Positions 1-64,000 of a stretch of DNA of 64,000 nucleotides are shown in pieces. Within the stretch, counting starts at the first letter, position 1, and the number at the start of each line of letters is the position of its first letter. The DNA is taken from the NCBI GenBank assembly GCA_018064455.1, contig JAGHVH010000003.1, positions 1 to 64,000 of the forward strand, written 5' to 3'. Position numbers and translations under genes: made by a program. The notes under the pieces are model-generated. The model worked only from the letters and a program-made list of their open reading frames with translations. It was not told where the DNA came from and searched no databases. This DNA is from Candidatus Limimonas egerieequi (GTDB lineage Bacteria > Bacillota > Clostridia > Oscillospirales > Acutalibacteraceae).

Positions 1-1
1 C

Positions 2-385
2 ATGCTCATTGAAAATGCGGAGCGTTTTGGACTCTCACAACTTCACCAGTTGCGCGGACGCGTCGGTCGTGGACAGTGGAAGTCCACATGCATTTTGTGT
101 ACCGACAATACGTCGCCACTGACAACGTCGCGACTTGAGGTTATGACATCCACAACCGACGGTTTTGAAATCGCGCAACGTGATCTTGATTTGCGCGGCG
201 CCGGCGATTTTTATGGCACTCGTCAGCATGGATTTGGCCCATCATATGTCAATGACATGATAGGAAATCCGGCTATCCTCGAGCGGGCCACCGCCGCCGC
301 TGAAAGTGTCTTGTCTGGTGGGTTAACACCAGAACTTAAACTGGCAGTTGATAACCTTTTCGATAGGATAGAAACGGCTAGTTAA
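2..385 (+). CDS. recG: ATP-dependent DNA helicase RecG, C-terminal part (5' truncated by window edge)
   Basis: QLRGRVGRGQ...DLDLRGAGDFYGTRQHG, typical RecG helicase C-terminus. Confidence 0.9.
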   Translation: MLIENAERFGLSQLHQLRGRVGRGQWKSTCILCTDNTSPLTTSRLEVMTSTTDGFEIAQRDLDLRGAGDFYGTRQHGFGPSYVNDMIGNPAILERATAAAESVLSGGLTPELKLAVDNLFDRIETAS

Positions 386-453
386 TATTGACATATACCA
401 TTAAAAGAGTATAATTATTACAAATTGTAACAATTAATTTCGGGGGATATATT

Positions 454-2160
454 TTGGAAAAGGAAATTGTAGAGGAAGTTATAGAAGAAAATATTGTTGA
501 ATACAATAGCTTCGCTGAGACAGTTGGCGAGATGGTTGGAGCATTCTTCCATTCTCTCTGGCTTCTTATTTACATACTTGTAACTGACCTTTTCAACTTG
601 ATTTTGACATTCTTCAAGTTCCTTGGTCGTTCAATAAAGAACGCTATTGGCGGTAGCTTTGCAAACCTTCGCGCTGAATGGGCTGAGTTTAAGCTTGAAT
701 GCGTTGAGCAAAAGCAGGGCCTTCGCGGCTTGCGCCTTGTATTCAAGGACCATCCAACAATGATTTCTAACATTGTTAATACCATCCTTCCTGTCTGTGG
801 CTTTATTGTTCTTGTTGCAACAATTACTCACTGGAACTCAACCACATATGCAATTGAGGTTGATTCAAGTGGCAAGAGCGTAGGCGTTGTTGCTAATGAG
901 CAGGTATATGTAAATGCACAGGATCTTGTAAAGGAGCGCTTTAGCACAGATCTTGGCGCTGATGACAACGTATCATCACTTTCAACCTCATACAAGATTG
1001 TTGAGGCAAAGCCAACAGAGATCACTGACTCACAGACAGTAAGTGATAACATAGTTGAGAGCACAAACTCTGATTCAACATACGCCTGTGGCGTATATAT
1101 CGATGGCGAGTTTATCTGCGCACTCAAAACAGAGACAGATGCAATGCAGGTATTCAACAACATCATAGATGGCTATCAAAAGGAAAATGCAAATGATGTT
1201 GTAGGATTTACTCAGGACGTTAAGTTTGTTCAGGGTATCTATGCAAATAACGAGGAGACAATCTGGGACTCTCAGCAGCTTGCTGATACACTTACCAAGT
1301 CAAGATACAAGGAACGCCATTACACAGTTCAGGCAGGCGATACACTTTCAAACATCGCTTACTCAAACGGCATCAGCGTATCCGAACTTATCGCACTTAA
1401 CCCAGAGCATGAGAAGGAAATTCACGTAGGTGACGACCTCCTTGTTGCAGGTGATGTTAACTACGTTAACCTCAAGGTAGTTAAGACAGTTGTCAAGAAT
1501 GAGGAAATCCCATTCAAGACAGTTAAGACAGAAAACAGCAGTATCTATAAGGGCACAACCAAGACAACACAGAAGGGTGTTAATGGTATTGACCAGGTTA
1601 CATACATGGTAACTTATGTTGATGGTGTCCAGACTGGCATCCAAGAAGTAAATCGTACAACAATTAGACAGCCAGTCGATCAAAAGATTTCTGTTGGTAC
1701 AAAGGCAATTGTAAAACAGACTAACCGTTCAACAGGTTACTCATATACACCAAGCACATATGTTAAGTCATATGGCAGACTTGTATGGCCAGCACCTGGC
1801 GTATACACAGTATCATCACCATTTGGACCAAGATGGGGATCATTCCATGGTGGTATCGACTTATCAGTTGGACGCGCAGGCTCAACAATCGTAGCTGCTG
1901 CAAGTGGTACAGTAACAGTTGCTTCAAACGGCAATGCTGGTTATGGCACTTACGTTATGATTAACCACAACAACGGTATGGAAACACTCTATGCTCATAT
2001 GATTTACGGTTCAATCTGTGTAAGCACAGGCCAGTATGTATCAGCAGGCCAGCCAATTGGTATCATGGGTTCAACTGGCAACTCAACAGGACCTCACCTT
2101 CACTTTGAGGTTCGTATCAATGGTTCAAAAGTAAACCCAGCTCCATACATTGGCGCTTAA
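454..2160 (+). CDS. Membrane-anchored M23 peptidase with LysM and G5 domains
   Basis: LysM (YTVQAGDTLSNIAYSNGISVSELIALNP), G5-like segment, C-terminal M23 (HGGIDLSV...GNSTGPHLHFEVRINGSKVNP). Confidence 0.9.
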   Translation: MEKEIVEEVIEENIVEYNSFAETVGEMVGAFFHSLWLLIYILVTDLFNLILTFFKFLGRSIKNAIGGSFANLRAEWAEFKLECVEQKQGLRGLRLVFKDHPTMISNIVNTILPVCGFIVLVATITHWNSTTYAIEVDSSGKSVGVVANEQVYVNAQDLVKERFSTDLGADDNVSSLSTSYKIVEAKPTEITDSQTVSDNIVESTNSDSTYACGVYIDGEFICALKTETDAMQVFNNIIDGYQKENANDVVGFTQDVKFVQGIYANNEETIWDSQQLADTLTKSRYKERHYTVQAGDTLSNIAYSNGISVSELIALNPEHEKEIHVGDDLLVAGDVNYVNLKVVKTVVKNEEIPFKTVKTENSSIYKGTTKTTQKGVNGIDQVTYMVTYVDGVQTGIQEVNRTTIRQPVDQKISVGTKAIVKQTNRSTGYSYTPSTYVKSYGRLVWPAPGVYTVSSPFGPRWGSFHGGIDLSVGRAGSTIVAAASGTVTVASNGNAGYGTYVMINHNNGMETLYAHMIYGSICVSTGQYVSAGQPIGIMGSTGNSTGPHLHFEVRINGSKVNPAPYIGA

Positions 2161-2177
2161 ATATTTGGAGGAACGCT

Positions 2178-2447
2178 ATGCGTGCAGTAATTACAGTAGT
2201 AGGTAAAGATAAGGTTGGCATCTGTGCAAAGACATCAACTCTTTGCGCAGAGCACAATGTTAATATAAGTGCAGTATCACAGAATATTTTTGACGATTTG
2301 TTCTGCATGGTAATGCTTGTTGAGACCGATGGTCTTGATATCCCATTCGGCGACTTTGCTGATATCCTTGCAAAAGAAGGCCGTGACATGGGCCTTGATA
2401 TCCATGCAATGCACGAAGATATCTTTAATGCTATGCACAAGATTTAA
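2178..2447 (+). CDS. ACT domain-containing protein (UPF0237 type)
   Basis: MRAVITVVGKDKVGICAKTSTLCAEHNVNI; directly upstream of the DUF711 partner. Confidence 0.9.
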   Translation: MRAVITVVGKDKVGICAKTSTLCAEHNVNISAVSQNIFDDLFCMVMLVETDGLDIPFGDFADILAKEGRDMGLDIHAMHEDIFNAMHKI

Positions 2448-2459
2448 GGAGACAGGATA

Positions 2460-3815
2460 ATGCTTGAAATTAATGACGTCTTTGAAACCGTCAGAATGAT
2501 TGAGAATGAAAATCTCGACATTCGTACGATTACAATGGGCATCTCACTCCTTGACTGTTGTGATAGCGATATTGATAAGGCTTGTAACAAAGTTTATGAG
2601 AAGATTGTCCGCAAGGCAGAGAACCTTGTAAAAACAGGTGAGGACATTGAGCGCGAGTATGGTATTCCAATTATCAACAAGCGCGTATCTGTCACACCAA
2701 TTTCAATGATTCTTGCAGCCTCAGGCGGTGACCCACTCAAGTATGCAAAAACTTTAGAGCGTGCAGTTAACACAATCGGTGTTAACTTCCTTGGTGGTTA
2801 CTCCGCACTTGTTCAAAAGGGATTCGCTGCAGGCGATGAGGCGCTCATCCGCAGCATTCCAGAGGCACTTGATATAACAGACCACATCTGCTCTTCTGTT
2901 AACATCGGTTCAACCAAGACCGGTATTAATATGGATGCAGTAAAGCTTATGGGTGAAATAGTAAAGCAGTCAGCTGAAGTTACAGCATACAAGGACTGCA
3001 TTGGTCCTGCCAAGCTCGTTGTATTCTGCAACGCGCCAGAGGATAACCCATTTATGGCTGGCGCGTTCCACGGAGCAGGCGAGCCCGACTGCGTAATCAA
3101 TGTCGGCGTTTCTGGTCCTGGCGTTGTACGTTCTGCTATCAGCAGAATCCCAGACGCCAATATCACAGAAATCGCCGAGATGGTTAAACGCACAGCGTTT
3201 AAGATTACACGAGTTGGCCAACTCGTAGCAAACGAGGCATCTCGCCGTCTTGACGTGCCTTTTGGCATTGTCGATTTGTCCCTCGCTCCAACCCCTGCTG
3301 TCGGCGACTCCGTTGCCTACATCCTTGAGGAGATGGGACTCGAGCAATGCGGCGCGCACGGCACAACTGCCTGCCTCGCACTTCTCAATGACGCAGTTAA
3401 AAAGGGTGGCGTAATGGCATCCTCTTCTGTTGGCGGACTTTCAGGTGCATTTATTCCAGTATCAGAGGATGCTGGTATGATAAACGCAGCACGCAGTGGC
3501 TGCCTTAAAATCGAAAAGCTTGAAGCTATGACAGCTGTATGTTCAGTTGGTCTTGATATGATAGTTATCCCAGGCGATACAACACCAGCAGTTATCTCTG
3601 CTATCATCGCTGATGAGGCCGCTATCGGTATGGTTAACTCCAAGACAACTGCTGTTCGTGTAATTCCAGCAGTTGGCAAGAACGTTGGCGACGAACTTGA
3701 ATTCGGTGGCCTTTTGGGTTCTGGCCCTGTAATGCCAATCAATACCAAGAGCCCAGAGAAGTTTATCTCTCGTGGTGGCAGAATCCCTGCACCATTGCAG
3801 AGCCTTAAGAATTAG
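2460..3815 (+). CDS. PFL/DUF711 (UPF0210) family protein
   Basis: 451 aa, DUF711-type sequence paired with the ACT gene. Confidence 0.9.
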
Positions 3816-3855
3816 TGTATAATTATTTAGAACTTTGAGAAAAGGAGTCTTAAAT

Positions 3856-4041
3856 ATGGAAATTACAAAAGACACACTTATCGGCGATCTTTTAGATGCT
3901 AAACCAGACGCAGCACCTTTCCTTCTTGAAATGGGAATGCATTGCCTCGGTTGTCCTTCAGCTCGTGGAGAGTCACTTGAGGATGCATGTGCAGTTCATG
4001 GCGTAGATGTCAATGAACTTCTTGCTAAGATAAACGCATAA
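3856..4041 (+). CDS. DUF1858 domain-containing protein
   Basis: [43 protein letters not shown] at 3856 preceded by AAGGAG. Confidence 0.85.
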
Positions 4042-4047
4042 GGATAA

Positions 4048-4080
4048 GGGGTGAAGGTAAAAGGTGCCTTCACCTTTTTT
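4048..4080 (+). terminator. Rho-independent terminator
   Basis: GGTGAAGG/CCTTCACC followed by T6. Confidence 0.85.
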
Positions 4081-4088
4081 ATAGTATT

Positions 4089-4739
4089 ATGAAACTTGAT
4101 TTAAGACTTACTATGGTGGCGTCCCTCGTTCGACCAGGGAAGCCAATTGCTGATATAGGCACCGATCATGCCTATGTCCCTGTTTATTTAATAAAGAATG
4201 GTATTATTCCATCTGCCTATGCCTGTGATGTCAAGGTAGGACCACTTGATAACGCAAAGAAGACGATTGAGGAGTTTGAACTTGAGGACAAGATTACTCC
4301 AATTCTTTCCGATGGTCTCATCAGTGTTCCACATGATGTCAACGATTTCGTAATCGCTGGTATGGGCGGTGAGCTCATTGCTAAAATCCTTTCTGATTCA
4401 CCATGGGTCAAGGAGGAAGGCAACCATTTTGTCCTTCAGCCGCAGACACATGCTGAGGACCTTCGTCACTACCTCTTGAGTGAAGGATATGAAATCTTAA
4501 AAGAGGATGTAGTAAAGGACAAGCGTCACCTCTACATTGCAATGGAAGTGTCCTACACTGGCAAGGTCGTCGCTCACACTGAAAGTGATTACTATCTTGG
4601 TAAACTTCCAAAATCTAGTAGTATATATAAAAAAGATTACATTGAATATATGATTTCTCGCCTTGACGTTCAGTACAAGGCAACGAGAAAAGAGGATATT
4701 AAAGCCTTAATTGATAGCTTAAAGGAGGCCCTTTCATGA
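4089..4739 (+). CDS. trmK: tRNA (adenine(22)-N(1))-methyltransferase
   Basis: ADIGTDHAYVPVYL, DFVIAGMGGELI, LQPQTHAEDLRHYL. Confidence 0.9.
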   Translation: MKLDLRLTMVASLVRPGKPIADIGTDHAYVPVYLIKNGIIPSAYACDVKVGPLDNAKKTIEEFELEDKITPILSDGLISVPHDVNDFVIAGMGGELIAKILSDSPWVKEEGNHFVLQPQTHAEDLRHYLLSEGYEILKEDVVKDKRHLYIAMEVSYTGKVVAHTESDYYLGKLPKSSSIYKKDYIEYMISRLDVQYKATRKEDIKALIDSLKEALS

Positions 4740-5494
4740 GTACAGTACGTGATATCTTTAGCTTCATAGATGAGATAGCCCCATTCTCCACACAGGAGGA
4801 GTGGGATAACTCTGGCCTTTTAGTTGGTAATGAGAATGATGAGGTCAAGAAAATTGCGCTTTGCCTTGATGCGACTGACGAGACTTTGAAAAAGGCAGTA
4901 GAGTTTGGCGCAGACCTTCTTGTTACACATCATCCAATTATCTGGGACCCACTTAAGTTTGTACCATCAGATACACTTGTATCCAAGGCAATCAGACGGG
5001 GCATAAATGTAATCTCATGCCACACCAACTGGGACCTTGCAGAGGCAGGCGTTAGCTGTGTACTCGCATCCCTCATAGGCCTTAACAACATTGAGAAGCT
5101 TGAACCAGAGGGAGAACTCTCAATGGTACGTGTTGGCACACTCCCTATGCCAATGACTGCAAGGGAACTCGCAGAGGTTGTATCCGATGCGCTTGATGCA
5201 GTCGTTGCTGTTACATCTCCTGACAAGGAGATAAGCACTGTTGCTGTATGCGGTGGAGCGGGCGCGTGCTTCCTTCCAGACATTAAGCGCCATGGCATAG
5301 ACGCATTCGTAACAGGGGAGGCTAAGCACAACGAGTATTTGGATGCTCGTGAACTTGATGTATCGCTCCTCTGTGCTGGTCACTATGAGACAGAGACTGT
5401 TAGCATGCCAGTGCTTAAAAACCTTTTAAAAGAAGAATTCAAAGACATCGAGTACCTCTATATCGAGGATGCTCCAGTAGAATATATAGGCTAG
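4736..5494 (+). CDS. Nif3-like dinuclear metal center protein
   Basis: QEEWDNSGLLVG, LLVTHHPIIWDPLK, TGEAKHNEYLDA; overlaps trmK. Confidence 0.92.
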   Translation: MSTVRDIFSFIDEIAPFSTQEEWDNSGLLVGNENDEVKKIALCLDATDETLKKAVEFGADLLVTHHPIIWDPLKFVPSDTLVSKAIRRGINVISCHTNWDLAEAGVSCVLASLIGLNNIEKLEPEGELSMVRVGTLPMPMTARELAEVVSDALDAVVAVTSPDKEISTVAVCGGAGACFLPDIKRHGIDAFVTGEAKHNEYLDARELDVSLLCAGHYETETVSMPVLKNLLKEEFKDIEYLYIEDAPVEYIG

Positions 5495-5502
5495 GTGATT
5501 GA

Positions 5503-7200
5503 ATGTCACTCGATGGCATCTTTTTGCACACTATTAAGTGCGAACTTCAAAACAGAATACTGGGTGCCAAAGTGGACAAGGTATACGAGCCAACAAGAGA
5601 GGATTTAATCCTCTCTTTGCGCACTCGTGACCGAGATAACGTCAAGCTCTTGCTCTGCGCAAGGGCTAATTCTCCGCGCGTTTCAATAACCACCGAACAG
5701 TACGAGAATCCAGCATCCCCACCAATGCTCTGCATGCTCCTTCGCAAGCGCCTTGGTGGCGCTACTCTCACTGATATCCATCAGGAGAGCACAGACCGTA
5801 TTCTCTATCTTGATTTTCTCGCAACCAACGAGATGGGTGAGAAGGAAAAACTCACCTTAGTTGTTGAGATTATGGCACAGTACAGCAACGTAATCTTGAT
5901 TGATAGGGATAAAAAAATAATCGACGCATTAAAACGCGTCGACTACTCAAAGTCGTCAAGGAGACTTATCCTACCTGGTGTGACATATGAACTTCCACCA
6001 CAGCAGGATAAAATCAATATTTTTGAAAACCAAGATATCAAGTCACTCATTTTAGCAAAGGGTGGCACTGACAAAGCATATATGTCAACAATCATGGGCC
6101 TCTCTCCAGTTGTCGCAAGAGAACTTGAGACCAAGACAGTTGATGAGTCAATAGAAACACTTTTAAGTTATAAGAATGGCTCAAATAAGTATTACCTTTT
6201 AAAAGATGAGAATGGTAAACCATTTGAGTTCTCATATATGCCTATTTTGCAGTATGGCACGGCTGTTGAAACAGTAGAATATGACAGCGCCTTTTCTCTT
6301 TTGGAGGATTACTATGCCAAAAGAGATAGCATAGAGCGCATGTCACATCGCACATACGATTTGCGTCGTGTGATGATCAACGCTCGCGAGCGTATCGCAC
6401 GCAAGCTTGATATCCAGCGCGCAGAACTTGATAAATGTGCAGACCGTGAGACCTTGCGCATCTCTGCTGAGCTTATAAATGCAAACCTTTATAAGCTCGA
6501 ACGCGGCGCCACTTACTTTGATCTTGAGAACTACTATGATGAAAACAAAATCATGAGGGTCAAAGTAAATCCAGCACTCACACCTGCTCAAAACTCACAG
6601 AAGTATTTCAAGGAATACAAGAAGACATACACTGCTGAGAAGAAACTCAAAGAACAGATAGAGTCTGGTATCTTGGAACTTGAATACATTGAGACAGTCC
6701 TTGATGCCCTTACTCGTGTTGAAAACGAGAAAGATATCATGAGCATCAGAGGAGAACTCATTGATCAGGGATATATCAAAAACAAATATGATGCCAAAGG
6801 CAAACTGTCGAAAGCAAAGCCACAGCAGAAAGTATCCTCATTGCCACCGATTGAGTACACAACATCGGATGGTTTTAGAGTCCTTGTTGGCCGCAACAAT
6901 TTACAAAATGAAAAGCTCTCGCTTAAGAGCGCCAACAAGCTTGATATGTGGCTACACACCAAGGATATCCCTGGCTCGCACGTAATTATTGAAAACAAAA
7001 ACGGAGAAATCTCCGACAAGGCAATAGAGGAGGCGGCAGTTATTGCTGCTCGCCACAGCGCCGCAGGAGAAAGTGGCGCAAAAAAAATACCAGTTGATTA
7101 TACTTTAGTTAAGAACCTAAAGAAACCAACCGGTAGTCGACCAGGTAAAGTAATCTTCCATGAAAACTGGACGATTTATGTGGATTTGCCTAATCAATAA
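5503..7200 (+). CDS. Rqc2/NFACT (fibronectin-binding A) family protein
   Basis: NFACT-N MSLDGIFLHTIKCEL and NFACT-R KLDMWLHTKDIPGSHVII. Confidence 0.9.
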   Translation: MSLDGIFLHTIKCELQNRILGAKVDKVYEPTREDLILSLRTRDRDNVKLLLCARANSPRVSITTEQYENPASPPMLCMLLRKRLGGATLTDIHQESTDRILYLDFLATNEMGEKEKLTLVVEIMAQYSNVILIDRDKKIIDALKRVDYSKSSRRLILPGVTYELPPQQDKINIFENQDIKSLILAKGGTDKAYMSTIMGLSPVVARELETKTVDESIETLLSYKNGSNKYYLLKDENGKPFEFSYMPILQYGTAVETVEYDSAFSLLEDYYAKRDSIERMSHRTYDLRRVMINARERIARKLDIQRAELDKCADRETLRISAELINANLYKLERGATYFDLENYYDENKIMRVKVNPALTPAQNSQKYFKEYKKTYTAEKKLKEQIESGILELEYIETVLDALTRVENEKDIMSIRGELIDQGYIKNKYDAKGKLSKAKPQQKVSSLPPIEYTTSDGFRVLVGRNNLQNEKLSLKSANKLDMWLHTKDIPGSHVIIENKNGEISDKAIEEAAVIAARHSAAGESGAKKIPVDYTLVKNLKKPTGSRPGKVIFHENWTIYVDLPNQ

Positions 7201-8059
7201 ATTCAAGTCCACTCCTTGCTGGGTGGATAACGAATGTATCGGACCAAGTCTTGGAGAGCTTTTCAGCACAGGAGCGTGCTTTAATCTCGTTATCAAAGAG
7301 TGCATAGACTGATGGGCCAGAGCCACTCATGCAGCAGGCTTTACAGCCAAACTCACGCATGATTGATTTGATGTCCACTCTGTCCGGTACCTCAACGAAC
7401 TGCTCAAAAACATTCTTGATGCTCTGATAGAAGTACTCATCATCGCCTTTTTCAATGGCGTGGATGATGCCCTTTCTATCACAGTGACGAATGTTCTCGG
7501 CTGTGTCAAAAGCGTCATAAGCCGCCTTTGTTGACACATCCTGATTTGGCTTTACAAGCACGATGTACTGATCCTTAATTGGTGTCAGTGGTGCCAAAAC
7601 TTGACCGATGTCAAGTGCCACCATTGTGCCACCTTTAAGGCAGAACGGTACATCTGCGCCAACCTTTACGCCTATGGCGCAAAGTTCATCCACACTCAGA
7701 TGTAACTCGAGTATCTCGTTTAACGCGGCAATTACTGCAGCAGCGTCCGCGCTGCCACCAGCAAGGCCCGCTGCAAACGGGATATTTTTTTCTATGTGGA
7801 TTTTAATTCCAGGATTTTTAATCTTGGCATATTTAAAGAATGCCATTGCAGCCTTGTATGCGATGTTGTGCTCGTCACAAGGTAGTGCCTCATTGCTGCA
7901 GGAGAGTTCAATTTCATTCTTGTTGCCAGTTAAATCAACTGTTACATAGTCGTAAAGACCGATTGACTGCATAATCATAAAGAGGCTATGATAGCCGTCA
8001 TCAGTTTGGCCTAAAATATCAAGCATAAGGTTGATTTTGGCGTTAGCTCTTATAACCAT
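7190..8059 (-). CDS. ispE: 4-diphosphocytidyl-2-C-methyl-D-erythritol kinase
   Basis: AKINLMLDILGQTDDGYHSLFMIMQSI, PFAAGLAGGSADAAAV, CCMSGSGPSVYALF. Confidence 0.95.
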   Translation of the reverse strand: MVIRANAKINLMLDILGQTDDGYHSLFMIMQSIGLYDYVTVDLTGNKNEIELSCSNEALPCDEHNIAYKAAMAFFKYAKIKNPGIKIHIEKNIPFAAGLAGGSADAAAVIAALNEILELHLSVDELCAIGVKVGADVPFCLKGGTMVALDIGQVLAPLTPIKDQYIVLVKPNQDVSTKAAYDAFDTAENIRHCDRKGIIHAIEKGDDEYFYQSIKNVFEQFVEVPDRVDIKSIMREFGCKACCMSGSGPSVYALFDNEIKARSCAEKLSKTWSDTFVIHPARSGLEFID

Positions 8060-8245
8060 ATGAACACTCCTTTCTTTGAGATGGACTATAATACTACATT
8101 ATTTTACCATAATCAAGTATTGTCATTTTGAACAAATTGTTAACGGCTCTGTCGTGCAATATTGTCAAAGAATCCGTTGATATAAATTTGGGATTTTGGT
8201 ATATTATTACTGGTTAAATTTGTTTATTGAGAGGAGTTGATTCTG

Positions 8246-8839
8246 ATGAAGGGAAATAGAGCAATTAGATTTCTTGCACTTGTTGCAACTCTTGTGATTC
8301 TTGCATGCTCATTGTCTTTGTTTGCCTTTGCAGAGGGATCAGCTTTTTCTATTCCTGAGGGCACCAAGGTAGTTACTCCTGGTATGGTTCCAAATGATAC
8401 AACAACAGTTAACATTCCAAGTTCTGTTGTATCAATTGAATCTGGTGCTTTCGCAAACTGTAAGGGACTGAACACAGTCAATATCGACAACACAAGCGGT
8501 TCGGTACTCTATGACGCTTCTGCATTCTATGGTGGAACGATATCGGTCCACTACCTCAAAGCAAACGTTCCAACAACTGTTGCAACGACAGAGGCTACAA
8601 CAGTTCCAGAGACAATAACTGAACCAGAGACAGAGGTTGTCACAGATATGACACCATTTGCTTCAGCAAAGCAAGAACTCTCCGACGTTGATGTTTGGAA
8701 CAAGCTCGTAAGCAACGCTGGCCCACTTGAGTCACCACAGGATACATCAAGTGTTCTTTCGAAAGTAATTGCATATTTTGTAACCAGTGTTGTATGCGCT
8801 GGTGCAGTTGCTCTCTGCGTAATTAAATTTAAGAAGTAA
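8246..8839 (+). CDS. Secreted/membrane-anchored protein with a short BspA-type leucine-rich repeat segment
   Basis: Signal peptide, SVVSIESGAFANCKGLNTVNI, C-terminal TM helix; ATG at 8246 with GAGGAG RBS. Confidence 0.6.
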   Translation: MKGNRAIRFLALVATLVILACSLSLFAFAEGSAFSIPEGTKVVTPGMVPNDTTTVNIPSSVVSIESGAFANCKGLNTVNIDNTSGSVLYDASAFYGGTISVHYLKANVPTTVATTEATTVPETITEPETEVVTDMTPFASAKQELSDVDVWNKLVSNAGPLESPQDTSSVLSKVIAYFVTSVVCAGAVALCVIKFKK

Positions 8840-8843
8840 TTTA

Positions 8844-8870
8844 AAACTCCGCACAAAATGCGGAGTTTTT
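8844..8870 (+). terminator. Rho-independent terminator
   Basis: AACTCCGCA/TGCGGAGTT plus T-run. Confidence 0.85.
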
Positions 8871-8891
8871 ATTAAAAGAGGAGGGATAAGC

Positions 8892-10178
8892 ATGGACAAA
8901 GAAGTCAAAGATTCATACGAACAGACTGCTAAAGTAGAAGTACGCAAGTTTTATGTTCACATTGTTGTCTGTCTTAAATGGATAGGCCTTGCACTTCTTG
9001 AAGGCGTCATTCTTGGCCTTATTGCCACTGCTTTTGCTTATTCCCTTAAGTACGCTACGGGACTTCGCGTAGCGCATCCACAGCTTATTGCTGGTTTGCC
9101 ATTTGCGGGTCTCCTCATTGTATTCCTCTATAACAAGTTTGGTTCCGATGTAATGAAGGGCACTAATTCAGTGCTCGCATCAATCAACTCTGATGAGAAG
9201 ATGCACTTTGTAATGATGCCACTCATCTTCATTTCATCGATTATCTCGCACCTCTTTGGTGCATCAGTCGGCCGTGAAGGTGCCGCACTCCAGATGGGCG
9301 CTTCAATGGGCCACACTTTTGCAAAGGCGCTAAAACTCAATGAGAATGATCAAAAGATTATGATCATGACTGGTATGAGCGCCGCCTTTGCAGCACTGTT
9401 CGGCACGCCACTCGCGGCCGCCATCTTTGCAATGGAAGTAATAAGCGTCGGCGTAATGTATTATGCAGCGCTCGTGCCTTGCCTTGTATCCGCACTCACG
9501 GCGTATAGCCTTGCAAAGTATTTAGGCGTTGAGTACGCTCAATACAAGCTCACAGTAATCCCAGAATTTACACCATACACAATTGGTATGACGGCCCTTA
9601 TGGGACTTCTCTTTGCAGTGGTTGCAATTCTTATTTGCGTTGCATTTGCTCTATCAGAGCGAGGACTGGGTCGCAAGTTCCAAAACCCGTATATCAAGAT
9701 AGCAGTTGCTGGTGCAGCAGTTGCATTGTTGTCACTTATCTTTAGGGATGGTTCATACAATGGCCTTGGCACAGATGTAATTGCTAATGCACTTGCTGGT
9801 AAGGTTGTCTGGTACGCTTTTATTATGAAGCTTATCTTTACATCCCTTTCCCTTTCAGGTGGATACAGGGGCGGCGAGATTGTACCAGTTCTCTATATTG
9901 GCGCAACCTTCGGTTGCCTCATTGGTGGGCTTCTTGGAATGCCACCAGCTTTCTGCGCCGCACTTGGCATGGTCGCAGTTTTCTGTGGCGTTACAAACAG
10001 CCCAATCTCATCAATCCTCATCGGTGTTGAGATGTTCGGCGGACAGGGACTTTGGTTCTTCTGCCTCGCAATTGCACTCAGCTATATGCTCTCTGGATAC
10101 TTCGGTATTTATAAGAGCCAACTTATCATATATTCAAAATACAGATCAGTTTATGTCCACAAAATGGCTAAACGTTAA
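8892..10178 (+). CDS. ClC-family chloride channel/antiporter
   Basis: GASVGREGAALQMGASMG, GYRGGEIVPVLYIGATFG. Confidence 0.93.
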   Translation: MDKEVKDSYEQTAKVEVRKFYVHIVVCLKWIGLALLEGVILGLIATAFAYSLKYATGLRVAHPQLIAGLPFAGLLIVFLYNKFGSDVMKGTNSVLASINSDEKMHFVMMPLIFISSIISHLFGASVGREGAALQMGASMGHTFAKALKLNENDQKIMIMTGMSAAFAALFGTPLAAAIFAMEVISVGVMYYAALVPCLVSALTAYSLAKYLGVEYAQYKLTVIPEFTPYTIGMTALMGLLFAVVAILICVAFALSERGLGRKFQNPYIKIAVAGAAVALLSLIFRDGSYNGLGTDVIANALAGKVVWYAFIMKLIFTSLSLSGGYRGGEIVPVLYIGATFGCLIGGLLGMPPAFCAALGMVAVFCGVTNSPISSILIGVEMFGGQGLWFFCLAIALSYMLSGYFGIYKSQLIIYSKYRSVYVHKMAKR

Positions 10179-10188
10179 GGAGAATAAT

Positions 10189-10785
10189 ATGTCATATGTA
10201 ATCACAATTGGTCGTCAGCATGGATGTGGCGGACGCGTAATCGGCAAGGACCTCGCAGATCGCCTCGGTATCGAATACTACGACAAGAACATAATCCATC
10301 AGCTCATCGCAGATGACTGCGGTATAGATGAAGAGATGGTTTCAGAACTTATGGAAAAGAAGGGTTCAAGCCTCCTTTATGAGATGGCGAGCTTTGGCAA
10401 AACCAACCCACTTGAGGAACAAGTCTTCATCTCCAAGTCAAAAGTAATCAAGGAACTTGCAGACCATCACTCATGTGTAATCGTTGGTAAGTGTGCCGAT
10501 TACATTCTTCGTGACTATGATAACGTTCTTAATGTTTTCCTCTATGCGGATATAGGGGATAGAATAGACAGAATTGTCAGCGTATATAAGGACTTCCCAG
10601 CAATCACTGAGAAGGAACTTAACAAGATGGACAGACAGCGTTCTAACTACTACCATTTCTACACTACACGTAAGTGGGGAGAACGTAAAAACTACGATAT
10701 CATGATTAACACAAGTGTTGGCCTTGATAATGTAACCTCTATGCTTGAGACTATCGCTCGTGGCAGATTTGGAGGACAGGACTAA
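10189..10785 (+). CDS. Cytidylate kinase-like family protein
   Basis: MSYVITIGRQHGCGGRVIGKDLADRLGIEYYDKNII; RBS AAGGAG before ATG 10189. Confidence 0.9.
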   Translation: MSYVITIGRQHGCGGRVIGKDLADRLGIEYYDKNIIHQLIADDCGIDEEMVSELMEKKGSSLLYEMASFGKTNPLEEQVFISKSKVIKELADHHSCVIVGKCADYILRDYDNVLNVFLYADIGDRIDRIVSVYKDFPAITEKELNKMDRQRSNYYHFYTTRKWGERKNYDIMINTSVGLDNVTSMLETIARGRFGGQD

Positions 10786-12182
10786 TGGCAGAAATTCGTG
10801 AAGAGAACAAGATGGGCACTATGCCCATTGGCAAGCTTCTTGTATCTATGGCGGTTCCAATGATACTCTCTATGATTGTACAGGCACTGTACAATATCGT
10901 TGATAGTATCTTTGTTTCCCGTCTTTCCCAAGACGCTTTGTCGGCTGTATCTCTTGCCTTCTCACTTCAAAACTTGATGATCGCAGTTGGCGCAGGCACA
11001 GGCGTTGGTATTAACGCCTTCCTCTCCAAGAGCCTTGGTGAGAAGGACTTCAAAACAGCCAACAAGGTTGCAAACCATGCAATTTATTTCTGGGCTATTT
11101 CATATGCAATCTTCCTTACAATTGGACTTACACTTACATCAGTGTATTTCAAGGCTCAGACAAATGACCCTGCAATTTTGCAGTATGGTGTTGATTACAT
11201 GAGACCAGTTCTCTGCTACTCATTTGGCCTCTTTGGCCAGATGTTCACAGAGCGACTTCTCACATCCACAGGCCGTACAATCTATTCGATGGTAATCCAG
11301 ATGACTGGTGCTATCATCAATATTATTCTTGACCCAATTATGATCTTTGGTCTTCTTGGCTGCCCGGCAATGGGCGTGCGTGGTGCCGCTATTGCAACTT
11401 GCATTGGCCAGTGCTGTGCATGCATTCTTGGTATTATCTTGAACTTTACAAAGAATGCTGATATCGAACTCAGTGCCAAGTACTTAAAGCCAGAGTCATA
11501 TATCTTTAAACGTGTATATCAAGTTGGTATTCCATCAATCATCATGGGCTCAATTGGTTCAGTAATGACCTTTGCACTCAACAAGATTTTGATTGGCTTT
11601 ACCAAGGTTGCTGTTGCCGTATTTGGCTCATACTTCAAGCTTCAGAGCTTTATCTTTATGCCAGTATTCGGCCTCAACAACGGCATCATCCCAATCCTTG
11701 CATACAACCTTGGTGCGCGTAACCGTGAACGTCTCTTAAAGACAATCAAACTCGGCCTCATCTTTGCCTTAACGACAATGACAATCGGCCTCATTCTTTT
11801 CGAGACAATCCCTGGCACACTCCTTGGACTTTTCAAGTCGAGCAATCCGGCCGAAAACGCAGCGCTTATCGAACTGGGTGTTCCAGCGCTTAGAATAATC
11901 GCTGTTCACTTCCCAGTTGCCGCTATCTGTATCGTTATCGGCTCCACATTCCAAGCCTTTGGCAAGGCAACTTTCTCCATGGTCGTTTCAATCATGCGTC
12001 AGCTCGCAGTGCTCGTTCCTGCCGCATACTTGCTCTCCCTCACAGGAGTCCTCACAAACGTCTGGTTTGCCTTCCCAATTGCCGAAGTTATGTCTCTTGC
12101 GGTTTCGCTCTTCTTTTTCAAGACCCGCATCCTCAAGATGATGGATTTTGATAAAGCGGTTCCGCCGTTGCCAGAAAACTAA
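10785..12182 (+). CDS. MATE family efflux transporter
   Basis: MGTMPIGKLLVSMAVPMILSMIVQALYNIVDSIFVSRL. Confidence 0.95.
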   Translation: MAEIREENKMGTMPIGKLLVSMAVPMILSMIVQALYNIVDSIFVSRLSQDALSAVSLAFSLQNLMIAVGAGTGVGINAFLSKSLGEKDFKTANKVANHAIYFWAISYAIFLTIGLTLTSVYFKAQTNDPAILQYGVDYMRPVLCYSFGLFGQMFTERLLTSTGRTIYSMVIQMTGAIINIILDPIMIFGLLGCPAMGVRGAAIATCIGQCCACILGIILNFTKNADIELSAKYLKPESYIFKRVYQVGIPSIIMGSIGSVMTFALNKILIGFTKVAVAVFGSYFKLQSFIFMPVFGLNNGIIPILAYNLGARNRERLLKTIKLGLIFALTTMTIGLILFETIPGTLLGLFKSSNPAENAALIELGVPALRIIAVHFPVAAICIVIGSTFQAFGKATFSMVVSIMRQLAVLVPAAYLLSLTGVLTNVWFAFPIAEVMSLAVSLFFFKTRILKMMDFDKAVPPLPEN

Positions 12183-12199
12183 ATGAAGAATATTATTTT

Positions 12200-12237
12200 A
12201 AGGACGAATCACTCGAATGAGTTATTCGTCCTTTTTT
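12200..12237 (+). terminator. Rho-independent terminator
   Basis: AAGGACGAAT...ATTCGTCCTT TTTT. Confidence 0.85.
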
Positions 12238-12258
12238 GTAGAAACGTTTGCATCTATC

Positions 12259-12296
12259 TTGACAAAAATGCTTACTTAATATAAGATAGTAAGCAT
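12259..12296 (+). promoter_or_regulatory. abiE promoter with embedded palindromic operator
   Basis: TTGACA (12259-12264), 17 bp, TAAGAT (12282-12287); perfect 9-bp inverted repeat ATGCTTACT (12268-12276) / AGTAAGCAT (12288-12296). Confidence 0.7.
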
Positions 12297-12322
12297 AAAA
12301 GCCAAGAAAGGAGATAGCCATT

Positions 12323-12916
12323 ATGTCATCACTTAACGATATTATTGAATATGCAAAATCTCATAATGGGGTAGTAACGGCGGATACTATAACCTCTATG
12401 GGATTATCTCGTGGCTTCTTGACATATCTTTGCGAAAAGGGATTACTCGAAAATGTATCTCGTGGAGTTTATATCATTCCTGATGTATGGGAAGACGAGA
12501 TGTTTAACTTTGCAGTTAGATTTAAAAAGGGTGTTTACTCTCATGAAACTGCTTTGTTTTTATTGGGGCTAACTGATAGGACACCTGTATTTTATACAAT
12601 GACATTCCCAAAAGGATACAATCTAACGAAAGTCAAAGAAGAAGGGTTTAAGTGTATACAAAATAAGAAAGAATTTTATTCTGATGGCATTATTCAAACT
12701 TGTACACCTTCTGGTAATCAAGTTAATTGTTACTGTATGGAAAAAACTTTATGTGATATTTTGAGGCCTCGAGCTGATATAGATGTCGCAATTGTTACAG
12801 AGGCCTTTAAACAGTATGTTAAATTGAAAGACAGAAATATTGTTCTATTATCCGAATATGCAAAAAGATATAAGGTTGAAGATAAAGTGAGATCTTACTT
12901 GGAGGTGTTGCTTTGA
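12323..12916 (+). CDS. abiEi: Type IV toxin-antitoxin AbiEi-family antitoxin
   Basis: N-terminal winged-helix, GLLENVSRGVYIIPD...YSHETALFLLGLTDRTP; overlaps the AbiEii-like ORF by 4 nt. Confidence 0.85.
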   Translation: MSSLNDIIEYAKSHNGVVTADTITSMGLSRGFLTYLCEKGLLENVSRGVYIIPDVWEDEMFNFAVRFKKGVYSHETALFLLGLTDRTPVFYTMTFPKGYNLTKVKEEGFKCIQNKKEFYSDGIIQTCTPSGNQVNCYCMEKTLCDILRPRADIDVAIVTEAFKQYVKLKDRNIVLLSEYAKRYKVEDKVRSYLEVLL

Positions 12917-13752
12917 AAAATGCGATGCAATTAAAAGCTATTATGAAAAACATTGCAAAAGACAAAAACATTTCTGCACAATTGGTTTTGCAAAACTATA
13001 TGATGGAACGCCTTTTGGAGAGAGTATCGTTATCTGAATATAAAGATAAATTTATTATTAAAGGTGGATTTTTGATAGCATCTTTGGTTGGACTTGATAC
13101 AAGAGCAACTATGGATATAGATGCTACGGTAAAGGGATATCCAGTTGAGGAAAGTACAGTTCGAGAAATGTTTAAAAAGATTTGTGATATTCAAATAGAG
13201 GATGATATTACATTTTCTTTTGTGAATATAGAAGAGATTAGAGAAGGAGATAAGTATAAGGGTTATAGAGTATCCATTACTGCGGATTATCCGCCTATGT
13301 CAGTGCCTCTAAAACTTGATATTACTGCTGGAGATGTTATTACACCTAGAGAAATCAATTATAAATATAAGATGATGCTAGAAGATAAATATATTCCTCT
13401 TCTTGCCTATAATGTAGAAACCATATTGGCAGAAAAGATAGAGACTATCATTTCTAGATCGGATCAAAATACACGACCTAGAGATTATTACGATGTATAT
13501 ATCATATGGAAATTAAAACGTGATGAGATTGACTTTAGTAAGTTAAATAAAGCACTGGTTGCAACAGCGAATAAGAGAGGAAGTCAAGGCTTATTAGACC
13601 AGTATAGAAGCATCATGGACGTTGTTAAAAGCAGCGAAACAATGCAAAGCTTTTGGAATAAATATCAAAAGAGTTATACATACGCAAAGGATATTGCTTT
13701 TAAGGATACATGTGAAGCCGTAGTAGAGATTATGAGTAGTTTAAATATCTAA
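12913..13752 (+). CDS. abiEii: Nucleotidyltransferase AbiEii/AbiGii toxin family protein
   Basis: FIIKGGFLIASLVGLDTRATMDIDATVKG, AEKIETIISR...NTRPRDYYDVYII. Confidence 0.88.
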   Translation: MKNAMQLKAIMKNIAKDKNISAQLVLQNYMMERLLERVSLSEYKDKFIIKGGFLIASLVGLDTRATMDIDATVKGYPVEESTVREMFKKICDIQIEDDITFSFVNIEEIREGDKYKGYRVSITADYPPMSVPLKLDITAGDVITPREINYKYKMMLEDKYIPLLAYNVETILAEKIETIISRSDQNTRPRDYYDVYIIWKLKRDEIDFSKLNKALVATANKRGSQGLLDQYRSIMDVVKSSETMQSFWNKYQKSYTYAKDIAFKDTCEAVVEIMSSLNI

Positions 13753-13759
13753 CCTGTAA

Positions 13760-14132
13760 GGGCCCAAAATAGTTAGTTGCGACCAGCAAAGTCCCGCTTT
13801 GCTGGTGATATCCAGCCCGTAGCGGTGGATAGATGACGGGTCAAGGTCTTTAGAGCAGAGCGTACCTTGACGCGACATCTAGACAGCGCTACTAAACTGC
13901 GGTAGCACAGTCAAAACGGATGTCAAGGCACACTGCGTTCTTCGGCTTTGACATTCCGTTTGTGCCCATGCTACTGGGCGATTATTGGGAGCAAAGGATG
14001 GCTTTGCTCCCGCTCTATTCCAAGGATGGGAATACAGATAAGTTGGGTGGGGCGCTCGGGCCGGCAGGGGGGAGCATCTTCCATTTAAAAAATGAAAGTC
14101 GTGCAAACTGTAAGGGTTTGCTTGACTTTCAT
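13760..14132. ncRNA. Candidate large structured noncoding RNA, family and strand unassigned
   Basis: Gene-free region with at least eight perfect or near-perfect inverted repeats (10, 8, 7+6, 10, 6, 9 bp etc.) and two loop-to-flank complementarities; see findings. Confidence 0.5.
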
Positions 14133-14150
14133 AAACAAATGTTCTATAAT
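14122..14150 (+). promoter_or_regulatory. Consensus-like sigma-A promoter for the BRO-N-like ORF
   Basis: TTGACT (14122-14127), 17-bp spacer, TATAAT (14145-14150). Confidence 0.6.
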
Positions 14151-14260
14151 AGTTACAAGCCCCGTAGGTATAGGCTTTAAGAGTACATATTAATTTGGTA
14201 ACGGGGCCCAAATTCAAAGTCTTACAACTTTCAAGACTTTCGAATTTAGAATGGAGATAG

Positions 14261-14698
14261 GTGAACAGAATGGAAAGAAATTTTGAAGTTAACGAGAACT
14301 ATGTCATCAGGTCGGCGTACGATCCAACGAGCGAAGTGATGTATTATTCAGTGGTCGATACGATTGATTACATCTTTGACTATGAATATCCAACGGCAGC
14401 AAGGGATTATTGGTCGGTTATGAAGCATAGGTTGAGACAGGACCCAAAAACAGCATACCTTGTTAATTGTGAAAAAGCGAAGATGATAGCGCGCGATGGC
14501 AAGAAGCGCTATACAGATGTTGCGACGTTGGATCAACTCATTAATATTGTGAATTATATTTGTTTTCCAAAAAAGTCGGAGCATTTTAGATCTTATACTG
14601 GATCTCATGTGCGCAGTTTTAATGAATCGTCATTTTCAGGTGAAGTTAAGAGAATGCTTCGAGAATCAAAAGATTGTATACGATATGATGTAGTATAA
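14261..14698 (+). CDS. BRO-N / phage antirepressor-like orphan protein
   Basis: YYSVVDTIDYIFDYEYPTAARDYWSVMKHRL...VNCEKAKMIARDGKKRYTDVATLDQLINIV resembles the BRO-N pattern FSVVDVI..L..S..P..YW..LK.RL...TNC..LK..A.DGK.R.TD. Track start 14261; the ATG at 14270 is an alternative start. Confidence 0.55.
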   Translation: MNRMERNFEVNENYVIRSAYDPTSEVMYYSVVDTIDYIFDYEYPTAARDYWSVMKHRLRQDPKTAYLVNCEKAKMIARDGKKRYTDVATLDQLINIVNYICFPKKSEHFRSYTGSHVRSFNESSFSGEVKRMLRESKDCIRYDVV

Positions 14699-14719
14699 AA
14701 TATAAGATAAGGGTAAAAG

Positions 14720-14757
14720 AAAAACCTAGATTAGCACTTAGCTAATCTAGGTTTTTA
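14720..14757. terminator. Bidirectional terminator between convergent genes
   Basis: AAAAACCTAGATTAGC...GCTAATCTAGGTTTTT. Confidence 0.85.
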
Positions 14758-14800
14758 GTTTTACTTAAATATCATTCAACCCATAAAAACGTCCCACTGT

Positions 14801-16288
14801 TTACTTGTGGAAGAGGGTGTTGGACTGGTACTCTGGCTCACAAGTGAGGTTGATGCCAAGCTTCTTGTAGATTTCGGCATCAACACTTGAAACGATGACT
14901 GTCGCATGGGCCTCGCAGCCGCGAAGGCCTGAGAGGCATTCCATCGCTTTGGCAGCATTCTTGTCAGTAGCCGCTGCGATGGAGAGCGCGATGAGCGTCT
15001 CGTCAGAGTGAAGGCGTGGATTCTTGCTGCCAAGTGTGTTGGTCTTGAGAGCCTGGATAGGCTCGAAAACCATAGGTGGAATGAGGTGTACCTCATCATT
15101 GATACCAGCAAGTTCCTTGAGTGCATTGAGAAGCACCGCTGAGCAGGAACCAAGCAAATCAGTTGTGCGACCAGTAACTATATGGCCGTTTGGAAGCTCG
15201 ATTGCTGCTGCTGGAAGTCCGCCAGTGTCGCGGGACTTGGCACAGGAAACAGCGATTACTTCACGATCATCCTTGGTAAGACCTGCCTGCTTTACTATCA
15301 TTTCAAGCTTCATTACAAGGTCGTTTTCTACAACGCCTTTCTTTTTATCGCAAAGGGCCTTGTAGTACCTGCGGATAATCTCTTGGTTGGCTGCTGCAAT
15401 ACATACATCGTCGTCGATGATGCAGTTACCTGCCATATTAACACCCATGTCTGTTGGTGATTTGTATGGTGACTCACCAGCAATTTCCTCAAAGATTGCA
15501 TTGAGGACTGGGAATACTTCAACATCACGGTTGTAGTTTACAGTTGTTTTACCATATGCCTCAAGGTGGAATGGGTCAATCATGTTGACGTCATCAAGGT
15601 CAGCTGTTGCTGCCTCATAGGCCAAGTTTACAGGATGCTTGAGTGGGAGATTCCAGATTGGGAATGTCTCGAACTTGGCATATCCTGATTTGATTCCACG
15701 CTTGTTGTCGTGGTAGAGCTGGGAGAGGCATGTTGCCATCTTGCCACTACCTGGGCCTGGTGCTGTGATGACTACAAGTTCACGAGTTGTATGAATGTAT
15801 TCGTTTTTGCCAAATCCCTCATCGGATACGATGAGAGGGATATTTGATGGATAACCATCAATTGGGTAATGGCGATATACGTCAACACCAAGGTTCTCAA
15901 GACGCTTCTTAAACGCATCGGCAGATGGTTGGCTCTGGTAACGTGTGAGTACTACGCTGCCAACATAGAGGCCGATGCTCTTGAATGCGTCGATAAGGCG
16001 AAGGATTTCAAGGTCGTAGGTGATACCTGTATCGCCGCGAACCTTGTTCTTTTCGATATCGCCAGCGTTGATTGCGATAACTATTTCTGCCTTGTCCTTG
16101 AGCTGAAGGAGCATCTGAAGCTTACTATCTGGTTTAAAACCAGGGAGAACACGTGAGGCATGGTAGTCATCGAAAAGCTTGCCACCAAACTCTAGGTAGA
16201 GTTTGCCACCAAAACTTTCAATACGCTTTGCAATATGCTCAGATTGTGTCTGAAGATATTTTTCGTTGTCGAATCCTATTTTGCCCAT
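14801..16288 (-). CDS. DUF1846 domain-containing protein
   Basis: 495 aa, MGKIGFDNEKYLQTQSEHIAKRIESFGGKLYLEFGGKLFDDYHASRVLPGF...APGPGSGKMATCLSQLYHD. Confidence 0.93.
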   Translation of the reverse strand: MGKIGFDNEKYLQTQSEHIAKRIESFGGKLYLEFGGKLFDDYHASRVLPGFKPDSKLQMLLQLKDKAEIVIAINAGDIEKNKVRGDTGITYDLEILRLIDAFKSIGLYVGSVVLTRYQSQPSADAFKKRLENLGVDVYRHYPIDGYPSNIPLIVSDEGFGKNEYIHTTRELVVITAPGPGSGKMATCLSQLYHDNKRGIKSGYAKFETFPIWNLPLKHPVNLAYEAATADLDDVNMIDPFHLEAYGKTTVNYNRDVEVFPVLNAIFEEIAGESPYKSPTDMGVNMAGNCIIDDDVCIAAANQEIIRRYYKALCDKKKGVVENDLVMKLEMIVKQAGLTKDDREVIAVSCAKSRDTGGLPAAAIELPNGHIVTGRTTDLLGSCSAVLLNALKELAGINDEVHLIPPMVFEPIQALKTNTLGSKNPRLHSDETLIALSIAAATDKNAAKAMECLSGLRGCEAHATVIVSSVDAEIYKKLGINLTCEPEYQSNTLFHK

Positions 16289-17022
16289 ACGGTTTTTACC
16301 TCTTTTGCTACGATTACAAACCTTTCGGTTTTTGTTCTACTTGTACATGTTGATAGGGTGATAAATTTCTCTTTGCCAGTAAATTTCATATCTGGCTTGT
16401 TACATTCAGCCCTGTCATAAATGTCCTCTATCCACTGCTTTTGCTCTTTGCTGTCGCTAAACTGGAACTTGTATATTGGATCAGTAATTTCAACAGTTAG
16501 AGCAGCGACGATTTGATATTGTTTTTCTGTGTCGCCGTAGAGGAGATATACGTTTGGATGTTGATTAAAGTAATTTGCATCCTTGTATTTTTTAAGTGAG
16601 CCAAACATCGCATCGTTTCGCGTGTTGTGGCCATAGATTACTGTGTTAGGGTCATCCATTGAACAGTAGTTGTCAATGAAAATACTACCAAAGTCTGAGT
16701 AGATGTTGTCGTATGTATGCTTTAGGTAGTACTGGTTGTTGTCAGGCTGAAGTACTGGATAGTCAACTGGTGTGTCCGGTATTTTTATCCAACCAACGAT
16801 GTCCTCGTTGGTCTTTTGAAGCTCAGTCAAATCAACTACAAAGTGGTAGTCCTTGTTCTCAGTGACTTCCTCAACCTTGTTTTGAACGCCCTCATAGAGC
16901 TGGTTGCCGCGGCGATAGTTTAGGCCGATTTTTATAAGCTGAGAGAGGGAGAATATAAAGAGAGCGATGAAGAGAACTTCAAGAATTGTATATAGGCGTT
17001 TCTTCATTTTATCCCTCCTCAA
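16276..17022 (-). CDS. Class B sortase
   Basis: IVGWIKIPDTPVDYPVLQPDNNQYYLKH, VIYGHNTRNDAMFGSLKKY, FITLSTCT. Confidence 0.9.
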   Translation of the reverse strand: MRRDKMKKRLYTILEVLFIALFIFSLSQLIKIGLNYRRGNQLYEGVQNKVEEVTENKDYHFVVDLTELQKTNEDIVGWIKIPDTPVDYPVLQPDNNQYYLKHTYDNIYSDFGSIFIDNYCSMDDPNTVIYGHNTRNDAMFGSLKKYKDANYFNQHPNVYLLYGDTEKQYQIVAALTVEITDPIYKFQFSDSKEQKQWIEDIYDRAECNKPDMKFTGKEKFITLSTCTSRTKTERFVIVAKEVKTVWAK

Positions 17023-17140
17023 AATTACAGATTATTATATCATAAATTGGGGCGTCTTACCACTTTTTTTGGTACTTTATTTTTAACGTTATTAATATTA
17101 TAATTAATTATGTATATATTTATAAATCGAGGTTTACATT

Positions 17141-18343
17141 ATGCAAGCAAAAAGACTATCGCGTGTCTTGGCGCTCTTGCTTGTACTTTGTATGATGGTG
17201 CTTACCTTTACCGCCTGTGACGATAAGGAAGAGCCAACGCTTGAAACCACTGCAAAGTCAGACCTCACTACTGAATCTCAAAGCAAAGATTCGGACGAGA
17301 CGACAACGGGAGAAGATGCCAGTGAAAGCACAGGCTCTTATACGTCGGGCAAGTCCGATGGTGGCAAGTCCACAACCAAGAGTTCTGGTGGTAAGTCTAC
17401 TACCAAGAGTTCTGGTGGCGGAACAAAAACCACCAAAAAGAGTGGCGGAGGTTCAGGCAGTGGCGGTCAGCAACAGCCAAATACAACACAGCCAAAGCAG
17501 ACTGCAGCTCCAACAAAGCCAAAGTCAAATACTTACTATGCACCACAGGTTATTTATAACTCTGCACCGGGCACACTAGTTCAGACTTTCTCAGATGGTA
17601 GCGCAATCGACTATTCAAATACTGCTAGTGGATATGTAATGGTCAAGTACGCGGGACCACATTCCAACGTACGTGTCCAGATTACAGCACCAGGTGGCTC
17701 CAAGCCACTCTATCCTATTTTCTCAAGGGACTGGGAAGCATTGCCTCTTACAAACGGCAATGGTACATATTCAATAGCTCTTCTTGCAAATGATGGTGGT
17801 ACTTCATACACTGTTGCGGGCAAGCTTGACGTTCCTGTCACGCTCTCGTACTCAACAGTAGCTTTCTATAGACCAAACATTTTCTGTAATTACAGCGGTG
17901 GCACTGCGTGCGTTACATACGCCGCTGAGCTCACACGAGGCTGTGACACAGAGATGGCTAAAATTGAGGCAATCTACAACTACGTTGTAAACAATTTTAG
18001 GTATGACTATGGCAAGGCATCCTCAGTATCCTCATCGGCGTATGTTCCAAACCTCAATAGCATTTGGTCGTCAAAATCAGGAATCTGTTTTGACTACGCA
18101 TCGACGATGGCAGCAATGCTTAGAACACAGGGACTTCCAACAAAGGTCTGTGTTGGCTATGCAAATGGCAACACATATCACGCTTGGATTTCTGTATATG
18201 TTACAGGTAGTGGTTGGGTAAATGGTATTATCCAATTTAACGGTAACACATGGAAACTTATGGACCCAACATTTGCATCGACTGGTGGCAATAAGTATGA
18301 CTGGTCCACTAGGGGATCTTATTCAGTAATGTATTACTATTGA
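17141..18343 (+). CDS. Lipoprotein with transglutaminase-like domain
   Basis: Lipobox-like LTFTACDD, low-complexity Ser/Thr/Gly/Lys linker, SGICFDYASTMAAMLRTQGLPTKVCVGYA...HAW. Confidence 0.85.
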   Translation: MQAKRLSRVLALLLVLCMMVLTFTACDDKEEPTLETTAKSDLTTESQSKDSDETTTGEDASESTGSYTSGKSDGGKSTTKSSGGKSTTKSSGGGTKTTKKSGGGSGSGGQQQPNTTQPKQTAAPTKPKSNTYYAPQVIYNSAPGTLVQTFSDGSAIDYSNTASGYVMVKYAGPHSNVRVQITAPGGSKPLYPIFSRDWEALPLTNGNGTYSIALLANDGGTSYTVAGKLDVPVTLSYSTVAFYRPNIFCNYSGGTACVTYAAELTRGCDTEMAKIEAIYNYVVNNFRYDYGKASSVSSSAYVPNLNSIWSSKSGICFDYASTMAAMLRTQGLPTKVCVGYANGNTYHAWISVYVTGSGWVNGIIQFNGNTWKLMDPTFASTGGNKYDWSTRGSYSVMYYY

Positions 18344-18360
18344 TATAAAGGAGAAAGAAC

Positions 18361-19404
18361 ATGAGTATAAAACAGCTTGATGGACCTTATCTTTCATCAT
18401 TTTGCATGGAACTCTCACTCTGCCTTAAAGCAGGTATCTCACTCAATGAGGGCCTCTTTATGCTCGCACAGGATGAGACAGATAAGGATTTAAAAGAGAT
18501 GCTCTCTTCACTCTACGAGAAGATGGACGGCGGTATGAGTCTTGAAGAGGCATTAGGTGAGGCAGGATGCTTCCCTAAGTATTTGGTAGAAATGATCGAG
18601 ATTGGTTCTCGTACAGGTAGACTTGAAGCAGTGCTTCGTGCACTTTCAGCTTACTACACAAGACAGGTTGAAATTACAAGAAGCATCAAGAGTGCAGTTG
18701 TATATCCTCTTGTTTTGATGTTTATGTTGCTTCTTGTTATTGGCGTACTTATCACAAAGGTACTCCCAATCTTTAACGATGTATTCCATGAACTTGGCGC
18801 AGAGATGAGCCCAGTTGCAATAAGCATCATGAACTTTGGTACTGGTATTACAAAGTATGCAGCAATTATCCTTGCAGTAGTTGTTGTAATTGCAATCGTT
18901 GCAATCTTTATCAGCGCAGTACCTAGTCTTTCACTTAAGTTTGTAAACTTCTTTAGCAAAATTACATCTAACAGAAAAATCTCTAAAAAGATTGCATCTG
19001 CACGTTTTGCAAACGGTATGGCAATGACACTTGCATCTGGTCTTGATACAGATGAGTCACTTGACATGGTAGAGCGCATCACAGATAACCCTGTAATGCT
19101 TGGCCGTATTGCAAAGTGCCGTGAACTTATGAAGCAGGGCGAACTCTTCGTAGACGCCATTGCAAAGTCCGAGATATTTAACTCTATGTACTGCCGTATG
19201 CTTTCAATCGGTTTCAAGACTGGTACAGCAGACACAGTAATGGATGAGATTGCTCACCGCAGCGAGGCTGAGGTTGACGAGAATATCGAGTCAATTATCA
19301 ACAAGGTTGAGCCAACACTTGTTATCATTATGTCACTTGTAGTTGGTCTTATCCTTCTTTCAGTAATGCTCCCACTTATGAGCATCATGACCACAATAGG
19401 TTAA
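18361..19404 (+). CDS. Type II secretion / type IV pilus inner-membrane protein (PilC/GspF family)
   Basis: Two F-domain repeats with hydrophobic helices (MIEIGSRTGRLEAVLRALSAYYTRQ; MLSIGFKTGTADTVMDEIAHRSE). Confidence 0.9.
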   Translation: MSIKQLDGPYLSSFCMELSLCLKAGISLNEGLFMLAQDETDKDLKEMLSSLYEKMDGGMSLEEALGEAGCFPKYLVEMIEIGSRTGRLEAVLRALSAYYTRQVEITRSIKSAVVYPLVLMFMLLLVIGVLITKVLPIFNDVFHELGAEMSPVAISIMNFGTGITKYAAIILAVVVVIAIVAIFISAVPSLSLKFVNFFSKITSNRKISKKIASARFANGMAMTLASGLDTDESLDMVERITDNPVMLGRIAKCRELMKQGELFVDAIAKSEIFNSMYCRMLSIGFKTGTADTVMDEIAHRSEAEVDENIESIINKVEPTLVIIMSLVVGLILLSVMLPLMSIMTTIG

Positions 19405-19425
19405 ATTTCTAAGGAGTAAGAATAT

Positions 19426-19773
19426 ATGGAAACTAAAGTAAGGAAGCGCTCGGCGTTTGAAATAATACGTGGGCATCTCCTATCTATAGTGTTCTTCGTA
19501 GTCATTTTTGCATTCTTTATCTACGGCGTAAATAGCGCCGAGAAGAACTCCGCATCGGAGAGCAAAAATGTACTGGAAGAAAGCCTCCATAAAGCAGTAG
19601 TTTCCTGCTATGCGCTTGAGGGTGCCTACCCATCAAGCGTGCAGTACCTTGAGGACCACTACGGCTTAACTTATGACAAAGATAAGTATGCAATAGGCTA
19701 TGTCGCATTTGCCGACAACATTATGCCTGACATGCAAATCATTGATTTAAGTGAGGAGGTACCCGCAGAATGA
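19426..19773 (+). CDS. Small single-TM protein, pseudopilin-like
   Basis: N-terminal TM followed by SLHKAVVSCYALEGAYPSSVQYLEDHYGLTYD; inside PilC-PilT operon. Confidence 0.55.
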   Translation: METKVRKRSAFEIIRGHLLSIVFFVVIFAFFIYGVNSAEKNSASESKNVLEESLHKAVVSCYALEGAYPSSVQYLEDHYGLTYDKDKYAIGYVAFADNIMPDMQIIDLSEEVPAE

Positions 19774-20267
19774 AAAAGAGAACTGCTTACACAGTAGATA
19801 CAATATTTGTGTTGGTTCTCTTTGCAGTATTCGCTATCACAGTACTCTTTGTACTTATGAGCGGAGCGGGTGTCTATAAGGACACGCAGAGCGTTATGAC
19901 AGAGAGATATCAAGAACGCACATGTCTCTCATATATAACAGCAAAGGTCAACCATTACGACGAGGCTGGCAAGGTCTATGTAGTCGATGTAAACGGCGTA
20001 CAGGCACTTGCAGTTGACGAGGAAATGGGTGGAACCACATACACAACATATATCTACTGCACCGATGGTTCGGTGAAGGAGATAATGGTTGAAAAGGCAG
20101 CATCATTTGAACTTGATGATGGCCTTGATATCATTGCAGCAAAGAAGCTCAAGTTTGAGACAAAAGATAACCTCCTTAAGGTTATCTGTACTGGCGAGAC
20201 GGGTAAAACCGCTTTCGTCACCCTCCATGTTGCATCAGGAATAGGAGGTGGCGAGATTGAAGACTAA
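19770..20267 (+). CDS. Small single-TM protein, DUF4860-like/pseudopilin-like
   Basis: N-terminal TM; overlaps upstream gene; operon context. Confidence 0.55.
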   Translation: MKKRTAYTVDTIFVLVLFAVFAITVLFVLMSGAGVYKDTQSVMTERYQERTCLSYITAKVNHYDEAGKVYVVDVNGVQALAVDEEMGGTTYTTYIYCTDGSVKEIMVEKAASFELDDGLDIIAAKKLKFETKDNLLKVICTGETGKTAFVTLHVASGIGGGEIED

Positions 20268-20691
20268 CAAAAGATCTAAGTCATCACTCTTCCTTATGGA
20301 GATAATCATAGTTTTGATGTTCTTCGCACTTTCAGCAGCTATTTGTATGAAGGTGTTCTCAAGCGCCAAAGTTAAAACTGAACTCTCTCGCGATATGACA
20401 AATGCAAGTTTTGCAGCAGAGAGTATCGCAGAGGCTTGGAAGGCAGATAAACTTGATGGAACAGACTTTGCCTCAATCTATCCAAACTCAACTGAACATG
20501 ATGGAATTATCACTGTGTTCTATGATAAGGATTGGACCCTTGAGGAAAAATATCAGGGCGCTTATCACGCAACCATAGAGGAGCACGCTGACAAGTACTT
20601 CGTACAGGCACATGTTGCCGTATACGACGACTCTGGCGCATTGCTCTTTGATATGGTTACTGCTGTGAGCCCAGACAAGGGGGTAGAGTAA
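20257..20691 (+). CDS. Prepilin-like protein (probable TTG start)
   Basis: SSLFLMEIIIVLMFFALSAAICMKVFSSAK, prepilin-like hydrophobic N-terminus; AGGAGG upstream of TTG 20257. Confidence 0.55.
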   Translation: MKTNKRSKSSLFLMEIIIVLMFFALSAAICMKVFSSAKVKTELSRDMTNASFAAESIAEAWKADKLDGTDFASIYPNSTEHDGIITVFYDKDWTLEEKYQGAYHATIEEHADKYFVQAHVAVYDDSGALLFDMVTAVSPDKGVE

Positions 20692-21146
20692 TGGAACAGA
20701 ATGAACGCAAGTCATCCGGTATCAATATCGGTAGTGCAAGTATCATAATGGTCTTCTCCGTACTTTGCCTCACAATCTTTGCAGTGCTTACCTTTATGAC
20801 ATCAAACAACGAGTACAAGCTCGCTGAGAAGTCTGCACTTACAATGCAGACGTACTACGCAGCAGATGCTGGTGCTGTTGTTACAGAAGGCAAGATAAGA
20901 GAGGCATTGGCAAACAATGGTGACGCCGCAAGCGCACTAAATGACGTCAAGGGACTTGGCGTTGCTGGTGCAGCAATGGACGACGGATACCACTTCAGCT
21001 ATGCTGAAAGCATGGATGATGATCAGGAAATTCAAGTTGAGCTCCTCTATACAGATGGCGAACTCAAGATTCTCAAGTGGGAACTTGTTAATGTCGCAGA
21101 GTGGAGCGCAGACGGTGAAGTACATCTTTGGGATGGTGAGTTTTAA
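20691..21146 (+). CDS. Small single-TM pilin/PilX-like protein
   Basis: INIGSASIIMVFSVLCLTIFAVLTFMTSNNEYKLAEKSALTMQTYYAADAGA. Confidence 0.55.
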   Translation: MEQNERKSSGINIGSASIIMVFSVLCLTIFAVLTFMTSNNEYKLAEKSALTMQTYYAADAGAVVTEGKIREALANNGDAASALNDVKGLGVAGAAMDDGYHFSYAESMDDDQEIQVELLYTDGELKILKWELVNVAEWSADGEVHLWDGEF

Positions 21147-22210
21147 TGGAATTATTAACACTTCTTCGCGGTGCAGTTGAACAGCAGGCATCGGATATCT
21201 TTGTCCTTGCCAGCCTTCCTCTTTCATACAAACTCAACGGCATTATTGTGCCACAGGATGAGGAACGTATGACTCCGCAGACAACTCGCGCACTTATAGA
21301 GGAAATATATGATACAGCAGGACGTCCTATGGATCACCTTTTAGCATCAGGTGACGACGATTTCTCGCTCGCTATCAGCGGTCTCTCTCGTTTCAGAGTA
21401 AGCACATACAAGCAGCGTGGTTCACTCGCTGCTGTTATCCGTCTGGTTTCATTTGATATCCCAAATTACAAGGATTTGGGCATTCCAGATTCTGTTATGT
21501 CTATCGCTGAAAAGACAAAGGGCCTTGTACTTGTAACTGGCCCTGCAGGCGGTGGTAAGTCAACCACACTTGCTTGTATCATCGATAGGATTAACAAGAC
21601 AAGAAACGGTCACATCATCACACTTGAGGAACCGCTTGAGTACCTCCATCGCAATGATAAATGCGTAATCTCACAGCGTGAGATTGGTTCTGACTCAGCT
21701 GACTACGTAGCTGCACTTCGTGCATGCCTCCGTCAGGCTCCAGATGTTATCCTTGTTGGTGAGATGCGTGACTATGAGACTATCAAGACAGCTATGACCG
21801 CTGCTGAGACAGGACACCTTGTCATCTCAACACTCCACACCGTTGGTGCTGCTAATACAATCGACCGTGTTATCGATGTATTCCCACCTAATCAGCAACA
21901 GCAGATTAGGGTACAGCTCGCACAGCTTTTGCAGTGCGTTGTATCTCAGCAGCTCATCCCAACTGTTGATGGATCACTTGTACCAGCGTTTGAGGTCATG
22001 AACCTCAATAGCGCAATTCGAAATATGATCCGTGAGTCAAAGGTACATCAAATAGACTCAATCATTGCGACATCAGCTGCCGAAGGCATGGTCGCAATGG
22101 ATTCAAGTATATTTGATCTCTATGACCAGGGAATCATATCCGAAATGAACGCTATTAAGTTTGCATCAAACGCTGATCTTCTCAAGAAAAAGATGCAGAT
22201 GAAAAAGTAA
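21146..22210 (+). CDS. PilT-family type IV pilus ATPase
   Basis: Walker A TGPAGGGKSTTLA, LEEPLEYLHRN, LRQAPDVILVGEMRDYETI, TGHLVISTLHTVGAANTIDR. Confidence 0.93.
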   Translation: MELLTLLRGAVEQQASDIFVLASLPLSYKLNGIIVPQDEERMTPQTTRALIEEIYDTAGRPMDHLLASGDDDFSLAISGLSRFRVSTYKQRGSLAAVIRLVSFDIPNYKDLGIPDSVMSIAEKTKGLVLVTGPAGGGKSTTLACIIDRINKTRNGHIITLEEPLEYLHRNDKCVISQREIGSDSADYVAALRACLRQAPDVILVGEMRDYETIKTAMTAAETGHLVISTLHTVGAANTIDRVIDVFPPNQQQQIRVQLAQLLQCVVSQQLIPTVDGSLVPAFEVMNLNSAIRNMIRESKVHQIDSIIATSAAEGMVAMDSSIFDLYDQGIISEMNAIKFASNADLLKKKMQMKK

Positions 22211-22220
22211 GATAAAATAG

Positions 22221-22260
22221 AAAACTCCTGACTAGAAAACTAGTCAGGAGTTTTGTTTTA
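22221..22260. terminator. Bidirectional terminator
   Basis: AAAACTCCTGACTAG/CTAGTCAGGAGTTTT. Confidence 0.85.
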
Positions 22261-22264
22261 AGAT

Positions 22265-23056
22265 TTAATTAAGTTCCTTGAGAGAAAATACAACAAGTGG
22301 ATAGTCGTCCGCATACTCTGGGTATTTTGAAACTGTCATCTCAAAAGCAGTTCCTCTCTTGTCACGGAATATTGTGACCATCCTGTCCTTGCCCTCATCA
22401 AGTTGAGCTTTGATACCAGCGTAGTCCATATATTTTGCAAAGGCAGCCTGGAATTCCTCTGAGATAAATTTCTCACAGACGTCATTCATCATCTCGAGAT
22501 GGCTGTCAAATTGCTTGGCATAGATATCATACTCATCGCCAGTGTTGGAATAAACAAGTCTACTCATGCTGTTTGACAGGTCGATTACATATACAAGAAT
22601 GTAATTGTAGATGAGCTGTTCGAGTACAGCCTTGTTAAATATCTCTGCTTTGTTTTCCTCAGACTTTCTAATATCGTCATCAATGAGTAAAACATTGAAG
22701 AAGAATACAGTATGACCTGAGCCGTCGTCAATTGGAACTAGGCGAATTCTAAACCAGTGGAACTGGTGGTCGTCAAAGCCCATCATCAACGCTTCAACAC
22801 GGAGTGTCTGTTTGTTGTCAAAGGCGGTTTTGAGATACGGTCTTGTGAGCTCGTTCTTGAGTTTGCCCTTAAAGAGCGGATGCATCAATTCATCCGCAAT
22901 ATCAACAAACTCATCGAATGTACGCTCGATGTATCCAACGCCTTTGCCGTTGTACGTGATGCAATAGTTGTCATCAAGGTCAATTATTGTATTGTAGAGA
23001 AACTGTGTGCTGACAAAGGTTGCGACAATAGTTTCTATACGTTCTTTGTTCATCAT
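22265..23056 (-). CDS. PAS-like sensor-type protein without visible output domain
   Basis: Start MMNKERIE at 23056 preceded by AGGGGGG on the minus strand; FHWFRIRLVPIDDGSGHTVFFFNVLLIDDDIRKSEE. Longer ORF in the track reads through the tRNA. Confidence 0.6.
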   Translation of the reverse strand: MMNKERIETIVATFVSTQFLYNTIIDLDDNYCITYNGKGVGYIERTFDEFVDIADELMHPLFKGKLKNELTRPYLKTAFDNKQTLRVEALMMGFDDHQFHWFRIRLVPIDDGSGHTVFFFNVLLIDDDIRKSEENKAEIFNKAVLEQLIYNYILVYVIDLSNSMSRLVYSNTGDEYDIYAKQFDSHLEMMNDVCEKFISEEFQAAFAKYMDYAGIKAQLDEGKDRMVTIFRDKRGTAFEMTVSKYPEYADDYPLVVFSLKELN

Positions 23057-23076
23057 AGAAATGCGCCCCCCTAAAG

Positions 23077-23152
23077 TGGAGCTGGAAACGTGACTCGAAC
23101 ACGCGACCTGCTCATTACGAATGAGCTGCTCTACCAACTGAGCTATTCCAGC
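23077..23152 (-). tRNA. tRNA-Thr (CGT)
   Basis: Reverse complement GCTGGAATAGCTCAGTTGGTAGAGCAGCTCATTCGTAATGAGCAGGTCGCGTGTTCGAGTCACGTTTCCAGCTCCA folds as a cloverleaf, loop TTCGTAA. Confidence 0.95.
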
Positions 23153-23266
23153 ATTTAGACTACCCATATATAATAGCACATTTTTGAATATAAGGAAATA
23201 TGGCTTTTTCAATACAATTGTGCTACCATATTAAGGTATTAATTAATTTATATAGGAGGAATTTTT

Positions 23267-24346
23267 GTGGCAGATATTCAAAAGCAAAACGAGATAAAGG
23301 TTAAAACTAAACTTCTTGATGAGAACGGCTATGTGTTAGAGCCAGGTTGGGCAAGACATAACAGCCTCATTGAGTACAACCGTGATGCGATTAGCGCACA
23401 CCCTCTTAGAATTAAGGAATGGGACTTCTATGAGGTTTCAAATGACAGATATATGATGCAGTTTACAATTGCTAATATATCAATGGCAGAGGCAGGATGC
23501 ATCACTGTAACTGATATGAAGACAGGTCTTCCTGTTTTCTGTGCAGCAATGGCTCACATCTATACAGTAAACCGTTTCCCAATGCCTCGTCAGAGTGACC
23601 AGCCATTCGTAGTTGACAGAAACTATGGCTATTTCAAGATGCACGAGTCATATGACGGAAAGTCTCGTCATCTCTCAGCAAAGGGTATTGCTATTTGGCC
23701 AACAGGCCTTCCATTCACACTTGAGATGGACCTCGCTGTACCAGAGGGACAGGAGTCAATCTCAATCTCTATTCCATGGAAAAAGAAGGATGCAGCTGGT
23801 TCTAAGAAGATGAAGGACCACTTCTTCTTTACAAACAAAGAGAACTGTATGCCAGCAACTGGCTTCTTAAAGATCGGACCAAAGAAGCTCAATTTCTCTA
23901 AGGAAAACAACAGTTTTGGCGTACTTGACTGGGGCCGTGGCGTATGGGCTCATGACATCCGTTGGATCTGGGGCAATGGCTCGACATATATCAATGACAA
24001 GCTCTTTGGCTTTGAAATCACATTCGGATTTGGTGATGACAGCGACGCAACAGAGACATGTCTTTTCTATGATGGTGTTGCTCACAAGCTTGGTAAGGTA
24101 ACAGTTGACTATGACCATAAGCATCCAAAATCAAGACCATGGGTATTCCATGAGGAGAATGGTCGTTTCGAGCTTACAATGGACCCATTCTTCAACTCAC
24201 ATATCGGTATCGACATCGGTATTGTTGGTGCTCACACTGACCAGTGCACAGGCCTTTGGAATGGTACTGTAACACTTGATGATGGCACTGTTTTAGAGAT
24301 TAAGGATATGCAGGCATTCTGTGAGCAAGTTCACAGCAAATGGTAA
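23267..24346 (+). CDS. DUF2804 domain-containing protein
   Basis: GTG start with AGGAGG; KEWDFYEVSNDRYMMQFTIANISMAEAG, FGVLDWGRGVWAHDIRWIWGNGS. Confidence 0.88.
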   Translation: MADIQKQNEIKVKTKLLDENGYVLEPGWARHNSLIEYNRDAISAHPLRIKEWDFYEVSNDRYMMQFTIANISMAEAGCITVTDMKTGLPVFCAAMAHIYTVNRFPMPRQSDQPFVVDRNYGYFKMHESYDGKSRHLSAKGIAIWPTGLPFTLEMDLAVPEGQESISISIPWKKKDAAGSKKMKDHFFFTNKENCMPATGFLKIGPKKLNFSKENNSFGVLDWGRGVWAHDIRWIWGNGSTYINDKLFGFEITFGFGDDSDATETCLFYDGVAHKLGKVTVDYDHKHPKSRPWVFHEENGRFELTMDPFFNSHIGIDIGIVGAHTDQCTGLWNGTVTLDDGTVLEIKDMQAFCEQVHSKW

Positions 24347-24425
24347 GCTTTAATAATAGGAGAATTCATTGACTTTAAAATGGGGTTATGGTAACATACA
24401 TAGGTAATTTTGAGGAGGTCTCACT

Positions 24426-25241
24426 ATGAAGAGAATTATCGCACTTTTACTCGTTCTCGTTATGGCCTTAACACTCTGTGCATGCCACAAGAATGAGGAC
24501 CCAACCCTTGAGCCTGAATACAAGGATGGCAAGACTTCTGGAAGCAGCGACCTTGACCTTTCAGCTTTTGAGGGCAAACTTTTAAAGCCTTATATTGAAC
24601 TTATCGCATCTGGCAACTACTACTTCAAGATTTCTTCCGCTGAAGGCGGAGAGGAAGAGATGTTTACACAGATTGGCAAAGATAAGATGATTTCTATCAA
24701 GAGCCAGGGCTACGACTTCATCAAGAAGGGCGACGGCACACTCTACTGTGTAACAGGAAGCCAGTATGTTGAACTTAATACAAAGAACCTTTCAGTAGTA
24801 TCTGCTGAGACAGCACAGCTTGTTGATAGCCTTAAGTTGGTATTTGATCAGTCAGAGAAACTTGTTTCTGATATGGTTACAATGACTCCAACAGACAAGG
24901 CAAGCTCACTTGCTGTTAAGGATTACAGACATGAGGAATATGTTGACAAGTGGGGCATACTCTACAGCTTCTTCTTTGACAACTCTGATGCACTTGTTGC
25001 TTATGCAAGAATTGAGAGCCAGACAAACTATTCACTTACTGTAGTTGAATTTGGCACACCATCACCTAATGCAATCAGCAATATCTTCCTCAACTATACA
25101 CAGGTTGATGCTGGTGATGTTTCTTCACAGCAGCAGACAACAACTACTACAACACAGGCTCCTACAACAACTAAGAAGCCTGTAGATACTACAGCTGCTC
25201 CAGCTGCTGCAGCACAGCCAACAGCACCAGTTGTAGGCTAA
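24426..25241 (+). CDS. Putative lipoprotein with Thr/Pro/Ala-rich C-terminus
   Basis: Lipobox LTLCACHK; TTTTTTQAPTTTKKPVDTTAAPAAAA tail. Confidence 0.7.
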   Translation: MKRIIALLLVLVMALTLCACHKNEDPTLEPEYKDGKTSGSSDLDLSAFEGKLLKPYIELIASGNYYFKISSAEGGEEEMFTQIGKDKMISIKSQGYDFIKKGDGTLYCVTGSQYVELNTKNLSVVSAETAQLVDSLKLVFDQSEKLVSDMVTMTPTDKASSLAVKDYRHEEYVDKWGILYSFFFDNSDALVAYARIESQTNYSLTVVEFGTPSPNAISNIFLNYTQVDAGDVSSQQQTTTTTTQAPTTTKKPVDTTAAPAAAAQPTAPVVG

Positions 25242-25300
25242 TGGACTTAATTGAGCACCTCGTTTGAGGTGCTCTAACTTTATCTGGAGGGCAAAAATGT

Positions 25301-25732
25301 ATGGATGTCAAGGTAAAATACTTTACAGATAAAATTGAGAAGCTCTGCTACATCGACGGCAAGTCAGATTGGATTGACTTGCGTGCAGCAGAGGACGTGG
25401 TAATGAAGGCAGGAGAGTGGAAACTCATTCCACTTGGAATTGCCATCGAATTGCCAGAAGGCTTCGAGGCTCACGTAGTGCCACGCTCATCAACTTACAA
25501 GAATTTTGGCATTATTCAGACAAATTCAACTGGCATTATTGATGCTTCATACTGTGGCGATAATGATCAGTGGTTCTTTTCTGCTCTTGCTATGCGTGAC
25601 ACTGAAATCCATGTAAACGACAGAATCTGTCAGTTTAGAATAATGGAGAACCAGCCAGCATTTAATTTGGTTGAGGTGGACCACCTTGATGGTCCGGATA
25701 GAGGCGGCTGCGGCTCAACTGGTCGTGCTTAA
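25301..25732 (+). CDS. dut: dUTP diphosphatase
   Basis: [49 protein letters not shown]. Confidence 0.93.
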
Positions 25733-25788
25733 AAAAGAGTTGTGTTTCACACTTTAATGTGTTAATATACATATACAATTAAAAAGTC

Positions 25789-25951
25789 TTGATAGAGGCG
25801 CGGATTTTGATAAGTACCCTCACGCAACCGAAAACACGGGTGTGGGATGAAAGGCAAATTCGCCGAAGCGCAAGTGATGTTTTTAAGCTTGTAGCTGGGT
25901 CGCTGTGAAATACACAGCGGACTGTCACTATTTTAGTGGAGAGCTGTCATA
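25789..25951 (+). promoter_or_regulatory. Lysine riboswitch (L box) aptamer
   Basis: GATAGAGGCGCG...AAGTACCCTCACG...GGGATGAAAGGCAAATTCGCCGAAGCG...AGCTGGGTCGCTG...GGACTGTCACTATTTTAGTGGAGAGCTGTC matches L-box core elements; P1 TGATAG/CTGTCA. Confidence 0.9.
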
Positions 25952-25969
25952 ACTATATTCGTAATGAGT

Positions 25970-25997
25970 AGTCGTGATAGTATCACGACTTTTTTTA
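25970..25997 (+). terminator. Riboswitch expression-platform terminator
   Basis: AGTCGTGATA g TATCACGACT TTTTTT. Confidence 0.85.
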
Positions 25998-26025
25998 TTG
26001 GAATAATAAAATGGAGGTTTTCGAA

Positions 26026-27633
26026 ATGGAAAACAAAAAGAAAATTCCTGTAACTCCTATTTTGGCAATTGCATTTGTAATTTTATTTATCGTGCTTTGC
26101 TCATTTACAGGTAGTATCATGGCTGCAGGCGGAACACTATGGGCTCTTTTGCCACCAGTAGTTGCTATTTGTCTTGCACTCATTACAAAGGAAGCTTATT
26201 CATCACTCTTTATCGGTGTAGTACTTGGTGCACTTGAGGTTGCTCATTTTAGACCAGGTAATGCAATCGATGCATTGACAGTTGACGGTTTCTCAACAGC
26301 TGTTGCTGATAACGCTGGTATCTTTGTATTCCTTGTTATTCTTGGTACAATCGTTGCCCTTGTTAACAAGGCTGGTGGTTCAGCTGCTTTTGGCCGTTGG
26401 GCTCAGACTCATATCAAGACTCGTGCAGGCGCTGCTCTTGCAACTTTCGCACTTGGCGTACTCATCTTTATTGATGACTACTTCAACTGCCTTACAGTTG
26501 GTGCAGTAATGCGTCCTGTAACAGACAAACAGAAGATTTCTCGTGCAAAGCTTGCATACCTCATTGATGCAACAGCTGCACCTGTTTGTATGATAGCTCC
26601 TGTATCTTCTTGGGCTGCAGCAGTTTCTTCTTATGCTCCAGAGGGACAGGGATTCAAACTCTTCGTTTCAGCTATCCCATTTAACTACTATTCACTTTTA
26701 ACACTTGTATTTATCATTGCAATCTCAATTATGGGATTTGACTATGGTTCAATGGCTCTTCATGAGAAGAATGCTTTTGAGAATAATGACCTCTTTACAA
26801 CTGGTTCTTTTGAAGGCGAATCTGAGGAAGAAGAGAATCCAAAGGGTAAGGTTATCGATCTTATTCTCCCTGTACTCGCATTGATCGTAGCTGCTGTTTA
26901 TGCACTTCTCCGTGCAGGTGGTTGGGGCCCAGATGTTGGCATCATTAGCGCATTTGGTGACACTGATGCTTTCGTAGGTCTTCCATGGGCTGGATTTGTA
27001 GTACTGGTTCTTACTGTTATTTACATGTGTGCTCGTAAGGTTGTTACATTTAAAGAGGCTATGGATTGTCTTACAAAGGGATTCTGCGCAATGGTTCCAG
27101 CTATCCTTATTTTGACACTTGCAACTTCTCTTAAGAATATGACAAACCTCCTTGAGGCTCGTGAGTTCGTTGGCGGTCTTGTTGAGGGTTCAGCTGGTCT
27201 CTTCCAGTCATTCCTTCCAGCAATCATCTTTATCATTGCTTGCCTTCTTGCTTTCTCAACAGGTACATCATGGGGTACATTCGGTATCCTCATCCCAATC
27301 GTTACAGCTATCTTCCCAGTAGGTTCAACACTTGGTACAATCTGTATCTCAGCTTGTCTTGCTGGTGCTGTTTGCGGTGACCACTGCTCACCAATCTCTG
27401 ATACAACAATCATGTCATCAGCTGGTGCTCAGTCTAACCACCTCAATCACGTATCTACTCAGCTTCCATATGCAATTACAGTAGCAGCTATTTCATTTGT
27501 AATGTTCATAATCGCTGGTTTCGTTCAGAACGCTATTATCTGCCTTGCAATTGGTATCGTAGCTACAATCGCTGTACTCTTCGCAATCAAGAAGTTTGGT
27601 AAGAACGTATATGCTGCAAAAGCTTCAAAATAA
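26026..27633 (+). CDS. NhaC-family Na+/H+ antiporter-like transporter, probable lysine transporter (LysW-like)
   Basis: NhaC-like (FIDDYFNCLTVGAVMRPV, GTSWGTFGILIPI, GDHCSPISDTTIMSSAGA); behind lysine riboswitch; ATG 26026 with GGAGG. Confidence 0.85.
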   Translation: MENKKKIPVTPILAIAFVILFIVLCSFTGSIMAAGGTLWALLPPVVAICLALITKEAYSSLFIGVVLGALEVAHFRPGNAIDALTVDGFSTAVADNAGIFVFLVILGTIVALVNKAGGSAAFGRWAQTHIKTRAGAALATFALGVLIFIDDYFNCLTVGAVMRPVTDKQKISRAKLAYLIDATAAPVCMIAPVSSWAAAVSSYAPEGQGFKLFVSAIPFNYYSLLTLVFIIAISIMGFDYGSMALHEKNAFENNDLFTTGSFEGESEEEENPKGKVIDLILPVLALIVAAVYALLRAGGWGPDVGIISAFGDTDAFVGLPWAGFVVLVLTVIYMCARKVVTFKEAMDCLTKGFCAMVPAILILTLATSLKNMTNLLEAREFVGGLVEGSAGLFQSFLPAIIFIIACLLAFSTGTSWGTFGILIPIVTAIFPVGSTLGTICISACLAGAVCGDHCSPISDTTIMSSAGAQSNHLNHVSTQLPYAITVAAISFVMFIIAGFVQNAIICLAIGIVATIAVLFAIKKFGKNVYAAKASK

Positions 27634-27645
27634 TTTAGTATAGAA

Positions 27646-27680
27646 AAAGGCCCGAGTCTTGCGACTCGGGTCTTATTTTT
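27646..27680. terminator. Bidirectional terminator
   Basis: GGCCCGAGTC/GACTCGGGTC with flanking A/T runs. Confidence 0.8.
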
Positions 27681-29897
27681 TTATTCAACACCTCTGAAGT
27701 AGAGGCCTCTTGTAAATTCACCTTTTGGTTCGGATGAGTTCTTGTATGCTTTGATTATTGCTTCCACCTTATCTTTGCTCTCAACTGAGAAGTAGAGGAT
27801 TTGGAAGTCGACATTCTTGAGCTCATCCTGCCTATCGGCAAGGTAGATTGGGCGGGAGTTTAGGAGTTCACTTGCGTTGCTGCCGTTTGGCTTGCAAGTG
27901 ACTGGGAAACGGATGCCCTTGCGGTCGGTGAGGTAAAGACTGCTATTGCAGGATTTACAGTTACGACCGTTTTTAATTGGGCAGTTTCGTGTGAGCATGA
28001 GCGGTATCTGGCCGAAGGATACAATACCGCGTGGCAAGGTGCCACGGAGCTTGTTGATGGCCGCAAGCTCAAGCTCGGTTGAAACTACCAAAGAGTGAAG
28101 ACCAAGTTCTTGGTATTCAGAAAGTGCGAAGCTGTTGAATGCGTTGAGCGTTGGGGCACCCATTACGATGAGGCCTGCGCTCTTTGCAAGGAGCACGGCA
28201 TCGAGTGTGCCACAATAGGCAAAGCGAACGCCAATCTTTTTGGCGTCTTTCAGCTTTGCCTTCAGCTCGCGCTGATTGCCATATATTGCGCGAGGCAGCT
28301 CAACGCCAATAGGAACACCAAGTTTTTTGAGCCTTGAATATTTATCTTCAGTTGTAAATATAGGAACAATTATAGAAGTGATTCTTGGAGAACTTAGGTC
28401 TTTGATTAGTTCATCAAAGTTATCTGGAATCTGATCAGCTGATGAGAAGCGGATAACAAGGTTTGGAAGGGTGGCTGTATCATCTTTTCTCCATGTCACG
28501 CCATGTGTGCCAAGTTCTAATAGCTCGGTGCTGACATAGTCCTCGGTTGGCATCTTGTAATCATCAAAGAAGGTTTCTTTTTTGTACCCTCCAGCAAGCT
28601 TTTGCTCAAGTGAGTCAAGTGCCAAGCGGCGGATGCTGTTGATTTCAGATATTGGTATATTTACATTTTCATCAAGCTTGATATCGGTGGTCATTACCTT
28701 GAATGGAGTGCCACCAGTCTTGTGAAGTTGATCACGGATTTTTGATGCCTCTGTCGCATGGTTTTGAGCCTTTTGCACCTTGTATTCCGATGTTACAAAG
28801 GCGTTGATGCGTCCAGTTGATACACTGGCAAGGAGAGGCTTTTTGAGCTCTGCTGTGAGGGACATAGAAACCGGGATGATTTGTGGTTCCTTGTCATAGA
28901 GGCGCTCAAGTTCCTTGAGGACAGCGCCTGTTGCGACTACGTCCTCTTTCTGTCTTGTGCCAAACATTGAACGTCCACGGTTGTCGGTGTAGTAACCATC
29001 GGTAAAGCCTGAACGTGAGAATACGGCACGGAGCTGTTCCTTGAGTCGTGCCTCATTACCTGTTGGAATACCGCTGTAATCCACCTCACCTGGAACGCCA
29101 CTGAACTCTTGGCCCTTTTGATGGCGCCTGATTACAGCGTTGCAGGCTGATACAGCAGCCGCAACATACTCAGGGCGTTTCATACGACCCTCAATCTTGA
29201 ATGAGTCTATGCCAAGGTCAATGAGCTCTGGCAGATGGTCGATGAGGGAGAGGTCTTTGAGTGACAAATCAAATCCCGTACCACCAGCAGCCTCAAATGC
29301 GAGCCTACATGGCTGTGCACAGAGACCTCTGTTGCCTGAACGACCGCCAAGCATACCGGACAGGTAGCACTGGCCAGATACGCACATGCAAAGAGCACCA
29401 TGTATAAAGAGCTCGAGCTCCATACTGGTGTTTTCTCTGATAGTCTTTATTTCTTCAAATGTGAGTTCTCTTGGGAGAACGGCACGTTTGAAGCCAAGCG
29501 CCTCAAGCTGTTTAAAGCCTTCGACGTTCATTACACTCATCTGGGTTGAGGCGTGGAGTGGCATATCTGGCGCCACTTCACGGATTAGGCGTGCAAGGCC
29601 CAAGTCCTGAATAATAAGTGCGTCTACACCAATGGCGCAGACGCACGATACTAGCTCAAGTGCAGATGAGATTTCGGCGTCACCAATTAGGGTGTTGAGG
29701 GTGAGGTATACTTTTACACCACGGACGTGGCAGTAGTCAACTGCCTTTTTCAGTTCATCCTCGGTGAAGTTCTCTGCGTTGCGTCTGGCATTAAAATCGC
29801 CAGCGCCGAGATATACCGCATTCGCACCCGTTCGAACAGCTGCGACAAGGGCGTCGCTGCTGCCACATGGGGCCAAAATTTCAACTGGTTTTGTCAT
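27681..29897 (-). CDS. U32 family peptidase (with DUF3656-type extension)
   Basis: EILAPCGSSDALVAAVRTGANAVYLG, HGALCMCVSGQCYLSGMLGGRSGNRGLCAQPCR. Confidence 0.93.
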   Translation of the reverse strand: MTKPVEILAPCGSSDALVAAVRTGANAVYLGAGDFNARRNAENFTEDELKKAVDYCHVRGVKVYLTLNTLIGDAEISSALELVSCVCAIGVDALIIQDLGLARLIREVAPDMPLHASTQMSVMNVEGFKQLEALGFKRAVLPRELTFEEIKTIRENTSMELELFIHGALCMCVSGQCYLSGMLGGRSGNRGLCAQPCRLAFEAAGGTGFDLSLKDLSLIDHLPELIDLGIDSFKIEGRMKRPEYVAAAVSACNAVIRRHQKGQEFSGVPGEVDYSGIPTGNEARLKEQLRAVFSRSGFTDGYYTDNRGRSMFGTRQKEDVVATGAVLKELERLYDKEPQIIPVSMSLTAELKKPLLASVSTGRINAFVTSEYKVQKAQNHATEASKIRDQLHKTGGTPFKVMTTDIKLDENVNIPISEINSIRRLALDSLEQKLAGGYKKETFFDDYKMPTEDYVSTELLELGTHGVTWRKDDTATLPNLVIRFSSADQIPDNFDELIKDLSSPRITSIIVPIFTTEDKYSRLKKLGVPIGVELPRAIYGNQRELKAKLKDAKKIGVRFAYCGTLDAVLLAKSAGLIVMGAPTLNAFNSFALSEYQELGLHSLVVSTELELAAINKLRGTLPRGIVSFGQIPLMLTRNCPIKNGRNCKSCNSSLYLTDRKGIRFPVTCKPNGSNASELLNSRPIYLADRQDELKNVDFQILYFSVESKDKVEAIIKAYKNSSEPKGEFTRGLYFRGVE

Positions 29898-29903
29898 ATG
29901 AAA

Positions 29904-30257
29904 TTAGAATGATTTCATTGAGCCACTGCGAAGTGACTGGATTTCCTTGTTGAGGCGCTCAACGTCGCGCTTTGCAACTTCTGCTTCCATCTTGTAACGA
30001 GCAGAATCCTCAAGGTATTCCTTGATCTGAGCACGAAGGTTGTCAGCTGTGTCAGTTGCCTTCTTAGCTGTGTCTGCATAATCAAGAGATGCAAGGATAG
30101 CAGCCTGTGTGATTGAAAGGCGGCTGTTGTCATGAACAATCTTAGAAAGAGTTTCATCAAGATTGTTTGCAAGCTCTAATACGTACTTTGGATCGTCCTC
30201 TGTTGTGATGTAGTAATCGCTGCCACAGATAGAAACCTTTACTTTGTTCTTTTCCAT
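29904..30257 (-). CDS. zapA: Cell division protein ZapA
   Basis: MEKNKVKVSICGSDYYITTEDDPKYVLELANNLDETL, C-terminal coiled coil. Confidence 0.88.
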   Translation of the reverse strand: MEKNKVKVSICGSDYYITTEDDPKYVLELANNLDETLSKIVHDNSRLSITQAAILASLDYADTAKKATDTADNLRAQIKEYLEDSARYKMEAEVAKRDVERLNKEIQSLRSGSMKSF

Positions 30258-30331
30258 ATCTTAAACCTCACTAAAATTAATCAATATAACTATTAAGAAA
30301 AGTATATCATAAGGGGCAATCTAAATAAAGA

Positions 30332-32263
30332 TTAAATTTTGGAACCCCTTCTGTAATTTTTAAGAATAACTGGTACGTTCTCTAAAAGGACATAACCACA
30401 TGATGGGAGCCTTACGAGGTCACCATCTACGAGCACTCCATCACTTTGAAGGATTGCTGTTGCATCCGTTATTGTCGATGGAAGGGTGTAGTTGATGGCG
30501 TCATCGCCACGGTTTACGAGTACGATGATTGAGTAACTCTTGCCGTACTCGTCAGTGTTGCGACGCTCGAAACATACGACACCGTCTGCGGCGGAGATTG
30601 GTACGAAGTCAGCATCGCGGAATACATATGATTTGTGCTGTCTTACCTCTCCGAGTTCCTTGTAGAAGGCAAGGAGGTCCTCATTAATGTCGTACCAAGG
30701 AAGGCCTTGACGGTTGAATGGGTCACGGCCACCCTCCATGCCCACCTCATCTCCATAGTAGATGGATGGGAAGCCAGGTAAGGTGTACTGCAAAACTGTT
30801 GCAACCTTGAGGAGTGCTAAAGCGTGTTCACGCTCACTCTCATCAAGCTTTAGTTTTGCCTGTGCCTCGCGTGGCATATTCTCGCAGTTGTATCCTGCGA
30901 GCAGAGTGAGTATTCGTTCTGTATCATGAGTGCCAAGAGGGTTCATCAGAGAATCAACTATCTGTTTTGGATAGTTCTCTGTGATAGTTAAAATCTGCTC
31001 AAAGAAGTTCTCGGCATTGTCGCGTGCGACAAAGTCAATGATAGCGTTCCTAAACGGATAGTTCATTACGCTATCAAGCTCAGAGCCGAGAAGGTACTTG
31101 CGTCGTACGCCGTATGACGTCTTGTTTGACGCATCCTCCCAAACCTCGCCAAGGAGCAAAGCCTCAGGTTTTACGGCTTTGATTCTCTCTTTGATAGCGG
31201 CGATGAATTCATCTGGAAGTTCGTCAGCTACGTCAAGCCTCCATCCGTCGGCACCGAGTAGCAACCACTTCTCGATGACACCGCCATTACCTGTGATGAA
31301 TTCAAGGTAGGAAGGTTCTTCCTCAATAATCTCAGGAAGGATTGGAACTCCCCACCAAGATTTATAGGAGTCTGGCCAGTTTTCAAACTTGTACCAGGAG
31401 TAATATGGTGATTCCTTGGACTGGTATGCGCCAACTGATGAGTAGTGGTTATACTTGTTAAAGTAGATACTGTCATCACCTGTGTGGCTGAATACACCAT
31501 CAAGGATAATTTTGATTCCTAGTTTATGAGCCGCTGCGCAGAGGGAGATGAAATCGTCCTCTTTGCCAAGGAGCGGGTCAATTGCCATATAGTTGGCTGT
31601 GTTGTACCTGTGGTTTGAGTGTGCCTCAAAAATTGGGTTTAAGTAGATGATGTCTACTCCCAAATCCTTAAGGTATGGGAGTTTCTCCTCAATGCCCTTA
31701 AGGTCACCACCTAGGTAGTCGTTGTTCCAAAGCCCTGTCTCTGGATCCGCTGTATACTGTGGCATTGAACGCCAGCGGACAAGTTTGGCCTCCATTGGAA
31801 TAATCTTTTGTGTACCAGAACTAAAGAACCTATCTGGGAAAATCTGGTACATGATTCCGCCTTTCCACTGGCTTGCAACCTCTTGCTCGCCAGAGTAGAC
31901 GGTGAGCTGCCACGAATCATCTTCACCGTCAACATAGCCGTTGCTATATTGACCTTTGAAGATGTTGTGTGTATAGCCACCGGCTATAAATGTAAAGTGG
32001 TACCAGAAAAGTCCAACGTCAGTTGGAGTGTAGTTAAGTTCCCAGTAAACAGAGCCAGCATAGTGCTCGTCTGTGCGACTTAAATGGTATTCCTCTGTCT
32101 TGACTGTTGCATCATTAAGGACAACAAGCTTTGCCTCGGTGATATCAAGACCACCGAAGTTCTCAGGGAGCAAGAGACGCAATTTGACAGTCTGATTTAC
32201 TGCTATTGCGCCATAGATGCTCTTATAATGTCTGTCTCTTGAATTGTAGATGTGCTCAGGCAT
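30332..32263 (-). CDS. Glycoside hydrolase family 13 (neopullulanase/cyclomaltodextrinase-like)
   Basis: MYQIFPDRFF, IKIILDGVFSHTGDDS, DGWRLDVADELP, GDEVGMEGGRDPFNRQGLPW. Confidence 0.93.
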   Translation of the reverse strand: MPEHIYNSRDRHYKSIYGAIAVNQTVKLRLLLPENFGGLDITEAKLVVLNDATVKTEEYHLSRTDEHYAGSVYWELNYTPTDVGLFWYHFTFIAGGYTHNIFKGQYSNGYVDGEDDSWQLTVYSGEQEVASQWKGGIMYQIFPDRFFSSGTQKIIPMEAKLVRWRSMPQYTADPETGLWNNDYLGGDLKGIEEKLPYLKDLGVDIIYLNPIFEAHSNHRYNTANYMAIDPLLGKEDDFISLCAAAHKLGIKIILDGVFSHTGDDSIYFNKYNHYSSVGAYQSKESPYYSWYKFENWPDSYKSWWGVPILPEIIEEEPSYLEFITGNGGVIEKWLLLGADGWRLDVADELPDEFIAAIKERIKAVKPEALLLGEVWEDASNKTSYGVRRKYLLGSELDSVMNYPFRNAIIDFVARDNAENFFEQILTITENYPKQIVDSLMNPLGTHDTERILTLLAGYNCENMPREAQAKLKLDESEREHALALLKVATVLQYTLPGFPSIYYGDEVGMEGGRDPFNRQGLPWYDINEDLLAFYKELGEVRQHKSYVFRDADFVPISAADGVVCFERRNTDEYGKSYSIIVLVNRGDDAINYTLPSTITDATAILQSDGVLVDGDLVRLPSCGYVLLENVPVILKNYRRGSKI

Positions 32264-32282
32264 AAGAATACCTCCTATTTAA

Positions 32283-34685
32283 CTAATTAACAGGGGATGC
32301 GTGCCAGATGTTCTTTGCATATTCGTCAATTGCTCTGTCAGCTGCGAATACGCCAGCGCTTGCTGTGTTCATGAGTGACATACGTGTCCATGACTTCTTG
32401 TCCTTGTATGCTTCCATAAGTTCGTGGTGAACTCTGTGGTAGTCATCAAAGTCAGCCATAATCATGTATGGGTCAACATGGACTGCGTTTGCGATTTCAG
32501 GGAATTGCAAGCCGTTAACACCATCATTTACAAAGTCGATTACTCGACGGATAAGTGGGTTCTGGTTGAAGTAACTGTATGAGTCATAGTGGTTTTGTAA
32601 ATCCTGAACCTCTGGTGTCCTCATACCAAAGATAAAGATGTTGTCATTGCCAACAGCATCATGAATCTCTACGTTTGCGCCGTCAAGTGTACCGATGGTT
32701 ACGGCGCCGTTAATCATGAGCTTCATGTTGCCGGTACCTGATGCCTCTGTACCGGCAAGGGATATCTGCTCCGAGATATCCGCTGCTGGCATAAGGTGCT
32801 CAGCAAGGGAAACATTGTAGTCCTCAAGATAAACAATCTTGATCTTGCCCTTGATAACTGGGTCATTGTTAACAACCTCTGCAAGGTTGCAGATAAAGCT
32901 GATAATTTTCTTTGCCATAAAGTAGCCAGCGGCTGCTTTGGCACCAAAGATGTATGTCCTTGGGACAAAGTCCATATCAGGATTGTCGCGAAGTTCTAGG
33001 TAGTTCGCAACAATATCAAATGCATTGAGGAGCTGACGTTTGTACTCGTGGAGTCTCTTAACCTGTACATCAAATACAGAGTTTGGATCGATGTCGATAC
33101 CTTGAGTCTCTTTGATGTACTTGGCAAACTCAACCTTGTTCTGGTACTTGATATCAGCGAACTTCTCGAGTACCTTGTCATCATCCTTGTACTTCTTGAG
33201 CTTTTCGAGCTCGGCGCCATCATAGATGAAGCCGTCGCCGATGAGTTTTGTTATGTAAGCGGTAAGCTCTGGGTTTGCTTGGCAGAGCCAACGTCTGTGA
33301 GCGATACCGTTTGTGACATTCTTAAACTTCTTAGGTGTGAGCTTATAGAAATCGTGGAAGATTGTATCCTTCAAAATCTCGCTGTGGAGAGCGGATACGC
33401 CGTTTACGCTGTGGCAAGTTGCAACACAGAGGTTTGCCATACGTACGATGCCGTTTGAGCAGATAGCCATCTCCTCAACCTTGCCCGCATCGTGGTAGAG
33501 GTCCCAGATGAATGCGCGATAGCGGTTATCTATTTCCTTAACTATCTGATAGATTCGTGGGATGAGGGTAATCATGATATCCTCAGGCCAGCACTCAAGT
33601 GCCTCTTTCATTACTGTGTGGTTTGTGTATGCAAATGTCTGTGAAACAAGCTTCCAAGCGTCATCCCAACCAAGTCCGCAGTCATCCATAAAGATACGCA
33701 TGAGCTCTGGGATTGCAAGTGTTGGGTGTGTGTCGTTGATGTGGATAGCCATCTTTTCTGGGATGGTATCAATTGACTTGTTTTGACGAAGGTGACGCCT
33801 TACAACATCCTGCATTGAAGCAGATACAAGGAAGTACTGCTGACGGAGGCGAAGGCTCTTGCCCTCTGGGTGGTTGTCAGCAGGGTAGAGGACTTTGCAG
33901 ATTACCTCTGCCATAGCCTGCTGCTCAACTGCACGGATGTAGTCACCTTGGTTAAAGAGACTCATATCAAAGCCTGGCGCGTCGGCCTTCCAAAGACGAA
34001 GTCTTGAGTAAGCTTTGCCGTCCTTGCCAGGTACATACATGTCATAAGGGGTTGCAACGACAGATATGGCGTTGCTTGTCTTGGTTACAAAGTAACCATC
34101 TTGCCAACTGCTCTCGATGTCGCCGCCGAATTGAACTGTTACCTTGAGGTCATCCTTTGGCGTGAGCCAAATCTCACCGCCAGGAAGCCAGTAATCAGGG
34201 AGCTCTGTCTGCCAACCGTCGATAAGCTTTTGCTTAAAGATACCGCATTCATAGAGAATGCTGTATCCCATTGAAGCGTATCCGCCGGTTGCAAGAGCAT
34301 CAAGGTAACATGCGGCAAGGCGACCGAGACCGCCGTTGCCAAGACCTGCGTCTGGTTCGCATTCGTATATTTTATCTATGCTTATATCAAGGCTTGCTAG
34401 CGCCTTCTTGGCAACGTCGCTAAGGCCCAAGTTATAGAGATTATTCTTGAGCGAGCGACCCATCAAAAACTCCATGCACATGTAGTACACTGTCTTGGAG
34501 CTCTTATCATTTTTGATGCGCTCTATATACTCGTGTCCGCCCTCTTGAAGCTTTTCCTTAACTACTGTTGAGACAGCCTTGTATACCTGGTTGTCATCGG
34601 CAAGTTCTGGAGTAACACCATAGAGGTGTGAAAGCTTCTTTACAACAGCTTCACGGAATTGTTTTTGTGTCATTGAATAGTTCAT
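32283..34685 (-). CDS. glgP: Glycogen/starch phosphorylase
   Basis: MEFLMGRSLKNNLYNLG, KRLHEYKRQLLN, EQISLAGTEASGTGNMKLMINGAVTIGTLDGANVEI. Confidence 0.97.
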   Translation of the reverse strand: MNYSMTQKQFREAVVKKLSHLYGVTPELADDNQVYKAVSTVVKEKLQEGGHEYIERIKNDKSSKTVYYMCMEFLMGRSLKNNLYNLGLSDVAKKALASLDISIDKIYECEPDAGLGNGGLGRLAACYLDALATGGYASMGYSILYECGIFKQKLIDGWQTELPDYWLPGGEIWLTPKDDLKVTVQFGGDIESSWQDGYFVTKTSNAISVVATPYDMYVPGKDGKAYSRLRLWKADAPGFDMSLFNQGDYIRAVEQQAMAEVICKVLYPADNHPEGKSLRLRQQYFLVSASMQDVVRRHLRQNKSIDTIPEKMAIHINDTHPTLAIPELMRIFMDDCGLGWDDAWKLVSQTFAYTNHTVMKEALECWPEDIMITLIPRIYQIVKEIDNRYRAFIWDLYHDAGKVEEMAICSNGIVRMANLCVATCHSVNGVSALHSEILKDTIFHDFYKLTPKKFKNVTNGIAHRRWLCQANPELTAYITKLIGDGFIYDGAELEKLKKYKDDDKVLEKFADIKYQNKVEFAKYIKETQGIDIDPNSVFDVQVKRLHEYKRQLLNAFDIVANYLELRDNPDMDFVPRTYIFGAKAAAGYFMAKKIISFICNLAEVVNNDPVIKGKIKIVYLEDYNVSLAEHLMPAADISEQISLAGTEASGTGNMKLMINGAVTIGTLDGANVEIHDAVGNDNIFIFGMRTPEVQDLQNHYDSYSYFNQNPLIRRVIDFVNDGVNGLQFPEIANAVHVDPYMIMADFDDYHRVHHELMEAYKDKKSWTRMSLMNTASAGVFAADRAIDEYAKNIWHASPVN

Positions 34686-34748
34686 TAAACTTGGTCCACC
34701 TAACGTCTAAAATGTATATAAAAATATACATTACATTATAATATAAAA

Positions 34749-34775
34749 GCGCCGTTGGTACAATACCAACGGCGC
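34749..34775 (-). terminator. Terminator of the iron-ADH gene
   Basis: GCGCCGTTGGTA/TACCAACGGCGC followed by TTTT on minus strand. Confidence 0.8.
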
Positions 34776-34789
34776 AAAATAGTGCCTAA

Positions 34790-36040
34790 TTATTTAATCA
34801 TAATTTCGTCACGAACGAACTTCTCGATTTCAGCCTGTGTGAAGATCTGCTTAACTGGGTATGTTGGAAGTACCTCAGCGATGCAGTGCTCAGCGATCCA
34901 AGGAATATCTTCTTCCTTGATGCAATCGAAGCCTGTTGGGATCTCCATACGAGCGTTCATAGCTTCAACTTCAGCGATGAACTTCTTAGCCTTTTCTTCG
35001 TCTGTTGCACCTATGATGCCAACATAGTCAGCGATCTCAGCGAGCTTGTCATAAACGTATGGGCCAAGGAGAGCGTCTGAGAATACGTGTGGAAGGATTA
35101 CAGACATTGCAAGACCGTGAGGAACACCGTACTTACCGCCGAGTCTGTGACCGATACCATGAACGTAACCAACGCCGCCACGTGTGAAGCAGAGACCTGC
35201 ATAGTAAGAAGCAAGGAGCATGTTGCCGCGAGCTTCGAGGTCAGAACCGTTGTTGTAAGCCTTTTCGAGGTTCTCGAAAATAAGCTTGATAGCCTTAAGG
35301 CCATAGTCGTTGAACTTCTTGTCGTTGTACCAAATATTTGTGTAACCTTCAACAGCATGAGTCATAGCATCCATACCTGTTGTAGATGTAACTTTCTTTG
35401 GAAGACCAGCTGTGAGCTCTGGATCAAGAACTGCATAACGAGCACGGATAAATGGATCCATGATTGGGAACTTATCGTGTGTTGATGCGTCAGTAATAAC
35501 AGCAGCGATAGTTGTTTCCGAACCTGTACCAGCTGTTGTTGGAACTGCATAGAGTGGAGGTGGGATAAGGCCATTCATCTTCTTTGCTGGAAGGAATACC
35601 TTGAAAGTACCACTCATCTTAGCTACTGGACGCTCAGGTCTTGCTACGCGAGCAATTGTACCCTTAGCGCAGTCCATTGGTGAGCCACCGCCTACAGCGA
35701 TAACTGCCTGGCAGTTATTGTCGTTGTAAAGTTTAAGAGCTGCTTCAACGTTTTCGATTGTTGGGTTAGGCTGTACCTCATCATATACAACGTACTTAAC
35801 GCCTGCTTCGTCAAGAGCCTTGAAAAGACCGTCGAGAAGGTTAAGACCCATAAGGCCCTTATCAGTTACTACGAGAACCTGATTCTTGCCTTTTTTCTTA
35901 ACTACTGCTGGAAGCTTTTTGATAGCACCAGGGCCGTCGATGATTGTTGGATCTGGGAAGAACCAGCCCCAGCAATACATGAGAGCTGTGAATACTACTT
36001 CAATAGCTCTCCAGTAGATTTTCTTTAAAGTCCACATCAT
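34790..36040 (-). CDS. Iron-containing alcohol dehydrogenase
   Basis: AVGGGSPMDCAKG, TTAGTGSETTIAAVITD, GVGYVHGIGHRLGGKYGVPHGLAMSVILP; MMWTLKK start with GGGAGG RBS. Confidence 0.93.
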   Translation of the reverse strand: MMWTLKKIYWRAIEVVFTALMYCWGWFFPDPTIIDGPGAIKKLPAVVKKKGKNQVLVVTDKGLMGLNLLDGLFKALDEAGVKYVVYDEVQPNPTIENVEAALKLYNDNNCQAVIAVGGGSPMDCAKGTIARVARPERPVAKMSGTFKVFLPAKKMNGLIPPPLYAVPTTAGTGSETTIAAVITDASTHDKFPIMDPFIRARYAVLDPELTAGLPKKVTSTTGMDAMTHAVEGYTNIWYNDKKFNDYGLKAIKLIFENLEKAYNNGSDLEARGNMLLASYYAGLCFTRGGVGYVHGIGHRLGGKYGVPHGLAMSVILPHVFSDALLGPYVYDKLAEIADYVGIIGATDEEKAKKFIAEVEAMNARMEIPTGFDCIKEEDIPWIAEHCIAEVLPTYPVKQIFTQAEIEKFVRDEIMIK

Positions 36041-36287
36041 TATGTTTACCTCCCTTATAAAAATGTTAGGACGCCTTTTATTATACAATAAGGAAATGAA
36101 TAATGATATAGTAAATTTTCCAAATTAAATGAACATTTTTAGTGAAATGCACAAAAACCACTGTATTTTATCGGACATCACTCATTGAAATTGCAAGATT
36201 CAAATCAAAAACTTGCAAAACTGTTGACTAATAGATGTCAAAGTAGTATATTTTTAGCGTAAATTTGCAAGAAAGGTCTTGAAAACA

Positions 36288-37634
36288 ATGAACGAATATA
36301 TCGAAAGTGTAATTGCAAAAGTTAAAGAACGCGATGCTGACAAGCCTGAATTCATTCAGACAGTTGAGGAAGTATTCAGTTCTCTTGAAAAAGTAATCGA
36401 CCAGCGCCCTGACTACGTAGCTGCTGACATCCTTGGTCGTATGGTAGAGCCAGAGCGTTTCATCAGCTTCCGTGTTGCATGGGTTGACGATGCAGGTAAG
36501 GTACAGGTTAACCGTGGTTACCGTGTACAGTTCAACTCTGCTATCGGTCCATACAAGGGTGGTCTTCGTTTCCATCCATCAGTAAACCCATCAATCATTT
36601 GGTTCCTTGGTTTCGAGCAGACATTTAAGAACTCTCTTACATCACTTCCTATGGGCGGTGGTAAAGGTGGTTCTGACTTTGACCCACGTGGTAAGTCAGA
36701 TGCAGAGGTTATGCGTTTCTGCCAGGCATTCATGACAGAACTCCAGCGTCACATCGGTCCTAACGTTGACGTACCAGCTGGTGATATCGGAGTAGGCGGA
36801 CGTGAAATTGGTTACCTCTTTGGCCAGTACAAGAGAATTAAGGACGCTTATGAAAACGGCGTATTGACAGGTAAGGGCTTTAGCTACGGTGGTTCCCTCA
36901 TCCGTCCAGAAGCAACAGGCTTCGGCGCTATTTACTATACACAGGAAGTTCTCGCTCATGAAGGCGAGAAGGTAGAAGGCAAGACATTTGCAGTATCAGG
37001 TTTCGGTAACGTTGCTTGGGGTGCTTGCTCAAAGATTGCTGAACTCGGCGGTAAGGCTGTTACAATCTCTGGTCCTGATGGTTACATCTATGATCCAGAC
37101 GGTATCGTAACAAAGGAGAAGCTCGACTTTATGCTTGAGATGCGTGCTTCAGGCCGTGACAAGGTTCAGGATTATGCTGACAAGTTTGGCGTACAGTTCT
37201 TCCCTGGCCAGAAGCCATGGGGCCAGAAGGTAGACATCTGCCTTCCATGCGCTACTCAGAACGAGATCAACATGGACGAAGCAAAGAAGATCGTTGACAA
37301 CGGTACAAAGTACTACATCGAAGTTGCTAACATGCCAACAACAAACGAAGCTCTTGCATTCATCGTAGAATCAGGCGCAATCGTTGCTCCATCAAAGGCA
37401 GTTAACGCTGGTGGCGTTGCTACATCTGGTCTTGAGATGTCTCAGAACTCTGAGCGTCTTTCATGGTCAGCTGAAGAAGTAGATGCAAAGCTTCACACAA
37501 TCATGAAGAACATCTACAGCGCATCAGTTGCAGCATCTGAGAAGTACGGTCTTGGCTATGACCTCATCGCTGGCGCAAACATCGCTGGTTTCGAGAAGGT
37601 TGCAGAGGCAATGCTTGCTCAGGGTATCTATTAA
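36288..37634 (+). CDS. gdhA: NADP-specific glutamate dehydrogenase
   Basis: RVQFNSAIGPYKGGLRFHPSVN, LTSLPMGGGKGGSDFDPRGKSD. Confidence 0.97.
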   Translation: MNEYIESVIAKVKERDADKPEFIQTVEEVFSSLEKVIDQRPDYVAADILGRMVEPERFISFRVAWVDDAGKVQVNRGYRVQFNSAIGPYKGGLRFHPSVNPSIIWFLGFEQTFKNSLTSLPMGGGKGGSDFDPRGKSDAEVMRFCQAFMTELQRHIGPNVDVPAGDIGVGGREIGYLFGQYKRIKDAYENGVLTGKGFSYGGSLIRPEATGFGAIYYTQEVLAHEGEKVEGKTFAVSGFGNVAWGACSKIAELGGKAVTISGPDGYIYDPDGIVTKEKLDFMLEMRASGRDKVQDYADKFGVQFFPGQKPWGQKVDICLPCATQNEINMDEAKKIVDNGTKYYIEVANMPTTNEALAFIVESGAIVAPSKAVNAGGVATSGLEMSQNSERLSWSAEEVDAKLHTIMKNIYSASVAASEKYGLGYDLIAGANIAGFEKVAEAMLAQGIY

Positions 37635-37652
37635 TAGAAGACGACAAATGCA

Positions 37653-37683
37653 AAGGGGTTCCCAACCGGGAACCCCTTATTAT
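37653..37683 (+). terminator. Rho-independent terminator
   Basis: AAGGGGTTCCC/GGGAACCCCTT. Confidence 0.8.
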
Positions 37684-37776
37684 TATCCTTTATAAATAAT
37701 TGACATAGGAAACGCTTAGGATTACAATGAAAGTACCGGCCAAGAACTTTTGTTTGTTATTCCGGAGGTGTAGAAT

Positions 37777-37986
37777 ATGAAACTTATCGAATGCGCAGAA
37801 CAACTTAGAAACAGTGGCTTTACAGTATATACTTGGAGGCCATCAGAGGGTACAGTGGAACCGGACATCATAGCACGGAAGAATGGCCAACTTTACAATG
37901 TGTACCTAGGGCGCAATGCATTTTTGGAGGGCGCGATTAACGCCTTTGCATTTGCTCATAATGCGAGAGTAGTTTACGTCATTTAA
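37777..37986 (+). CDS. Hypothetical protein (69 aa)
   Basis: RBS GGAGG; no recognised family. Confidence 0.6.
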   Translation: MKLIECAEQLRNSGFTVYTWRPSEGTVEPDIIARKNGQLYNVYLGRNAFLEGAINAFAFAHNARVVYVI

Positions 37987-38000
37987 TCTGGAGGGGAACT

Positions 38001-39161
38001 ATGTTATATAACGAATATGGGATTTCAATGCTCGGCTTTGGCCTTATGCGACTTCCAACTTTGGAAAATGGCCAAATCGACATGGATGAGACAGCACGCA
38101 TAATCGATTATGCTATCGAGAATGGTGTCAATTACTTTGATACAGCGCACCCTTATCACAACGGCACGTCAGAGTTCGTGATACGCGAACTCTTGAAGCG
38201 TCATCCAAGGGACAAGGTGTTTATCGCTGACAAGTATCCAGGACACCAACTTTTCAAGGAGCATCACCCAGAGCAAATTTTTGAGGAGCAACTTGAAAAG
38301 TGTGGCGTTGATTACTTTGACTACTATCTTCTCCACAACGTAAACGATGAGAGCGTACACGTATACGAGGATCCAAGGTGGAACCTAATAGACTATTTTG
38401 TTGAGCAAAAGCGTCTTGGCCGTATCAAGCATCTTGGTTTCTCAAATCACTCAAGTCCAGAGACTCTATACAAGTTTTTAAAGGACCACCAGGGTACATT
38501 TGACTTCTGTCAAATCCAGTATAACTACATGGATGAGGAACTCCAGGATGGTGCCCTTAAATACCAGTACCTTGAGGAATTTAATATGCCTATTTGGGTA
38601 ATGGAACCAGTGCGTGGCGGTAAGCTCGCCGAGCCAAATGACAAGCTCCGCGCACTCCGACCAGACGAGTCGGAGGCAGCATGGGCTTTCCGTTGGCTCA
38701 TGCGCAAGCCGCAGGTAAAGGTTATACTCTCAGGCATGAGCAACTACGATCAAGTAGTTGATAATATCAAGACATTTAGCACCGACAAGCCATTGACGGA
38801 TGATGAGATGGAGCTTCTTTCTGCGATAGCAAAGGAGAAGCGTAATTTCATTCCGTGCACAGGCTGTCGCTACTGTGTGAGCCACTGTCCACAGGGGCTC
38901 AATATTCCAAAACTTTTACAGTTTTACAATGAGGGCAAATTTGACGCCAGCCTCACACTTGGCATGGCACTTGAGTTTAAACCAGAGGAGACATTGCCAA
39001 GTGCATGTCTCGGCTGTGGCTCCTGTGAGCAAATTTGTCCACAGCAGATTAAAATTTCTGAGTGCATGAGCGAACTTTGTGATATACTAAATGGTATTCC
39101 AAAGTGGGCTGACCTCTGTGAACAGCGCGCAAGGGAAGCTGAACTATTGAGGAACAAATAA
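38001..39161 (+). CDS. Aldo/keto reductase with C-terminal 4Fe-4S cluster motifs
   Basis: GFGLMRLPTLENGQIDMDETARIIDYAIENGVNYFDTA; CTGCRYCVSHCPQ and CLGCGSCEQICPQ. Confidence 0.92.
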   Translation: MLYNEYGISMLGFGLMRLPTLENGQIDMDETARIIDYAIENGVNYFDTAHPYHNGTSEFVIRELLKRHPRDKVFIADKYPGHQLFKEHHPEQIFEEQLEKCGVDYFDYYLLHNVNDESVHVYEDPRWNLIDYFVEQKRLGRIKHLGFSNHSSPETLYKFLKDHQGTFDFCQIQYNYMDEELQDGALKYQYLEEFNMPIWVMEPVRGGKLAEPNDKLRALRPDESEAAWAFRWLMRKPQVKVILSGMSNYDQVVDNIKTFSTDKPLTDDEMELLSAIAKEKRNFIPCTGCRYCVSHCPQGLNIPKLLQFYNEGKFDASLTLGMALEFKPEETLPSACLGCGSCEQICPQQIKISECMSELCDILNGIPKWADLCEQRAREAELLRNK

Positions 39162-39162
39162 T

Positions 39163-40314
39163 ATGTACGAGAAACTATCTAGTGAACTTGAAAATAGGAT
39201 ACTCATGGACCAAAACCGTACTTTAAACGAACCTCCTCGTCGCGTGGATAATCCACACGATAGGGGGTCCGCTTGGCGTCCGGCATATGTAAGGGATGCG
39301 GACAAGATTCTCCACTGTCCGTTTTATAACCGATATGCCGACAAGACGCAGGTGTTCAGTTTTTATAAAAACGATGATATCTCGCGTCGCGGAGCACACG
39401 TACAGTTCGTGTCTCGCAACGCGCGTACAATCGGCCGGGCATTGGGGCTTGATTTAGACCTCATCGAGGCAATTGCTCTTGGCCACGACATTGGCCACAC
39501 TCCATTTGGCCATGCGGGCGAGAAGTATCTCGATGAACTCTTCTATTCGCATGCCGGCCGACATTTCGCGCACAACATCCATTCCGTGCGCGTGCTTGAT
39601 AGCATCTTTCCGCTCAACCTCACGCTTGATACCTTGTCAGGTATCGCAAGCCATGACGGTGAGCTGGAACTGAGAGAGTATCGTCCAGACGAGACTCAGA
39701 CATTTGAAACGTTTGATTTAGCAATTGAAAATTGCTACCTTGATAAGAGCAATATTTTAAAACTTGTTCCAAATACACTAGAGGGCTGTGTTGTCAGGAT
39801 ATCTGACATTATCTCATACCTTGGTAAGGACAGGCAGGATGCTGAAAAACTTGCCCGTCACAACGAGTATGAGGATACTGCAATTGGTACATTCAATGCG
39901 GCGATAATTAACAACCTAATTGTCAACATAATTGAGAACAGTTACGGCAAAGATTTCATCGCAATGGATGATGAGCATTTCCTAGCACTCTCTCTTGCAA
40001 AGAAGGAAAACTACGACAAAATCTACCTTACAAACAACCTCGATCCGATAGTAAGGCCAATGATGGAAAAGATTTATGAAAGGCTACTGAATGACGTAGT
40101 TACGAACAATTTGGAGAGCCCAATCTTTACTCATCATATCGAACTTGTCGAAAATAGTTACTATCGTAAAGGCAAATCCCTTTACAGGGATGAAACGGAA
40201 CCAAACCAGCTTGTGGTTGACTATATCGCGTCGATGACAGACGATTATTTCATTGATTTATATACTCGCCTCTTTGGCGAGACACCGATAGAATTTAAAG
40301 GATATTTTGATTGA
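39163..40314 (+). CDS. HD-domain dNTP triphosphohydrolase (dGTPase-like)
   Basis: NRYADKTQVFSF, ARTIGRALGLDLDLIEAIALGHDIGHTPFGHAGEKYLDEL. Confidence 0.88.
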   Translation: MYEKLSSELENRILMDQNRTLNEPPRRVDNPHDRGSAWRPAYVRDADKILHCPFYNRYADKTQVFSFYKNDDISRRGAHVQFVSRNARTIGRALGLDLDLIEAIALGHDIGHTPFGHAGEKYLDELFYSHAGRHFAHNIHSVRVLDSIFPLNLTLDTLSGIASHDGELELREYRPDETQTFETFDLAIENCYLDKSNILKLVPNTLEGCVVRISDIISYLGKDRQDAEKLARHNEYEDTAIGTFNAAIINNLIVNIIENSYGKDFIAMDDEHFLALSLAKKENYDKIYLTNNLDPIVRPMMEKIYERLLNDVVTNNLESPIFTHHIELVENSYYRKGKSLYRDETEPNQLVVDYIASMTDDYFIDLYTRLFGETPIEFKGYFD

Positions 40315-40329
40315 TTGTAGGAGGCTTAT

Positions 40330-41655
40330 ATGGCAAAGATAGGAATGATTTCTCTTGGCTGCCCTAAAAACCAGGTTGATGCTGAGCTAATGCTTGCGAA
40401 ACTTACAGCAGAAGGTCACGAAATTTCTGGTGAAATTTCTGGCTGTGACATTGTCATCATCAACACATGCGGTTTTATTGAGGATGCCAAGCGCGAGGCA
40501 ATTGATAATATCCTTGAAATGGCAGACTACAAGGATGCCGGTGAGATTAAAAAGATTGTTATTACAGGTTGCCTTGCTGAGCGCTATAAAGCAGAAATCC
40601 TGGAGGAACTTCCAGAGGTTGATGCAGTAGTAGGCCTTGGCAACAATGGCAATATTGCTGATATCGTGTCAGAGGTTTTGGACGCTGAGACACCAATCGT
40701 TGCAATAGGCGAGCGTGAGAACCTCCCACTCTGTGGCGAACGCCTCCTCACAACACCGGATTACTGGGGATACCTCAAGATTGCAGATGGTTGTTCCAAC
40801 CACTGCACATATTGCGCTATCCCATCAATCCGTGGTGAGATGAGAAGCCGCCCGATGGAGGAGTGTGTTGAGGAAGCCAAGGCACTTGCTGCCGATGGCA
40901 TCAAGGAACTCATCGTCATCGCTCAGGATACCACTCGCTATGGCGAGGACCTCTATGGCGAGCCAAAACTCCACGAGCTTTTGCCAAAGCTCTGCGAGAT
41001 TGACGGGCTCGAGTGGATTAGGATCCTCTATTGCTATCCTGACCGCCTCTTTGATGAACTCATCGATGTCATCGCAAGAGAGGACAAGATTTGTAAATAC
41101 ATCGATTTGCCACTTCAGCACTGCAATAAGGAAGTGCTGAAGCGTATGAACCGTCATGGTGACAGGGAGTCACTCACAGAACTCATTAACAAGCTTCGTG
41201 ACAAAATCCCAGGCGTATGTATCAGGACTACACTTATCACAGGTTTCCCAGGTGAGACAGAGGAACAGTTCACAGAGCTCTCTGAGTTCGTTCACGAAAT
41301 AGGCTTTGACAACCTCGGCTGCTTTGCATATTCACCAGAGGAAGGCACACCTGCAGCGTCATTTGAGGATCAACTCGAAGAGGATGAAAAAGTTCATCGT
41401 GGTGAGTTGATAATGGATGCTCAATATGGTATAGTCTTAAAGAATAATGAGGCATTAGTAGGTAAAACATTAAAAGTAATCGTTGATGGCTTCGACCCAT
41501 ACAACGATATTTACGAAGGTAGAACCTATCGTGATGCCCCAGAAATCGATGGAAAAATTAGTTTTGTATACGATGGCTCATTACAGCCTGGTGCATTTGT
41601 TGATGTAACAGTAACCGGTTTTAATGAGTATGACCTCTTGGGAGAGTGCAGATGA
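40330..41655 (+). CDS. rimO: Ribosomal protein uS12 methylthiotransferase
   Basis: MAKIGMISLGCPKNQVDAE, ADGCSNHCTYCAIPSIRG. Confidence 0.95.
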   Translation: MAKIGMISLGCPKNQVDAELMLAKLTAEGHEISGEISGCDIVIINTCGFIEDAKREAIDNILEMADYKDAGEIKKIVITGCLAERYKAEILEELPEVDAVVGLGNNGNIADIVSEVLDAETPIVAIGERENLPLCGERLLTTPDYWGYLKIADGCSNHCTYCAIPSIRGEMRSRPMEECVEEAKALAADGIKELIVIAQDTTRYGEDLYGEPKLHELLPKLCEIDGLEWIRILYCYPDRLFDELIDVIAREDKICKYIDLPLQHCNKEVLKRMNRHGDRESLTELINKLRDKIPGVCIRTTLITGFPGETEEQFTELSEFVHEIGFDNLGCFAYSPEEGTPAASFEDQLEEDEKVHRGELIMDAQYGIVLKNNEALVGKTLKVIVDGFDPYNDIYEGRTYRDAPEIDGKISFVYDGSLQPGAFVDVTVTGFNEYDLLGECR

Positions 41656-42218
41656 ACACACCTAACAAATTGACAATTTCAAGAATGATACTTACACCAA
41701 TCTTCTTGACTGTATTTCTTGTAAGTTTTAAATTCCACTATGCAATAGCATTGGTGCTCTTTGTAGTGGCATCACTGACAGACCTTTTTGATGGCAAGAT
41801 TGCAAGAAAGAACAACATAGTTACGAACTTTGGTAAGTTTGCAGACCCACTTGCAGACAAGATGCTGACAACATCAGCAATACTTGGTTTTGTTGCAGCA
41901 GGCTATTGCAACATCTGGGTTCTCTTTATCATTCTCTTTAGAGAGTTTGCTATCAGCGCAATGCGACTTGTCGCAGCAAGTGATGGCGTTGTTATCCCTG
42001 CCAACATGTGGGGCAAGGTCAAGACAACAATTCAGATGGTAGCATCCATCGTTATCATGCTTATGCTCTCAATCATATTTGACTTTGGCGTTTCAGTACT
42101 TGAAGCACCACTTATAATTGTTGCAAATGTTTTGCTTTGGCTTATGGCCGCTGCCACACTTGTATCTGGCATCGTCTACATCATCCAAGGCACAAAAGTA
42201 ATAGATTTCTCAAAATAA
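41652..42218 (+). CDS. pgsA: CDP-diacylglycerol-glycerol-3-phosphate 3-phosphatidyltransferase
   Basis: NKLTISRMILTPIF, SLTDLFDGKIARKNNIVTNFGKFADPLADKML. Confidence 0.93.
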   Translation: MNTPNKLTISRMILTPIFLTVFLVSFKFHYAIALVLFVVASLTDLFDGKIARKNNIVTNFGKFADPLADKMLTTSAILGFVAAGYCNIWVLFIILFREFAISAMRLVAASDGVVIPANMWGKVKTTIQMVASIVIMLMLSIIFDFGVSVLEAPLIIVANVLLWLMAAATLVSGIVYIIQGTKVIDFSK

Positions 42219-42231
42219 GAGGAGACTTGAA

Positions 42232-43629
42232 ATGAAAGTATTTAATACTTTGACACGCAAGAAAGAGGAAGTTGAAACCCTGGTCCCAGGCGAGTACAAA
42301 ATCTACGCTTGTGGTCCTACAGTTTACAACTACATTCATATTGGTAATGCCCGTCCTCTCTGCGTGTTTGATGTACTTCGCAGATATCTTGAGTATCGTG
42401 GATACAAGGTAACTTTCGTTCAGAACTTTACTGACATCGACGATAAAATCATCAAGAAGGCTAACGAAGAAGGTACAGACTATCTCACTGTTGCAAAGAA
42501 GTATATCGAGGAGTATTGGACAGATGCCAAGGGTATGAATATCCGCCCTGCTGACATCCATCCAAAGGCAACAGAAAACATCGATGAGATCATCGATATT
42601 ATCACAACCCTTATCGACAAGGGCCATGCATATGCAGTAGAAAACGGTGACGTTTATTTCTCAACCAAGACATTTGGTGGCTATGGCAAGCTTTCACACC
42701 AGCCACTTGAGGACTTGGAGGCAGGTGCTCGTATCAATATTGGCGAACTCAAGCATGATCCAATGGACTTTGCTCTTTGGAAATCAGCAAAGCCAGGCGA
42801 GCCATATTGGGAGTCACCTTGGGGACAGGGACGTCCAGGCTGGCACATTGAGTGTTCAGCAATGAACCGTCGTTTCCTTGGCAACACAATCGATATTCAC
42901 TGTGGTGGTCAGGATCTCATCTTCCCACACCACGAGAATGAGATTGCTCAGTCAGAGTGCTGCAACGATGCTCCATTTGCAAACTATTGGATGCACAACG
43001 GATACATCAACGTTGACAACGTTAAGATGTCCAAGTCACTTGGCAACTTCTTCACAGTACGTGATGTAGCTGAAAAGTATGGTTATGAGCCAATCCGTTA
43101 CCTTATGATATCTTCTCATTACAGAAGCCCTATCAATTACAGCACTGACATCATCGAGCAGTGCAAGGCTGCGCTTCAGCGTCTCTACACTTGCCGTGAT
43201 GCACTTGATTTTGCAGCAGAGAATGCACATTCACTCACAACACCTGAGGACTTCGACCTCAAGAAGAAGCTTGATGCACACCGCGCAGCTTTCATTGAGG
43301 CCATGGACGATGACCTCAATACAGCTGATGCTCTCGCATCAATCTATGACCTTGTTCGTGACATAAACATAATATTAAAGGGCAAGGCATCATCAGAGAT
43401 TATCGAATACGCAACAGAGGAGTTTGATGAACTCACTGGCGTACTTGGACTTGTATACAACCGCAAGAAAGAAACGCTCGACATCGATGTAGAGAAGCTC
43501 ATCGAAGAGCGCAACCAGGCTCGCAAGAACAAGGACTTCGCTCTTGCTGACAAGATCCGTGATGATTTGAAGGCTCAGGGAATCATCCTTGAGGACACAC
43601 CACAGGGTGTTAAGTGGCACAAAGCTTAA
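42232..43629 (+). CDS. cysS: Cysteinyl-tRNA synthetase
   Basis: YACGPTVYNYIHIGNARPL, GWHIECSAMNRRFLGNTIDIHCGGQDLIFPHHENEIAQSE, KMSKSLGNF. Confidence 0.97.
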   Translation: MKVFNTLTRKKEEVETLVPGEYKIYACGPTVYNYIHIGNARPLCVFDVLRRYLEYRGYKVTFVQNFTDIDDKIIKKANEEGTDYLTVAKKYIEEYWTDAKGMNIRPADIHPKATENIDEIIDIITTLIDKGHAYAVENGDVYFSTKTFGGYGKLSHQPLEDLEAGARINIGELKHDPMDFALWKSAKPGEPYWESPWGQGRPGWHIECSAMNRRFLGNTIDIHCGGQDLIFPHHENEIAQSECCNDAPFANYWMHNGYINVDNVKMSKSLGNFFTVRDVAEKYGYEPIRYLMISSHYRSPINYSTDIIEQCKAALQRLYTCRDALDFAAENAHSLTTPEDFDLKKKLDAHRAAFIEAMDDDLNTADALASIYDLVRDINIILKGKASSEIIEYATEEFDELTGVLGLVYNRKKETLDIDVEKLIEERNQARKNKDFALADKIRDDLKAQGIILEDTPQGVKWHKA

Positions 43630-43650
43630 ATAATATACATATGTATAAAT

Positions 43651-43683
43651 AGAGACATGCAGGCCGCATGTCTCTATTATTTT
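43651..43683 (+). terminator. Rho-independent terminator after cysS
   Basis: AGAGACATGC/GCATGTCTCT. Confidence 0.8.
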
Positions 43684-43746
43684 TAAACATTTTGTGCAAA
43701 TTTAATATAATTTTTCAGAAAAACTAAAAATTTTTATAAAAAAGTG

Positions 43747-43775
43747 TTGACATTCATATCCCAATTCGTTATAGT
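43747..43775 (+). promoter_or_regulatory. Sigma-A promoter of candidate sRNA
   Basis: TTGACA, 17 bp, TATAGT. Confidence 0.65.
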
Positions 43776-43781
43776 ATTGAA

Positions 43782-43914
43782 TGTAAGGGGAAGGTCCTTA
43801 CGAAATCCCAATTAATTTGGTAGTTTTTTCATTTTAATATCTCCTTTATTTTGAATAATTATCTCCTCAAAAACCAAAGGCTCCGTAAGTCCAAACGGAG
43901 CCTTTCGGTTTTTC
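43782..43914 (+). ncRNA. Candidate small RNA (no ORF) with terminator
   Basis: Promoter to terminator unit; 5' hairpin GTAAGG/CCTTAC, two TATCTCCT motifs, terminator AAAGGCTCCGT/ACGGAGCCTTT followed by TTTTT. Confidence 0.5.
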
Positions 43915-44023
43915 TTATGGCAATTTTTTCAAAAATAAAGAATTAGAAAAAATGAGAAAAAGAGAGAAAACACGCGAAAACGTGAGAACACGTTTTGTAA
44001 ATTAAAAAATTGAAAAAATAGTG

Positions 44024-44052
44024 TTGACGACAGCTAAAACGAGTGTTATTAT
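44024..44052 (+). promoter_or_regulatory. rplM promoter
   Basis: TTGACG, 17 bp, TATTAT. Confidence 0.6.
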
Positions 44053-44094
44053 AGTCGAGCACTTTAGTTATAAATAATTAATGGAGGAAAAGTT

Positions 44095-44523
44095 ATGTCA
44101 ACATATATGCCAAAAGCAGGCGACATTACTCGCACATGGTATGTTCTTGACGCAGAAGGCAAGACTCTTGGTGCAGTTGCAACAGAGGCTGCTACACTTC
44201 TTCGCGGCAAGCACAAGCCAACATTCGCTCCTCACGCTGACTGCGGTGACAACGTTATCGTAATCAATGCTGAGAAGGTTGTTTTAACAGGTAAGAAACT
44301 TGATCAGAAGATGTACTACCACCACACAGGCTACATCGGTAACCTCAAGGAAGTTAAGTATTCTGATCTTATGAAGACAAAGCCAGAGTTCGTTATTACT
44401 AAGGCTGTTAAGGGTATGCTCCCTTCAACAACTCTTGGTAGAAAGGCTCTCACAAGACTTCGTGTATACAAGGGCGCTGAGCATCCACATGCAGCACAGA
44501 ACCCTGTTGCACGTGAATTTTAA
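44095..44523 (+). CDS. rplM: 50S ribosomal protein L13
   Basis: [44 protein letters not shown]. Confidence 0.98.
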
Positions 44524-44540
44524 TAGGAGGGCTACACATT

Positions 44541-44939
44541 ATGTATAACGATAATCCTTATTTCTATGGTACAGGTCGTAGAAAGAGCTCTGTAGCTCGT
44601 GTACGCGTTTACCCAGGTAACGGTAAAATCACAATCAATGACAGAGACATCGATGATTACTTTGGTCTTGATACATTAAAGCTCATCGTTCGTCAGCCAC
44701 TTGAGCTTCTTGGTCTTACAGAGAAGTTTGACATCGTTTGCCGTGTTAACGGTGGTGGTGTTTCAGGTCAGGCTGGTGCTATCCGTCATGGTCTTTCACG
44801 TGCTCTTCTTCAGTATGATGAAAAGCTTCGTCCAGAACTTAAGAAGGCTGGATTCCTTACACGTGATCCACGTATGAAGGAAAGAAAGAAGCCAGGTCTC
44901 AAGGGCGCTCGTCGTGCACCTCAGTTCTCAAAGAGATAA
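44541..44939 (+). CDS. rpsI: 30S ribosomal protein S9
   Basis: [25 protein letters not shown]...[25 protein letters not shown]. Confidence 0.98.
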
Positions 44940-44951
44940 CATTACAAAATC

Positions 44952-44988
44952 AAGAACTCTCGCAATGCGAGAGTTCTTATTTTTTTTC
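44952..44988 (+). terminator. Rho-independent terminator
   Basis: AAGAACTCTCGCA/TGCGAGAGTTCTT. Confidence 0.85.
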
Positions 44989-45047
44989 TTTATTTATCTA
45001 TATTAATGGTATATAATAATCCCATCTTATTTTGAGGAGGAGATAAT

Positions 45048-46124
45048 GTGAGCAAATTTAAAGCTTTTCTCAAAAAGAAGGACATAGAAATTTCAGGTAA
45101 AAGGTACGGCATTGACGCCTTAGGCGCAATGGCACAAGGTCTTTTCTGTTCCCTTCTTATTGGAACAATCTTTAAGACACTTGGCATGATTCCCGCACTT
45201 TCAGTATTTACAGACATAGGTGGCTATGCTATGGCAATGTCAGGCCCTGCTATGGCCATTGCTATAGGCTATGCCTTAAAGGCTCCACCACTTGTACTTT
45301 TCTCACTTGCTGTTGTTGGTAACTCGGCCAACACCATCGGTGGTGCAGGTGGCCCACTTGCCGTTTTGTTCATTGCAATTATTGCTGCTGAATTCGGCAA
45401 GTTAGTTTCAAAGGAGACCAAGATAGATATTCTCGTAACACCAACAGTAACAATCCTTGTAGGTGTTGGCCTTTCAATGCTTATTGCAGCGCCAATAGGC
45501 AAGGCCGCTATGTGGGTTGGTGACCTCATTATGTGGGCAACTGACCTCCAGCCATTCCTTATGGGTATTGTTGTATCAGTTTTGGTTGGTATTGCACTTA
45601 CACTTCCAATTTCATCTGCTGCTATCTGCGCATCTTTCGGTCTTGTTGGCCTTGCTGGCGGCGCTGCTGTTGCAGGCTGCTGCGCACAGATGGTTGGTTT
45701 TGCAGTTATGTCATACAAGGAAAACAAGGTTGGTGGCCTTATCTCACAGGGTATAGGTACATCAATGCTTCAGATGCCAAACATTGTTAAGAATCCAAAG
45801 ATTTGGATTGCTCCAACACTTGCATCAGCAATCACAGGCCCAATCGCTACTTGCGTATTTGGCCTTCAGATGAATGGTGCCGCTATCAACTCTGGTATGG
45901 GTACATGCGGCCTTTGCGGACCTATCGGTGTAATCACAGGTTGGTTCTCACCATCTGATGCAGCAGTTGCCAAGGATTTGGCAGCACTTGCACCAAGTGC
46001 AAAGGACTGGATTGGTCTTGCACTTGTATGCGTTGTACTTCCAGCAATTCTCTCATTTATCTTCTGCGAAGTAGAGAGAAAGATTGGCTGGATCAAAGAA
46101 AATGATTTAAAACTTCCAGAATAA
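45048..46124 (+). CDS. PTS transporter subunit IIC-like membrane protein
   Basis: KRYGIDALGAMAQGLFCSLLIGTIFKTLG, GGAAVAGCCAQMVGFAVMSYKENKVGGLISQGIGTSMLQMPNI. Confidence 0.85.
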   Translation: MSKFKAFLKKKDIEISGKRYGIDALGAMAQGLFCSLLIGTIFKTLGMIPALSVFTDIGGYAMAMSGPAMAIAIGYALKAPPLVLFSLAVVGNSANTIGGAGGPLAVLFIAIIAAEFGKLVSKETKIDILVTPTVTILVGVGLSMLIAAPIGKAAMWVGDLIMWATDLQPFLMGIVVSVLVGIALTLPISSAAICASFGLVGLAGGAAVAGCCAQMVGFAVMSYKENKVGGLISQGIGTSMLQMPNIVKNPKIWIAPTLASAITGPIATCVFGLQMNGAAINSGMGTCGLCGPIGVITGWFSPSDAAVAKDLAALAPSAKDWIGLALVCVVLPAILSFIFCEVERKIGWIKENDLKLPE

Positions 46125-46139
46125 TAGAAGGTAGATTTT

Positions 46140-46910
46140 ATGCGTATAGTTGTTAAAGTGGGCACATCAACACTTGCCCATGCAACAGGACATCTCAATA
46201 TCAAGCGTGTGGAGGAACTCTGCAAAGTCCTATCGGACATTAAGAATGCAGGCCATGAGGTAGTACTTGTTTCATCTGGTGCTATCGGCATGGGTCTTGG
46301 TAAGCTCCTTATCAAGAGCAAGCCAGATGACATTCCAACCAAGCAGGCGGCAGCTGCTGTTGGTCAGTGTGAACTCATGTACACATATGACAAACTCTTC
46401 TCAGAGTACAACCACACAGTAGCACAGATACTCCTTACGGGTGCGGATGTTAAGGACCCTGTTCGTCACGGCAATTTCCAGAATACTGTATACAGACTCT
46501 TGGAACTTGGCACTATTCCTGTAATTAACGAGAATGACTCAATAGCTACAGAGGAAATCGTAATAGGTGACAACGATACGCTTGGCGCAATAGTTGCAAC
46601 ATCAATCAATGCCGATTTACTTATTATTCTTTCTGACATTAACGGCCTCTACACAGGCGATCCACACAAGGATGAGAATGCAACACTTATCAAGGTTGTA
46701 GAGGAAATAAATGATGACATCTTAAGACTTGGCGGTGGCAGTGGCTCAAGCCTTGGCACCGGCGGTATGAAGACCAAGCTCACTGCTGCAGAGATTACAA
46801 CCGGTGGCGGAGTAGATATGATAATCGCCAACGGCAACAATCCAGCAGCAATCTATGACATGGTAGACGGAAATGACTTTGTTGGAACTAAATTTTGCAA
46901 GAGGAAGTAA
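46140..46910 (+). CDS. proB: Glutamate 5-kinase (without PUA domain)
   Basis: MRIVVKVGTSTLAHATG, LVSSGAIGMG, LGTGGMKTKLTAAEITTGGGVDMIIANG. Confidence 0.95.
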   Translation: MRIVVKVGTSTLAHATGHLNIKRVEELCKVLSDIKNAGHEVVLVSSGAIGMGLGKLLIKSKPDDIPTKQAAAAVGQCELMYTYDKLFSEYNHTVAQILLTGADVKDPVRHGNFQNTVYRLLELGTIPVINENDSIATEEIVIGDNDTLGAIVATSINADLLIILSDINGLYTGDPHKDENATLIKVVEEINDDILRLGGGSGSSLGTGGMKTKLTAAEITTGGGVDMIIANGNNPAAIYDMVDGNDFVGTKFCKRK

Positions 46911-46912
46911 AA

Positions 46913-48157
46913 ATGACAACACTTGAACTTTGCAAAGCAGCAAAGGCTGCATCAAAAGGTGTAGCGACCCTCAGCACAGAGGACAAGAATAAGGCTATTC
47001 TTGTCTGTGCCGATGAGCTCATCGCTCACACTGATGCGATTCTTGCTGCTAATGATATAGATATAGAGGCTGCCAAAGGCACTATATCGGATGTAATGAT
47101 TGACCGACTTAAGCTCACGAAGGAGCGCATCAAAGGCATGGCCGATGGCATGCGTGAGGTTGCGGCACTTCCTGACCCGGTCGGCAGAATATATGATACA
47201 GTCAACCGCCCAAGTGGCATCAAGGTTGAAAAGATTTCTGTGCCACTTGGCGTGGTATCAATCATTTATGAGAGCCGACCAAATGTCACAAGTGACGCCG
47301 CAACCCTTTGCTTCAAGAGCGGTAACGCTTGCGTGCTTCGCGGTGGCAAGGAAAGCTACAATTCATCAAAAGCAATCGTTGATGCTCTCAAAGAGGGCTT
47401 TAAAAAATGTGGCATCAATCCTGACGTTGTAAACTTGGTATCAGATCTTACACGTCAGAGCGCAACAGATATTATGATGGCAGTAGGCTACGTTGACCTT
47501 CTCATTCCACGTGGTGGAGCGGGCCTCATCAAAAACGTTGTAGAGAACTCAAAGGTACCTTCTCTCCAGACAGGTACAGGTATCTGTCACATCTATGTTG
47601 ATGAGTCAGCAGACCTCAACATGGCTGCAAAGATCATCAAGAATGCCAAGACATCTCGTCCATCAGTATGTAATGCTGAGGAAGTATGCCTTGTAAACAG
47701 TAAGGTAGCAGAGGAATTCCTTCCACTCCTTAAGAAGACAATTGTTGATGAGATAGACACACCAGTTGAGCTCAGACTCGATGAGCGTGCAATCAAAATC
47801 ATCGATGGACAGAAGGCTAGCGACACAGATTTCGATACAGAGTTCCTTGACTACATCCTTGCTGTCAAGATTGTTGACAGTGTAGAAGAGGCAATTGAGC
47901 ACATTTCAAAGCACTCAACAGGTCACAGTGAAGCTATCATCACGAAAAACCCAGAAAGCGAGAAAGCATTCCTCACATCAATTGATAGCGCAGCCGTTTA
48001 TGTAAACGCATCTACAAGATTCACAGACGGCGGTGAATTTGGCCTTGGATGTGAGATGGGTATCTCAACACAGAAGCTCCACGCAAGAGGTCCTGTAGGC
48101 CTTCGCGAGCTCAACACATACAAGTACATCATCCATGGTGATGGACAGATAAGATAA
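46913..48157 (+). CDS. proA: Glutamate-5-semialdehyde dehydrogenase
   Basis: VPLGVVSIIYESRPNVTSDAATLCFKSGNACVLRGGKE. Confidence 0.97.
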   Translation: MTTLELCKAAKAASKGVATLSTEDKNKAILVCADELIAHTDAILAANDIDIEAAKGTISDVMIDRLKLTKERIKGMADGMREVAALPDPVGRIYDTVNRPSGIKVEKISVPLGVVSIIYESRPNVTSDAATLCFKSGNACVLRGGKESYNSSKAIVDALKEGFKKCGINPDVVNLVSDLTRQSATDIMMAVGYVDLLIPRGGAGLIKNVVENSKVPSLQTGTGICHIYVDESADLNMAAKIIKNAKTSRPSVCNAEEVCLVNSKVAEEFLPLLKKTIVDEIDTPVELRLDERAIKIIDGQKASDTDFDTEFLDYILAVKIVDSVEEAIEHISKHSTGHSEAIITKNPESEKAFLTSIDSAAVYVNASTRFTDGGEFGLGCEMGISTQKLHARGPVGLRELNTYKYIIHGDGQIR

Positions 48158-48168
48158 GAGGACTTAGA

Positions 48169-48960
48169 ATGAAATACGACTATGGTTTTATAGGAACTGG
48201 CAATATGGGTGGTGCCCTCTCCAAGGCACTCAAGAACAAAACTGTTGCCCTGTCCAATAGAACACCTGAAAAAGCTCAAGAACTTGCAAAAGCTATAAAT
48301 GCAACAGCTACCACAAATGAGGATGTCGCTCGCAATTCGCAGTATCTTATGCTTGGCGTAAAACCACAGGTTTTGCCAAGCCTCATTGATGAAATCCGCG
48401 AATTCGTAAACCCAGACACTATCCTCGTTACAATGGCTGCTGGCGTCAAGATAACAACCATAAAAGAGTTATTCAATAACCCAAATGCGAAAGTAATTCG
48501 CATCATGCCTAACACTCCTGTAGCCATTGGCGAGGGAGTAGTGCTTGCCTCAAAGAACGCTAACGTATCAGACGATGAATTCAACAAATTCATCGATGAT
48601 TTTTCGGATGCTGGCATGATCGTACCAGTCGATGAGAACCTCATCGATGCAGGCTCGGTCGTAATGGGCTGTGGCCCAGCGTACATCTATATGTACATAG
48701 ATGCACTTGCCAAGGCAGGCGAGAGCCTTGGCCTTGACTACGACCTCGCAGCAAAGCTTGCCAAGGCTACGACTATTGGCTCAGCGAAACTTTCATCAGT
48801 ATCTGATGAAAGCCTTGAATCGCTTCGCATCAAAGTCTGCAGCCCGGGCGGCAGCACAATCGAGGGCGTCCACGTTTTAGAGGATCAAAACTTCGACAAA
48901 TTGGTGCTCGATGCATTGACTGCTGCTTATAAACGTACCAAAGAGCTTGCAGGAGAGTAA
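48169..48960 (+). CDS. proC: Pyrroline-5-carboxylate reductase
   Basis: YGFIGTGNMGGAL, MPNTPVAIGEGV, SPGGSTIEGVHVLE. Confidence 0.95.
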   Translation: MKYDYGFIGTGNMGGALSKALKNKTVALSNRTPEKAQELAKAINATATTNEDVARNSQYLMLGVKPQVLPSLIDEIREFVNPDTILVTMAAGVKITTIKELFNNPNAKVIRIMPNTPVAIGEGVVLASKNANVSDDEFNKFIDDFSDAGMIVPVDENLIDAGSVVMGCGPAYIYMYIDALAKAGESLGLDYDLAAKLAKATTIGSAKLSSVSDESLESLRIKVCSPGGSTIEGVHVLEDQNFDKLVLDALTAAYKRTKELAGE

Positions 48961-49171
48961 AGGCACAAATCTTGCCACCAGTGGTGTACAGGTGGTGCAA
49001 AAGTGTTAAAAAACGCTAAAAAATGATTACAAAACTGTAACAAGGGCATTTTTTATAAAATGCCCAAAGTTTTTGCCCTAATTTTTCTAAAATAGAAAAT
49101 TACAATTTGTAATTTTCTTAATTTTGCACATTTTGTTGTGCAAGTTGCACAAAATCGAGGCCTTGAAAAAT

Positions 49172-49200
49172 TTGACATTTCATTATTATATACATATAAT
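49172..49200 (+). promoter_or_regulatory. Perfect-consensus sigma-A promoter
   Basis: TTGACA, 17 bp, TATAAT. Confidence 0.8.
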
Positions 49201-49244
49201 GCTAATCGCAAAGTGAAAATATGACTTTGCGAAGGAGATCTTGG

Positions 49245-50492
49245 ATGGTAAAAAACGATGTCAAGCAGAGTGGCTTTACATCTGTTCCAGGCCGAATCGT
49301 TGCGGTAATTTTTCTCTCACTAATCGTAGTCGGAACTATTATCGCTTCGGCAATGTCAAATTACACAGTAAACGTAATTGTAGATGGACAGACGATTAAG
49401 GTCACCACATCCGAGCAAAGTGCCCGAGTAATCCTTGAACAAGCCGGTGTAACTTTAGGGGAAAAGGACTGGCTTGATACCTCAAGCTTTACTGTTGGCA
49501 AGAACGCAAAACGTGGCAATCAACTTGTCATTAAACGCGCTATGCCAGTCACTATTGATGACAACGGTGATATAACCGAAGTCCTCATTGCAGGTACTGT
49601 TGCGGATGCACTTGAAGAAGCGGGACTCACATGTAGACCTGCCGACAAGATGAACTACAAGGAGACTGATTTCCTCGTAGAAAAAATGACAATTAAAATA
49701 ACGAGAGCTTTTACTGTTGACGTAATCGCTGACGGTAAGCAACAGGAAGCCGAATTCCTTTCTGGAACGGTTGCAGATGTTTTGTCGAGCCTTAATATTA
49801 CGTTGGGTGAAGAGGATGAGGTAAGCCCATCCCTCACAACAGAGCTTAAGGCCGGTAATACTGTTAGAGTATATCGTGTAACTTACGAGGAACGTACTGC
49901 AACAGAACCTATCAGGTTTGAGACAATTCACAAGACCTCAGCGCAGGTCTATAAGGGTGAAACCAAGGTAGAGCAGGAAGGTAAAACTGGCACGAAAGAT
50001 GTAGTCTATCGTGATAAGTTAGTTGATGGCAAGGTTTCTAAGTCTATCAAGCTTTCTGAGAAGGTTATCGAGCCTGCACAGAACAAGATTGTGGTATCTG
50101 GTACCAAGATTCGTGTTCTTGCAACTGGTAGCCAACTTTCGGCTATACCTATGCCTTATGCTCTTCAGGACAATATACCAGTAAACGTTATCACTACCAT
50201 TACTGGTAATTCGACTGCGTACTACGCCGCTCCTGGCAAGGGTACGGCCTCCGGCCGTCTTGCCCAGTCGGGCCACGTCGCCGTTGACCCACGTCAGATT
50301 CCATATGGCTCAGAGCTCTACATTGTAACCACAGATGGTAAGTACGTCTATGGCTATTGCGTAGCTGCTGATACAGGTGGTTTTGTTGGCAATGGCACTA
50401 TAGTTGACCTCTACTTCAACACATACGATGAATGCGTTCAGTGGGGCAACAAACAGGTATGCATCTATGTCCTCAAGTGGGGCAATGGCTAA
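49245..50492 (+). CDS. YabE-like DUF348/G5/3D-domain cell wall protein
   Basis: Three DUF348-like repeats, G5 domain, C-terminal 3D domain (GHVAVDPRQIPYGSELYIV...GYCVAADTGGFVGNGTIVDLYF). Confidence 0.9.
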   Translation: MVKNDVKQSGFTSVPGRIVAVIFLSLIVVGTIIASAMSNYTVNVIVDGQTIKVTTSEQSARVILEQAGVTLGEKDWLDTSSFTVGKNAKRGNQLVIKRAMPVTIDDNGDITEVLIAGTVADALEEAGLTCRPADKMNYKETDFLVEKMTIKITRAFTVDVIADGKQQEAEFLSGTVADVLSSLNITLGEEDEVSPSLTTELKAGNTVRVYRVTYEERTATEPIRFETIHKTSAQVYKGETKVEQEGKTGTKDVVYRDKLVDGKVSKSIKLSEKVIEPAQNKIVVSGTKIRVLATGSQLSAIPMPYALQDNIPVNVITTITGNSTAYYAAPGKGTASGRLAQSGHVAVDPRQIPYGSELYIVTTDGKYVYGYCVAADTGGFVGNGTIVDLYFNTYDECVQWGNKQVCIYVLKWGNG

Positions 50493-50502
50493 TTGAAAAG
50501 TA

Positions 50503-50544
50503 AATCTCCCAAGAGCATTTCTGCTCTTGGGAGATTCTTTTTTT
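50503..50544. terminator. Bidirectional terminator
   Basis: AATCTCCCAAGAGCA/TGCTCTTGGGAGATT. Confidence 0.85.
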
Positions 50545-50549
50545 GTGCG

Positions 50550-50981
50550 TTATTTAATTTCGAGCCTTCTGGAAGCCGGTTTTACTTCCTCAAGCTTAGG
50601 GAGGTTGAGTGTAAGGACACCGTTTTCGTATTTTGCCTCAATCTCATCGGACTTAATTCCTGTTAAATCAAATGAGCGTGAGTAGGAACCATATGAGCGT
50701 TCCATTCTGACATACTTGCCTTTCTTATCCTCTTTTTCAAATTCGGAATGTCTCTCTGCTGAAAGGGTGAGGGTGTTGTCTTCTATGTCAATTTTAATAT
50801 CGTCTTTTTCAAAACCTGGAAGGTCGGCTGTTAATTTATATGAGTCGCCTTCGTCGGTAATATCGGTACCAAAACTTGGCATACAATTTGAAGTACTACC
50901 GAAGAGTGGGTCACTAAAGAAGTGACGCTCAAGACGTTCCATTTCTCTAAAAGGATCATAAGTAGTTAAAAAGCCTCTCAT
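50550..50981 (-). CDS. Hsp20/alpha-crystallin family small heat shock protein
   Basis: DSYKLTADLPGFEKDDIKIDIEDNTLTLSAER...YENGVLTLNLPK. Confidence 0.95.
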   Translation of the reverse strand: MRGFLTTYDPFREMERLERHFFSDPLFGSTSNCMPSFGTDITDEGDSYKLTADLPGFEKDDIKIDIEDNTLTLSAERHSEFEKEDKKGKYVRMERSYGSYSRSFDLTGIKSDEIEAKYENGVLTLNLPKLEEVKPASRRLEIK

Positions 50982-51097
50982 AATAATTGCCTCCTTAAAA
51001 TGAGATGTCTATGTGAATATATATGAGCAGATGCTCTCCATCTGACAACCATATTATAACACCATAAAAACAAAATGTGTGAACAAATTGTAAATAA

Positions 51098-51124
51098 TTA
51101 GCACTCTGTATCAAAGAGTGCTAA
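51098..51124. promoter_or_regulatory. CIRCE element (HrcA operator)
   Basis: TTAGCACTC-N9-GAGTGCTAA, exact consensus. Confidence 0.95.
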
Positions 51125-51217
51125 AACAAATCAAAACCACAAAACTCCTTGTTTTAATTATACAATACAAGTATAATATTAAATGAACACGTTCGTAAAA
51201 AATAGGAGGTTTTAAAT

Positions 51218-52240
51218 ATGAAAAAATCAACTTTGGCAAAAGTAGGCGCTGTGGCAGTACTTGGCGGAACAGCCGCTGTATCTGCTGCAGGTGTTGGTGG
51301 CGTTAAGCTCTGGAATTGGCTCCAGGAAACGGCTCGCGAGACTCCACTCAATCCTGTAAATGGCTATCCATATCCTAACAGCTACTACTATCATGAGGGC
51401 GACTATGATATCCACTATCAGGTTGACTTCCCAGCAGCTGGTACTCCAGTTAAGGGTAAGCTCTTCATGATTCACGGCTTTGCTTGCAACTCAACATTCT
51501 ATGATGAGATGGTTGAAATCCTTTTAAAGCAGGGCTTCATCTGTGTACGTCCTGACGTACCAAACTGTGGTTTCTCAACACGTGAGACCAAGAACGTTGC
51601 TCCAATCGCTCGTGAGCAGCTTCTCATCCACGTTCTTGAACTCCTCGACAACTCTGGCTCAGTACCAGCAGGCAAGTGGATTTTGATGGGTCACTCAATG
51701 GGTGGCGGCATCTCAATGAACCTTGCAAACGAGTACAAGGACAAGTTCTCATCAGTTCTTCTTTACGCTCCAATGGCAGCTGTTAATGCTCCTAATTTCG
51801 TAAAGAACATTGTTACTCTTGATCCAATGTGCAACCTCATGGACAAGATCTTTGGACCTGCATGCTCACATGATGCAGTTGTTAAGGCAGTTATCATGCT
51901 CATGACTGTTGATGTACGCTACAGTGCTCTCTATGATGTTAAGAAGTTTGCTGATGGCCTCACAGTACCAAACACAGGTACAGCAATGTGCTACATGATG
52001 GCAAGAGCTAATCCAACACTCCACGAAGATATGGCTAAGGTTGACCTTCCAATCAAGCTCTTCTGGGGCCAGATGGACCTCTTCAACATGCCATCAGTAG
52101 TTAAAAAATTCCAGGCTGCACTTCAAAATCCTGATGTAACAATTACAAAGATTGCTGGTCACTGCCTCGTTCAGAACTGTGCACCAGAAGTTTGTGACGA
52201 ATCAATTGCATTCTTAAAGAGAAACGGTATCATCGCATAA
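51218..52240 (+). CDS. Alpha/beta hydrolase
   Basis: MIHGFACNSTFYDEMVEIL, ILMGHSMGGGISM, FWGQMDLFN...AGHC. Confidence 0.9.
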   Translation: MKKSTLAKVGAVAVLGGTAAVSAAGVGGVKLWNWLQETARETPLNPVNGYPYPNSYYYHEGDYDIHYQVDFPAAGTPVKGKLFMIHGFACNSTFYDEMVEILLKQGFICVRPDVPNCGFSTRETKNVAPIAREQLLIHVLELLDNSGSVPAGKWILMGHSMGGGISMNLANEYKDKFSSVLLYAPMAAVNAPNFVKNIVTLDPMCNLMDKIFGPACSHDAVVKAVIMLMTVDVRYSALYDVKKFADGLTVPNTGTAMCYMMARANPTLHEDMAKVDLPIKLFWGQMDLFNMPSVVKKFQAALQNPDVTITKIAGHCLVQNCAPEVCDESIAFLKRNGIIA

Positions 52241-52265
52241 AAATTAAATAGGAGAATTTAATATA

Positions 52266-53180
52266 ATGGGACTTAAGACTATAGAGTTTGTTGAAAACAA
52301 ACAAACTAAAGGCTGGCCATATGCCAATAGCGAATACTTTACCCATGGCGATTATAAACTTCACTACAGAATCGATGCCCCAAAGGGCAAAGAAAAAGGC
52401 AAAATGTTTATGATTCACGGCTTTGGCTGTGACACCACATTCTATGATGAAATGGTTGTTGAATACACCAAAAAAGGCATGCGTTGTGTACGCGTAGACC
52501 TTCCGGACTTTGGCTATTCAACAAGAGAAATGAAAGGTATCAACTACGTTAACCGCGTAGATATGCTCATCGAGCTCATGGAATACCTTGATAAGCAAGA
52601 ACAGAGTCCAGATAAATGGATTGTTGTTGGTCACTCAATGGGCGGTTCAGTTACACTTGACATCGCCGACCGTGCACCAGCAAATGTCAAAGCATACATG
52701 CTCTATGCTCCAATGTTCATGTACAATGTTCCGCCAATCATGTCAAAACTCTTCATGATGAAGTGGATGGGTGCAATGATGGACACAGCACTTAAGTATG
52801 TAATGCCATATGACGCACTAGTAAAGGTTGTTCTTCTCATTGCAACTATGTCACCAAGATATATTGCAAACTATGATGCTTCAAAGGCAGCAAATCCACT
52901 CAAGCTCAAAGACACCGGTAAGGGCCTCTGCTACATGAGTGCAAAAGCATCTCATCCAGCATATGAGGATATGAACAAAATTGACAAGCCTGTACTCCTC
53001 GTTTGGGGTGGGCTTGACCTCTTTGTTCCAAAGTCAAAGGTTAATAAGCTTTCAGAGAGCCTTCCATCAAACACAGAGATCCACACAATCCCACTTGCAG
53101 GCCACTGTGTAGTCCAAAACTTCGCAAAGAAGTGCTCAAAGTACGGAATTGACTTCCTTAAAGGCAACAATCTTTATTAA
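52266..53180 (+). CDS. Alpha/beta hydrolase (paralogue of upstream gene)
   Basis: MIHGFGCDTTFYDEMVVEY, VVGHSMGGSVTLD, VWGGLDLFVP...AGHC. Confidence 0.9.
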   Translation: MGLKTIEFVENKQTKGWPYANSEYFTHGDYKLHYRIDAPKGKEKGKMFMIHGFGCDTTFYDEMVVEYTKKGMRCVRVDLPDFGYSTREMKGINYVNRVDMLIELMEYLDKQEQSPDKWIVVGHSMGGSVTLDIADRAPANVKAYMLYAPMFMYNVPPIMSKLFMMKWMGAMMDTALKYVMPYDALVKVVLLIATMSPRYIANYDASKAANPLKLKDTGKGLCYMSAKASHPAYEDMNKIDKPVLLVWGGLDLFVPKSKVNKLSESLPSNTEIHTIPLAGHCVVQNFAKKCSKYGIDFLKGNNLY

Positions 53181-53186
53181 TAAGAA

Positions 53187-53222
53187 AAGGGAGAGCTTTT
53201 TCAAGCTCTCCCTTAGTTTTTT
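53187..53222 (+). terminator. Rho-independent terminator
   Basis: AAGGGAGAGCTT/AAGCTCTCCCTT. Confidence 0.85.
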
Positions 53223-53234
53223 ATTCTTTAGCTA

Positions 53235-54203
53235 TTAAGCTTTGCCGTTTGAACCAAGTACATCAACAATCTTGTGAGATACCATGTCCTTAACAGCTTC
53301 ACGAGCAGGCTTTAAGTACTGACGTGGGTCGAAGTGACTTGGGTTCTCTACAAGGTACTTGCGGATTTCAGCTGACATTGCAAGACGGATGTCAGAGTCA
53401 ATGTTAATTTTGCAAACAGCGAGTTTTGCAGCTTCACGAAGCTGTTCCTCTGGGATACCAATAGCGTCTGGCATTGAACCACCGAACTCGTTGATCATCT
53501 TGACATATTCCTGTGGAACTGATGATGAACCGTGGAGAACGATTGGGAAACCAGGAAGTCTCTTGATGCACTCCTCGAGTACGTCGAAACGAAGTGGAGG
53601 AGGGACGAGGATGCCGTCAGCGTTTCTTGTGCACTGAGCAGCAGTGAACTTGAATGCGCCGTGGCTTGTGCCGATGGCGATTGCAAGTGAGTCACAGCCT
53701 GTGCGAGAAACGAACTCTTCTACTTCTTCTGGACGAGTGTAACTCTCAGCACCAGCTTCAACTTTTACTTCGTCCTCGATACCAGCAAGTGTGCCAAGTT
53801 CTGCTTCTACTACTACGCCGTGGTCGTGAGCATACTCAACAACTTTCTTGGTGATTTCGATGTTTTCCTCAAATGGATGAGATGAAGCATCAATCATAAC
53901 TGATGTGAATCCGCCATCGATGCATGATTTGCAGATTTCAAAATCTGCGCCGTGGTCAAGGTGAAGTGCGATTGGGATTTCTGGATGTTCCTCAACAGCA
54001 GCTTCTACGAGCTTTTTGAGGTATGTGTGATTTGCATAAGCGCGAGCGCCTTTGGAAACCTGGAGAATTACAGGGCTTTTAAGCTCAGCTGCTGCGTCTG
54101 TGATTCCCTGGATGATTTCCATGTTGTTTACGTTGAAAGCACCTACTGCGTAACCGCCGTCATATGCTTTCTGGAACATTTCTTTTGTTGTTACAAGTGG
54201 CAT
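53235..54203 (-). CDS. fba: Class II fructose-bisphosphate aldolase
   Basis: GAFNVNNMEIIQGI, IALHLDHGADFEICKSCIDGGFTSVMIDASSHPFEENI. Confidence 0.96.
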   Translation of the reverse strand: MPLVTTKEMFQKAYDGGYAVGAFNVNNMEIIQGITDAAAELKSPVILQVSKGARAYANHTYLKKLVEAAVEEHPEIPIALHLDHGADFEICKSCIDGGFTSVMIDASSHPFEENIEITKKVVEYAHDHGVVVEAELGTLAGIEDEVKVEAGAESYTRPEEVEEFVSRTGCDSLAIAIGTSHGAFKFTAAQCTRNADGILVPPPLRFDVLEECIKRLPGFPIVLHGSSSVPQEYVKMINEFGGSMPDAIGIPEEQLREAAKLAVCKINIDSDIRLAMSAEIRKYLVENPSHFDPRQYLKPAREAVKDMVSHKIVDVLGSNGKA

Positions 54204-54319
54204 ATTAAGTACCTCTCTTTTATATTTTTTACCATTACATTATAGTATGTGAAATATCCATTGTCAAAGGAATTGGACTGTGCTAAAATTAACTGTATTT
54301 TAGAGTCGAGGCGATTTAT

Positions 54320-55492
54320 ATGGACTATGTATTTTCAAACAAGATAGCGAACTTAAAGCCTTCTTTGATAAGGGAGATTTTGAAGTCAACTTCTGACCCT
54401 GAGACGATTTCTCTTGCAGCGGGCAACCCTGCGCCAGATGCGTTCCCAGTTGAGTCGATTTCAAAGATTGCTGCTGATATTTTTCGTGAGGATCCTATCG
54501 GCGCACTTCAGTATGGTATTACTGAAGGTTATCAACCACTTATTGATGAACTTAAGGGTTATCTTAGTTCAAAATATTCCATGGGCGCCGATTACGACTC
54601 ACTGATTATCACATCTGGCGCCACCCAGATTATGGAGCTTCTTACAAAGGTACTTTGTAATGAAGGGGATATAATCGCATGTGAGGACCCATCATTCATT
54701 GGCTCACTAAATTGCTTTAGATCCTATGGCACTAAGCTTTGTGGCGTTCCAATGCAAGAGGATGGAATTGATGTAGAGGCTCTTGAAAAGTTGTTCTCGG
54801 GTTCAAGTAAAGTAAAATTCCTTTACACCATACCAAATTTCCAGAATCCTACTGGTTATACAATGTCTTTAGAAAAACGTAAACGCGTGTATGAACTTGC
54901 TTCAAAGTACGATGTTATAGTACTTGAGGACAATCCATATGGTGATTTGAGGACATCAGGAGAGGACCTTCCAACTATTAAATCATTTGATACAGAGGGC
55001 CGAGTAGTATATGCTGGCACATTCTCAAAGCTTATTGCTCCTGGCATCCGTGTTGGATATGTTTTAGGTCCAAGCGCAATTGTTGCAAAGATGACAGTTG
55101 GTAAGCAGACAGAGGATGTTCATACAGCAATGTTTAACCAGATGCTCGTTTATCGCTGGATGAAAGAGAACGATATAAACGAGCATATAATTCGGATGCA
55201 GGGCATCTATCGTGCAAAGCTTGATGTAATGTGCAATGCTCTTGATGAGTATTGTCCGAAGCTTTCATATGTACGCCCAGAGGGCGGTATGTTCGTCTGG
55301 TGCAAGCTCCCTGACGGCATCGACATGATGGACTTCTGCCGCAAGGCAGCAGACAATAAGGTCGCTGTAGTACCAGGAATTGCATTCTTACCAGACGAGA
55401 GTGCAAGCACTCAGTATATTAGACTTAACTTCTCTACACCAACCGATGAGGATATGGTAAAGGGAATCAAGATATTAGGAGAATTGTTATAA
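54320..55492 (+). CDS. PLP-dependent aminotransferase (LysN/MocR-type aminotransferase domain)
   Basis: ISLAAGNPAPDAFPVESI, PNFQNPTGYTMSLEKRKRVYELA, YAGTFSKLIAPGIRVGYVLGP. Confidence 0.92.
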   Translation: MDYVFSNKIANLKPSLIREILKSTSDPETISLAAGNPAPDAFPVESISKIAADIFREDPIGALQYGITEGYQPLIDELKGYLSSKYSMGADYDSLIITSGATQIMELLTKVLCNEGDIIACEDPSFIGSLNCFRSYGTKLCGVPMQEDGIDVEALEKLFSGSSKVKFLYTIPNFQNPTGYTMSLEKRKRVYELASKYDVIVLEDNPYGDLRTSGEDLPTIKSFDTEGRVVYAGTFSKLIAPGIRVGYVLGPSAIVAKMTVGKQTEDVHTAMFNQMLVYRWMKENDINEHIIRMQGIYRAKLDVMCNALDEYCPKLSYVRPEGGMFVWCKLPDGIDMMDFCRKAADNKVAVVPGIAFLPDESASTQYIRLNFSTPTDEDMVKGIKILGELL

Positions 55493-56502
55493 TGGAAGAA
55501 CAAGTAAAGAAGAAAAAAGTTTTAAGCCTCATCCAGCCAAGTGGCACACCAACTCTTGGAAATTATTTGGGTGCTTTAAAGAACTGGAATGAAATTGCAG
55601 AGGAATATGACTGCGCATTTGGTGTAGCTGACCTTCACGCAATCACAGTTCGTCAGGATCCTGTTAAGTTCCGTGAGCAGATTAGAAACATGTATGCTCT
55701 TCTTTTCGCTATCGGTCTTGATCCTGAAAAGAGCATTATTTTCGTACAGAGCCAAGTACCAACACATGCACAGCTTGGTTGGATACTTGATTGCTATACA
55801 CAGTTTGGCGAAATGTCACGTATGACTCAGTTCAAGGACAAGTCCAAGACACACGCTGATAACGTAAATGTTGGTCTTTTCACATATCCAGCACTTATGG
55901 CTGCTGATATTTTGCTCTATCAGGCTGACCTTGTTCCAGTAGGCGCTGACCAAAAGCAGCACCTTGAGATAGCACGTGATATCGCTGACAGATTCAACGG
56001 AATCTATGGTCAGACATTCACATGCCCAGAGCCACTCTTTGTTAAAGAGGGTGCTCGTGTTATGTCACTTCAGGACCCAACAAAGAAGATGTCAAAGTCT
56101 GATGCTAATCCAAAGGGATATATCTCAATGCTTGATACACCAGATGTCATCATGAAGAAGTTTAAGTCAGCCGTAACTGACTCTGAGGCATGCATTCGCT
56201 ATGCCGAGGGTAAGGACGGCGTAAACAACCTCATGAGCATCTATAGTGCTTGCACAGGCAAGTCATATGATGCGATTGAGGCTGAGTTTGAAGGCCGTGG
56301 CTATGGCGACTTTAAAGTTGCCGTTGCAGAGGCAGCAATTGAGGAACTTCGTCCTGTACAGGAGAAGTTCAACGAGCTTATCAATGAGCGTGCATACCTT
56401 GAGGATTGCATGAAGAAGAACGCTGAAATCGCAACAAAGATTTCTCAGCGCACACTTGATAAAGCAATGAAGAAGATTGGCTTCTATCAATTTAAGGGTT
56501 GA
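55492..56502 (+). CDS. trpS: Tryptophanyl-tRNA synthetase
   Basis: IQPSGTPTLGNYLGAL, VPVGADQKQHLEIARDIADRFN, KKMSKSDAN. Confidence 0.97.
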   Translation: MEEQVKKKKVLSLIQPSGTPTLGNYLGALKNWNEIAEEYDCAFGVADLHAITVRQDPVKFREQIRNMYALLFAIGLDPEKSIIFVQSQVPTHAQLGWILDCYTQFGEMSRMTQFKDKSKTHADNVNVGLFTYPALMAADILLYQADLVPVGADQKQHLEIARDIADRFNGIYGQTFTCPEPLFVKEGARVMSLQDPTKKMSKSDANPKGYISMLDTPDVIMKKFKSAVTDSEACIRYAEGKDGVNNLMSIYSACTGKSYDAIEAEFEGRGYGDFKVAVAEAAIEELRPVQEKFNELINERAYLEDCMKKNAEIATKISQRTLDKAMKKIGFYQFKG

Positions 56503-56575
56503 CATATATAATTAATAGGGGTTAAACTGAAAAAGCCCTAAGGGGTAATGAATTTTTACAAGGAGGTTCACTTCA

Positions 56576-56665
56576 ATGGAAGGCGACGCGACACCACGAA
56601 GTTGCATCAACACAGTATTGAATAACGTACATGAGTGGGCCACTTGGGAAAAGTGCGCCCTATAA
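56576..56665 (+). CDS. Candidate leader peptide MEGDATPRSCINTVLNNVHEWATWEKCAL
   Basis: Strong SD AAGGAGG 9 nt upstream of ATG; 29 codons plus TAA; ends before the terminator hairpin. Confidence 0.4.
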   Translation: MEGDATPRSCINTVLNNVHEWATWEKCAL

Positions 56666-56681
56666 GGCATTGTTTTGAAAT

Positions 56682-56718
56682 AAAACCTCCTTACTCATGT
56701 GCGAGTAAGGAGGTTTTT
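56682..56718 (+). terminator. Leader terminator that also sequesters the mgtE SD
   Basis: AAAACCTCCTTACTC / GAGTAAGGAGGTTTT, 15-bp perfect stem, T5, then ATG at 56722. Confidence 0.85.
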
Positions 56719-56721
56719 GTT

Positions 56722-58074
56722 ATGGAAGAGACAAATTTTGAGTATCTCCATGAGCTTGTTTCACAGGGTAATTTCAACAACCTTAAAAACGAACTCGTTG
56801 AGATGAATGAAGTTGATATCGCTGAATTCTTGGGCGAACTTGATAGAGATGTGATGATACGTATTTTCCGCATCTTGCCTAAGGATTTGTCAGCAGATGT
56901 CTTTGCATATCTTGAGTCAGAGGATCAGGGCGATATCATTGCGGGCATTACTGATAAAGAGATTCAAAAGCTCGTTGATGACTTGTTCCTCGATGACGTT
57001 GTAGATATGGTTGAGGAAGTACCAGCAAGTTTGGTTACCAAAATTCTCAAGAATGCTAGTCCTGATACTCGCAAACTTATCAACACATATCTTAACTACC
57101 CAGAGGATTCTGCCGGCAGCATTATGACCAATGAAATGGTTGAGTTGCACGACAGGTGTACTGTACGTCAGGCAATTGATAAAATTCGTAAAACAGGTAT
57201 TGATAAAGAGACAATTTATACCTGCTATTGCATAGATAACAGCCGTCATTTGAAAGGCACTATTGACCTTTCCGATCTCGTATTTAATGACGAAACTGCG
57301 TTGCTTTCTGACATAATGGATGACGACAAGCAACTTATCTATGTTAAGACAACTGATGACCAGGAGCATGTTGCAGAGCTGGTTAAGCACTATGACTTGC
57401 TTGCTGTTCCAGTAGTGGATAATGAGAACAGACTCGTCGGCATCATCACAATCGATGATATCCTCGATATCATCGAAGAGGAGACCGAGGAGGACTTCGA
57501 AAAGATGGCTGCCCTTTTGCCATCGGAGGATGAGTACCTTAAAACTCCAGTTCTTGTTCTTGTTAAGAACAGAATTGGTTGGCTCTTGGTCCTTATGATT
57601 TCAGCAACACTCACAGGTTCAATTATCCAGAGCTTTGAGGATATGCTCGCTGTTATCACAGGCCTTACAGCAGCAATCCCAATCATCACCGGTACAGGTG
57701 GTAACGCAGGAAACCAGAGTTCGACCCTTGCAATTCGTGCCTTGGCACTTGGTGAGATTGAACTCAAGGATTGGTTCAAAGTTCTTTTTAAAGAGATAAG
57801 AGTTGCAGTAATCTGTGGTCTCATTTTGGGCCTTGCAAACTTTGGCAGAATGCTCGTTTTAGGCAATCCTGGCGGAATGGAAGTTTACCTCACAGTGTCC
57901 GCAGCCATGTTCTTTGCAGTAATTATGGCAAAGATGATAGGCTGCATGCTTCCACTTCTTGCAAAGCTCGTTAAAATTGACCCTGCTGTAATCGCGGGTC
58001 CAGTGATTTCAACACTTGTTGACTCACTTAGTCTTCTTGTATATTTTGCACTTGCAAAAGCATTTTTAATCTAA
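56722..58074 (+). CDS. mgtE: Magnesium transporter MgtE
   Basis: MgtE N domain, CBS pair, TM region ITGTGGNAGNQSSTLAIRALALGEI. Confidence 0.96.
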   Translation: MEETNFEYLHELVSQGNFNNLKNELVEMNEVDIAEFLGELDRDVMIRIFRILPKDLSADVFAYLESEDQGDIIAGITDKEIQKLVDDLFLDDVVDMVEEVPASLVTKILKNASPDTRKLINTYLNYPEDSAGSIMTNEMVELHDRCTVRQAIDKIRKTGIDKETIYTCYCIDNSRHLKGTIDLSDLVFNDETALLSDIMDDDKQLIYVKTTDDQEHVAELVKHYDLLAVPVVDNENRLVGIITIDDILDIIEEETEEDFEKMAALLPSEDEYLKTPVLVLVKNRIGWLLVLMISATLTGSIIQSFEDMLAVITGLTAAIPIITGTGGNAGNQSSTLAIRALALGEIELKDWFKVLFKEIRVAVICGLILGLANFGRMLVLGNPGGMEVYLTVSAAMFFAVIMAKMIGCMLPLLAKLVKIDPAVIAGPVISTLVDSLSLLVYFALAKAFLI

Positions 58075-58078
58075 AACT

Positions 58079-58104
58079 AGTCCCCTCAATCGAGGGGACT
58101 TTTT
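58079..58104 (+). terminator. Rho-independent terminator
   Basis: AGTCCCCTC/GAGGGGACT TTTT. Confidence 0.85.
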
Positions 58105-58223
58105 ATATGTTTTATACATTTATTTATACTTCTTTTATACATCTAGATGTATTGATTTTAGCGTAGTAACGTGCTAATATGGTAGCACGTTAAAAACGTA
58201 TTAAATTTAAGGGAGACTTATTT

Positions 58224-59075
58224 ATGAAAAGATTTATTGCTTTAGCACTTGCACTCGTAATGATCTTTGCACTTGCAGCTTGCGCAAAGGCACCAGCTAT
58301 AAAGGCAGATGAAAAGTACGTAATCATCAATGAAGAACTCGGCGCAGAAGAGTACGGTATTGCTTTCAGATCTGATGATCAGGAAACTGCTGATTACATC
58401 CAGACAGCTGTTTACGAACTCGTAAAGAGCGGTAAGTATGCTGAAATCGCTGCAAACTATGACGACGTTAAGGACAACCTTAAGTTCCTCGCTGACGACT
58501 TTGCTATTCCAGAGGCAAAGGTTGACATCACAAAGGCAGAGAAGAGAACATTCACAATGGGTATTGACCCTGAATATCCTCCATTCAGCTATCTTGATGA
58601 CAACGGCGATTACACAGGATTTGACGTAGAAATCTGTAGAGCAGCTTGCGAACTCCTTGGTTGGGACTTCGAAGTATTCGGAGTTAACTGGGATGAGAAG
58701 CTTGTTCAGCTTGATGCAAAAGAATGTGACTGCGTATGGGCAGGTATGACAATTCTTGATTCTATGTATGAAGCTGGTTACGTTATTGCTGATCCTTATT
58801 ACTACAACACACAGGTAGTAGTTGTTAAGGAATCAAGCGGTATCACAAAGGCTGCTGACCTTGAAGGCAAGACAGTAGCAGTTATGCTTGGCACATCAGG
58901 TGAAACACTTCTTGCAGAAGACGGTGATCTTGCTGATTTGTCAGCAACATTTGGTACACTCACAACTTGCGAAAGCTTCCTTAAGTGCTTCACAGAACTT
59001 GAAGGTAACGCAGTTGACGCAGTATTCGTTGACCTTCCAGTTGCATCAAGCTGGGTAAATGATAAGAACAGCTAA
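58224..59075 (+). CDS. Amino-acid ABC transporter substrate-binding protein
   Basis: Lipobox FALAACAK; FTMGIDPEYPPFSYLDDNGDYTGFDVEICRAACELLG. Confidence 0.92.
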   Translation: MKRFIALALALVMIFALAACAKAPAIKADEKYVIINEELGAEEYGIAFRSDDQETADYIQTAVYELVKSGKYAEIAANYDDVKDNLKFLADDFAIPEAKVDITKAEKRTFTMGIDPEYPPFSYLDDNGDYTGFDVEICRAACELLGWDFEVFGVNWDEKLVQLDAKECDCVWAGMTILDSMYEAGYVIADPYYYNTQVVVVKESSGITKAADLEGKTVAVMLGTSGETLLAEDGDLADLSATFGTLTTCESFLKCFTELEGNAVDAVFVDLPVASSWVNDKNS

Positions 59076-59157
59076 TTGACAGCTAAACAATTGTAGAATT
59101 CACATTCCCGGGAGCTAGTCCTTCCGGGATTGTGTGCGTTTTGAAACGGAGAATTTT

Positions 59158-59808
59158 ATGGCTTTATCGACAATGGTTTTGAAAATGTTAGAGGGCTTTG
59201 AAGGTACATGTGCTATCTTCTTTTTAACTCTTTTATTTTCTTTGCCACTAGGTCTTTTGGTGGCTTTGCTTAGAAGAAGCAAGCTCGTAATTATATCGAG
59301 TATTACAAAGTTCTGTATATCAGTTCTTCGTGGTACACCTTTGATGCTTCAGCTTATTGCTGTGGCTTATGGCCCTTATTATCTTTTCGGAGTAAGTATC
59401 TCAAGAAATAAGTTGATTCCAGTTGTAATTGCGTTTGCAATTAACTATGCAGCTTATTTTGCAGAGATTTACAGAAGTGGTATTGATTCAATGCCAATAG
59501 GCCAATACGAAGCTGCAGAGGTTTTAGGCTATTCAAAGGCTCAAACATTTATGAAGATAATTTTACCACAGGTTGTTAGGAGAATTTTACCTTCTATGAC
59601 AAACGAAATTGTAACACTCGTTAAGGATACATCTTTGGCATTTACAATTTCTTATGTTGAGATGTTTACAATCGGAAAACAAATTGCTAACTCTCAAACC
59701 AGCTTTATGCCGTTTGTTGTAGCTGGCGTATTCTATTATGTCTTCAACGCAGTTGTTGCCTTTGTAATGGGCAAAGTTGAGAAGAAGATGGATTACTATG
59801 ATATTTAA
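59158..59808 (+). CDS. Amino-acid ABC transporter permease
   Basis: ISVLRGTPLMLQL, EIYRSGIDSMPIGQYEAAEVLGYSKAQTFMKIILPQ. Confidence 0.93.
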   Translation: MALSTMVLKMLEGFEGTCAIFFLTLLFSLPLGLLVALLRRSKLVIISSITKFCISVLRGTPLMLQLIAVAYGPYYLFGVSISRNKLIPVVIAFAINYAAYFAEIYRSGIDSMPIGQYEAAEVLGYSKAQTFMKIILPQVVRRILPSMTNEIVTLVKDTSLAFTISYVEMFTIGKQIANSQTSFMPFVVAGVFYYVFNAVVAFVMGKVEKKMDYYDI

Positions 59809-59820
59809 GGAGGGGCTAAT

Positions 59821-60573
59821 ATGAGTATTCTTTCAATGCAAAATATTGAGAAAAGCTTTGGTAAACACCAAGTTTTAAAAGACATTAGCTTCTCGGTTGA
59901 TGAGGGCGAAGTTGTATCAATCATCGGTCCTTCTGGTTCTGGTAAATCAACTCTTCTTCGTTGCGCAACTTTCCTTGAAACTATTGATTCTGGTGTAATT
60001 GCATATAACGACAAGCCAGTTACAAGTATGCAAAATGGCAAGTGTGTGTATGTAAAGGACTTAAATGAGTTTAGAAAATGCTTTGGACTTGTTTTCCAAA
60101 ACTTTAACCTTTTCCCACACTACACAGTTTTAAAGAATATGATGGACGCTCCTGTCTCTGTTCTCGGCAGAGATAAGGAAGAGGTTCGTGCAGAATGTAT
60201 GGAACTCCTTAAGAAGATGGGACTTGAGGATAGGGCAGAGTTCTATCCTTGCCAACTTTCAGGTGGCCAGCAACAGCGTGTATCAATCGTTCGCGCACTT
60301 GCTATGAAACCACAGATTCTCTTCTTTGATGAGCCAACATCAGCTCTTGACCCAGAACTTACAGGTGAAGTTTTAAAGGTTATCAAAGAACTTGCTGAAG
60401 AGAACATGACAATGGTAATTGTTACTCATGAGATGCAGTTTGCCCGTGCAGTATCAGACCGCGTAATCTTTATGGATGGCGGCGTAATTGTTGAGCAGGG
60501 TGCACCTGAGGAAGTATTTGGCAATACAGAAAACGAGAGAACTAAGCAGTTCCTTGCAAACTATAACAGATGA
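59821..60573 (+). CDS. Amino-acid ABC transporter ATP-binding protein
   Basis: [50 protein letters not shown]. Confidence 0.96.
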
Positions 60574-61328
60574 TGAATTATAAGATCTGTGACCCAAGTG
60601 GTAATATCACAATTCTTGTTACCGATGAGGTCTCAAAAGAAAAAAGAATAGAGGTCGCAGATGAACTTTTGAAACTTGAGCCAACCGGTCAACAGGTTGG
60701 ATTCGTTTCAAAAGGCGATGGTACATGCGACCTCGTAATAGATATGGCGGGCGAGGAGTTCTGTGGCAATGCGATGCTCAGCGGAGCAACGCTTTACAAG
60801 CAAAGCCACAGCGATACGGATATCGTCCGCATCAAGATGTCTGGCGCAAAGGACGTTATCGATGTTACTGTCCTTTTAGACGGCGAACAGTACATCGCAA
60901 CCGCCCAAATGCCAATGCCAGACATGTATGAGCCAAGGGTAATGACTTTTTTGGGAAAGGAATATAAAACCTTTCTTGTTAGATTTGACTCAATGGTACA
61001 CCTTGTAATGCTTGATAGGTTAAATAAGGATGATATCAAGCCTGCAATAAGGCAGTGGAATGATGAACTTAAGTGTGGTGCTCTTGGAATTATGGACTAT
61101 GATGAGGACACATCAGTTCTTATCCCAGCAGTACTCTCAAACAATGGTAGCTTCTTCTGCTTTGAATCATCCTGCGCAAGCGGTACTACCGCTGTTGCAA
61201 TTTATCTTGCAGAAAAGTACAAGAGTGAAATTGAGAAAGAAATAAAAGAACCTGGTGGCACTTTAAAAATAAATGCCAAACCAGGTGGATATGTAGTCTT
61301 AACTAATACAGTAAGGATTAGTGAGTAA
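60570..61328 (+). CDS. DapF-fold amino-acid racemase/epimerase-like protein
   Basis: Two Cys motifs placed as in diaminopimelate epimerase-like proteins: GEEFCGNAM and [12 protein letters not shown]. Confidence 0.65.
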
Positions 61329-61856
61329 ATGGATTTTTTAGAAGCTGCAAATGAAATAGGATTCTCACATATAGTTGAGTTTGATCCTAAAATATTGGAA
61401 GCAAGAGATGCAGTTCGTGCTATGTGTGCAGAGGATAGATGCCGTGTATATGGCAAGAATTGGTCGTGTCCACCAAACTGTGGAACAGTAGAGGAATGCC
61501 AGGCAAAGATGTCTTCTTACAATAAAGGCATTCTCCTTCAAACCACTGGTAACTTAAAATCGGTTATCGATGTTTTGGGTTACAAAAATGTTGGTGATAA
61601 GCACAATGAGCTTGTTTATAAACTCTTCGATAACCTAAAGTCGCAGGGCGCTGAGTTCTTACTCCTTGGTGCAGGCGGCTGTCGCCGCTGCAAAAAATGC
61701 GCCTATCCTGAACCTTGCCGTATGCCAGGAAAGTCCGTCTCCTCTATGGAGGGCTACGGACTCCTTGTCTCGCAAGTCTGCAAGGACGCTGGCGCCGAGT
61801 ACACTTATGGTGATAAGACCATCACCTACAGCGCCTGCCTTCTCTATAATGAATAA
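61329..61856 (+). CDS. DUF2284 domain-containing (putative metal-binding) protein
   Basis: DAVRAMCAEDRCRVYGKNWSCPPNCGTVEEC...GGCRRCKKCAYPEPCRMP. Confidence 0.88.
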   Translation: MDFLEAANEIGFSHIVEFDPKILEARDAVRAMCAEDRCRVYGKNWSCPPNCGTVEECQAKMSSYNKGILLQTTGNLKSVIDVLGYKNVGDKHNELVYKLFDNLKSQGAEFLLLGAGGCRRCKKCAYPEPCRMPGKSVSSMEGYGLLVSQVCKDAGAEYTYGDKTITYSACLLYNE

Positions 61857-61858
61857 AC

Positions 61859-61890
61859 AAAGGACTCCAGCGATTGCTGGAGTCCTTTTT
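61859..61890. terminator. Rho-independent terminator
   Basis: AAAGGACTCCAGC/GCTGGAGTCCTTT TTT. Confidence 0.85.
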
Positions 61891-61977
61891 TGGCGCAGAG
61901 GGTGGGATTCGAACCCACGCGGGTTGCCCCAAACGGTTTTCAAGACCGCCTCGTTATGACCACTTCGATACCTCTGC
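61891..61977 (-). tRNA. tRNA-Ser (TGA)
   Basis: Reverse complement GCAGAGGTATCGAAGTGGTCATAACGAGGCGGTCTTGAAAACCG...GGTTCGAATCCCACCCTCTGCGCCA; class II with variable arm. Confidence 0.95.
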
Positions 61978-62077
61978 ATATTAATTTTTCGCGCTCGATT
62001 AATATAACATAATTGGGGTTTGATGTCAACGATTTTTATTGTATAATATTTGAGGATAAATTTAGGAGGCGGTATAA

Positions 62078-63103
62078 ATGAAATATGCAATTTATGGCGC
62101 GGGTTCACTTGGCACAATTCTTGGCGCCTACATCACAAAGGCTGGTATTGATATTGAACTTGTAAACAGGAACAAGGCTCATACAACAGCCCTCAAAGAA
62201 AACGGTGCTCATATCACTGGCACAGTTGATTTCACAGTTCCTGTAAATGCAAAATTCCCTGACGAGATGGAAGGTCCATATGATGTAATCTTCCTTATGA
62301 CGAAACAGCTTCTTAACAAGGAAGTTGTTACTTTCTTAAAACCAATGCTTTCAGAAAAAGGTGTTATCGTAACACTCCAAAACGGCATCCCAGAGCCAGG
62401 CGTTGCAGAGATAGTTGGCTCAGACCACACAATTGGCTGTGTAGTTGAATGGGGCGCAACACTCAAAGAGCCAGGCGTATCAGAACTTACATCTGATCCA
62501 GAGGGACTTTCGTTCCATATGGGCAAGATGGAAGGTATCACTGACGAGCAGTTCAACCTTGCAAAAGAGCTTCTTGAAAAGATGTGCACAGTTGAGGTTG
62601 AGGACAACCTTATTGGCGCACGTTGGTCAAAGCTCCTCATCAACGCAACTTTCTCTGGCCTTGGCACAGTAGTCGGCGGAACATTCGGCGACGTTACTGA
62701 GACCAAGGATGGCCAAAAAGTTGCTATCCGTTGCATGAATGAATGTATCAACGTTGGCCGTGCTGCTGGTGCAACATTTGCCCCAGTTCAGGGCAAAGAT
62801 ATCACCAAGCTCTTCTATTACAAGACACCTATCAAGAGAACTTTTGGTATTTTCCTTCTTCCAATTGCTATGAAAAAGCACAGACTTCTTGTTCCATCAA
62901 TGCTCCAGGATTTGAGAAATGGCAAACCATGTGAGATTGATGCTATCAACGGTGTTGTTTGTGAGTGGGGTAAGAAAGTTGGAATCCCAACACCTGTTAA
63001 CGACAGAATTGTTGAAGTTATCAAAAAGCAACAAGCTGGCGAGCTCCCACTTTCACCAGAAAACATTCGTCTTTTCGATGACATTGTTAAAACTGTGAAG
63101 TAA
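62078..63103 (+). CDS. Ketopantoate reductase family protein (ApbA/PanE-like)
   Basis: MKYAIYGAGSLGTILGAYI, LTKQLLNKEV-type segment, ARWSKLLINATFSGLGTV. Confidence 0.88.
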   Translation: MKYAIYGAGSLGTILGAYITKAGIDIELVNRNKAHTTALKENGAHITGTVDFTVPVNAKFPDEMEGPYDVIFLMTKQLLNKEVVTFLKPMLSEKGVIVTLQNGIPEPGVAEIVGSDHTIGCVVEWGATLKEPGVSELTSDPEGLSFHMGKMEGITDEQFNLAKELLEKMCTVEVEDNLIGARWSKLLINATFSGLGTVVGGTFGDVTETKDGQKVAIRCMNECINVGRAAGATFAPVQGKDITKLFYYKTPIKRTFGIFLLPIAMKKHRLLVPSMLQDLRNGKPCEIDAINGVVCEWGKKVGIPTPVNDRIVEVIKKQQAGELPLSPENIRLFDDIVKTVK

Positions 63104-63108
63104 TTTTT

Positions 63109-63135
63109 ATGGGACCCCAAATGGGGTCCCATTTT
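63109..63135 (+). terminator. Rho-independent terminator
   Basis: ATGGGACCCCA/TGGGGTCCCAT TTT. Confidence 0.8.
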
Positions 63136-63210
63136 ACCTTGACATTATCACGTATTATAAGTATAATATTGCTTGCGTCAAATTGAATAAAACAACACTT
63201 TGGCTTACAC

Positions 63211-63301
63211 GGAGAAGTACCCAAGAGGCCGAAGGGGCTCCCCTGCTAAGGGAGTAGGTGCAGTAATGTACGCGGGTGTTCAAATCACCTCTTCTCCGCC
63301 A
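63211..63301 (+). tRNA. tRNA-Ser (GCT)
   Basis: GGAGAAGTACCCAAGAGGCCGAAGGGGCTCCCCTGCTAAGGGAG...GGTGTTCAAATCACCTCTTCTCCGCCA; class II with variable arm. Confidence 0.95.
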
Positions 63302-63334
63302 AAAACCTGTAGCTTAATTGCTACAGGTTTTTTT
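63302..63334 (+). terminator. Rho-independent terminator
   Basis: AACCTGTAGC/GCTACAGGTT TTTTTT. Confidence 0.85.
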
Positions 63335-63374
63335 ATGTGGTATAATAAATGCACTATTATTTTGAGGTAGAGAT

Positions 63375-64000
63375 ATGGGAAATAAGTATTACGACAAGAC
63401 AGCGGAGAGGTTTAGCAAAGCGAGCGGGTTTGTCGCTGACAAGCAGACAAGCAGGGACTTAAAACTTGCGAGCAAAGAGATAGAGGACGATAGCAAGATT
63501 AACGTCCTCGTTATGGGTATATCCGGAGCGGGCAAGAGCACGCTTATCAATGCCGTGCTCGGCGAGGATAAGGCCAAAGTTGGTGATGGTGTTGCCATCA
63601 CCAGAAAGATGAAGGCTTATGAGAATGACGACGTACAGTTCCGTATGGTTGACACGGTAGGTCTTGAGTTTAACTACATGCGTCAGCAGAAGATACTAAG
63701 GGAGCTCTCAAAGTGGTCAGAGGCTGGTCTTAGTAGAAAGAACTTAAACAAGCTTGTTCACTGCATCTGGTTCTGTATTGATGCTCAATCAAAGCGTGTA
63801 TCAGATGAATCACTTAACTATCTCTATAAGATTTCAAAGATGTGGAAAGGCATTCCAATCATCGTTGTATTTACCAAGTCTTATTCTTCTGTCGCCATCA
63901 AGGATAACGAAGAGATGTTTTGGAATGTGTTGAAGAAATATCAAAAGAAGAAATCGTTCAATGTCTGTAATGTTGTCTCTGTGCTTGCTCGTGAGCTTGT
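63375..64000 (+). CDS. P-loop GTPase-domain protein (truncated by window end)
   Basis: GISGAGKSTLINAVLG (G1), DTVG (G3), FTKS (G4-like); open frame from ATG 63375 to the window edge, absent from the supplied ORF track. Confidence 0.8.
   Translation, partial: MGNKYYDKTAERFSKASGFVADKQTSRDLKLASKEIEDDSKINVLVMGISGAGKSTLINAVLGEDKAKVGDGVAITRKMKAYENDDVQFRMVDTVGLEFNYMRQQKILRELSKWSEAGLSRKNLNKLVHCIWFCIDAQSKRVSDESLNYLYKISKMWKGIPIIVVFTKSYSSVAIKDNEEMFWNVLKKYQKKKSFNVCNVVSVLAREL

Follow-up and report, generated by a model that had tools for sequence, protein, structure and literature searches.

REP sequences and BIMEs, which are mobilised by RAYT (Y1_Tnp) transposases, are short imperfect palindromes that are dispersed in intergenic DNA, keep certain core bases and also occur as inverted pairs. 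The element described here resembles them in these features, and its 11 strong copies at scattered loci of a single genome are those of a dispersed short palindromic repeat, but it is longer (127-190 nt, with several hairpins) and is tied to toxin-antitoxin cassettes and insertion sequences. A RAYT reading is unsupported, because the genome that carries these copies (G000, 86% complete) has no match to Y1_Tnp (PF01797). Three matches are found in other members of the genus, and two of the three Y1_Tnp-bearing members do not contain the repeat.

MITEs related to ISL3 and IS3 and mobile insertion cassettes (MICs) are similar to the element in that a non-autonomous repeat lies at the edges of small cassettes, copies lie inside ISL3 and IS3 elements, and the T-tracts of terminators serve as targets. 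However, terminal inverted repeats with a target duplication, which are regular in MITEs and MICs, are not clear at most loci of the element, and its box sequence differs from the inverted repeats of the ISL3 resident in the genome. The attC sites of integrons and CALINs share with it the arrangement of small co-oriented cassettes, many with toxin-antitoxin genes, that are separated by a structured repeat, but the element is larger and multi-hairpin, and neither an integrase nor attC core sites are seen. The integron integrase model TIGR02249 scores below the cut-off in all 11 of 11 genus genomes, and an integron reading therefore lacks its defining component. Large structured RNAs of Rfam (HEARO, OLE, GOLLD, group I/II introns) are likewise dense in conserved hairpins, but the region has no match to Rfam at gathering or relaxed thresholds and is not a single large RNA.

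Hairpin cluster downstream of the AbiE operon

The window, which is the whole stretch of 64,000 nucleotides analysed, contains a 2.6-kb accessory insertion at 12183-14800 between a MATE transporter gene (ending at 12182) and a DUF1846-type gene (minus strand, ending at 14801). The left part of the insertion is an AbiEi/AbiEii toxin-antitoxin operon on the plus strand (12323-13752; Pfam AbiEii 5.8e-37, AbiEi_4 1.7e-9), and the right part is a 145-aa ORF on the plus strand (14261-14698), which matches phrog_15286 (PHROGs E 2.3e-18) and has no match in Pfam or NCBIfam. In four relatives (G005, G009, G010 and G003), the MATE gene and the DUF1846-type gene lie next to each other with one terminator between them. 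This arrangement indicates that the 2.6 kb, comprising AbiE, two repeat copies and the 145-aa gene, is an accessory insertion.

The first-pass annotation recorded a dense cluster of stems at 13753-14132, and each stem arm that it listed is present at its position. The plus strand of 13753-14140 (388 nt) folds with -170.4 kcal/mol, an energy that none of 100 dinucleotide-shuffled sequences reaches (-122.2 +/- 5.6; z -8.67), and the minus strand folds with a z of -7.49. Among the 380-nt tiles of the window, the cluster has the lowest folding energy (-169.7, the next tile having -147.9), and by its number of exact 6-nt stems it ranks among the top ~1%. The hairpin cluster is thus real and beyond chance. 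The G+C content is raised, as had been claimed (0.51 in the cluster, 0.33 in AbiE, 0.38 in the ORF that follows), and a convincing coding sequence is likewise absent from the cluster.

The proposal that this cluster is one large RNA of 350-450 nt is not supported. The cluster consists instead of two inverted copies of a ~127-nt dispersed-repeat unit and an unrelated stem in a promoter region, and in the promoter scan no promoter able to drive a large RNA stands out. The first-pass reading is thereby supported in part: its observation is confirmed and its interpretation is changed to a repeat pair. What survives of the suggested folded RNA of a possibly new class is a conserved, covarying secondary structure without a relative in Rfam; the comparison with Rfam covariance models gives nothing above the gathering score for the repeat and only low-scoring matches below the cut-off at the relaxed threshold.

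Two head-to-head copies of a two-hairpin unit

In a DNA search of the own genome, the window region matches many places in part, over ~120 nt, and alignment of these matches resolves 13771-14022 into two inverted two-hairpin units of ~127 nt. Copy 1 (Q1m) lies on the minus strand at 13771-13897 (covariance model R1, 126.6 bits, E 2.8e-27; alignments A1, A2 and A4). Reading leftwards, it consists of hairpin B (GTAGCGC..CGCTAC), the linker GGGCTGGATATC, hairpin C (ACCAGCAAAG..CTTTGCTGGT) and the tail CGCAA, and its C end is located ~20 nt past the AbiEii stop codon. Copy 2 (Q2p) is arranged head to head with copy 1 on the plus strand at 13897-14022 (R1, 93.4 bits, E 2.6e-19; the same three alignments), and consists of hairpin B (GGTAGCAC..GTGCCCATGCTAC) and hairpin C (GGGAGCAAAG..CTTTGCTCCC). 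The most conserved core of hairpin B of copy 1, at 13840-13871 (strand not assigned), is kept in nearly every strong copy. It reads GTCAAGG-YACGC-NNN-GCTCTNAAG-RCCTTGAC on the minus strand in copy 1, with its stem capped by a GC-NNN-GC triloop. The terminator scan detects no terminator inside 13771-14022, and none for AbiE between 13752 and the repeat.

The covariance model R1 was built from 12 copies. It detects 11 strong copies at unrelated loci in the own genome (E 1e-28 to 3e-19), and four other members of the genus (G005, G001, G009 and G010) contain a few. Beyond the genus copies, it gives only one weak match among 198 relatives (E 8e-6, in G138) and weak matches only, in three genomes, among 391 genomes of the class. 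The weak matches in G138, G256, G303, G322 and several distant genomes are judged to match the core only or to be palindromes that arose by chance. The repeat has no match in collections of phages and plasmids or in viral contigs, and no published description of it was found in a search of the freely accessible literature. The covarying repeat family is absent from Rfam. An exact-core scan also gave loci in Christensenellaceae MAGs, at which the core hairpin is located behind an rve-domain transposase; these were kept out of the family, because only the core and the outer stem are alike. The hairpin-B core CAAGGYACGCNNCGCTCTAAAGRCCTTG is located there behind the rve-domain transposase gene of a multicopy insertion sequence (L084, L077 and L096) and at many contig ends, and is thus spread more widely than the repeat.

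Secondary structure and covariation

In an alignment of 15 distinct copies, standard pairs make up 90.5% of the paired cells, and both sides change in 15 of the 28 pairs. This alignment is fitted to the structure of the model, so that the counts lean towards that structure; in an unfitted MAFFT alignment, 12 of 30 pairs are already changed on both sides. None of 500 shuffles (0.156 +/- 0.015) reaches the observed covariation score of 0.363, and sliding the partners gives no more than 0.137. Covariation is seen in both hairpin B and hairpin C. The innermost stem hardly varies, and the internal loop or core of hairpin B is near-invariant among the copies. The linker between hairpins B and C is GGGCTAGATATC in the family.

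The covariation upholds hairpins B and C and gives no support to the pseudoknots and the stems that cross from one copy to the other. Both proposed pseudoknots are not kept in other copies, and either join the two different copies or compete with conserved pairing. The GACATC/GATGTC stem and the GCTAC/GTAGC stem (13888/13902) are similarly unconserved elsewhere, being cross-copy stems or rivals of conserved pairing. Of the non-Watson-Crick combinations at paired positions, 10 are G-U and 12 are A-C, without strand bias of the wobble pairs. This balance, which with 15 related copies is weak evidence, gives no indication of selection on one strand as RNA.

Anatomy of the full element and its genomic neighbours

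The full element is ~190 nt long and modular, and consists of a 5' box (GGTWTCTGSCGGTCAAWC), hairpin A, the long bulged hairpin B, a linker and the short hairpin C. Some other copies run upstream via hairpin A to this box, and the window copies are 5'-truncated versions of this longer dispersed element. The box and hairpin A alone, without B-C, are found at C24 and C28, in ISL3 elements of G001 and on the right side of C39, and B-C alone, without the box and hairpin A, is found in the window copies and in the IS3-type element of G009 and G010. The box is located directly behind a terminator (T-tract) at 12 of 18 box sites, compared with 112 of 4000 random positions (2.8%). An inverted box at the far end is seen only at C39 and C22. 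The flanks at C22, TTTTTCTT and TTATTCTT, match at 7 of 8 bases, which may represent an 8-bp duplication at this locus only; at most loci, no clear terminal inverted repeat with a target duplication is found. A second palindromic repeat of ~190 nt (L024 998-1187 and L026 1115-1302, 70% identical) lies at the far end of both cassettes, C39 and C22, and ends in the box-like sequence GGKCTCTKCCGAGCATCAATCC.

Accessory genes (toxin-antitoxin, nuclease or other) are located downstream of 8 of the 11 own-genome copies. These are a cassette array with HTH antitoxins and BrnT at C9, an HTH antitoxin at C3, DUF3990 at C14 (also in G005), DhiT/DUF4160 with DUF2442 at C39, an Rpn/PD-(D/E)XK nuclease at C22 and the 145-aa ORF in the window. 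One copy in G001 is located upstream of a ToxN-family toxin. Of the remaining three own-genome copies, one is directed towards the AbiEii 3' end (window), one is located inside an ISL3 element and one between two copies of the skipping-rope RNA. The inverted repeats of the ISL3 element (DDE_Tnp_ISL3 E 2.8e-61) bracket the repeat copy, which is antisense to the transposase. In the IS3-type element of relatives, the unit lies in the leader, between the left end and the transposase genes.

The C22 cassette is missing from G009, in which the response-regulator gene follows iorB. The relatives that lack the window insertion or the C22 cassette show presence and absence of whole islands, not of the repeat moving alone. 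One type of terminator-to-promoter junction occurs in the C9 array both with and without the ~197-nt element. In the C9 array (L020, G000:C9 84-92 kb), the co-oriented toxin-antitoxin cassettes have a common AAGCCAGGC..GCCTGGCTT terminator and a common promoter block with paired ACCGYTCGT motifs, and the repeat is present at some junctions and not at others. At the skipping-rope locus (L045, G000:C21), tandem segments with this RNA (RF02924) at 1149-1463 and 1656-1973 are 93.7% identical, and the repeat copy is inserted between them, directly behind the terminator of the first segment.

Nature of the repeat

The hairpin cluster is probably a pair of inverted, 5'-truncated copies of an undescribed, non-autonomous REP/MITE-like mobile repeat that acts mainly as folded DNA. 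This reading builds on what is observed, namely the repeat family, its covariation, its adjacency to terminators, its accessory context and the absence of the insertion from relatives; from there we infer the mobiliser, the action at the DNA level and any effect on expression. The element usually marks the left edge of a small accessory cassette, mostly with toxin-antitoxin or nuclease genes, and also rides in ISL3 and IS3 insertion sequences. Most likely, it serves as the folded DNA end, or as a passenger segment, of cassettes on which the transposase of an insertion sequence acts in trans, for which an ISL3-family transposase with a preference for terminators is our best guess. If the element is transcribed, its hairpins probably just insulate or stabilise the flanking transcripts. 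A dedicated mobiliser could be missing from the data, because the genome is 86% complete and fragmented.

The strong conservation of pairing could also mean a role as RNA, which counts against a reading as DNA only. The repeat would then be a multicopy functional structured RNA, such as a trans-acting sRNA, 3'UTR or leader, and the window pair would be the 3' part of the AbiE transcript or a minus-strand transcript. The covariation of hairpins B and C and the near-invariant internal loop suit such an RNA, as do the shared orientation of the copy and the gene that follows it at the majority of toxin-antitoxin loci, the position in the IS3 transposase leader and the lack of an AbiE terminator from 13752 to the repeat. 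However, the promoters of adjacent genes are located downstream of the element (TTGACT/TATAAT at 14122-14150, and similarly in L009 and L012), G-U is not above A-C at pairs, the unit is antisense to the transposase in ISL3, and the copy number and modular truncation resemble those of a mobile repeat. A functional RNA is therefore unlikely, though it deserves some weight. A set of simple insulators or bidirectional terminators that local recombination had duplicated, and that had no mobility of their own, would explain the position of the element between convergent or tandem genes and the terminator shape of hairpin C in G001:C8. Such an origin is very unlikely, because most hairpin C copies have no T-tract, the terminator scan detects no terminator inside 13771-14022, and a terminator of the host usually precedes the box immediately.

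We give equally little credence to attC-like recombination sites of an integron-style toxin-antitoxin cassette system that act as single-stranded folded DNA. The C9 array does consist of co-oriented small cassettes with a structured repeat between them, the toxin-antitoxin content is typical of sedentary integrons, the conserved hairpin has extruded bases, and the element is adjacent to terminators. Against this, no integron integrase scores above the cut-off in any of the 11 genus genomes, which give only XerC/D-like partial matches, no GTTRRRY/RYYYAAC core pair is seen by eye at the element ends, and the element is located upstream of its accompanying gene and also inside insertion sequences. 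A somewhat different possibility, speculative and improbable, is an undescribed cassette system of gut Clostridia, integron-like without an integron integrase, in which a folded single-stranded DNA element and some recombinase or transposase would insert toxin-antitoxin cassettes behind terminators.

These observations link the repeat family to the entry sites of accessory toxin-antitoxin and defence genes. If cassettes are indeed targeted to terminators, the repeat would provide a concrete handle on the movement of small toxin-antitoxin modules between gut Clostridia. The locus also cautions that a dense covarying hairpin cluster can be a composite of mobile repeats, not a large RNA.

Promoter region downstream of the repeat

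The stem at 14092-14132, which had been counted as part of the structure, is located outside the repeat, belongs to the SOS-type promoter region of the next gene and overlaps the promoter itself. The promoter scan places the promoter of the 145-aa ORF on the plus strand at 14122-14150, outside the repeat, with TTGACT and TATAAT separated by 17 nt and a LexA-like box, AAACAAATGTTC. This promoter resembles those of orthologues and that of a dinB gene in G029. The leader of the 145-aa ORF (14158-14206) contains a short stem that changes on both sides, with pairing kept in most of five homologues. Judged by these sequence features, the region 14122-14210, with an SOS-type promoter and a conserved structured 5' leader, is possibly a new cis-regulatory RNA, and we regard it as a candidate. 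Elsewhere in the window, an ordinary lysine riboswitch is present at 25785-25954 (93 bits).
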